Shown here piece after piece: positions 1 to 64,000 of a stretch of 64,000 bases of DNA. A model generated the notes under the pieces. It was given only the letters and a program-made list of their open reading frames with translations. It was not told the origin of the DNA and made no database searches. Source of the stretch: Tubiluchus corallicola. Taxonomy: Eukaryota > Priapulida > Priapulimorpha > Priapulimorphida > Tubiluchidae. How positions within the stretch are numbered: the stretch's first letter is position 1; every line of letters begins with the position of its first letter. The stretch covers positions 507,001 to 571,000 of the forward strand of contig JAQGDQ010000043.1 of NCBI GenBank assembly GCA_030141605.1, written 5' to 3'. The position numbers and the translations under genes are program-made.

Positions 1-1573
1 TGTAGGATGACAATACATCATAGATATGTATTGTGTAGAAACAATGATTTCGCACTTGCTGGTGTGCAATGCATGCATCCTGATCATATCATAGTTGAAA
101 TGTAATTTTTGCTTAATAAAAGGCAGTTAACTTCTTAGTTCAAAACACAGTTTCATAAGCTTGAAACTCACAGAAACTTGTAACTAATAATGAGATTGTC
201 ATACTACTTTTTTAGTTTTTGTTACATTCAGGGTTGTGGAATTGGGCTCACCATCACTAATTAATTGACTGTCAGAATCAGGTCCATACCAGCAAATGTA
301 GTTGCAGAAACGTAACTTATACGCTTTAGCAGGAAATGGTAAAGTTTTATTGACAGGGAATCAGAGGTTTCGCGTTAATTCTCATACTAATAAAAAATAA
401 TACATAATTAGTCTCTAGGCTCTGTTTAGAAGTCCTCTGCAGTGTACCAGACTTGCAGGTACTCATACATAACATATGACTCTAGCATTTTACCTGTTTC
501 ATGCTCTCACTCCAGCAAATCAGTAAATCTGCGAATCTCATACATTTTAAACCAGCCACCAAATTTATCCTTATTTTTCCATTAATTAATAATACTAGTT
601 TCATAAAAGGCACATCAATGAAACTCATTTTAGACATAGGTTGTCTAATTAGAAATATTGTTGCTTGGATCTTCGACTTCTCCCTCAACTCCATTTTCTT
701 CTGTTAGCAATGTAGTGTAGACGTTTTTTTACTATCTTCAATTATGTTTTGTAGTGGTTGAGGTTAGCAACAGCAGTTGAAAGAATTTAGGTGCAACTAT
801 ATTATTACACAGTATTATTTTTATCTATTACATGTGATACGTTCTAGTCAAAAATTAATGTTCCTTTGATTACATGCTTCTGTGCAGTAGCTAGCGCAGC
901 CTAATGGACTAGACTCATTTTAGGTTATAATTCTTGAGTTGAGACAAAAGTAAATTGAGTAGATAATTAAGATTTAAAGTAAAGTTACAATGCAGTAATT
1001 ATTCATACGACAGAAAGTCCTTTATTTTAATCATCGATTTTATTAGATTATGTCACATGATTCAAAGCAATTACAAGTCGAAGCTCATCAATTTAATGGT
1101 CCTTATGTAACGCATTCAAGATTCAAATTCTTAAATTTAGTTTGCATTTATGTCTTCCAAATGTGTCAGCAGGTAAAAGCTTTGCCCTACTTCTCGGTGC
1201 TCAATTATGCCTATAGGTGAATTATAACGTCTCACTCATTTCGTGCTCTACATTTGATAGATCTGTATCTGCAGAATTAAAATTAAATTTTACATTAATC
1301 AACAGTCCTTCTTCCAAAAAGGTTGAAAAGACTCTTTAAAAAGTCTTACGGGTCTGTTCACCTTACTGTGGCACTTTCATGAAACCCTTAATCAACATCT
1401 AGTAATTCTAGTATTATTTCGCTGCTCAGTGTCTGCATCTAGCAATAGATTAACGATAGGTTAAAAATGTGTTAGGCAATAGGTTAACGATAATTTACAA
1501 AAAGATTAAATACATGTTAATTGTACTGAGAAAGTGTTCAACAGACTTAAACAATTTCTAACTCAATAATCAA
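1..1573. other. Intergenic, no gene recognised
   Basis: AT-rich unique sequence. Short frames at 482-707 overlap on both strands and look like chance. Nothing else supported. Confidence 0.5.
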
Positions 1574-2163
1574 ATGATAGAATGGTCCCACGAAATAAAA
1601 TATCTGGGGTTGTTTGTTGATGACAAATTATCATGGGCCACTCAAATCAAGCACATTTGTTACAACGTTAGCAAAATTAAAGGTATTATATTGAAAATTA
1701 GGCACTATGTAGACCAAGCCACGATAAGGCTCATTTATTTTGCCCTAGTGTATGCATACTTACAGTATGGTATACGTTCCTGGGGCACTGCCCTTTAACT
1801 GTACTAAAATCTCTTCATATTCAACAAAATAAAATTATAAAGGTAAGGACATTCTCTACACTGCGCGAACGTGCCACACCATCATATCACAAACTGAAAT
1901 TACTCAAAGTAAATGATATTTATAAGCTTGAACTTATAAAGTTTGTATACAAGTTCAAACATAAATTGCAGCGATAGTTCCCTCTTCATTGAAAGATTCT
2001 ATTTAATATGTCTAAAAGACAAACATCTGTAAAATATCAAAGGCCTATACTTTGGAACACTTTGCCTGATGATATCACTACAGGGTCGTTAAATTCTTTG
2101 AAACAGAAATACTGCTCTCTTCTAATTGACAACTACAACATTCCCAGCCCCTATGAGGAGTAA
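1574..2163 (+). mobile_element. LINE (CR1/L2-like) ORF2 3' end, degraded
   Basis: IKYLGLFVDDKLSWATQIKH, RHYVDQATIRLIYFALVYAY and RSWGTAL at 1590-1797 are the RT thumb/connection region typical of CR1/L2-type LINEs. After a frameshift the C-terminal part continues: HIQQNKIIKVRTFSTLRERA, HKLKLLKVNDIYKLELIKF and LWNTLPDDITTGSLNSLK, ending near 2163. Several stops; non-functional. Confidence 0.8.
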
Positions 2164-4036
2164 CAGACATTATACAGCTACTCAATAAATTTAAATGCAC
2201 AGTTATTATTTTCTCATTTGATATAATATCAAGTCTATAGTCATTTGATTCTACACCTAAGTTAAATTTTCTTCTTATCTAGTATTTCATCCAGCAAATT
2301 TTACTTTACAGTATATAGAAGAGCAGAAATAGTCAAAATTTCTTACTAGCAATTTGTGCATCAAGCAGAAGCTGATAAATGGTAAATGTATGATTATGCA
2401 TGCATTGCTTATACGCCAGTTATTTTGTCCTTTGAGTTTTGCTTACTTGATTTTGTTTTACATATTTTTCTGCGTATGCTTCATAGAGTACTCTTCAAAA
2501 ATTCTGTTAGTTTGCTTATTTTGTTCAGTTTGCCTAATTTGTTTATTTGCTTATTTACTTTATTTTGCAAAAGATAAATGCATGGAGCTATGATGAATAT
2601 TTACAATTTGCTCCCTCTCATTTTATGCTATATATGAGTATTGGTTTACGTTTAAATGCATGTGCAACTGTGTATTTAATTACTGTAAAATTTAATCATT
2701 TGCTTATTTTTGCTTAGCTGTGATTTTTTTGTTATTAGCTTACTCACCTTCTTCTTCGTTACAAGCTTACATTAGACTGGTAATTTGCTTAAACTTACAT
2801 GCAATTCTCATGCCTTGACATTTAACCAATTTTATTATTTTTACTCTACATAACTATCACTATCAGTTTTGTTTTTTCTAAATTTTTCACACTCTACTCC
2901 AATTATCTGCTTAAAATGTTCACTGTTAGCACCACTACTATTATTTCTTAGTGTGCCATGAGAAGGGTGGTTGATTCGATAACCGTTTGGTTTTTTGCGA
3001 CCCTTTCTCCATTCTAATTGAATTTTGTTTGTTTTGTCACTTTTTGATTCACATCACCATCACCACATTCACATCAGCAAGTCAACTCACCTTGCCTACA
3101 TTTTAGCCTTTAGCATAGTAATCACGCACTTCAGCGTTTGTAATAGGCTTAGTATTACACTTCAGGGATTTAATCAATGTTTCTCATGTGCCTAAGAAGT
3201 TTCGAACTTGAAATAAACAAATATTACTTTAAATTTTTGCGGGATTCGCCAATTCTTCTTGTTATTGTTAACAACATCGAAGTTGAAACAAAATCGACTG
3301 CAGTGCACTCTCCATGAGCACCACATCTAGCGCGCTCTCTGATTAAAATGAATGTTATCAGTTATTACCAGTTATACGACTGTGACGTGCTACATAGAAA
3401 TCTATAGAAGTCATGTACGCTTATCGCCATTTTGCAGTGTTTTTGTTGCTATAAAAGCAAAATAATGCAACTAAGTGACAGCTTATGCCTACTGTTGTGA
3501 TAAAGGTAAATCACCTAAAAAAAGGTCAACTACTCGTATGTAAGCTATGGATCTGCAACCAAGTAGAAAATAGTTTAGTTTCATGCTTAAGGCATGCTGT
3601 TTACTTTTATAATAATATTTGCGCGACTTGCATTTTTTCCTGAAAATTCCAGAACGTTTTGAAGATCTAACGGAATTACATTTGATCAGTTTCATTAAAA
3701 TGTAATGACACTTGTGTTGGTAGTATCTCTGTCCATTATCCAGCTGCATTGTTTCGTATTATTCACCACTAACTCATCTCCTTAAGAAAATGTAGGATTC
3801 TATAGTGTCATTCCTTTGGAAAGGAGCGGCACAGTGCCAAATCAAGGCCTGTTTAACCTAATAGGTATAATCTTTACTATCTCAGAAGTGCTATTCCTAG
3901 TATGCATGCATGGTGTGTACAAGAAAAGATGTCTGAAAGTTACCAAATTTCTGTTTTGTCCTCGTCCAATGAAGTTATTCATTAACCGTGTTTCGATGAT
4001 ATATTGTTTTGAAGCCAGTTTTAAGGTACCCCGTGT
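2164..4036. other. Intergenic, no gene recognised
   Basis: AT-rich with T-rich runs around 2400-2900. Frames at 2354-2593 and 3489-3749 have biased low-complexity composition and no recognisable domain. Confidence 0.45.
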
Positions 4037-4041
4037 ATATC

Positions 4042-4358
4042 TGTTGTAGAGATTCTATAGTATAGTAAAACAATCTTTTTACTTAGTAGAAGTTTCTAGA
4101 ACTTTCTATACGTGATGCGCATAGTAGTTTGTAGATTGTTCTGGTGTTGTCCATTTGCACTGATATATAAGGTGGAGCTGGCCGCTCAAGTTTATTCTCA
4201 GATTCTCATATTATCGTGTGCAATTTTCCTATCACTTGACTGTTCACATTTTGTGTTCCTTCATGCTTTGTGTTGTGGAATTCTCACGCAATAAACCAGT
4301 TTAATTTGACAACGTGTTTTTTTTCTCTACGAGCCGTCTGAGAGAAAGAAACACAACA
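4042..4358 (+). mobile_element. Solo LTR of an LTR retrotransposon with 5-bp target-site duplication
   Basis: 317 bp starting TGTTGT and ending ACAACA (6-bp perfect terminal inverted repeat, TG...CA ends). It is flanked on both sides by ATATC (4037-4041 and 4359-4363). Inside are a TATATAA box at 4164-4170 and AATAAA at 4290-4295 in LTR order (U3-R-U5). No internal retrotransposon sequence adjoins it, so it looks like a solo LTR left by recombination. The family cannot be named. Confidence 0.75.
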
Positions 4359-4363
4359 ATATC

Positions 4364-4919
4364 GCAATAGATTGCCTTTTGCAAATCCATTACATATTGA
4401 CAGCTACAAGCATGCAGGCGTGTAATGGTTCATTTTGACTCAGTAGCGGCGTGGACAGGTGTGTTTTCCATTCAAGCACTTGTTTCGCCGATTCCGCGAA
4501 ATATCTTGGTAAAACTTTGCATATCTCAGGCTTATTTATAGTAGTTTTCTATAAATATATTTATATAAGAGATTCTAACAAGTAGTTTCTTCAAATTTCT
4601 GTTTAGTTTTTGACGTTCTGGAGTCGTTTTGCAAAAATTGAAATTCGCATCAATTCAGACTTGAAACCGCTTTGTCGCCGTCAACATTACAATAATACTG
4701 CGAACTGAACTAAAACCACAGTTATTCGAACATATCATTTCTGTAAGGAGACTGGCCACAGTGTTTAAGATAACATGTTGCGCTTTTGGTAATCGAATAT
4801 TGTTTCTGCTTGAACTAACTATGAGGTCTATGATTACTTCAAGTTTGAGCAGTGAACCGAAGAAATTTAAATCATAAAGCAGGCCATTTTCGGGAAGTAG
4901 ATCAGTGGCTGTTCAACAG
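4364..4919. other. Intergenic between solo LTR and LINE
   Basis: No gene, repeat or clear motif seen. Confidence 0.4.
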
Positions 4920-6340
4920 TAGACCCAAGTTTGAGCCAGTGATATACCCAAGTTATACTGTTATTGTACATCATATGAAATTTATCTAAAAAAAACTATA
5001 CGCTTCTTGTGGTTCAGATGTAGCATACACATCATTCCAATTAATATTATCCAAGTCAGAAACTAATTTGCGTTTAATACGGTCATCATAGACAGTTCTG
5101 CTATATTTGAAGAAATGAGATGTAGTATATCAATTATCAAGAAAATTGGAAAGTGACCGGTAATGTCAGAAAGTAAATTACTAGATTTAAATTTATGTTC
5201 AATTAGATTGGTAAAAATATTCTCTATCAATGTTGAACTATAAGGCGTTATACGTGTATGTAAGGATAATAAAGGAATTACAGCATTATTAGTGATCACA
5301 GTGTTTAAGAAGTCAGATGTAGCTTCATGGGTTGAGAAGGTTAACAAATTAATATTGAAGTCATCAAGAATGAGAATTTGTTTCTTATGACGAGTTACAG
5401 TAGACAATAAATTACATAACTGCGCAATGAAACGTTTCACGATCTTCACTAGGTGGTCTGTAAACAGAAGACACTATTATATTTGCAGCTTTACTAACAT
5501 GTATTTCAATGAAAATTGTTTCTAACAACTCATTACTTACGCTGAGATTATTTCTTACTGAATAATTAGTAACACTTCCTTTTTTATATTCTCGATCTTT
5601 ACTAGCAAAACTGTAACCTGGCAAGTTCGGAAATCAGGAGAATTACAAAGAAGGCATGTCTCAGATAAAGCTAGACTGAGAAGTAAATTAACTTTTAACA
5701 AATGTAATGGTGCCGTGAAATAATCATAGTTTTCTGCCAAACTACGTATATTTGAATGAATCATCGATAAACAATTATTATAAAGTATAATAAATTATTA
5801 TAAAGAGAATTGTTTAATGTCAAAATATTTACTTTTTGGTAACTGGTTAGGATTATTAAGGAATTGTAAGTCAGGATCAATTTCGTCTAACCTATTAAAA
5901 TAATCTCCAAACTGATGTTCAAAAATATCCAGATTACATTCAGAATCTTGCAGAACAGAGTAATTTATTGAAGGACTGACAGCAAATTCAAATTCATTAT
6001 CGCCTATAATATTATTATAAGGAAATAAGTTTTGCAAGAAGACGTGGCAAAACCAGACATCTCCAGTAGCCAGTAGTTTTTCTTTTAATGAAAAATAAGT
6101 ACATTTTAGATGAATGATTCAGCTGCACCAGTCGCAATTCAACGCCTGCTGGTTATGTCGAATACATTTATCGCATAATGGACAAAAACTATTTACAGGT
6201 ACCATCAGGAGTGTAGGGAAAATCAAAGTTAAAGAGATAAGAGAATAAAAAATAAATAAAAAATAGAATAAAATATCGCTAAAGGAGTGTAAGTTTAAAA
6301 TATAGAAAAAATATGCTAGCAAGTATAGTAAACTCTTTCA
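4920..6340 (-). mobile_element. LINE (CR1/L2-like) 5' half: PHD finger plus endonuclease, degraded
   Basis: Read downward on minus: CPLCDKCIRHNQQALNCDWC at about 6180-6121 followed after a stop by IHLKC and GDVWFCHVF, a PHD-type zinc finger; then MIHSNIRSLAENYDYF (5764) and LSETCLL, an APE-type endonuclease start; IIVSSVYRPPSEDRE, ILILDDFNINLL, THEATSDFLNTVITNNAVIP, LLSDITGHFPIFLI and SDLDNINWNDVY down to about 4990. The catalytic GDFN reads DDFN, and stops and frameshifts break it. No RT domain follows. Confidence 0.8.
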
Positions 6341-6654
6341 AACGCCGTAGTTTCTTCAGGGAGAATGGCATCCTTTTCGGCCATCAAAGGTCAATGTATT
6401 GAGCAATCTTGCACGTCTCAAATACGAAAATAGTCCTCACTTCCGGTTAAAAACTGACTTTCTTCGCTCTACTGAGGAAGGGGTGTCTTTCTCTTTCCGT
6501 TGTACTGTTTCTTACAGCTAAGCTAAACATAACCGTGGTACAGTTATTATTATTATTGGGCTAACAGTAACAAAACTTCGCCTCCAGTTTCAAGCTTATT
6601 TATAGACGTTTTTATAGAAGCTTATATGTTTTTGGAAAGTTAACAATAATAGAA
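6341..6654 (+). promoter_or_regulatory. Probable promoter/5' UTR zone of the receptor gene
   Basis: This lies between the LINE remnant and the receptor ATG and must contain, or splice to, the 5' UTR. A pyrimidine-rich stretch (6475-6515, TCTTTCTCTTTCC) could be an initiator region. No clear TATA box at a sensible distance. Assignment is by position only. Confidence 0.25.
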
Positions 6655-6742
6655 ATGTGTAATTTTTTAGTGTTACTGCTAGTGTTAACAGTTCCACTAA
6701 ATATATTTATAAATGCACTGAGTACAACTCCATCAAGTACAG
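6655..6742 (+). CDS. Receptor exon 1: signal peptide
   Basis: ATG at 6655 opens a short hydrophobic leader, [20 protein letters not shown], followed by a Ser/Thr-rich stretch. It ends at a strong donor (ACAG|GTAAGT, phase 1). This small exon is too short for ORF finders. It was chosen because its phase matches exon 2 and a leader is needed upstream of the SRCR/EGF modules. Confidence 0.75.
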
Positions 6743-6934
6743 GTAAGTACTTTCCTTTTATAATTTTTACAAATACAAAATAAATTATAATGTTTTATTT
6801 TTTGTTTTTAACTTTTATTTAGTACATGTTTTAAAAGTGATGTAATTATTACAATTTAGATATTTTTAATCATGCAATTTAAAATTATGATGTATAAAGT
6901 TCTAATAATATTAATAATGCTGATGATGATGATG

Positions 6935-7019
<85 letters not shown>

Positions 7020-10000
7020 TAACAATAACAATAACAATAACAATAACAATAACAATAACAATAATAATAATAATAATAATAATAATAATTAATTTAAAAT
7101 ATAGTAAAAAAATTTTGAGGCAAATAGCTATTTTACACCGTCTCTATATGCATATTGGAAATGAACTCTTTAAAATTGTGATAGCTTTTATTTGTCATTG
7201 TGTTTAGATCCTTCTTTTTATTGTTTGATATCATAAACTAATTCTATTTCATATTCTCTATAAGCTGTCAGGTACCACAAAAAGAACATTTTATGAATAC
7301 AGTTAAAGTATGCGCTTGCATAATAAATACTCCACTGTCTAAAAACTTCCTGTTCATCTTTTCTCATATGGGAAATTTTATTCCTTTATTATATATTATA
7401 TACCTTTCCGTTTTATATAATGGGCAGCACTACTAGCGACTACAACTGAACCTAACTCGTACCGGGTGGTGCAGAAAAATATGTCGAAGTTTATTTGCAC
7501 TTGCCTATAGTAGAATAACTTTAGAAGCAAGTGCTCTACAAAGTTGTAATTTCACAGCTTGATATTAGCTGCGAAATTACACCATCCATTAGCAATTGAC
7601 TGTGAAAGTTACACGCTTTAGTGGTTTTTAAGTTATGATCAAAAAGCTTTTACCCTGCTAAAAGATTAAATGCCGGAACAGTGCCAGCTAACCATCAACT
7701 GAGAAACAGCCACGTTCAGTGATGTAAAGCATTCAATATATGAAGCAAAACAAATCAACCAGTTTACATCATGGTTATCACTAAAGAAAATAAAACATTG
7801 ATAAAGATTTGTTACCAAGAATAAACAAGACTTAATACTCTGAATTACAATGTCTGTAATTAGCTTAAAGAGAAAGTGTGTAACGGCCCTACAGAGCCCT
7901 TTGATGCAATGCGACTAAAGGCAAAAGTTGTTGAGAGTTGGGAGCAATTACTCCTTGAAAAGTGGAAAACTGTGTCACCTGTTGGAGGAAAAGCCTCCGA
8001 CTACTTTGCAGTGAAAATGGTGGACATGCAGAGCACCTGCTGCACATTTTAACGATAGTGACACACAAAGTTTTTCTGGCATTCATTTTTGACTTGCTGT
8101 TTCAAAACTTCTGTATCTTTGGAAAAGTCTAAGTATGGAAAAGTCTGTATCTTTGGAATGATTTAAAACTTACGGTGTTTATACACTATCGTGTATAACA
8201 TCAGTGCGGCGACTTTAATTTTGATTCTGTTATTTTCTTCTTAGAGCATCATGATCAAAACTTAGGCACATTTTTTCCGCCACCTAATATACATTGTCAT
8301 AATTTTTTTCTATTTTTATTCTATTTACCACCATGTCATCTGATAGGGTTTTCACTGAGGCAGTTTGTGGCACAAACATTCTGTGAGATAATTCGGCTGA
8401 TATGCGGGTGATGTACTAACATTCAGGCAACTCTCAAAAGTCACACAGTTCCTTTCGAAAAGTAACAGGCAGGAAACAGTTTCTTTTAAAAAAAGCTGTG
8501 AAATGTATTCATGTGAAGAAAATAAACAAAAAATTACAACGGTCACCAACGTTTGCAAACTCAGCGTATGGCCTGGTGACTAACATTTCACTTTACGTAT
8601 TAAAGCTTTCCAATTTCTATGAACCAATTCGGTTAATAAAGAAAATTAGAACTAAGGTGGTGTAAACTATTCTTATGGACGAATTTCACTCTAAAAAGAG
8701 AACTAATTCTGGAAGACGTTTCACCTTAGTAGAATTTCGGAACCTAATCTAGTGATGGCATAGGACAGTACGATTCGATGACGATTAATCATAAAATATG
8801 AAAATGTGTGTGTTTTAGATGACTTGGCTGCTCCAAGCGGGTGGAAACTTGCTTAAACATATCACTTATTATCACTTATTTAATTTTAGTGCCACCGAGA
8901 CGGTTCGTCGCGGGTGATCGGGTCTTTGGTCGGAAAAGTGACGGTTTATACTACCGAGGAACAGTGACCAACGTCCGCCCATCTGGCGTCAGCGTCAGTT
9001 TCGAAACTGGTGAAAGTGCAGATTTTGACATCAATAGTAATAATGTAGTTGCTGATAAATTAAATAATCCACGATGTATTTTGGTAAATAGTCGAGTGAT
9101 TGCTCCTTGGCCTAGTAGAAGCATGTATTACCCGGGTAGGATTCAGTCGTTAGATCCAGTTATAGGACCACTGAGAGTGTACGTTTTTTATGACGATGGT
9201 GACGAAGGTTGGGCAAGTCAAGCGCAACTGCGACTTTTGCCAAATCAACCACCAGATGCCACATGTTATTACGATCCCTTTGATGGTACGTAATCCACTT
9301 GAAGACGATGTTGTTTTCTCGTAATGTTTGTATTGTATGTAAAATTTGATGATACAGAACCACTGAATGTCCAAATCCAATCTCACATTATCCGCTTTGT
9401 CACAGTAAAACAACAGCATTAGAAACCAGCTTAATTACGTTGTGTTTGTGTGTAATAGTGCTTTGTAGTGTTTTTAGTTTTTCGACTAGTGTGCCCTAGT
9501 TTGACTTAATTTGAATAACTTGTTCTAATTTTGTTTTGGCTATATTCTTGCCTATGTAGATGCACCTCGAGTGTGCGTGCTGCATCCTGTGATTTTTATT
9601 TCACTTCGAAACAGATCAAGGTACTTGGATTAGGCGATCTTTACCCAGCCAGCTTTTTGTCACATTGAGAGCCCAGATCTAGAAGAAACAAATGACATTT
9701 TTTAAATTATCAATCCAGAACGTTAATCGATCATAAAAAATGCGAGTTTTGTAATGTAGAAACGAATGCACGTTTTTGCAAGGACCAAGGCTTTTCATTA
9801 GGGAACAAAAATCGAGTTGAATATTATTTATAACAATACAATTTATCCGCTATCATTAATCGATCATTCATCGTTGAAAAATGCCTTTGATTATGCAAAG
9901 AAACTAATCTCCTCTGTAAAACAAACGTATTACAGACAAACAGACAGACAAGTTTTTAGCTGTGATACAATCGCTTAAAGAATTTTAATAAAGTATAATC

Positions 10001-13000
10001 ATCGCTGATAAAAATCAGTCTGAATTGAAACTGGCTATGAAAAAGAAACACCTGCCACAAACAAAGGCTATTGGCAATGAACTACAAATTTGGAGAGATT
10101 TTAAAACGTTATCCGCTCTCCTTGCTAAGTGGAGCCACATACTAATCAGGCAGAAGATTGGCATTCTGCTTGAATTTCCGTCTTTCAGTCCTATGATATT
10201 TAGAAGTGATTCTTGTATATTTTGTAGTGTATTTTAACGTAGAAGATAGTGCAAATAAAATAAAAATGAAATGATCAATGTCATGCAGTAATTCAAATTG
10301 TAAGCTAGGGTTTGGATGAGACACCACCATTTTATAAGCTCTAAAAAGCTGTGAAGTAAAAAAATCAATTAATCACGGCCGGTTGTAGATTTTTATATTT
10401 CATCTGCAATTTGACAAAAAAATAAAGTTAACGTAGTGTGCATCTGGTTACTTTTGTTAATGTTTCATTTAAACTATAACGAAATGGGTTTCCAAGTCGT
10501 AGCTAATGTATTTTAATGTGTTCAGAGCAAAGCTTTCTTTCAAGTGCGCATTTTGTTTTAGCAAATGCCACTCTAGTCGCAACAACTCCACCGCCAGATT
10601 TATTGAGATTGGTCGGCACAGAGCACGACAACACAGGGTATCCGCAAATTTACCATGATGGAGTTTGGGGTTTCATTTGTGATGACGACTGGGGACTAGA
10701 GGACGCAAATGTTGTCTGTACGCAGCTAGGATTTGGGTTTGTTTTTACTAAGTTTATGTTATGAAGTGAGATTTTTGCGTGCAGTAGGGTATAGATGATC
10801 ATGAATGGAGTACAAGTGATACAAACTAAGCTAGCTATGCAATAGTACAATAGTAAGACGTGTTATTGGATGCGTGTATACGTGTATGTTAATTTTTTAT
10901 TTCCGCTTACCCCTTTGCACCAAAAGCAGTCGTGTGTGCAGAAATCTCTCTCTTCTGGTAGCATACAAGCAGTTGCATTCTTCTGTCCCTATCAGCTTAA
11001 CATACAACAAAAAATTTGACAAATGAAATGGGTGAATACCAATTATTTTTTACATAAATACATTCTAAACAGTTTCAAAAGCTATTATTTTCATAATGGT
11101 CTACGATTGTTAATAGGAAAAAGGTAAAGTGAGCAACTGTTTTAAGAAAAGGCTAGTGTGCCATCACGTGCATAAACCATTTCACTTCGAATAGTCACTT
11201 TGTTCTTTCCATAGTAATACAGTAATACACTATCAAACCAGTAACTGAACACTTGGGAATGACGAGTAATACAGCCAGACTTGTAATGGATTTTACGTTG
11301 CTTTAGCAGAGATAAACCTTAAGAGACTTTTAGCTAATCTGCAAATTCTTAAATTTAAGCTAACTTCTAAGGGTAAGCAATCAGCTAACAAAACGATGAT
11401 GTTCCAATTAATTTTTACAGGAAGGTGAACGCCAGAACATTCTTACGTACTAATGTAGAGGATGTGTACTAATTTATGGGTCAACCAGAGCAAATTTGTT
11501 TTTTATAATTTTTAAATATTCGCGTATAACAGCTCATGCTGCAGTCTGCTGGCGCAACTAAACGAATTATGACCCATTACTCATTAGCAAGAGATCAGAT
11601 GAAGACAAATCACCTATGTGTCCAAATGTCCTATGTGTCGAAATAAAAAACCTTTGTCAATAATATTTGTATCGAAATAGACTGACTAAAAGCCTGTTCC
11701 CAAAACCCCTGTAATCAAGGAAACAGTTTCCTGCTATACTGTATGTAAAACGCGAGTAGACAACCTGGCTGATTTAGTACAACATCAGTTATATTTAGTA
11801 ATTGTGACAACTACAGTAGTAGTAAATAAGAAACCGTACCGATAAATACTATGCACATTAGTTGATGAGTTGAAACGGCAATATCGACTTCTTTGCTTTT
11901 TCGATGTATATTGTCTGATAAAATGTTTACCATCAATTACAAGTATTAAAGCTGTCTTATCAGTTTAAACTGTTCAAATTCAAGTGAAACAATTAAAAAA
12001 TCCTTAAAAAATTATTTCGTACATTTTTTTCATAAAATGGGCTGCCACTTGCCAGAGCCTCCTACTTAGTAAAGACAAAGAGGCCTACTGTTAGGCTGTA
12101 ATTTTTAGTAGTTTTGTTTTGTTTCATTATAGAGGCGCTAACAGAGCGCATGGCAGCTTGTACTTCGGCACACCTTCTGAAAGAGACGTCTCAGACAAGA
12201 TTTGGCTAGATGACGTGTCATGTAATGGAGATGAAAGATTAATCAGTGATTGTGTACACAGTGGATGGGGCACTCACAACTGCTTAGTGTCTGAGTTAGC
12301 GGCCGTGGAATGTTATAAAATGAGTAAGCTGAAATGCTTTAAATTACACAGTAATTGATTGTTAATACCACTGTTCAGTCTACATTTATAATATATCACT
12401 TGGAAATCCTAGCTTTAAGATAAATAAAGTAGCTACAACAGCCACTGAAAACACGTTCTGTATTACTAGAACTCGAATGGAAATACATTAAGCGTTTTGG
12501 CTTTGTTTTTATACCATCCTCAGTAAAAATAATCCAATTGCATCATTAAATTTTAAATGTTTTCTGCTGAAAATGGCATGAAGGCAATGTGCCGAAACAT
12601 CCAGTTCACTTTTCGTGGAGCGCAGTATGCAATAAAAGGATTTCAATGGTTGCCTTAGCTATTTTATTTCCCTGCATGACTTACTTCGACGATGCAATAA
12701 AATAAACCACTCGCAGACAAGTCGCAGGTAAACGATTACATAGGTGAATGCCAATTTCTGCAACACGTAATCAGATCAACATGATGCTAGCTCTCCGGAG
12801 TGCTGTTCAAAAACTAGTTAGTGCACGTTTTAATTTTTTCTAATTCAGCATCGCTTTTAGATCTTTGACTGACTGACCGTTTGACCAATAAGCTTAAAAT
12901 ATTTTTAGTTCAAATTAGCCGCAATAGTTCTGGCTACTACCAATATAAAATTTTCCAAAGGAAACAATTACCTTTTAAAGATATCATAATAATAATAGCA

Positions 13001-16000
13001 ATAATAATAATAATAATAATATATCATATTACTCCGTATTAACGTATGTCTCATGTTATGCATTCGTATTAATTTTGTCGTCCATTATAACACATATTTA
13101 AATGCAGATACTGCTGTTTGGCTCTATTGGGCAAACTTACATTGGTCCCATTGTTAAGCCAACAATTATACACTTATGTTGTGCCGAAAATTCCATCTTC
13201 ATCAGTGGCATAATTATTAGTGGGCAACATTGCAAACTTTTATTATTTTGGCCCTATATTTTATACTTGGCTTTCTTACTTTGCGAAAAGGAAAGGATAT
13301 TACGAGAAAGTGGAGTATGAATGATTTACTAACTGAATAACTGACTGACTGACTACTGATTGACTGACCGACGAACAGACCGACTGACTGACTACAAAAA
13401 TCTCACAAATAACAAATAACGTTTGATAACATTTTTAGGAGGTTTTGATTTAATACAGAAGCTTACGCTTATGTATCTTTAACTATTTCCTCAATAAGTA
13501 TATCAATTTACAGAGTCACTAAATTAGAATAGTTAACTATGGAAAAGATTTAAAAGCTAGTGGATAATTGGCCGTGTATCTTCTTTGTTATTTGCAAAGC
13601 AATTTATTTATATTTCGTAACAGAAAACCGTTTGCTTGTATGAATTATAAAGTTATTGATTTCCCTTGAACTGAAGGGTTGATAATAGAATCTTGCTCTA
13701 CGGAACTTGAGTCTTAATCGATTTTGAAGTTACAGTTATTGGTAAAAAGATTTTCGCCTACACGAACAATCCGCTAGCCCTCAGCAAATTTTAAGAACAT
13801 GTTCAAACATAAAGCAACATGTCAATTAACTGGCGTGTGTCACTTGGTTTGAGGGTATACAAATATCTTTTCAGACAAAGCGCTCATTTCGTCCTTGTTT
13901 TTTATTGTACAACGCCAACATGCTCCCTGTTTTATGCACATGTGTTGTGTGTTGTTCGGTATGGTCTTTATCTTGCATGCGTGCTTATTAAGTATACAGA
14001 GAAATTTAATTTTAACTTTATTAGTATTTTGTAAGGGTTCAAAGCATATAAAAATTATTAGGAGCTAAAACTATCAGAAACTTTGCATGAACGTTAGAAC
14101 CTGTCACGAAATCATCATCTTGTCAGAAAAATGAATACTGTCTGAATAATTACCGCTTTAATTAAGACAACGTAATATTATTCAATTCCAATTTCAATTT
14201 CAGTTTCATTTTAGACACAAAAGAGCCCATAAAGTTAGTAACATACTGTAAACTATAAAAGAAAAATACCAGAATTATAATTTATTCATTTTTCATTTTT
14301 CATTTTCAGATTATGATGAATGTGCTCACGGAGAAGACGACTGTGATGAAAACGCCATTTGTACTGATTTAGCAAAAGGTTGGAACTGCACTTGTAAAAC
14401 AGGATACGCTGGAAACGGTAGAGAATGCCAAGGTAAGGTTCGTTTTGTTTTAAAAACAAAAGTCCAGAAATTTTCTATTAGCCGCTAAAAAATTTTTCTT
14501 CTTGTCGCTGTAATAATGGCAATAAGTCTTTTCCTTCTTGTTATCACTGATGCTGTTATGCCTAATTGTGGTGGTAGCCGTTATAGGGTTGTTAGCTCTT
14601 GTCAGACATAACAGATCACCACGCCCCTTGCAAAACACAGAACCCAGCAACTCTGCGTGACGAAAAGTAATTCTTAAGGAGAAATGTGCTAGAAAATAAG
14701 AATTTTAAATTCAGGACAAAAGCTAACTGGGAAGCTTACAGAAAACAAAGGAACTCTTACACAAAGTTAAAACGAGAATCCACTAGAAAGTATTTCGAAG
14801 ACAAATGCAGTGGAGGACCAAATTCTAAGAGTTTCTGGCCCAAAGTAGAACCATTCTTATCAAAGAAAGATAAACCTGATTCCCAGACACCTACTACACC
14901 GAGAAAATACGACTTTGTAACTGATAATCAGCAAATCAGTAATATATTTCTCGAGCTGTTCAGCCTGTGGCAAGAAGAATCTGCCAGTCGTACTATCATC
15001 GATGAGAACATTTTAGCAATAAGAGAAGCTACTGGAATGGCTGAGTGTATTGTTTAGATTTTGCTTATGTAATAGAAAATCAAGTGCTTGACAAATTAAG
15101 AAAAATCAATCCAAAAAATCTGCAGGTTGGGATAATTTCCCTGGATAGCTATTAAAACTTGCTTCCCATTCTCTGGCTTGCCTCATTACCAAACCAATAA
15201 ATAATCGTATTGAGCTTAACGTTTTCCCACATGAGTGGAAACAAGCTAATATAATGCCAGTACTTAGACGCAAGAACAGTGAAATCGATAAAACCAACTA
15301 CAGGCTTGTCAGTATTCTTCCAATGCTGTCCCAGAATCAGCTAAGTTCTTATATTGAGCCACTCCTCTCTGTCGAGCTTTCTGGCTTCCGCCAGTTGCTG
15401 AAGCTCATAGAAGACTGGAAGCTCTTTCTGGATTGCAAGAACTATGTAGGCGCCATCATAGGCAAGAACTATGTAGGATCTGAACAAAGCTTTCGACACC
15501 CTGTCTCGTTCTGTTATGATCCAAAAGCTCAAATTATATGGTCTCACACAAAAGTCAGACTAATACAGGCAGGCGTGCCATAGGTTCCATACTTGGACCT
15601 CTTCTTTTTAACATCTTCCTTAATGATATGTTACATAAATTGAAAAATACTGCTCGTTATAATTATGCCGATGACAATAGTATTAGCTAGACACATAAAA
15701 ACATAAATAAACTAATAACAGATCTGGAATGTCAGAGTGAGAAAACAATAAAATGGTTTCAAGATAATGATATGAAAGCCATTCCAAATAAATTTCAGGG
15801 CATATTAATTTCACCTGACCAACTAACTCGCAACATTGTCTTGGATTTTTCTTTTGTAAAGAATGTAGTTTCTACTGTCTGTGTGCAATTTTGGCTTGGC
15901 AAGTTTTAAATTAAGCAGTAACTTGTTATAATATAGTCGATAATGAGCCGTAACAGCTCAAGTTATACATGGTAAAGGATTGACTTTAAATAAATTTTGC

Positions 16001-19000
16001 CTTGTCTTATGTTACTGTTGTGGTTGTAGTTCGTCGTTTGATGTTTGATGTTTACGTTTATTTTTAAAATGCTGTTTTCGCTTACGTTTCGTCGCTTTCG
16101 TAGTTCCCGCCAAAGTCAGACTTGTCCATGGAGGTGGCTTCAAGGACCGAGGATACCCGCAGCTTTGGCACGACGGTGAATGGGGCTTCATTTGTGATGA
16201 TTCCTGGGATATTGCTGATGGTCACGTGATTTGTCGTCAAGTCGGCTTCGGGTCTGTAGTTTTGCTTACTGGACATTTATAACTGACAAGTTTTAATTTA
16301 AATTTAAAAATTTCACTGGTGCGCCTCACACTATTATGGACTAGTCCCAGATTTCATTGAAATAGTGCTAACTGGTGAAATCAACGAAAAATGTTTCGAA
16401 TTGTGTCGCTTTTCATGACGATGATGATGAACGATGATGACCATGATGATGATCATGGTGATGATGATGATGAAGGTGATAATGAAGATGAGAACAACGA
16501 CGACGACGATCATGTTAAAATGGGTGTTTTCTAAGTGCGAACAACATTCATTGTTTTTTTGTATTTTTAGAGCTGCTGCAGAAGCTCACTCAGCTTCACA
16601 TTATGGAAGACCGTTTGAATATCCTGTAGTAAAGCATTGGCTAGACGACGTTGAGTGTCGAGGAAATGAATTTGCAATTGAACAGTGTAGTCATAGTGGC
16701 TGGGGGCAGCACAATTGTGATAGTAGTGAGATAGCAAGCGTCAAATGTTACCATCCTTGTGAGTTGTAGATTAAGATAAACAGTTTCGTAGGTAATAAAC
16801 TACTGGAATCTAATTTCAGATAGTTACTTATTGGCATTCGTGGCATTTATTAGCTGTGACAAAATAGTGCAAGCAACATCTGATATAATTTTTGATGCAG
16901 TCTTATTTGTAGTTGAAGCTTTTATTTCATTTGAATTAAGAGATGCCATTAGAATAAGTATAAAAGTTTACCTGTATTAGAGAATGAAGGGAGGCTCAAG
17001 GTCGCTCAATTTTCAAAGTTGTTAACAACTATTATTCTTTACCATATATTTTTCAGAAGTTCGCGAGCGCAGTACAACACAACTTTTCTGACACTATTAC
17101 TGAAGATTAGTTTCTTCTTTTAATTATTACAACATATATTGTATTCTTTGAAAAAAAAATGAAGGAAAACAAAATACGCTGTCGTCTATTTTAAGGTTAG
17201 ATAAAAACTTTAATTGATTTCTAGCTTATGACGAGTGTGCTCATAACGAAGATGACTGTACAGAAAATGCTGACTGCACAGATTTGGAAATCGGTTGGAG
17301 ATGTACCTGTAAATCTGCATTTGTAGGCGACGGTGTTTATTGCACAGGTAATTAACTGCAGGTTGTGCCATACCGGTACTGGACCAAATTTATGTATTTG
17401 TGTGCGTAGTTATATAGGACGTGCTTTTCGATCTACAAGTGTGTAACCTGTGCCAATCAAATTACACAGCACCTGTGCATGATCAAGAGAGACCTTCGTT
17501 CATCTTTCATTTTTAACCAATTCAACATTTATAAGCGCTAATCCATGCTAGAGCGATTAGAATAATTTTTGCAATTAACGTAAAACCTAAAATAATCATA
17601 TTAATTATTTATTTATATAAAGTAATTATGAATAAAAAATGTCAGAATTATTAAATTCTCAAACCAAAGTCACCTGAAAGGAGGAGGGTGGAAAACTAAA
17701 AAATTAACTCAGACTAGGCCCATGTTTACCCCGACTTATCACACTCTTTCTTTTGGATTGAATTTAATTTCAAAATTAAATGATTGTAGGTTTATTAGTT
17801 TTAATACTAATAAGGTTTACTGTTCAACTTTCAGTGTTGCACAAACGTTATGCTTCTGACACGAGCTACTTTTATCGGTATTTTGTATTCTAGTGGAAGC
17901 CTCTTTAACAATTTTAGACTAGATATTTTTCCTGTGTATTTTGATAGTAACATTACACTAGATATTACTGATTATTCAAAAGACTGTTTACCTGAAAATG
18001 CTTACAGCTTATAACGTCTACTTACAATGGTGATAAAACCTTTTTAATTTCAGAGAAACCGGGTGTTAGACTTGTTTGTGGTGGCAAGAATTACGGTTAC
18101 ATCCAAATTAAATATTCAGGCGAATGGCGATACATTTGTGAAACAAATTGGGAACCGAAAAGTGCTAATGTAACTTGTCAACAGCTAGGTTATACGTACG
18201 TCGCTTTAAAATAGTTAACAAAATCATAATGTTGCTATAAACATTACTTCTAAACATTTGAGCTAAAAGTCTGAATCAGGTGGCTATTGTACGCACAGAG
18301 ATGGAGTAACACTGATAATTTTCCACTGTTGGAGAGAATTTGGGCATGTAGTAAACTTAAACTGTAGTTCAGATCATGTGTATGCCATTTTTAAAATATA
18401 AACGCGTTTCTATAGTCAAGCGTATAGAAAAGCATTTATTAATAAAGGAAAAAGTTTTGGAATATCTTAGAGTGTCGGTACTATTATAGCAAGTTAAAAA
18501 CAAACAGGTTGGCAATGTTCTCAAAAATCACTCGCACGCTGTATCAAAATTTTAAATTTCTCGAGTTTATCGTAAATGTTGTTTAATTGAATGACTTATT
18601 TTCAGAGGCGCAGCGTACACCGTCCCTGGATTATTTTATGGGTTTCCCGGAGAAGAACTGCCCACATATTGGATTGGAGATGTACGATGTCGAGGAAATG
18701 AAACGAGTTTGTACACTTGTCCCCACTCAAGCTGGGGTCTCGTACAAGATGAATGCTCACCACTAAAAACAGTAGGGACTGCTTGTTACAATGCAGGTGC
18801 AGTAATAAATTTACTTTGGTTAAATTTGACAATTTTTCTCAACTTAATTGCTACAATTATGTTTTATGTTAAGTTTTTCCGACACTTTCCTCCTCATTGA
18901 GAATATATTTATTTCTCCATTTTATTTAGGAATTAGAGGTTCCAATTTATTTTTACAAATAAATGAAACTCATTGCAATTTTCGTAACGTGGCTCTTTCA

Positions 19001-22000
19001 ATTTTTATGCAATGATGATCTTTTATCTTATTAAATTAAAATAGGATAGTTTTTCATATCCTGCCCCATTTCAAAATACGATAAAAAGTATACATTTTAA
19101 CACCCATAATAATGCCAAAGTTTAAAATTTAAATTTCAAGTTTACTAGTGTGTTCACACATAAGATCTCGAACGTGTGGATCACATCACATCTGAACTAC
19201 ATCTGAGCTGACAAGCACAACATCTGTGCCCATCTAACTAGCGTCACAGCATTTAACAGCAGAGAACTAGCCACGCGAACACCAAATTAGGTTTCTACGT
19301 TTATAATTCTTAATTCATTCCGTAAAAAAACAGTGTATTCACTTTCAATATTTTATAGAGCAGATTGCTTTAAGCCAAAGTTTAAGACTGGGCCCGGTTT
19401 TCTATTAACCATTAATACGCCTTCTTAAACGTGGGTATGTGGGCCCGTGCTGGTCGGTTTATTTGCGGCAATTAACTGCAAAAATTTCGACGTCACATTT
19501 GTCTTAGGAGATAACGAATGTGAAACTGGCAACAATGACTGCCATGACAACGCCATCTGTAAAGATTTGAAGAAAGGTTGGACATGTGAGTGCAAGCAAG
19601 GTTACATAGGCAATGGTCGCTACTGTGCAGGTAAAGTTTAAATGTAATAATTTTCGTACTCAGGTGCCAAACTGACATGTACTTATTTTCATTTTTTAAG
19701 CTTTGGACTGAACTGAATTAAATTATACGTCACAGTATACCCAGGTATAAAACGAAAAATACTAAGTAATTATAAAGTTAAATAAAAAATTTTCCCCACT
19801 AAAGTTAGACAGAACATAATAATAAACAACATATTGTCACTTGCAAGTTAAGCCAAGTGTATTATCCTTAGCTAAGCATTATTCCTCCAGAAATAACTTT
19901 TAATAGGTTAGGGACAATTTAAATGCAGCTTACTGTTTGCCGCATTCGTCTTTCTGGCCTAGTGTGACGTAATAAACCACGTGACTGTCATAGACGGAGC
20001 GGCGATTGTCATTTTCTGCCATCAGTCAGTTTTGCTACAGTCATAACAGAACTTGTGTATTGATTTCCTGTTACGGGATTGAGTTGTCATTTAGCTCACA
20101 TTAAATTTTAAGCAGAGTGATAACAACTTAAACATTTTATTGGCAAAGTCTAAATGATCATGTTTGTCACAAGGCTTTTCTGATAAAACGTGACACATTC
20201 ATTTGATCCAGGGGACCCAGCTTTAATTAAACCTTACAGCAGGTGTCATCTTTTAAAATGTTTACATCGGCTTCATTAACAGTGACACTCAGACGGTGCT
20301 CTTTTTCTCAGTATGTTGTTAATAAATGCAGAAAGCTGCACAAGTTTTACTTTTTTAGTTTTTCACTTAAAAAAATCCTTTCAATTAGATAAATAAACGC
20401 CTCTCTATGTTAAAAACTCTGGAAATTCTGGCAAGCCTCTTCGTCAAAATCGTCAACACGGCTACTATAATTAGAAGCATGAACCATGCAAACAGGTAAA
20501 ACAGACAAAATTCCGATTTTCAGGTCCAAAAAGAATATTCTGATTTTCAGTGATTTGCCCAAGCGTATTGTTATAATGTGCAAACAGAGTTAAATTTTTA
20601 TTTTTCATATTTTTCTGTAAGGAGTAAGCGTCTACATTTTTTTCTACATCTGATTTTGATTTGCTGGGTTTTGTGCATTATTTTTGCTGTTGTTTTTCAG
20701 GTTACTTTTTTCCAGCTTGGGTAACCAATTTAGTGTGAACAGTTTTTTGTTTGCAGAGGGTCCCGGTGTACGTCTGTTAGGTGAAGAAGGATATGGTTAT
20801 CTGCAGGTTCAGTACCAAGGAAAATGGACTTACGTAGCAAGTTACGGCTGGAGTAAAGGCGCGAGCAATGTCGTTTGCAGGCAGCTTGGTTACAGGTGAA
20901 AAAAATGTTAAATCGTGAAAAGCTAAGGATTTTCCAGTGTATTCTGGCAGTGATAGTAACAATCGTAACCGTAATCACAACAATGCCAATGACAACAGCA
21001 AAAGCGCAGCAGCAACAACCACAACAACAACAACAACAACAACAACAGAAACCACCATGACCACGACCACGCCGTCAACAACATTCAAATTATTTGTTTT
21101 TTCATTCGTTTTCAGCGGCGCTATTGATGAATCAGATGTTTCAAATTTGGATAGACCGGTACCTTGTTTGATTAAAAACATTAATTGCGTGGGAAATGAA
21201 ACCGATCTTTTCTCGTGTTTCTTCGAAGTGAATTCAGATGACTTCCTTTGCAGTCCAACGTCTGTAGTTACTATTTTCTGCTACTCGGGGTCGCTGCCTG
21301 CTGATATGGGTAAGACATGAATAGGCAGCAGTAACTTCTAATAATTCTTCCTAACGGATAAAATAATAATTATACGTTTTATTATAAAAACAGAAAAAGT
21401 AGCGTTTTGTGTTTAAGACCTGCTGCAAAAATACTAAATAAAAGTGAGAAATTTTGTAGTGAAAATATAATTATATAATTATTTTGCCAAAAAATGTCAT
21501 GATGTATAGTTATGTCTATGATAGTGTTCACTTGTAGGAGCAAACTGTCGGCCTTGCTGTTTAAATCTGTTAGTAACTAATTATTGGCTAGTAATCAAAT
21601 AAATAATAAGATTTTGTTTTTGGGCATATGAATCCCGTTCAGTAGATGAGAAAAGCTGAACTTGAAAGAGAGCAAGAATAAAAACAATCAACTGTTTTAA
21701 TTAGTTTGAATGCTTTTGCGACTTTCACTCTTAATTATGCCATGTAAACAAATAAATAATCACTCTTTCCGTAGTAAAATACAGTATATTTTTATGGTTA
21801 TATCAATAATTCGACATTACATCTTTTTCAAGAATATGTAGCCAAAAGTATAATATAATATGCACAACCTTAGATGAAAACAATATACATATTAATCAAT
21901 CAATGTGCCATCGCCTTAAATACGTTATCAATGAATTTTTTTTGTAATTTTAATGATCTTTTATTTGTAAGATGCATTTGATCGTCATGTAAAATGGATT

Positions 22001-23638
22001 AAAATTTGAAATGTCAGAAGGATGTTCCTATTCTGTCTGTCAGCTGTGTTTTTGTATTTTCTAGTTAATTTAATAGTGATACGAGCTTTTATTTATAAGT
22101 TCTGTAATTAATATCAGGCTGTGATCATTACAGAAATTTTGTACATTGGCAAAGTTGGCGACTCAATCCAACAAAGCCCTCCTGGTGTTCTTTAAATCTG
22201 TCAGCTTAAGTTCTGCTTGTTTTGCCATAATGTCTTTTTCGTCACAAAAAGATTCTAACCCATAAATCACATTACAAATCTTACATGTCCCTGGTTTGTT
22301 AGAAATACAGATTTCATATTGCGGCTGTTTGTCCCAAGTTGGAGCAGCTGTATCCGATCTAACTAGCTGACAGCTTACGGCTCCTGAGGTATTGTCAACC
22401 CTAAATACAGTTTTAATATCCAGATTACGTTTTTTTAAAGAATACTGTTAATCCTGCATGAGATTTATCAGAAACAGAAGGGTCTTGCAGTATTTGATGG
22501 GGTTTAGCCACATCAGTCTTCTTTCTTCCGACATTATTGGAATTACCAATTTTTTTACTTAATACGTAATGTCGTTTTCTAATAATCTTTTCTGGATATT
22601 TCAACAGCTTGTTAATACGAAATTATTATTATTATTATTAATTAATTAATTAATTAATTAATAGAACCTTTAATATTTTAGGTTCATCTGGACTTAGCAA
22701 TAATTTGTCGTCTTTAAATTCGTTAAGTAAGTATGATTTTTTTATGATAATGATGATAAGAGTTAGAAGAAGCAACTGACGAAACATTTTTTGTCGCTTT
22801 GTGCACCAGTAAATGGCGAAATAGATACTTTAAAATACCAGAAAAGTTAAAGCCTTCGATATTTTCTTAGATTTACACTACGTACTAGGCCTACAAATGA
22901 ATATGAAACAGAAGAAAACTAATGGAAATTGCGTTGTGCATATAATATAATTATTATGATTATTATGGCCAAAATTATTAGCAATTACCCAGAGGTTTCC
23001 CGTAAAATCTACTTTAATTTCAGCGAAGGCAGCCTTGGTGTTTTCAATATTGGTGACATTAATTGCTATAGTTGTTGCAGCAGTAGCAGTATTTTTTTAC
23101 TTAAAACGGTATGTATTACAAGTTTATAACACGCCTTAATTCAACATAATTTTACTTTACTTACATCTGTGACTCCAATACTATATCACTTCGTATGCTG
23201 TAACATCTGACGCTTAATGAATTATCACATAATAGTTGTGCTAGTGCTCTTAACGAGCGTCTTACTCATGCAAATCAAACTAACCAATATTAGCCTTTAA
23301 ATGTTTTTATATAATTGTAGTTCGTGTAGTTGCTCAGCGTCGGCATTAACGGTGTAGTTATAGCCCATTGTCACCACAGTTCTCATTTTGAGTGACATTA
23401 CCTGTACGTCTTTGCCACAATATCATCGTTTTGTCGTCGTCGTTCTCCTCCTCCTCATCGTCATCATCATTGTCATAGTCACCAAGACACCATCATCATA
23501 GCTGGCAGTGGAATCTAGTGTCGAGGTGACAGTGATTTCAGCGTTTCTCTAACTATGCACATGTATTGTATTTTTAGCCGATCCCCTACACAGCAATCAG
23601 TGGAGTTTAATAAACTACGTGAACATGAAGAAGCTTAA
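6655..23638 (+). CDS. Single-pass membrane receptor: Tudor-like module, (SRCR-EGF)x3, SRCR, TM (16 coding exons)
   Basis: Joined exons: 6655-6742, 8890-9285, 10562-10736, 12133-12323, 14310-14432, 16104-16251, 16571-16758, 17225-17347, 18054-18195, 18606-18796, 19508-19630, 20757-20895, 21116-21309, 22682-22726, 23024-23108, 23578-23638. All introns are GT-AG and every junction keeps frame, giving 2412 nt including the stop (803 residues). Approximate residues: signal peptide 1-22; Tudor-like module 30-160; SRCR1 176-281; EGF1 284-324; SRCR2 327-434; EGF2 437-477; SRCR3 480-586; EGF3 589-629; SRCR4 632-735; stalk 741-755; TM 757-782; tail 783-803. Each SRCR is split by a phase 2 intron and most carry six cysteines, the group A pattern. 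Group A SRCR proteins are usually scavenger, pattern-recognition or matrix-binding surface proteins; ligand and role here are unknown. Sequons include NAT in exon 3, NVT and NET in SRCR3 and NET in SRCR4, fitting an ectodomain. The short tail shows no ITAM, kinase or death domain, so signalling would need a partner. No family name can be assigned. Confidence 0.88.
6922..7091 (+). repeat. AAT/AAC microsatellite in receptor intron 1
   Basis: A long AAT trinucleotide array with an inner block of AATAAC hexamers (about 7012-7062). The apparent poly-Ile frame is an artefact. Confidence 0.95.
8890..9285 (+). CDS. Receptor exon 2: double Tudor-like (DUF4537-like) module
   Basis: 396 nt, phase 1-1. 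Two related lobes are visible: [15 protein letters not shown] with [14 protein letters not shown], then [16 protein letters not shown] with [13 protein letters not shown]. The pattern GxxVxA/G...YYxGxV...VxFxDG is that of Tudor-like/DUF4537 barrels, with candidate aromatic-cage residues (YY, F, W). Only two cysteines occur (in PRCILV and DATCYY); they could pair in an oxidising compartment. Known relatives are mostly intracellular, so placing this behind a signal peptide is odd. The coding call is strong; the fold assignment rests on pattern recognition only. Confidence 0.8.
10562..10736 (+). CDS. Receptor exon 3: SRCR1, first half
   Basis: Phase 1 in, phase 2 out. A linker with a NAT sequon and a TTPPP run leads into [11 protein letters not shown], then [16 protein letters not shown] and VVCTQLGFG, the hallmark N-terminal half of an SRCR domain with the first two conserved cysteines. 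Confidence 0.9.
12133..12323 (+). CDS. Receptor exon 4: SRCR1, second half
   Basis: Phase 2 in, phase 1 out. It contains [26 protein letters not shown] and AAVEC, supplying the last four of six cysteines. The split at GFG|GA is the usual group A SRCR intron site. Confidence 0.92.
12985..13022 (+). repeat. AAT microsatellite, intron 4
   Basis: Short imperfect ATA/AAT array. Confidence 0.85.
13341..13395 (+). repeat. CTGA tetranucleotide repeat, intron 4
   Basis: Imperfect CTGA/CCGA repeats. Confidence 0.75.
14310..14432 (+). CDS. Receptor exon 5: EGF1 (calcium-binding type)
   Basis: 123 nt, phase 1-1. [28 protein letters not shown] and GYAGNGREC give six cysteines. The DE before the first cysteine and C-x-D-x4-aromatic-x-C-x-C resemble calcium-binding EGF domains with an Asp/Asn hydroxylation motif, but the aromatic is Trp. 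Confidence 0.93.
14640..15870 (+). mobile_element. LINE (CR1/L2-like) reverse transcriptase fragment in intron 5
   Basis: Broken reading frames give a LINE ORF2 middle section in order: [16 protein letters not shown] and KYFEDKC near 14730-14815, [15 protein letters not shown], then [15 protein letters not shown] and [11 protein letters not shown] (RT domains 0-2) at about 15230-15340, NKAFDTLS near 15485, and [16 protein letters not shown] with YADD (the catalytic palm box) at 15580-15675. Several stops and frameshifts show it is dead. It has the same orientation as the host gene. Confidence 0.85.
16104..16251 (+). CDS. Receptor exon 6: SRCR2, first half
   Basis: Phase 1 in, phase 2 out. 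[29 protein letters not shown] and VICRQVGFG form a canonical SRCR N-terminal half with two cysteines. Confidence 0.92.
16417..16512 (+). repeat. GAT/GAC microsatellite, intron 6
   Basis: Imperfect GAT triplets grading into GAC triplets, ending about 60 bp before the exon 7 acceptor. Confidence 0.9.
16571..16758 (+). CDS. Receptor exon 7: SRCR2, second half
   Basis: Phase 2 in, phase 1 out. [26 protein letters not shown] and ASVKC complete a six-cysteine group A SRCR domain. The upstream GAT-repeat reading is intronic; the exon starts at the TTTTTAG acceptor. Confidence 0.93.
17225..17347 (+). CDS. Receptor exon 8: EGF2
   Basis: 123 nt, phase 1-1, the same length as EGF1 and EGF3. [24 protein letters not shown] and GDGVYC are closest to EGF1 by eye, supporting cassette duplication. 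Confidence 0.93.
18054..18195 (+). CDS. Receptor exon 9: SRCR3, first half
   Basis: Phase 1 in, phase 2 out. [26 protein letters not shown] and [10 protein letters not shown]. There is an extra cysteine (LVC) before the usual first one, and an NVT sequon. Confidence 0.9.
18606..18796 (+). CDS. Receptor exon 10: SRCR3, second half
   Basis: Phase 2 in, phase 1 out. [27 protein letters not shown] and TAC. SRCR3 totals seven cysteines, so one may be free or bonded outside the domain. Confidence 0.9.
19508..19630 (+). CDS. Receptor exon 11: EGF3
   Basis: 123 nt, phase 1-1. [29 protein letters not shown] and GNGRYC give six cysteines, again with Trp in the hydroxylation-type motif. Confidence 0.93.
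20757..20895 (+). CDS. Receptor exon 12: SRCR4, first half (first cysteine lost)
   Basis: Phase 1 in, phase 2 out. [28 protein letters not shown] and VVCRQLGYR. Where other copies read FIC or YIC this one reads YVA, so the first conserved cysteine is missing. Confidence 0.9.
20990..21084 (+). repeat. CAA/CCA microsatellite, intron 12
   Basis: AAC triplets flanked by ACC-rich triplets, within a short intron that splits SRCR4. Spurious Thr/Gln-rich frames arise here. Confidence 0.9.
21116..21309 (+). CDS. Receptor exon 13: SRCR4, second half (divergent)
   Basis: Phase 2 in, phase 1 out. [29 protein letters not shown] and IFC. One extra cysteine (VPC) replaces the one lost in exon 12, so pairing may be rearranged. 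The usual WLDDV and SGWG motifs are absent; this is the most diverged repeat, next to the membrane. Confidence 0.87.
22163..22625 (-). pseudogene. Unrecognised broken reading frame, intron 13, antisense to receptor
   Basis: Reading the minus strand from about 22625 down, coding-like sequence runs [43 protein letters not shown], then a one-base frameshift inside an A7 run near 22432-22438, then [33 protein letters not shown] and [15 protein letters not shown] before a TGA at 22163-22165. Its 5' end abuts an ATT/ATTA microsatellite. No family recognised. Likely a mobile-element or retrogene remnant; a live gene with a sequencing slip cannot be excluded. Confidence 0.45.
22621..22662 (+). repeat. 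ATT then ATTA microsatellite, intron 13
   Basis: ATT triplets followed by ATTA tetramers just upstream of exon 14 and adjoining the unrecognised minus-strand remnant. Confidence 0.9.
22682..22726 (+). CDS. Receptor exon 14: juxtamembrane stalk
   Basis: 45 nt, phase 1-1, between a TTTTAG acceptor and an A|GTAAGTA donor. It encodes [15 protein letters not shown], a Ser/Asn-rich flexible stalk. It is small, so confidence rests on phase and good splice sites. Confidence 0.7.
23024..23108 (+). CDS. Receptor exon 15: transmembrane helix
   Basis: Phase 1 in, phase 2 out. It encodes a run of about 25 hydrophobic residues ([16 protein letters not shown] then AAVAVFFYL) followed by KR, a type I stop-transfer pattern. 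The acceptor is TTTAATTTCAG and the donor CG|GTATGT. Confidence 0.85.
23578..23638 (+). CDS. Receptor exon 16: cytoplasmic tail and stop
   Basis: Acceptor TATTTTTAG, phase 2. It encodes [11 protein letters not shown] and NKLREHEEA then TAA at 23636-23638. The tail is about 20 residues, basic next to the membrane and acidic at the end, without recognised signalling motifs. Confidence 0.8.
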
Positions 23639-23917
23639 ATGTGTTCATTCAGGGATGAATGTCGATGATGGATGCAAACATCCTGTTTTATGATTAAACA
23701 GCTAAAAGGAAAGTCAAAACAATGTGCGGTGATACAGCAAGCAATGTGGTGAATCTAGAAGAGAAAATAATAGATGTGTAACTATTGTTCACAAAAATTA
23801 GAGAGACATAGGAACATAGGACAAAAATTTTAGGAACATAGTTATTAGAACCAAAAGCTATAGAAAAGGATGGAAAGTTTTTGGATAAAAATAAGTTGCA
23901 ATCTTTTTATGTTCTTT

Positions 23918-23923
23918 AATAAA
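23918..23923 (+). terminator. Polyadenylation signal AATAAA for receptor gene
   Basis: A canonical AATAAA lies about 280 nt after the receptor stop codon, a plausible 3' UTR length. Further AATAAA copies occur downstream, so the used site is not certain. Confidence 0.45.
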
Positions 23924-25043
23924 TTTTCCAACGTTTACCCAGTTCTTGAGCTTCCGACAAATCTTTAGTGGCAGAGACCTGCACGTTTATAGTTTATTTA
24001 ATACCGTAATGAAATAAAACGATAAATACACTATGAATAATTTCATGATTTTGTTTAAAATAAAAGTTGTCATATATTCGCTGTGTAAAATAAACGATGA
24101 ATGTTGGCATCTATTATAAAATATTTTGTTATCTTGTTTCACGTTGTTTATCTATTGGTCTGTGTATTACACTTTAACACAATTTATTTAATTGATTTAA
24201 TATGGATCAGTAGTTAAAATCTCTTTAAATAGGAAAAGATCGCATAGTTCCACAAAGAGTAGATAAATATTGAGCGTTTTTGTAGACGAATAGTAACTTT
24301 CTGATGAATTGGGAGAAAAACCTAGATTGCAACAAATCGTAGTTCAGTCACCAACAAAACAACAAAAGTGTAATTTCGTTTATTTTATGTATAATAAAAA
24401 CTTTGTACAATAAATGTTAAGAAGTAGAATAAAACCCTTCTACCTATTAATCTGTTCACATTTTAAAACCAATAATTGTTATAAACAGTAGCAGTTTTCA
24501 TAAAAACTTTGTACATTTTAAAAATCAGACGCCTTGTGGCGACATTCTAATTTATTTTGATTTTCAGCTGCGTAACATTATGAATCATTGTTAATAACAA
24601 GGCCATCATTTTAAGGTAAGCTAAACTGGGTGTGAATGTTGTAAACACAGAATGTATCATGTTACCACTTGCAAGTAAACTACATTCCACTACAATCATT
24701 CTTGTTTATTGTGATTTACAATTGACCACTATAATTAACGCTGCAATGAAAACAGGGCAAGTTTTAATTCAATTTTTATGCTGTTGCAAATTTTATTTAA
24801 ACTAGCTGTTCATAGAGTATTGAATGCAATTTAATCCACACGATAGTTGGTATAAGTATTCACAGATTTGAACCATTTGGATACAGAAATTGGAATTCTT
24901 GCTAAATTATTTTCATTTTTATTTGATTAATAATATTAGTTAATTACGATAGAAATTATCATAAATGACGATGAAAGTTCTACTTGTTTGCTTGCAGTTA
25001 CAGTAGCCACCACAAAGTAGAACAACTGATAGGTTTTGCATAC

Positions 25044-25108
25044 TATATCAGCATATACCTGTATCAGCATATACTTTTATCAGCATATACTCGTTTCAGC
25101 ATATACAT
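25044..25108 (+). repeat. 16-bp tandem repeat, four copies
   Basis: Unit ATCAGCATATACYTKT, repeated four times with few changes. Confidence 0.9.
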
Positions 25109-25410
25109 AACAAAATAACCACGCTTGATATACACAACACAGTTCACCTAATACATACTTTCTAGACACACAAAAGGCAATCTAAATGATAACGATGTTA
25201 CTGACAGACTGTAAAGGAACATTTTGAGCAATGGGGATGTTTTATGACTATAGAAGACTACACGTATCTTACTTTGATTATTAATCATTTTACTATACAC
25301 ACAATGCACAATTATGTTAAATAATATTAAAAATTCAAGATTTTCTTCTTCGATTAACAAATTGATGAAAACATGAACAAACTAATGTAGATATGCAGTT
25401 TAAAAAAACA

Positions 25411-25685
25411 GCCATTGCAGCACAGCTCTATAGGAGACACTTGCATTGCTTATATAGGAGACACTAGCTTACTTTGCTGTACTGCACTAGTACAGCAAAG
25501 CAAGACACACGCATTGCTGTATTTGCCCTACAGAAGACACATGCATTGCTGTACTGCCCTACAGGAGACACCTGCATTGCTGTGCAATCCTAAAGCACAT
25601 GCATTGTTAAACTGCCCTACAGGCAGCACACGCATTGCTGCTTGCCCTACTGGAGACACATATATCACTGCACTACCCTACATGA
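25411..25685 (+). repeat. ~31-bp minisatellite
   Basis: About seven diverged copies of a unit containing CATTGCTGTACTGCCCTAC followed by AGGAGACACATG. Includes a hairpin at 25472-25500. Confidence 0.85.
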
Positions 25686-26102
25686 CTCTCACTGTAGATT
25701 GATAAAGAAGATTAAAATTCAATCAAATTGTAAGTTAAATCTCAACCATCTTCTGCAGCATCTAAATAAATAATTGAGTAAACCTGTTAGAGTAGAACTA
25801 AGTACATCTGATTCAATCATTCAGGAAAAAACAAACTATTTTGATTTTACATTATATTATAGTACATCACGTATTTTAGGAAAGTACTGAGCTAGTCTTA
25901 ATAGGAGGTAATGAAAATTAAAATCAAGATTTCGTGCAGCCAAATAAAATTTTGCAAAAAAACAATGTTCGCAGTGTTTAATCACGTACACCAAGAAGTG
26001 AAAAAGTAAAGACAACATCTTTATATTAGTGAGAACAGTGAGATTACTTAGATTAGCATGACAACTATTTAAACTAAAAATTACTAATAGACAGAAAAGC
26101 AA

Positions 26103-38825
<12,723 letters not shown>

Positions 38826-40137
38826 CTGAAATATAAAACAAAACAACCATTAAATGTTATAGAATGAACATCAACCAAACAACAAAACAATTCTAAATAA
38901 TTTTTAGAATTAAATCGCAAATAAACCAGCCTGAAATAAATATTAAAAGCAAATTGTGAAAATGTATTATTGTAAAACACAAGTAACACCGTTATACACA
39001 TAATTGCTGATGCTCTAAACTATTTGTTATTCTTAGATATTGTGTACTGCATATACGTTTTATTTTTGTCATCTTAATTTTGTTTACAACGTATAGTACA
39101 AGTTTGTGCAAATATTCATATTTTGCAATTGAAATACATAAATTTTGTTTGGAAAAAATATTCGTAAAATTAACTTGAAAATAAGAGAAAAAATGAAAAG
39201 ATGATTTGCATAATAAGAGATAAGATGAAATGGCGTGACTAACTTGAAAGTAAAATTTCATAGCTGTTTATAATTATACAAAGTGTAAAAAGTTGAAGTT
39301 CAAATAATTGCTTATGGAGCAAAAAATAAAATAATAAAATTTAATAGGCCAACGTACAGCAAAGAAAATGGAAATGATTTGGTAGTTGATACTCCGCATT
39401 TTAATGAAACCGTCCAAATTTTATAAGCATTAATAAGGTAATTAAGAAAAACTTCAGTAAAGAGCCTAGTAGGCCCGTTCTAGTGTTCGTTCACGTCAGC
39501 AAAAAGCGAAAGTTTCAAACTTGAAACGGGTGTATAGTATAACATTATTCATGGTAATTCGAAACGACTATGACATACTCAAAATTTAATAATAGCCTCA
39601 AACTCGTAAAACGACAAGCTAACACAAACATGGAAACATACCATAGTGTTATTAGAGTTAATTTACTGCAATTCACTGTTATTATCTGTGGAAAGCTGTG
39701 CTTCGGGGTGGGATTTCCCACTTTGCCATGGGCCAGGTTAAACACAAGCTGTTAGTGAATCGCAGAAAATGGCCGATAAACCTAAACGCCATGATATTCG
39801 GCCGTCTTAAAATTCATGCTTTGTGGTAAAACTGCCGTAGGAGGTGGTTGTGAAGTGTGCTGCTCGGAAACTCACTTCTACAAATAAGAGAACTGTAGAG
39901 CCACGGGGTAGGATGAGGCAAATTCTCTACGTGAAGCAAAGGCGCTAAGTGAAAGTATTTCAGGAAACAGAACCCTCAAAGACCGGTCTAAACTCGAACT
40001 TAAGCGTACGTCTACAGTGAAACTATGGTCTTCCAAGTGTTTTTTATTGAAATGCTTGTTTGCTGAAATGCTAGGCAGTAAAATCAAATCTCGATGTTTC
40101 GATTGGTTAACACGGACATGACAATCTGCCTCATAAA
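38826..40137. other. Region upstream of the first seen AP-2 exon
   Basis: Should belong to the AP-2 gene (intron and perhaps first exon). A weak first-exon candidate on minus is at 39261-39244 (MKFYFQ then GTTAGT, phase 0). Nothing else supported. Confidence 0.35.
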
Positions 40138-40440
40138 ACAAAGAATGGCTGGATTGTCCAAAACGAATGAATGGATTATCCAAATGGAATGATTGAATTG
40201 TCCAAAGTAATGACTAGATTGTCCAAAAAGAACGGGTGGAGTGTCCAAAAGGAATGGCTAGGAATGTCCAAAAATAATGACTGGATTGTCTAAAAAGAAT
40301 GGCTGGATTGTCCAAAAATAACGACTGGTTTATACAAAAAGAATGACTTGGATTGTCCACAAAGAATGGCTAGGATAGTCCGAAAGCAATAACTGGATTG
40401 TCCAAAAAGAATGGCTGGATGTCCAAAAACAATGTTTGTA
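40138..40440 (+). repeat. ~21-bp minisatellite
   Basis: About 14 diverged copies of AAGAATGGCTGGATTGTCCA(A). Confidence 0.9.
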
Positions 40441-43400
40441 CAAGAAGTGTATACTCCATATTCAGTAGAAACAACACTCGACTGCCATAATTTTGATGTA
40501 GTCAAGTGGCGCTATTAAACTGTGACTATTGACTGGTAATTAAACCCATTTTTTCGGTTTCAAATTGCTCAAATTAAGTAGATCTGTTAAGCGGTCAAAC
40601 TGAAGCAGTCCTGCATAATATACAACATAAAAACACTTAAACCTGCGCACTGTGCGAAATAAATAACACAGCGGCATGCTGAAGTACACCTTATCGTTTT
40701 TTTCCGAAAAAAATGTATAAGTCAGTAGGCTGTCAAACAGCGATAAAAATTGTTCTTGAAAAACATGTGCTTAGCTTTTATTAAGTTATAACTTGCTATA
40801 AATAAAGTATCAGGGTTATAAATAATTCAGCCTTACAAAGACGAGTTTGGAGCGTTGTTTTTCATTTACAATGCGAACATAACATCAGTCAAACTTTTAT
40901 TACACATGCGAATGTCATAATTCAGATACTAAGTATAGTTTATAGAATCAACTTTACAGATCGTTTTTGTTGGGCCAAGTTATATGTTGTCAGCGGCTTA
41001 TGATTCTCAGCTTGTGCTTGTTGAATTTCAATAACATTTAGATATTCGTAGAAAACCCCCATACTACAATAAATACGACTTAGAAGTAAGTTTAAGTAGC
41101 TCGTGTACAATAAATTTATGTGATAAAGCTTGCAACCTAATAAGGGAATATTAAAGATTAGAGTCGCAGAAGCAGTAAGGTTTATCTATATTATTTACTT
41201 TATCTTACAAGTACTGTTGGATGAACGCACAATCACATTTAGACTATTGCGAAATTGAAATTCTTATTAATTAACGAAGTAGTATATTTAATGGTTTGCC
41301 TGCGCCATTGTATTTCACCAAAGTGCCTATATCTGCCGTCGTTTGAATTTTATTTTTAATAACATTTCCGGAAGTCTCTTCTGCTGTTATTTCAAAATTA
41401 GATTCTGATTACAGATTACCGCTAGGCAACAAATATTACAGCGAATTTATTACAAATACTCGGCTGCTTTATTTTTATTGTATTTTTACTGCGCTTGTAC
41501 TAATTTTTATTTTACGTAAACTGTGTATTTTACTTTCTTTCTAACATTCGATATTTTACTGTTTCATGAATTTATCAGTTTTTATAGATTATATATTGCT
41601 ACTCCCAGGGAATGAATATTTAATGAAATACTAAAGTGAATAAAGTAGCTTTTATTTTTAAATGTTTTATTTTTCAATCATGTTTATTTCAATATCGATA
41701 CAATTTTGTCCTTGATATCGAAGTTAGAAAGCCGGCATACAAATAAAAAACATCAGATTTACTGAAAGAGAAAACTGTCGTTTTAAAGCCAACTGTGTAA
41801 ATTTGAGATCATGTTGATGATCATGAGACAAGTGCATGCTCACACACACACATATCTCATTATCCAGTTCTGTGCACTTGTGCTGAGGTAATCAATTAAA
41901 TCATTATAGCTTGCAGGCCTGCACTTGACGCAGTAAACTACTATTGCTCAGGTAAAACAAAAGCCCAAATGCCATTGTCACCTAATAACTGATTCCCATC
42001 TCTCGCTGTGAGTGCTTTGAACTCAGAAATGGTGAAACGATGTCTTGAAATGGATGACTTTACGGCGGTGTCTTGAGTATTGTGACATGTTTATGTCCTT
42101 GCAATGCCCAGCCGTCTTTTGTTCGCGAAATGGCGTTATGCCATGCCGTGTCTCCACAACTGGTTTTCTACGTGCTAATCTAAGTCGTTTAGCCAGTTGA
42201 AATTGCATTTAGGCCACACTGACAGGTTTGGAGGAATTGTATACGTATTAACAAATGACACCAGCGCAAACGCAAAACGAATACCTCCGTTGGACTTGTC
42301 AACGTTAACTGTAATTAAACACAAACGGCGACTATAACAGATGATGATCGCTTAACTTTAAACGCAAGCAGTCAAAAGTCCGGAAAGTTGCAAGCGCATG
42401 CAGTTTAAATAATACCGTCAACGTCTTGGAAAAATACCAGCTAAAACTGCCCGGAGACGAACACTAAAGCGAAAAATCATTTGTACGTTTACTGTAGCCT
42501 GGGCGCCTTAAAGCTAAAATAATAGAGTATTAAGAAGAAATTATAAGAACCCTAAATGATAATAAACAAAGTTATCTAGAATAATAGCCTCTTATAGATG
42601 ACATTATAAAGCTGATTATTTTGATAATAGAAACTAAACACTGCTTGCCATTACAAATTCTTACATTGTGCTTACACGCGCTTTCTTTGTCATTCTCTTT
42701 TTCCTTTTTGTTTTTGGTTGTATTTTCGTTATTTCGTTAGTTCTCTCCTCCCTTATCTTTTCCTTCCTTTCATGATTTCTTCCCCTTTACTCTTTCCTTC
42801 TTTTCTTTCTTCCTCCTACTTCTGCTCATTCTCTCGCTCTCACACATTTTTGAATTCACTTTACTGAGTCAATGATTCATTGTCTGACTGATCGAACATC
42901 CATATCCAAGATTTGCTCTCTCTATCAGTTAATTCATATGTCAGGTTTCAGTTACAGATACGAAAACAAGGAAAATTTGTACTAATATTATATTTTAGAT
43001 GTTGTTTATTATTGTTTTTGGTTGCGTTTAGTGCCTGTGAATTGATTTTAGGTTTCCATCAAAGGCTCGACCACACACGAGCAAACCACCCAAACTGCGC
43101 TTACCCATTTTATTGGAGTAAACGGATTATTTTACTACGAATCATGTAGCATAGTGACCTTCTTGACCTTTGTAATGTAAAATGTGAAGAAAACAAAAAG
43201 CGTTAACTTGCAGAAATTTGGCTGCATAGAGCATTGTTTATCATTATTAAAATAATAACAACCTAAAATCAGCTTTAATTCTGAGATAATGACATCCAAT
43301 GTCACTCGTGCAATGCTACAACAAAACAGAAGAACTGAAGAAACTTTTAATTAAACATGATATTGGATGAATTTAACTAATGAACTTGATTTAATTTGTA

Positions 43401-44599
43401 TACACCGATCAGAGAATAATTACGCATAATGATTTTCAGTTTTAATTTTATTATATCAAAAATAAATGATTGGTGCTAAACAAGATGGGTTTAGTTTAAA
43501 ATCTTTTTTACTATAATAGTCTTTATTTTGTATCAAGGGTATCATCAACATGACTGTTTTAGATGCTACAGCAACCAGTACACTAGTTTGCCTGCAAAAT
43601 GATATCTAAAAGTACTATTAGCTTAGCACTACTATTAAAGTGCTAATAGTTAACCACAGGCACGTATGTGAATACTGAGTACATTAGAACTGTTGCAATG
43701 AGCGTTGTAAAAACTTTTGCAAATCATTGAATAAGTTTAAACTTTGTCCTATAAACATACCAGAAAGAATACAAAATACAACGATAAATATAATGCAAAA
43801 GTTCAAATTACTTTTTAATGCCAATAAGATTAATAACGTCTCATTTTGGCGAGCCTGTGGTGCACACTGGTATGGAGATATAATGGACGTTTTACCAGTT
43901 GACGTGAACATTTTAAATTATTTAGAATTTTCTTTTCCAATTACATATGTCTTTGAAGCAGGTAAGCATAACGATAAGTAATATGACTTTGTATGGAAAT
44001 TTTTAAGGATTTACTTTAAAATTGCTGCTTCTTGCCTTTAAACAAACAAGCCAAAATTTGTTTCTGACTTTCATCATTTATCAGTCACGCAGTTTTCAGA
44101 GTAATTTTTCTCCAACTTTGTTCTTTTTTGTATGAAAGCTAAATGAGGCGAAAAATCGCTCGACAAGCTTGCAAATATAAGCCACAAGCGGCAAGCCACA
44201 TGCAAACGTCGCACTTTTTTATACTCATTTCTGCATGAAATATAATAGCCATAATACAATGCTTCATGGCTTTAAAAACTCGCGTTAAATAAAATTAAAT
44301 GTGACATGTTGAACCAAAGATGATTTTTCACTTGTAAACTAAGTAAAGTAAAAATTAGTTTCAAGTAAAAATCAGTCCTCAATTTCCATAACGGATTGTC
44401 TCATGGTTAGGCTGGTAAGCTGTATAATGTATACATGATATTCTCCTTTACATAAGTTTTGTGTTTGTAATCCCAGGAGAGGCGTATTATGAATTATTAT
44501 GTGACGTTAGTTATTAGTTATTTAAGTATTATACAGGAGGTATTAGTTGCTTAAAAATTATCACAACATAAACCTATGCGTCTTTTAAAACACATCTTA
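40441..44599. other. No gene recognised
   Basis: AT-rich unique sequence with a C/T-rich stretch near 42690-42830. Small frames lack domains and splice context. Confidence 0.4.
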
Positions 44600-44935
44600 C
44601 TGTCTAAGAATAAACTATTCAATCATTCAGTCCATTCAATCATCATTCAGCTATTTAATTCATTCGCGCATTTAATTCATTTAAATCATTATCCAGTCAC
44701 TCAATTCATTCAATCATGAGCAAGTCGTTCAATTCATAGAATCATCATTCAGTCACAATCCTGTCATTCAATTCATTTCAATCATCACTCAGTCATTCCT
44801 ATTCATTTCAATCATCATTCAGTCATTCAATTCCTTTAATTATTATTCAGTCAATTTATTCAATCATAGTTCAGCCATTCACTTCATTCAGTCATCATTC
44901 ATTTATTCAATTCATTCAGTCATCATTCAGTTCCA
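44600..44935 (+). repeat. ATTCA/ATTCAGTC-type minisatellite
   Basis: Imperfect array of blocks such as TCATCATTCAGTCATTCAA. Confidence 0.85.
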
Positions 44936-45154
44936 CTAGACTGAAATTATTTTTTTAAGTGTTACGTCCATACTAGAAATGATGTAAATGAAAAATGGTA
45001 TGTCATAGTGGATATGGCAATTCATAATGTAACAAATATCACATGATATAAAACAAAACTATTACACTGGTCAATACGCTACATACCTTCTCTTCTAAAT
45101 TATTGTATATTTGTGATATGAATATAAATGACCTGCCATGCGTGTGTTGGTGTA

Positions 45155-45215
45155 TTATACTATAGCGCTCTGCTTTATAGCGGGAGGTCGAGAGTTCGAT
45201 ACCGGGTTACACAAA
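45155..45215 (+). repeat. tRNA-like (SINE-like) sequence
   Basis: TAGCGCTCTGCTTTATAGC then GGGAGGTCGAGAGTTCGATA with CCGGG resembles the D arm to T arm of a tRNA; AGTTCGATACC fits the B box. The anticodon stem does not pair well, so it is a tRNA-derived repeat or relic rather than a working tRNA. Confidence 0.45.
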
Positions 45216-47269
45216 CGGATGTAAAAATGGTACATTCTATTGCGCTGCCTGACACACGATAATTCTGATAATCGGGACAACAGTAACCTCTATTTACAGC
45301 CGATTTTAGGCAAAGGTTATCATTGTTTATTATTGTATGTAGATTCAAAAGACAGTATTTATGTGTTAGCTTACATTTGAATACTGCATTATTTTGATAA
45401 ATAAACTTTTGTTCTGGAGACTTACCTTTCATATAGAATACGAATGATTTTGTTAAAGTTTTTCAAATGAAAATGCTCTTGCAATAAAAACAAACTGAAT
45501 CAAAACTATGTTATTATAACAAATATGATACTTTTAAATTTTCTGGCTACGTATGCATCTTTTCTTGTGATTTTAACAGGGTTGCCGATTTTCAGATTTT
45601 AAAATTTTAAAATCAATGGCTAAAAGAAAATTAACAAAAACAAAAACGTTCGAGATTTTTACAGCACTAAATTGTATCTAATTTATTGTCTTTAACGGAT
45701 CACAGTTCGTCTCTGTACATTTACAAAGTTATCATACTCTGGAGAACGCAAAGTAAAACTGTGTTGTCCCTTAACTGCTTCACACGGCTGTGTTATAACT
45801 CCTCTCCGCAGCCGGCAGCTAAAATTCTCTAAAGCGGCCTTTAATTAAGCTCTACAGTAGCAATTATCTTCTTAGAAAAGAAAATTGTCTAGTTTAGATG
45901 CAGGGATATGCGTTTATGTGTTTTAACTGTGAAGCCTGTATTTAACTATGTGAACGAAAAAACGCAAAGTTTCCGTGCGTTTGCACGTCACTAATATAAT
46001 AATACTTAGGAGCAAATCGATTGACATTAGAAAAAGTCGAGTAGAGAAAATAGAAAAAATGCTTGACATTATTGTGTATCAAATTCCTTTTTCCTAAATC
46101 GATTGGAAACTACGAAGTTTATGATAACTTTACATTGCGAAAGTAATGCTAATAGTTTGATAAATAGAAACTAAACAAAAAAAGTCGCAAACGCAAGGTT
46201 TCCCAAACAACGCCTTTCCCAGAGAAGTTTCTAAACTGATTGTTCAACCTTCGAATTTAAACCAAAGCAATGCGATTTAATGCTGGTTGAAACGCTAATG
46301 AAGTTCACGATAGCAAAAATTCATAGTAATAATTTCTCGCCATAGATACTAATTTTCTTGTAACAGTATGATTTTTTAAACTTAACTGGTTTCTAAACCC
46401 ATTTTGCTTACTCTGCTCTTTGAGTTTCACAACACTCATATAGTTTACCAAAGTAAGCCGATGAACCAATATAGTGTCAGAAATGCAAACAGAAGGAAGT
46501 AAAGAGCGAATTTTCCACATATAAGTCCATTTAAGTGCTTCAACCTTAGGCTTTTAATTCATTTTTAACTTTAGTGGTGTTAAATAAGTGCAATATTATC
46601 TATAAACTATATCTTCTATAAACAATAAACTTCCAAATTCCGTTTTCTGCATAACAACGAAAATTGCTGCATTTGTTTCTGTATTGTTGTTTGTAATACT
46701 ACCAGCTATCTCACTTTTAATTTACAGAGATTTTGCATTAAAGGTAGGAGTGTCGCTGGTCATATTACCACCTACAGGCAACAAGATAGAAACGCAAACA
46801 CATTATTATTGTGAATGTGAGAAGTGATGCTGATAAACTGAGGAAAATTGAAGAGACGACATTCTCAGTTGTCATTTATCAGTGTTTTAAATGACCGTGT
46901 TTGCCTGTAAAGGCTAAAAGTATTCGAAATGAGGCGTATGTATACAGTTTCCTTGTAACACTGGATAATTTGTGCAGCAAAACTCTTCAGATTAAGCACT
47001 TTAAATAAATCATATTTCAGATAAGTAGCTCCACTAAAGTCCAATTTGATACAAAATTATACAAATTTGGAGAAGCAGCAGTTTTAAAAACATCCAATTT
47101 TAGCATCAACTTACTTAATAAAGCACAATACGTTTAAGTGTGCCTGATGTGAGGTGGACTAGTTGGAAAAGGGGAGAGGAGGCAAATTAAAATAGGAACA
47201 CAGTTTCATTGCCATTTTATTAGTTATTCATTATAATGTATCATCAAAATCTTTTGTTATAAATCCCTA

Positions 47270-47305
47270 TATTAATTAATTAACTATTTAATTAATTAAT
47301 ATTAT
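47270..47305 (+). repeat. TTAA/ATTA tetramer repeat
   Basis: Imperfect ATTAATTA array. Confidence 0.7.
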
Positions 47306-47796
47306 CATTAAGCAGTCAGTGGCAGTCGAGATCAGCAATGTCTGATGATCATTGATGTGCAATACCACATTGCCTTATCGATATTAAAAAAAGCATGATA
47401 TATTTGTTATCTATATGAAAGTAGCTTCTATATACAGCCACTCATATAACATTGAATTAATGTGTCCATTTTAGACAAAAATATGCGACCAAATATTAGG
47501 AAGTGTTTGTCGTGCATACTAATAGCAGTTATGACAACATGCATGGACATTACACATACAAATATCAGCGACGTAGGAGCAGAAATGTCAGCGAACATCA
47601 GCGTTTCTTTTATAATAATTGCGCCACCCATTTGCTGCTAAAAAGCCACAGGGTATGTGCAAAGTTTCCTGGCAAAATGAGAATCAGCAGCAAAATTTAA
47701 TATCCGCTAGCGAAGACAACATGCGTCTGCGACAGAAGATGAAAAATTATTGACGTTTTGTATTTTTGTATATCGTCAAATACGTAGGCAACTATC

Positions 47797-47822
47797 AAGA
47801 GAGAGAGAGAGAGAGAAAGAGA
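47797..47822 (+). repeat. GA dinucleotide repeat
   Basis: Short GA array, matching the AP-2 intron GA array in type. Confidence 0.85.
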
Positions 47823-48727
47823 ATAAGAAAGAGTGCTAGACTATTTTAGCAAAGATTTAATCTTAAATTGAGCAGTTATAATAAACGTCGCTCTCTCTCA
47901 AGATAAATGACTTTTATTCAGTCCCGTGTGGCGCATTCACTGGGTTCGTCTCTTACACATGTGATGTGGCACGTAATGTACAGCTGCCTTGAATCATTTT
48001 TAACTCTACCGCTTCATTACAAAAATTTATACAGAAAAAACGTTGGTGATATACAGATTTTTAGTTTCACCGTCTTTTACAGAAATTGAGCTTAATAAGA
48101 ATTACTTCCCGTTAATTACAGGCAACTTTTCTTTTTGACATTTCTAATATAAAACGAGAATTGGTAAATAAACTATAATCCTGAAAACGTTCCATTATGA
48201 TTCGTCATAAATTCGATTTTTAGAGAAACAGCATTAATTGCTGATTAACGTAAATGCAGAATAAGGAATTTTGGTTTCAGATGATTCGAATTCTGTATAC
48301 TGAAAACAAATGACAATTTATTTATCGGCTAATTACGAAACGTTGATAATACAATATATAAAAAACATGAACACATATTAACTCATCAGCCAGATATGGT
48401 GAGGATTGTGTGTCCGTTTTAAGAACTGCATAATCTGAACCAAATAAAGTATGTTTCAACTAACTAATTCGTCAGCCGTAGTAAAATTGTACATTTCGAT
48501 TAAATACCTGGACTATAATATATTTGGACATGTCAAATTACAGACAATTATTATTGGAAAAGTGACTATTTGGCCTCACAGTTCAGTGATTCAAAAGTAG
48601 TAATTATAGTAAACATGCCAATATAGAAAGCAATATTTAAATTTTAAAACAACTACGACTATATAGTATACTGTATACTATACGCGAGCATACACCTTTA
48701 TCAAACAAAAATGTCATTAAGTTTTAT

Positions 48728-48783
48728 AATCATCGCCATCATCGTCATCATCATCATCATTATCATCATCGACATCATCGTCT
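48728..48783 (+). repeat. ATC triplet repeat
   Basis: Imperfect ATC/GTC triplets. Confidence 0.9.
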
Positions 48784-48914
48784 CGTCACTATTTACTGTA
48801 TGAATTTTATCTGTGTACTCACTATAGGATAAATAGCATCATGCCTAGTGTAAATGATTAGAGCTACATAAGTTGTCGGTATTTCCAGTACCAGTCAGCA
48901 AATAATAAAAAATC

Positions 48915-48992
48915 TGGGTGGGCTGGGTGGTCTAGTAGTCACAGCGTTAAGCTCATAATCCAAATGATCGCGAATTCGGATTCATCACGATT
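48915..48992 (+). repeat. tRNA-like (SINE-like) sequence
   Basis: GGGTGGTCTAGTAGTCACAG (A-box-like), CTCATAA in anticodon-loop position, then GCGAATTCGGATTCATC (B-box-like). Degenerate stems suggest a tRNA-derived SINE head. Confidence 0.4.
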
Positions 48993-51900
48993 ATTTTCAC
49001 ACTTCTTCCTGTGTTCTTATAATTATCCATTGGTTTCTTTATCGATAATTATGAAATTAAGATTATAAATAATTGATGCTAATTGTAAGATATTATTTTT
49101 CTGATGGGATAACTGAACTTGCGGATTGTTATACTAATTAAGAGAAGAAGGTAGTTCAACGTATATAGATCCGCTTCGTATATGCAAGAAGACATGCGTT
49201 TTAGAGAAACATGAGCTGTGTACTAGTCTGCCGCCCGCACGTGCACTCAATATTAGAGTATTGTAATGCACAACATTTCAAAATGCGTTATCTTGTGAAT
49301 TACTAACGACTTTGATTTTCTTGTGCCTCAGTGACGTCATATCATTACGCCTTATTGTATCTCACATCTTTCCGGAGGCAATACGTTAATTGGACTTCAT
49401 GATTCGTGAGATTGCTCGCTTTTCTTTTTTAATAATTATGGCAACATAGACTGATCAGAAGTGAGAACACGACTAACATGCGTATGTGGGGTATAAGTGA
49501 AGAATAAATATGAATAAAATGTTTGAAGAAAAACGAGTCAGCTAAAAAGCTAGACATTTTTCTGTATATCTAAATCATAAACCAGCTTGGCGATCCCAGG
49601 GCTGCGTGTAGAGCTCGCTGTTTTATACCGATCCGCTAATGCCCAAAATCAAATTATTCAAATGAGTTTCAAATAGCATTACGCATTACCAACATGGCGC
49701 CTCCCTACTGTGAACCGGCATCTTCTTAAAGAAGGTTTATATGAAGCCAAGTTTACAGTTCATTATAATTAACGCCAGACATGAACGACGATACCGGTGC
49801 CACAAAAACCGACAACTTCTGGCAAAAATTTAATAGACCCTTACACTTCTTTATCAAAAAATACGCTCAAGATAAGTATTCTAGAGGCCTGTTATATAAT
49901 TATTACTATTATTATTTACCATTATTGTTTAGTATTAATTATTATTAATATATTGTTACAATAATTAACTCTAAACAGTAATCACTGGTCGACGGATGTA
50001 GCAGTGTTTGCATTTCATAATGTAGAGCGGTACAGAGGTTAGCTATGTCACTTCGAACCTTATTTTTTAATCTTTTACTAATTAGACATAAATTTTGCGC
50101 AGACGATTATGCTGCTCATGTACACTGCTCAGGCTGTTTTCGCAACAAGGTTTTGCTCACATTTGTAATAGAATTAATAAGAAGTGTGAAGAAAATCCAA
50201 AATACTTCTTAGCAGCTTCAGTCTCTATGTGAATATAACAATTTCAGGCTATGAGTGAATATAAATTGTTGATTTGAAGTCTACGAATTTTACTTTTACC
50301 CAAGCTCCGCCCACACTCAATTGCACCAGTCAAGTTGCCGAAAAATAAGTTGTCAAACAATGTTAATTATTAAATATCGCACAACTATTTATCCATGCGG
50401 TGTAATATACATGTATTAAGAAATCTAAAGATTTATGCTGATTAGTCAGGCGAGTACATGACTTGGCCGGAATAAGTTAATATTTCCTAACAGTCTCTTT
50501 TTAAATTCTATCGCCGTTTTTCTGTAATTTTGTTTCTACACAGAATATGCCAAAGTTGTTAAGATCTCGGTTGTAAAAAATGCGACTAATTATTATTAAA
50601 TCATACAAAGAGATCTTAGCCACAAAAGGCCAACAATGCCACTAATAAGAATGGCAACTATCAGTAAAACATGAAAGCCCTAATGAGTGCTTTTACTGGT
50701 ATCTAAAACCCTGAATGTTCATTATCTAAACTGCACAGTGATGAACAAATAAAAACGCGTGTTTAATTGAGCCTCGCCGCAAACACTGTTACATGACTTT
50801 GGAGTGATTTGGCTAGTAAGAGCCATTATGAGCAAGATTACACAGACAACAGCCAGGAGCAATCAGCCACACTTCAAACACATCGAGAGTTCAACATCGT
50901 GTTTAGTTTCAAGCGCCCAAATCACTTCAGGCACTAAGACACAAGATGCGCCTCAGTAAAGTCACAAAAGACGCAATTCATTGCAGAGGAAATAGACTGG
51001 TAATCAAAAACTATAATGTATTTTCGAACATAGCGGCCAGCCAAATGCGTAAAACAGATTATTCAAATCAAGAATGGTGCTAAATTTCTACCCCACATGT
51101 TTTTATCATCAAAGACTTTATAGCTGAAGTTGCTCGTAATGCTGTCAAAAGAAACGAATTTGCCTGCGCTGTAGTTTTCACTAAGCCAGACACAAAGGAA
51201 AAGTTTCGCTAATACCATCCCCAAATATTGCGCGGCTTATTCTAAAAACTGATATTTGTTATAGACTATAGGCGACGCGTAATAAAACGGATTTGAAAAT
51301 TGGTGTAATCTAGTTTAAGCGTTTGGCTACAATGCGTGCTTAATCGACGGCTGCATTTGCTCGAATGGGCTACATGTGCACACGGATTACCGTGGCTCCA
51401 CCTATTTTGTCATTTACTTGTGCAAATGGTCGGTGTATACGTTGTCTTCAAGTGCTTCAACCGTTCTAAGCTTGTTGATGCAAACTTCTATAATTGAACA
51501 AACAAAAGAAATGTGCTGCTGATAATGGGGCGGCAGAAGACCGCTGGAGGCCAGTTTATTTCGCTATTACGACGAATTATTAGCCTGCTTGGAAACAGTT
51601 CGTGGGGCGATTGCCATTGTTGCCGCTCTACGGACAGATGGCACACTTGTTGAAACCACTCTATTAATTCACAATTCAGCGAAAATTTAGCGTGGTACGC
51701 AGAACAGATACAAGCACGTGAAGTGAAATCTATGCATTGCTCATTTCTTTATATGTTACCATGGTCGATTACTTGAGGGAAAAGAATGAAGCATTATTGC
51801 CAAACACTTGTCTAGTAATTGATCACTAAAGCTGATAAGATACATTCGCGATAAATTTATTTAATCAACGAAAAAGCAATAAATTCAACACCGTTGATGT

Positions 51901-54589
51901 AAAGAAGAATTTTTGTCAAATTCGAATTCAAAAAGTACCTCGAAAAAGTACATTTTAAGAAAATACCGCAACTAATTTTAATCAAAGTTTACGTAACTCT
52001 TTTCATGTTTTTTTTTCCATTTTGTTAGCAGTAACGATTGTTTAAAAATAGTAAATGACAATTGATGTATATAGTAGAAGCAGTACAATTGTAAATCTGC
52101 AATCGAAGAATGCTGATCATCTGAAATTACGAATACAAGTAAATATTACTGAGGCTGTTCTTATATTCAAATCTTAATCTGTTGCCAAGCAAACAAAGAA
52201 GCATTTGCACTTTCTAAGCGTACACTTTGCTTTCTTATATTCTGTAGAGACGACTTCATCCTTACTGTACGCAGTGAGAAAATTTAATCTCTCATGATCA
52301 AGTGGCTATATCACCCTGCGGCCGCATTTTCATGCACTGAGTCCACGCGACAGAATTAGATTGATTTTTTAGTAGAGTACAGATACTAAATTAAATTTGA
52401 GCCAAGAACAAAAACCGTTTGCTTCAAGAGAAAAAAGAGTTCTAAGCAAAAAAAACCAGAATGATGACCACAATGCGTAGAAGCTCGATGTAATTTGGAT
52501 ATAGTACTAAAGTTTAGTGCCAAAAATACATATTAAAAAATTCTCATACAATAAAAATATTTACTTGTATGCTCTTATACTGAATTATATTAATTTTTAA
52601 AATTTATTGGCCTCACCCACCAAACGGTAATATTGCCTTAACTAAATTGAATAACGGTTTTGCTAGTGGGTCTATATTATTCCTTGCACTGCTTCCTACA
52701 TGACAAGCAAGCTTATAGTTGGCTTCTGGCATTTGTGCTAATTACACCATTGGTGACCAATTTGTAAAATACGTATCACAAATATTCTGTTACCGGTAAT
52801 AATCGGAAACCAATCGTCTTAAAAATGATCTGGAACGGGTGTCCTACTGCGTACGTGATTAGGTCGTAATTTTCTTAGTAAAAAAGACAAAATTGATCGA
52901 TTTGCGAAGCCCCTGAGATCTGAACTTTTCAGGATTCGTTGGAAGCGTTCGCCTTATTTGGATTGTGACATAAAAGTGAATTAAAGTGGAAGGTATGGCC
53001 ACGGGTGTGGCTTCCCAAACACGACAATTAAATTTATCGCTAAACTTTTATAAAATAAATTTTTGCTTTTTCATAATTGTTTTGAGAATTTTCACAATCG
53101 CGCTGCGTAAGTTTAATGTGTCTGGTGGTACTGTATTTATTTTGCGGCACGGAGCGGCAGATATTCAGAAATACAGGTTGCAAAAGCTATTTCAGACCTG
53201 CTGCACTAATAATAATTAGTATCCATTGATAAGAAGGCAAAATTCAGAATGATGAAACTTGCTGAGATATTAGCTGCTTTTTTGGCATCATCACAGTTTT
53301 CAGCGCATTTCAAAATCTCGAATGTTTGCAGTTCACGCGTTTCTACCGCTAAAGTTAGTTAGTACATGCACATTCTCACTGTCCGTTAGCAGCAGAAAGT
53401 GACGGGGGGGGGCAGAAAGTAAAACAACTCGTCATCTGAACGTACATTTTTGGCTCGGCTTGATATCAGCTAGTTTAGTGTGTTTTGCAAGTTCAAGTGC
53501 TGCTTTTATGCCATGTTACCCGGCTTGGTAAACTATGAGGAAGTTCCATTTAAATACACGTTTGGCTGCTTCTTATGCTAAAACTTCTAAGTGCAGAACG
53601 ATGTCTTCTTCTTTCAAGTTGTTCTTGCTCGCTGTGTGTACTACTCAGTGTATGTAAGTCGTCTGAAATGGTAACTTAAGTTTATTGTATCGTTTACAAT
53701 TCTACGGCTTATGTTAAGCCATTACTTATTTAAAATACATTTGCTAACCAGTATATTTTTCTAATGTGTAGCTGATAGTTTAATACAAAATTGTATACTC
53801 ACTACTCATATATAGACAAGCAGGTAAAAGTTTTGTGTAAAACAGGATAGTTGCATCTGTGAAATATGCGCTGTATTTGATAAGTTCAAGCTCAAAGACG
53901 AATTGCAAAATCATAACCTTAAATATTTGAATTGTTTTTATCATACTAAATGATAAATACACGAAATTTAGGTGACAAATTTTCACCTCCACGTAAAATT
54001 TTCACCTGTATGTGTGCGTGCGTGTGTAACTGTGCATTCTTAACGTAGTGTTCGTTTTATGCACTATTCTGTATAAAGCTTTAGTAAACAAACTGGACGA
54101 TGCATCGAAAAACATGCATTTAAAATCAACGAGATTAAATTCTTTACAAAACCATATTAAAATACACATAAAGATGAAATAATATAAAATTTCTATCATA
54201 AAAAATAATAGAAGTGTAGGGATAATAGAAGTGTAGTGGCAATTCATACAGCAGTTAACATTTCAGGGATTCACTGGTACTAATATTCATGCATGGGGTC
54301 ATGCAGGAAGTGATAATCCCTATACCTAAAAATTACTGCAAGTAGATATAAACGTATATTTTAATATTTGATCGTTAGCAAATTTTTTATTTAATGTGTT
54401 TTTAAAATTCTTTTCACTTCAAAAATCAATGAATTTTTTGAAGAAGTGTTTCATGACTCCATTCACATTAAGAAACCAACGTGAATCGTACCCAGTGCAT
54501 TTACTTCCCTTGGATCTGTGAATAACGGCAGTATTAGATATTAAGATAAATATTCTTTACTCAAAATTAAAGGCTATTTCTGACGCATT

Positions 54590-55128
54590 TTGGTTTTATC
54601 TATTATTTTCGGATTCTTCTGTATTGTGGGGTTCAATCACTTCCTGATACATCTCAGAAGAGTTTATAAAAACCCTGACGATGCAAGACAAGCCGAAGAG
54701 CATAAGCAAATAGTGACTATACTAATGCGCCGTGCTGCCGAGTTTAAAGGAAAAGTACTGTTAAGTTGTTTTGTTCTTTTTCAATATTTTCTTTTTAAAT
54801 TTTCAATATATTTATTATATTGAATTAATAAACTTCTTGTTAAATTAGTACAAATAAACTAATCTAAAAAGTTCATGAGATTTCATTTAAAGCCGTTTTT
54901 ATCAAAGTTTTCTTTTACAATTCGACACTTTACACACTACTCAGTGACACGCCGCCTTCCACACAGATCACTGCGGCAGGAGACACTGGCAAGGCTACGC
55001 TTGGCTACACATATACAAGCACATCCTACTGTTCCTATCTTAACGAAGAGCATGGCCAAGGATAGGAAGATACATGAGATTATTGTCAACTTTAATGACA
55101 AAGAAATTTCGCCTATAGCGATATGGTA
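54590..55128 (+). pseudogene. Possible coding fragments of unknown gene
   Basis: Two nearby frames look more protein-like than their surroundings: RRVYKNPDDARQAEEHKQIV with TILMRRAAEFKGK (54655-54756), and LRQETLARLRLATHIQAHPT with KDRKIHEIIVNFNDKEISPI (about 54970-55120) ending in TAA. A phase 0 splice from AAAA|GTACTG (54756) to the acceptor GCGGCAG at 54976-54982 would join them. No start found and no family recognised; chance reading frames remain possible. Confidence 0.25.
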
Positions 55129-55983
55129 AACTCCAATTCTGTTCATTAAGCGCCTTTTAATAATATAATTTATTAGGAAATTTCGTTTATCAAATGTTAC
55201 GCACAAAAATATCTTTAGGTCCAACTTTTAATTTTAGCACAAATTTTAGCTATCTCCTAAAACTGTCAACCTGCAGTTGACATTCAGTTGACAAACTCTA
55301 TTTGCACTTGCACCGTCTCTCAATTTGTTATCGTGTTTAAAAAAAATTATGGTTTAATGTTATTAGCTATTAGCTTAAAATACCTTAATCAATCAAAGAA
55401 AATTAAAAACATCTGATTTGTGCAATTATTTTCATGATCAATGAGCAATTTCTCAGATAGAAACCAATTTGAGAACACGACCACAGGTATGGTATATTGA
55501 AGTACCACGGAAAGTCATTATACCAGAAGTAATTACGCACCATTAGGTAGATTGACCACCCTGATCATAAGAAGGTGTACGCTTTCAATAAACGTGGTCC
55601 ATAGAAACGAAAAAGTAATTATGATTTCTGTAAGAGGATGGTTAATGAACAAGAATTGCTTGCAGCCAACTACCAAAATTAGACAGTCGATCTTTGATTT
55701 CTAAGCTTACAATACATTGTAAAGAATATCAGATTGCAAGCAGCGTAATTACTACACAGCATGCTGATGAATAGGTGAATAAAATAACCCGTAGCTAAAT
55801 AACAAACAAATAAAATTATGCAAAAGAAAATTTAGTCAACAACGTGTGTAGATCACATTGAAATTATAGTAAATGACAATAAAATAAAAAAGAAACTTTC
55901 ATACTGCATTGCTTTATACATGCTCATTAGTGACACGTTAAATAAGCATAGTCATGACGAAACTTCATGGCGATGATTACGCT

Positions 55984-56052
55984 GATGGCGGTGGTGGTAG
56001 TGATAATGATGGTGGTGATGTTGATGATGATGATGACGATGACGACGATGCC
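55984..56052 (+). repeat. GGT/GAT/GAC triplet repeat
   Basis: Imperfect triplets; followed at 56165-56235 by GAATGAAT-type repeats. Confidence 0.85.
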
Positions 56053-56539
56053 AACATAAAAACCACTGCAATAACGATGACGACCGTGAAATAAAAATGT
56101 TAAGAAATGAGCAACCTACTGATGACGATAATGAAAAAGTGAATTACTGATGGAATAGCTGATTAACTATATGACTGAGTGGATGAATGAATGAGCAAAC
56201 GAATGAATGAAAGCAGGAAGGAAAGAAAGAATCAATCAATTAGTCAATGGACGAGTGCAAGAACATACAAAAACAACGCGCATAAACAAGCCAAAAGTAA
56301 CTAATTAAAAATTAACGGGCAATAATCGAATGAGAGAGTGACAGAAGAAAAAAATAAATGCAGATAAACTTTCATTTTTTACTTTTGTTTACGCTTGTTT
56401 TTTTCTTAGTCAGTTTAACAAGTGCCCTGGTGTTGTTATACACGTTATGCAACTTCTTAGGAAAACGCGACACCAACAAGCAAAAATTTGCAGCTCATTA
56501 ATGAATACATGACAAACTATATCGCAATTTGATTCCGCA

Positions 56540-56612
56540 ATTAACGGGAATCGAACGCGTGCCCTCGTGACTTCAACGTCGGAGCTGCAAGACACGCATA
56601 TCCTCGGCTCGT
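56540..56612 (-). repeat. tRNA-like (SINE-like) sequence
   Basis: On minus, CACGCGTTCGATTCCCG is a good T-arm/B box, preceded by GACGTTGAAGTC as a weak anticodon arm. No complete cloverleaf. Confidence 0.4.
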
Positions 56613-58354
56613 TCCTCGATTTTAAGATACACATAGTATATAGTTTGCTGAAAACGCTGAGCTACTTATTAATAATTGCAGTTATTGCATAAGATACTAT
56701 TAAAAATTTACAGGAAACGAGAAAAATATTGCAACGTACAACGAAGTGCCATGACACAAAACTTGCAAACGGTGTGCTATAAATAAAAGAAGAAACTACA
56801 AAACCAATTTTATTGTAAGTATCAGATTGGCTTAAGAATTGTAGGAACGGAATGCGTAACATGAAAAATTCCTTATTTATTGTGAAATCCCATAATGTTC
56901 ATGTGAGTGGAGTATTTTGTGGTTTATCTTATAAGCTGGTTCATATTCTATAGAGCTACCACTAGCATATGTTATTCTACAGTATTATAATAATGCCTCA
57001 TTTCTTGCGTAGCAGATAAAATAATAGATGTTGGCGCGTCCAAACTGTGTCGAAATGTAGTGATAAAAGGATTATAAATTAGTAAAAATACGGCAGGCCT
57101 TGATGTACGTGAATGCAAAGTTTAGACAGAACGACAAATTTCAATGCCGCGAACACGCTAACACAGTGACGCATTATTGTGACTTATATAAGCTTTTGTC
57201 ATGAGAAAATTACTGCTGCTGCATTCCATAGAGTTTCTGTTACTGTAGCTAAACGTGGGTGCTGCAATAACTATGAGGATGTGGACTCTTAACCACCCCC
57301 ATACTTACAACATACGGACTTTTCGCCGATTCTCATCAAAAATTACTCAATATTTGTGATGGTTATAGTAAATCTGTGCGAGAGGCTCTTGTAAAAAGAC
57401 ATCGCGGAGTTACGAACATGATAGTTGTAATATTAAACTATGTATTGCAATATTAAATCAGTGCTTATTAAAATAAAATGTAGCGGTTTCCGTTGTGCTT
57501 TTACTGGTATTACTGGCGTTATTGTACTTGGCGTACTGGCAGTAAATTGAATTAGGAAGTTTTTCTGAAAAAAAAATAAATTTTCCATCGACATTTTAAG
57601 CCTGAAAATTAAAAAGTATGAAAAACTGCATACGTTTTTGAAACACAGTAAACTGCGCACCAGTATTATTATAGCATGTATCATGAAATTACTTAAATAC
57701 ATCGACTGTACAAAAGTCAGTTGTTGCGCTAAATATACATCTAAATCATACCTGCTGATTATTTGCATATAAACACGTCATCTGTAGTCCGAAAAAGTAG
57801 CACGGAAATATTAAATAACCTGAAGACTAGAAATGCACACATTTATGGTGTTAGGCTTATTATACAGACAGACATAGCTTCAGATATAATAATCGACATG
57901 GGCGCAGGGCGGAGCTTGCATCAGCTTCAACCACACCCTCTAAAACACATCGATTGCGCTTGACCAATACGAACAGTTAGATATAAATTATTCTTTTCAT
58001 CCTAAATCCAGCTTGAACTACAGAAATGGCTTTGATACGTTTGTGAATAATGTCAAACCGTAGATCTAGTCGGCGCGAAGAAAGAACCAGCTTCAGCGCT
58101 GTTAATTACGCGCTGTAATTTGAGAAAAATAAAAACCATCTGTCTGCAAAAGCTATTGGCTGATTTGGCTCCCTACCGCCTAAAAGCTAATGTGTACATT
58201 ATGAGTTGTATAATATTGTAATGTCTGTTATCGTGCTCATTATTAACATATTTAACCTTGGCGTCATAGTTACCATCATCCACAGCATCACAGACACGGC
58301 CGCCACATTGACTACATAGCTCAAGCAAATATATTTGATATAGTGCTACAATAC

Positions 58355-58442
58355 TATCATCATCATCATCATCGTCGTCGTCGTCGTCGTCATCATCATC
58401 ATCGTCATCGTCATCCTCATCGCCATCATCGTCCTACTCCCG
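58355..58442 (+). repeat. ATC/GTC triplet repeat
   Basis: Imperfect triplets giving a spurious His/Arg-rich frame. Confidence 0.9.
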
Positions 58443-60629
58443 CCATCATCACTTTACCTACTCCTTATGGCCCGGCAGCATATTCTTTTCATCTTGCAGC
58501 AAAGTTTTACGACAATAATCAAACATACATGTTAGGCAAGCAAGTCTCGTGTTTGTTGTAATGTGTATGCATGTACTATAGCTAACTTTGCGCATTTTGC
58601 ATGAAATGGCGTATTTATGCTATTAACACCGCGCTAAAAAAATTTAATGTCATTTTCATATTAAGATCATTAGTTCTTGTTAGTGATAATAGCAGTAATT
58701 TAACTGGGAATTATTTTCTACTGACCTGAAGTTCCTGAGAAGTTGGTTCAATATCGTGCTGTTCCATATTATTGCAATATCACAGACTATAAATTGAGCA
58801 TGCGTAATGGCGTAAAAAGGTCAAGCAAGTAAAATATTCGTTGCTACAGCTTGTGGCTCGACATAGCCTCAGTCTTGTTGCGAGTAGTGAAGGCTTGGAG
58901 TAAAAATTTTTTACTGTACCCCTTCCGGCTCTTGTTGTCCATTTAATCAGCTGTGGTCCCCAAGCGATATCATACGCATGATGAAAATACGAGAGCAATG
59001 CATTGAGGAAAAGCTTAAAAACTTGAGTAGATCAGTTTATAAAATTATCAAGTAAGAGCAACAGTAACGCGGTTTGGCGAAAAAGTTTTCTAGTTTGAGG
59101 ACGCTAAAACGGTCATTTAAACCACTCTTTCACAAAAACTAAACGGGTTATGCAATCAGCTAAAATTCGCCGCGTATTATACTTCCTCGACGAGTTTAAT
59201 ATCTACAGTAAGGTTTATTACTGCTCTGTTCCACTCCGCTGCACGTATTTCAAGTACAGCAACCGACCATTGGAAAAAACAACGTTATAAAAGATACTTT
59301 GTTTAATGATACGCGTCCCTCGGGCGTGGCTGACCAAGAGTTTATCCTTTGAGTGTGATAATCCACAGTCTTACTTTGTTTACTTTCTCAAACTGTCCGA
59401 AGCGTCCAGTTTAAATTCACTCGTATATCACAGGCGATAGTTATGCGTAAACACATAAGTTTTCAAAAAGTTTTAAAATCTTGGAGGCCAAAAGACTTTG
59501 TTTTTCTCAAATAATATTCCTCTAATTGATTATCACGTCTCTCACACGCGTTGTAAACACCAGTAGCAACGCACAGTAGCCCGTACAGTAGCTGCACAGT
59601 ATCAAACGAAATCTCTCTACCTGGGCCGCGCAGAAAGTCAAGCGGACTGATTGTATGAAGTAATCTTTAGATGTGGAGGTATGATCGCTCAAGCGTCTCC
59701 TCCAAACCATCCCAGCAAGGGCGGTGTACATTCCTCGCCGTGTCATCTATCATCTGCTCGGGCGACAGCAAATGATAGAGAGAAAACGTCGTTTAATGAT
59801 ACCCTGTGCTTTGTTGCCTGCTTTAGCCCTTAACAAGAAAATATGGAGTAATTTGGGGCCAGGAATGTAACTTCAAAGTCAAACTTTGACATAGTAATGG
59901 CGTTTATATTTTTAACTGATGCAGGCACAGGTGATATTAAACGAAATTGAGAAAGTGCTGCCAGCAACGTTTTGTTCAACTTGACCTTATTTCAAGCGTG
60001 TGATGGGTTATGAGCGCAGCCTATACAGGTGAAATGGGCGTCTCGAGATGAGAGCACCCACCTGCAACAGGTGTAAACGAAATCTAATTAATGTTTTCAT
60101 CATCGCTGGCTTGATTATTATTTAATCAACCACATGGAATTAATTTGACTTCAGGATGGTTAGTTTTTAGGCCTATTGGTGGATTCTTTAGTTCGAAACA
60201 CTTCCTAGGTGAAAGTAGCAAAATGAATCACAAAATCGCTAAATTTAAATGTTCATTATTTGCCAATGCATATTTTTAGGTTCAGAATAATATAGTTTTA
60301 TTATTTTATTTAAGCTTATAACAATCAAAAGTTCATAACTATAACATGCATACACATTTCTTATATGTAATGAAAGAATACGCAAATTAATTAAATTAAG
60401 TAATCAGTAGATAACGGACCATTAATTGAGCGCGAATTTAAGCCTATAAATCTGCTAAGTTAGCAAAATAACATTATCGAGTGCCGTCAATAAAAAATGA
60501 CGCAAGCCCAACAGGAAGCTTTTTTCACCAAATGTAAATAACAAGCTACAGTTAACTGATAAAGACAATCACTACGTCGTCTTGTTTTTATGACTTTCCA
60601 GGTAGAACAATAAGAGGAACGGTGACAAA

Positions 60630-60695
60630 CCGCGGTATCGAACCCGTAAACTTTCATATAGAAAGCCAACGATTTCGTTTATTATACCGCCTGAT
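60630..60695 (-). repeat. tRNA-like (SINE-like) sequence
   Basis: On minus, GCTTTCTATATGAAAGT forms an anticodon-arm-like stem-loop (GCTTT/AAAGT) followed by ACGGGTTCGATACC, a good B box. The acceptor stem is not convincing. Confidence 0.45.
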
Positions 60696-62739
60696 TTATT
60701 GTCATTTGATGTGTGATAGTTGCATGTGGCGGTGGTTCTTTCATACATTTTTCACTGTTAAACTGTTGTGAAAAAGTTTAAAAAACTGTTGTCAGTGGGG
60801 GGATTGGGGCACCAGCTTTAACCATGTAATTCAAATGTTTACACATTTCTTCTTGCTTAGACATGTGTTTTTATAGTTAAATAATAAATTTTCTGATTTA
60901 TGATGTTCTCCAGTCTTTTATTGGCACTGCTTCCACATAAGACTTGTATTTTTTATTACAAAACGTTAAATAATTGACAGTGTTTGTTCTGTAACTGTAA
61001 CACCTCATCTTACAAAGCGTAATTTATAGTTTGGAAGCGAGACGGTGATGATATCCATGCCGAGCTATTTGGACAGCTTGCATACAAGTGTTTTACGCTA
61101 CTGAAGCACCGCTGATCAGTGTAAATAAATAGTGGACAGTGTTACATCTACTACACGTGCACATCCACTGCTATCAGAATTATAATCTAAAACCTTAAAA
61201 GCCCTATAAAGCATCTGATAGGAAAGGCGCATAAATAAAAATTCAACTTTTAGTTGGACGATTAGCATGCAAAACCAATTTACACTTCCTTTTACCGAAA
61301 AGTTCTTACATGCCAACTCTATCAGTCTTGAACTTGGCCACGCCTAAATGGCATGTGTAAACCAATCACCTTGCGACAAGACAACAATTCTTTCAACACG
61401 CCACTCTTCCCATTTTCGCATAGTTGACAAAATAAATTTCCCACTTGAGGTACGAATGACACCCTGGTAAGTACAACAGTACATAATCAACTATCTGTTT
61501 CTATTTCTTTTTTTCGAAGTTTTTATAAACACAATTTTTAGCGAAATCATTCACTCCTGAAGCGAAGCAAATATTAAACTAGAAGTTAGCGATAGTTAAT
61601 ATTCCAGCTAATTGTTTAATTGTTACTGACAAAGTTATGCAACTGCGTACAAAAACAACCGAGCTCCGTTTTGATCATAATCAGTGGCGTAACAATTTGA
61701 AACTAAATGCATATTGAACGAAATCTTAGGCTAACAAATACTCTTGTCCCCTTCTAAATCTTCGGGGAGGGAAAAGTGTAAAACTATTAAGAAAACTGAC
61801 CTTTGATATTAAGACCAAGATCGTCGAGTATACCACGAACATTTGTTAATCCTTAGGTTAAAAAGTTTTCCAAGTTCACTTGTCAAACTATTTGCAGTTT
61901 TGCCCACATGCTACAAATGTATCTGGTTGCTATGAACATGAGTTCACAACTGTTTCTCCGTATCATCCTCTTCCATTTCGCATTACTTCACCATAAGGAA
62001 AAGTAAACCAAAGATTTTAATAATAGAATAAAAAACCATTTAAACGAGATCCGAGTTACAGTAATAGATTATTTATATAAAAAGGACAAAGCGATTGGGC
62101 AACTTCTATTACTGCAGACTTTCATAGAAATTTCAATTTTCTTGTGTGCGGTAATGCAGAAAAACAGCCAATTGAATGAGGAGTTCAGAAATAATTTTAG
62201 TGAAGACACATCGCGGCGGCTCCATATTGGTTATATTAGTCAATATAACACCGCCGGCATCCTCTTATTTTCTAGCTAATAGCTTACTCACAACTTCACA
62301 AAAATCATTGGGATTTGGACGCCTTAAAGTAGCTCAGAAACAAGCATTTTCACATGCGAGTGGATTTAAACCGTGAGTCGACATCAGTAATTCAACTTGC
62401 AGGAAAAGATATTCACTGCATGCCCTGTCCCGTGCCCTAAGGCGTAACGGTGTCTTAAATGTCTTATCTGGATGCATGTAAAGTGTAATAGTTTGTGTTT
62501 TATAATAGGACAGCCTTGCTGATAATTCAGAGAGAAACACTCCAGCGGCTGAGCTCATCAAAAACATAACAACTGGATTTCAGTAAAAACTGAGATCCCA
62601 TGCAGAGTTAGAACAGTTAGCATTACTTTATAGATCTATTTATAATTCCATTCCAAACGAAATAAATGCCAAAAAATATGTAAAAATTATTTCGTTAGTT
62701 TAATAGATCACGAATCAATGAAGCAAAGTAAGATAGAAG

Positions 62740-62960
62740 GGATCGAATAGCAAATGGAATGGAATAAAATGTGGAGTGGAATGGAACGCGATGGGACAGG
62801 ACAGGGCAGAATAGAAGAGAATACTATTTTTGTTAGTTTTCACTTAACAGGACCTATGCACTGTAAAGCCAAATCAAAATAGAATGGAAATGAGAAAATG
62901 AATTGATAGAATCAAACAAAACAGGACAGGGTAGGACAGATTAAGACAAAATAAACCAAC
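62740..62960 (+). repeat. GGAAT/GGACA pentamer-rich satellite-like tract
   Basis: Two blocks (about 62740-62820 and 62885-62955) rich in GGAAT, GGACA and AGAAT pentamers. Confidence 0.6.
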
Positions 62961-64000
62961 ATTCCAGTGTTCCAGGCAAAGCAGAACGATCAGAACTAAG
63001 TAAAACAGTCTAAACGCAAGAGAACATGAACAGCAAAGTAAATTACCATTAATCAAGTTTATTAAGTTATGTGATGTGGGCTTGTGTTAAATTTGTACTT
63101 GTTTTAATCCTTAAACGATGTTGTTGTAGAAGCCAATAATTGAGCGCTCATGGGAAAACGAATTGTTAAGTTAAAAAGTAAAATGCTGTCACGTACGTAC
63201 AACTAAATGAAACTTTGCAGTTTGTACTAAACAGGTTGATAATTGTGTTGGAATACATATAACCATGTCTTTGCTTAAGTGGATGCTGGCTTTTATTTTT
63301 ATCTTATAAATTTTAATGTACATGTCTTATGTACAAGTTGACAAAATCTCATAATAATACTTTTTCTGTTCCGTAGTCGTTATGGTTATGTACAAAAGGG
63401 CTAGATAAGTTTATGCTTACATTATAATGTTTTACTAATGTTTGGTGGCGTGCAGAAAGCTTGAGCCTTGACTCGTCTTTAACAAGCAAAACTTTCGCTA
63501 AAGACTTAACACGACTCCGAGGCCATTTCTTATAATAAACTCTGGTCCTGTTATTGTTCACAAAGGCAGAAATAAAGGTTTTCGACGTTGAATCAGATAT
63601 TATGTATAACCAAAAACTGTTTACGGAGATTTCAATCAGAAAAATAGCAAATCAGCAAAAACCGGTTTTCCAAGCAGCATTTTAATCTTTTGCAACTTCT
63701 TGTTGCCTGTCTATAAATCCAATAAATCAATGTAGCGAGAGCGTTTATGTTATAACTGTGACAGGGCAGAATGCGATTTTCAAGTCATTCATTTTGTTCG
63801 TATGACATAAACGTTTAACTTAGACGTAGCCGCATTAATATGGCAAAATAAGCGAAAAGAAAACAATTTAAATTCCTGTTCATTTTTGCGAATGTAATAG
63901 TAAGTACTCGTTGGTCCTTCGTAGAATGAAAACTTTAGATTTAATTACTTATAAATATGTAACAGGGCTGCGTCAATTAATCGGTACTAATAGACTGCCC

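Follow-up and report, generated by a model that had tools for sequence, protein, structure and literature searches.

A single gene in the 64,000-nt stretch of DNA analyzed here, which we refer to as the window, is predicted to encode a protein with, in order, a signal peptide, a two-lobed Tudor-like module, an SRCR-EGF-SRCR-EGF-SRCR-EGF-SRCR ectodomain, one transmembrane helix, and a short tail. This is the order that the initial annotation had claimed (signal peptide, Tudor/DUF4537-like module, alternating SRCR and EGF domains, single transmembrane helix), and it is repeated in a second protein, P0001. Tudor domains are regarded as intracellular readers of methylation; in this product, the signal peptide, the SRCR and EGF neighbors, and the one C-terminal transmembrane helix suggest that the Tudor-like head lies outside the cell. 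What the alignments add to the initial annotation is that the residues of an RDM15-type methyl-lysine cage are predicted to be kept in lobe 2 of the module. Tentatively, and with slightly less than an even chance of being right, we propose an exon-shuffled surface receptor that uses its outer head to bind a putative ligand, either methylated lysine or a related methyl-ammonium group. The animal may be a sponge; the lack of an innexin match would be in keeping with this, but the controls of that search were silent as well, and it carries no weight.

Gene model, topology, and a second protein

The gene runs from 6655 to 23638 on the forward strand as 16 exons and 15 introns, with GT...AG at every intron and a single open frame of 803 codons plus a stop. 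Splice sites were picked by eye from the sequence. The donors of exons 3 and 6 are weak (GTTTGT and GTCTGT, respectively), and P0001 is in register with the entire predicted product, which backs the exon junctions. In the list below, exons 3 to 13 were assigned from the reading frame and Pfam matches.

6655..6742 (+): exon 1; start codon, followed by a signal peptide that is hydrophobic at residues 4 to 19 and by a Thr/Ser-rich stretch; the P0001 N terminus matches
8890..9285 (+): exon 2; the entire two-lobed Tudor-like module, residues 30 to 162 (lobe 1, ~35 to 87; lobe 2, ~88 to 151)
9108..9203 (+): codons of the putative methyl-ammonium cage of lobe 2 (W103, Y110, Y130, D132, and D134), from alignment to PDB 7de9
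10562..10736 (+): exon 3; SRCR 1, first half
12133..12323 (+): exon 4; SRCR 1, second half
14310..14432 (+): exon 5; EGF 1
16104..16251 (+): exon 6; SRCR 2, first half
16571..16758 (+): exon 7; SRCR 2, second half
17225..17347 (+): exon 8; EGF 2
18054..18195 (+): exon 9; SRCR 3, first half
18606..18796 (+): exon 10; SRCR 3, second half
19508..19630 (+): exon 11; EGF 3
20757..20895 (+): exon 12; SRCR 4, first half
21116..21309 (+): exon 13; SRCR 4, second half
22682..22726 (+): exon 14; juxtamembrane linker; 14 of 15 residues are the same in P0001
23024..23108 (+): exon 15; transmembrane helix; hydropathy peak of 3.08
23578..23638 (+): exon 16; cytoplasmic tail of 20 residues, all 20 of them the same in P0001, and the stop codon
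23918..23923 (+): AATAAA, a possible polyadenylation signal ~280 nt past the stop, read directly

Hydropathy windows exceed 1.5 only at residues 1 to 25 and 751 to 786, which points to a signal peptide and one transmembrane helix; we presume, from the -3,-1 rule, that the signal peptide is cleaved after A21. Pfam recognized four SRCR domains, three EGF_3 domains, and one DUF4537 domain (27.8 bits; cut-off, 27) in the full protein, and the four SRCR stretches stand above the curated cut-off (271.7 bits for the protein versus 26.1). There are six cysteines each in SRCR 1 and SRCR 2 and seven in SRCR 3, and SRCR 4 again has six but at shifted positions; a six-cysteine pattern is that of group A SRCR domains. 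No Pfam domain matched the 20-residue tail, and an Rfam search returned nothing at the gathering score. Introns are in phase 1 at every boundary between modules, from the signal exon through the transmembrane exon, and in phase 2 at the splits within SRCR domains and at the junction of the transmembrane helix with the tail. The stop-free run that holds exon 2 (8823 to 9290) ranks second in length among the 8,680 in the window.

P0001 is 801 aa long, lies on a contig of 3,379 nt, has the same domain order end to end, and is identical to the predicted product at 734 of 803 residues. Lobe 2 is identical at 60 of 64 positions (94%), a level similar to that of the part from SRCR 1 to EGF 3 (423 of 452), and the stretches flanking the module are identical at 8 of 13 and 20 of 26 positions. 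The difference in conservation between lobe 2 and the flanking stretches has a P value of 0.003 for this one sequence pair; taken alone, that between lobe 2 and lobe 1 (85%) does not reach significance (P value of 0.14, again for one pair of close relatives). The sole cysteines of the module, C92 and C155, are both kept in P0001. Among the 39 other SRCR proteins returned, this close relative was the one exception to the lack of a Tudor-like module. The module alone, submitted as a two-row alignment to a search that admits only proteins of similar length, gave no hits among 26 candidates.

The Tudor-like module and its putative cage

The claim of a Tudor/DUF4537-like module was borne out at the level of profiles. 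Searched alone, exon 2 scores above the Pfam cut-offs for DUF4537 (32.7; cut-off, 27) and BAHCC1-like_Tudor (29.2; cut-off, 28) and below that for Tudor_5 (30.3; cut-off, 31); of the 10 families matching it at an E value of ≤1, nine are either DUF4537 or families with Tudor or SH3 in their names, and two of these score above cut-off. None of six control sequences made from the module (one reversed and five shuffled) matched a Tudor family. Sequence matches in PDB were of graded strength and included SETDB1, BAHCC1, RDM15, MTF2, and PHF19, with the SETDB1 match spanning both lobes (E value of 1.6e-5 for the whole sequence and 4.4e-4 for the best single stretch). NCBIfam returned nothing for the module.

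The best PDB match of lobe 2 is the H3K4me1 reader RDM15 (7de9; E value of 0.0019), and the register of the putative cage was taken from that one alignment. The RDM15 cage residues W616, Y623, Y641, D643, and D645 (PMC8184781) align with W103, Y110, Y130, D132, and D134, identical in five of five positions; in lobe 2 of P0001, four of the five are identical, and D134 is replaced by E. The cage is not kept in lobe 1, where the tryptophan position is K45. Furthermore, the RDM15 H3R2 pocket residue E647 aligns with G136, so that the ligand of RDM15 itself is not implied for lobe 2.

We considered two sources for the module. A prokaryotic or viral origin was rejected, the 163 and 91 pattern matches, respectively, having yielded no relatives by tblastn. 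Two other places in the genome (L003 and L004) score over the DUF4537 cut-off and match profile positions 25 to 90 in one frame. A preceding piece on another exon of L003 was picked by eye. Two short L003 pieces (25 and 61 residues, likewise picked by eye) are no more similar to exon 2 than expected by chance; thus, recent descent from the genome's own DUF4537 gene is not supported.

Possible function and competing readings

The proposed protein would be a single-pass type I surface receptor built by exon shuffling, in which the tandem-Tudor-like module moved as one symmetric phase 1-1 exon. Since the module follows the signal peptide and precedes the SRCR and EGF domains of the receptor, it would form the outermost head, perhaps held by a C92-C155 disulfide. 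The cage of lobe 2 might hold methyl-lysine or another methyl-ammonium group of an extracellular target, candidates for which include methylated microbial surface proteins and released histones, and the SRCR domains could add contacts. Given a 20-residue tail with no Pfam domain, the receptor may signal via a partner or may have a role in adhesion or uptake.

Two readings question the module itself. Exon 2 could be part of another transcript or an artefact of the model, and its length of 396 nt and phase 1-1 would allow it to be skipped without a break in frame; we give this very little credence, because P0001 joins the counterparts of exon 1, the Tudor-like module, and the downstream domains in one protein, and its contig, judged by its size, is too small for such introns. 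Exon 2 is thus very probably in the mature message, which answers the concern, relevant to the initial annotation, that it belongs to a different transcript. Alternatively, the module could be another small beta-barrel, such as an SH3-like extracellular domain, with a chance likeness to Tudor. In AlphaFold2 runs with two-sequence alignments, the mean pLDDT was 39.7 over the whole module and 54.7 over lobe 2, and Foldseek on the low-pLDDT lobe 2 model returned 232 matches at an E value of ≤10 and none at ≤0.001, a result that was given no weight; neither produced a Tudor fold. Neither model was usable, and the Tudor assignment therefore depends on the sequence profiles and PDB sequence matches. 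The best PDB match of lobe 1 is 6d0t, which is no Tudor (E value of 0.017, with no stretch passing alone), and the P0001 module falls slightly short of the cut-off for every one of the listed Tudor families (for DUF4537, 25.5 for the module and 20.5 for the full protein against a cut-off of 27). Against a chance likeness stand the two Tudor-type families above cut-off for exon 2, the silent controls, and the PDB matches to five Tudor proteins, and we regard it as improbable.

A closer competitor accepts the fold: the extracellular Tudor barrels may act as a spacer or a protein-protein contact surface with no methyl-ammonium binding, the cage residues having been retained for folding or through short divergence. 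We hold such structural reuse and methyl-group binding to be equally likely, each a real prospect that falls somewhat short of probable. Loss of the cage in lobe 1, loss of the second RDM15 pocket, and a conservation argument that is carried by one close pair, with no significant difference between the lobes, favor reuse; moreover, Tudor folds with no role in reading methylation can also have the W, Y, and YDDG positions. Reuse is harder to reconcile with the presence of the complete five-residue cage of a reader of solved structure, with four of the residues the same in P0001 and one changed only from D to E, and with the lower divergence of lobe 2 relative to the stretches flanking the module.

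Should methyl-group binding hold, this might be the first cell-surface receptor to sense protein methylation or methyl-ammonium outside the cell via a histone-reader-type cage, with bacterial surface proteins and released chromatin as possible targets, a claim we consider doubtful. If a scavenger-type receptor does display an RDM15-type cage on its outer side, it becomes testable whether animals can detect methylated proteins in their environment; bacterial surface proteins with methylated lysines include Rickettsia OmpB, Salmonella flagellin, and Acinetobacter AtaA (PMC11784438). The gene would also clearly exemplify how exon shuffling can bring a chromatin-type module into an ectodomain. Pfam surveys could miss such modules, because the P0001 module scores under the cut-offs and the precomputed Pfam list of that protein is without any Tudor family.

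Comparison with known systems

The initial annotation knew of no receptor described with this domain order, and none turned up in the open-licence literature on SRCR plus Tudor. EGF-type domains are among the commonest SRCR partners in a survey of 29 species, the main text of which contains neither "tudor" nor "duf" (PMC10855680). Sponge and cnidarian proteins (Geodia barretti P0032 and Paramuricea clavata P0021, the latter partial) likewise mix SRCR and EGF domains, but the Tudor-like module present here is in none of the 38 others returned. On the side of the module, exon 2 resembles DUF4537 (PF15057) proteins in profile, scoring 32.7 bits where the cut-off is 27. The triple Tudor of SETDB1, a nuclear protein, aligns with both lobes in one stretch (E value of 1.6e-5). 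SETDB1 methylates H3K9 and carries three Tudors (PMC5727127), whereas the product here has two lobes on a secreted-type chain. The MTF2, PHF19, and PHF1 Tudors are weakly like lobe 1 (E values of 0.06 to 2.1) and have a cage tryptophan where lobe 1 has K45. The RDM15 Tudor of Arabidopsis is a single chromatin Tudor with E647 in its H3R2 pocket, where a glycine is found here, and its five methyl-lysine cage residues are all identical in lobe 2.

Gene structure and the probable place of exon 2 in its transcript

Splice sites picked by eye on the window sequence join 16 exons (6655-23638, + strand) into 803 codons plus a stop, with GT-AG borders in all 15 introns. Pfam finds DUF4537, four SRCR, and three EGF_3 domains in the product, and hydropathy gives two membrane-type segments, residues 1 to 25 and 751 to 786. 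Exons follow modules: the Tudor-like module occupies one exon of 396 nt (exon 2, 8890-9285), whose stop-free run ranks second in length among the 8,680 in the window, while each EGF has one exon and each SRCR an exon pair. Boundaries between modules are in phase 1 from the signal exon through the transmembrane exon, and phase 2 occurs at the splits within SRCR domains and at the junction of transmembrane segment and tail. This pattern is the usual mark of exon shuffling, and we file the protein as a domain-shuffled SRCR/EGF receptor, a known kind.

The initial annotation had placed exon 2 in one transcript with the rest of the receptor, and the best available support for that placement is a full-length second protein, P0001, which has the same domain order from end to end. 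It was the only protein returned, from 167 candidates, by a search with residues 28 to 165. P0001 (801 aa) comes from a 3,379-nt contig and aligns in register with the window protein over its full length, first methionine to last tail residue (20 of 20 tail residues are common to both); 734 of 803 positions are identical, and positions 739-740 are gaps. In the window gene, exons sum to 2,412 bases and introns to 14,572; judged from its size, a 3.4-kb contig holding the whole frame must therefore be a spliced message, unless the P0001 species is almost without intron sequence. By exon phase, skipping of exon 2 is possible.

SRCR 1 and SRCR 2 read CDDDW and CDDSW at a site where SRCR 3 and SRCR 4 read CETNW and VASYGW. 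The acidic pair presumably forms part of the SRCR metal-dependent ligand site, so ligand binding may fall to the distal half of the receptor and a structural role to the proximal half. In both proteins, SRCR 4 (20757-21309) reads YVASYGW, without the cysteine that SRCR 1 to 3 carry there, and residue 693 is a cysteine.

Other features of the window are as follows.

1562-1977, + strand: by eye, like a LINE-type reverse transcriptase/endonuclease fragment
5063-6337, - strand: likewise LINE-like by eye
6927-7092: AAT/AAC array in intron 1
14671-15900, + strand: likewise LINE-like by eye, in intron 5
26489-26886 and 40127-40429: repeated DNA, two families, tandem spacing
38304-38849, - strand: 182-aa stop-free run, the window's longest, proline and histidine rich

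Of five pieces tested, none hit a Pfam retroelement family (there was one weak, unrelated match), and the 182-aa product had no Pfam match at E ≤ 0.1.

Tudor-like identity of the module

Run by itself against Pfam, exon 2 hits 10 families at E ≤ 1, and nine of these are DUF4537 or carry Tudor or SH3 in their names; DUF4537 (32.7 bits, cut-off 27) and BAHCC1-like_Tudor (29.2, cut-off 28) exceed their cut-offs and the remainder fall under theirs. One reversed and five shuffled modules gave no match to these Tudor-type families (0/6). The P0001 module matches seven families, none at cut-off (DUF4537, 25.5 against 27; Tudor_5, 26.8 against 31). Among PDB sequences, the SETDB1 Tudors align with both lobes together (whole-sequence E 1.6e-5, best single stretch 4.4e-4). 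Lobe 2 lies closest to RDM15, an Arabidopsis H3K4me1 reader (7de9, E 0.0019), SETDB1 (0.005), and BAHCC1 (0.01), with a weak match to 53BP1 (0.58). Lobe 1 lies closest to BB1 (6d0t, E 0.017, with no individual stretch passing), followed by the Tudors of MTF2 (0.064) and of PHF19 and PHF1 (0.66 to 2.1). AlphaFold2, given two sequences each time, scored a pLDDT of 39.7 on the module and 54.7 on lobe 2, and the Foldseek match list for the lobe 2 model was noise; we therefore infer the Tudor fold from sequence.

A putative methyl-binding pocket in lobe 2

RDM15 holds H3K4me1 in a cage of Trp616, Tyr623, and Tyr641 plus Asp643 and Asp645, while Glu647 and Gln654 serve H3R2 (structure 7DE9; PMC8184781). 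With RDM15 numbering set by spacing on the HMMER alignment, all five cage positions are identical in lobe 2 (W103, Y110, Y130, D132, D134); P0001 keeps four, with E for D134. Lobe 2 has G136 in place of Glu647 and thus lacks the second pocket. Lobe 1 has K45 at the tryptophan position of MTF2 and PHF19, probably equivalent to Trp41, a cage residue of PHF1 (PMC8184781); because K45 replaces that tryptophan, lobe 1 is without a cage of this type.

Identity between the window protein and P0001 is 60/64 (94%) in lobe 2, 45/53 (85%) in lobe 1, 8/13 and 20/26 in the flanks before and after the module, and 423/452 (94%) from SRCR 1 to EGF 3. On this single sequence pair, with p values uncorrected for multiple tests, lobe 2 is better conserved than the flanks (p 0.003) and lobe 1 is slightly less conserved than SRCR 1 to EGF 3 (p 0.04); on the same pair, lobes 2 and 1 do not differ significantly (p 0.14). 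The only module cysteines, C92 and C155, are both present in P0001 and may form a disulfide.

Tentatively, at somewhat under even chances, we propose a surface receptor in which lobe 2, at the outermost end, would bind methylated lysine or a comparable methyl-ammonium group. The rival that the fold is reused structurally, without methyl binding, ranks equal with this mechanism, and we hold it just as tentatively. An extracellular methyl reader is the bold reading. Besides bacterial surface proteins, released histones and choline-bearing glycans are candidate ligands. Such groups do occur on bacterial surface proteins: AtaA has more than 130 methylated lysines, and the AtaA paper cites methylated OmpB and flagellin (PMC11784438).

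Rarity of the domain order

A protein search with P0001 residues 20 to 330 returned 39 proteins from 2,034 candidates, of which P0001 alone has the Tudor-like module, although such searches require shared five-residue words and similar length and distant relatives may escape. Exon 2 occurs once in the source genome (343.5 Mb, 2,344 contigs), at the window locus. A genome of this size with SRCR/EGF genes of animal type would fit a sponge, as would the lack of an innexin match, in a search whose controls gave none either. DUF4537 matches fall at five places: this gene, one locus each on contigs C379 and C1545 (both over cut-off), and two weak ones on C2030. The C379 and C1545 loci score equally, at 27.9 bits, and are perhaps two haplotypes of one gene retained in the assembly. 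Two short C379 pieces, picked by eye, showed no close relation to exon 2, which thus does not appear to have been copied recently from the C379 gene.

SRCR partner domains on record are EGF, CUB, LDL-A, collagen, kinase, Sushi, and protease, and the word "tudor" is absent from the main texts of the two SRCR gene papers concerned (PMC10855680; PMC6208332). The initial annotation knew of no receptor described with this domain order, and as far as our searches of open-licence papers reached, they turned up neither a protein joining Tudor and SRCR domains nor a Tudor domain outside the cell. The source genome has at least 19 SRCR matches (E ≤ 0.001), six of them within this gene. Of the 13 others, 12 lie in six 9.9-kb stretches that showed SRCR similarity and no Tudor, EGF, signal, or transmembrane match at E ≤ 0.01, and the genes may extend past these stretches. 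This total of at least 19 matches, spread over six contigs, compares with 296 SRCR genes in the sponge Amphimedon queenslandica (PMC10855680).
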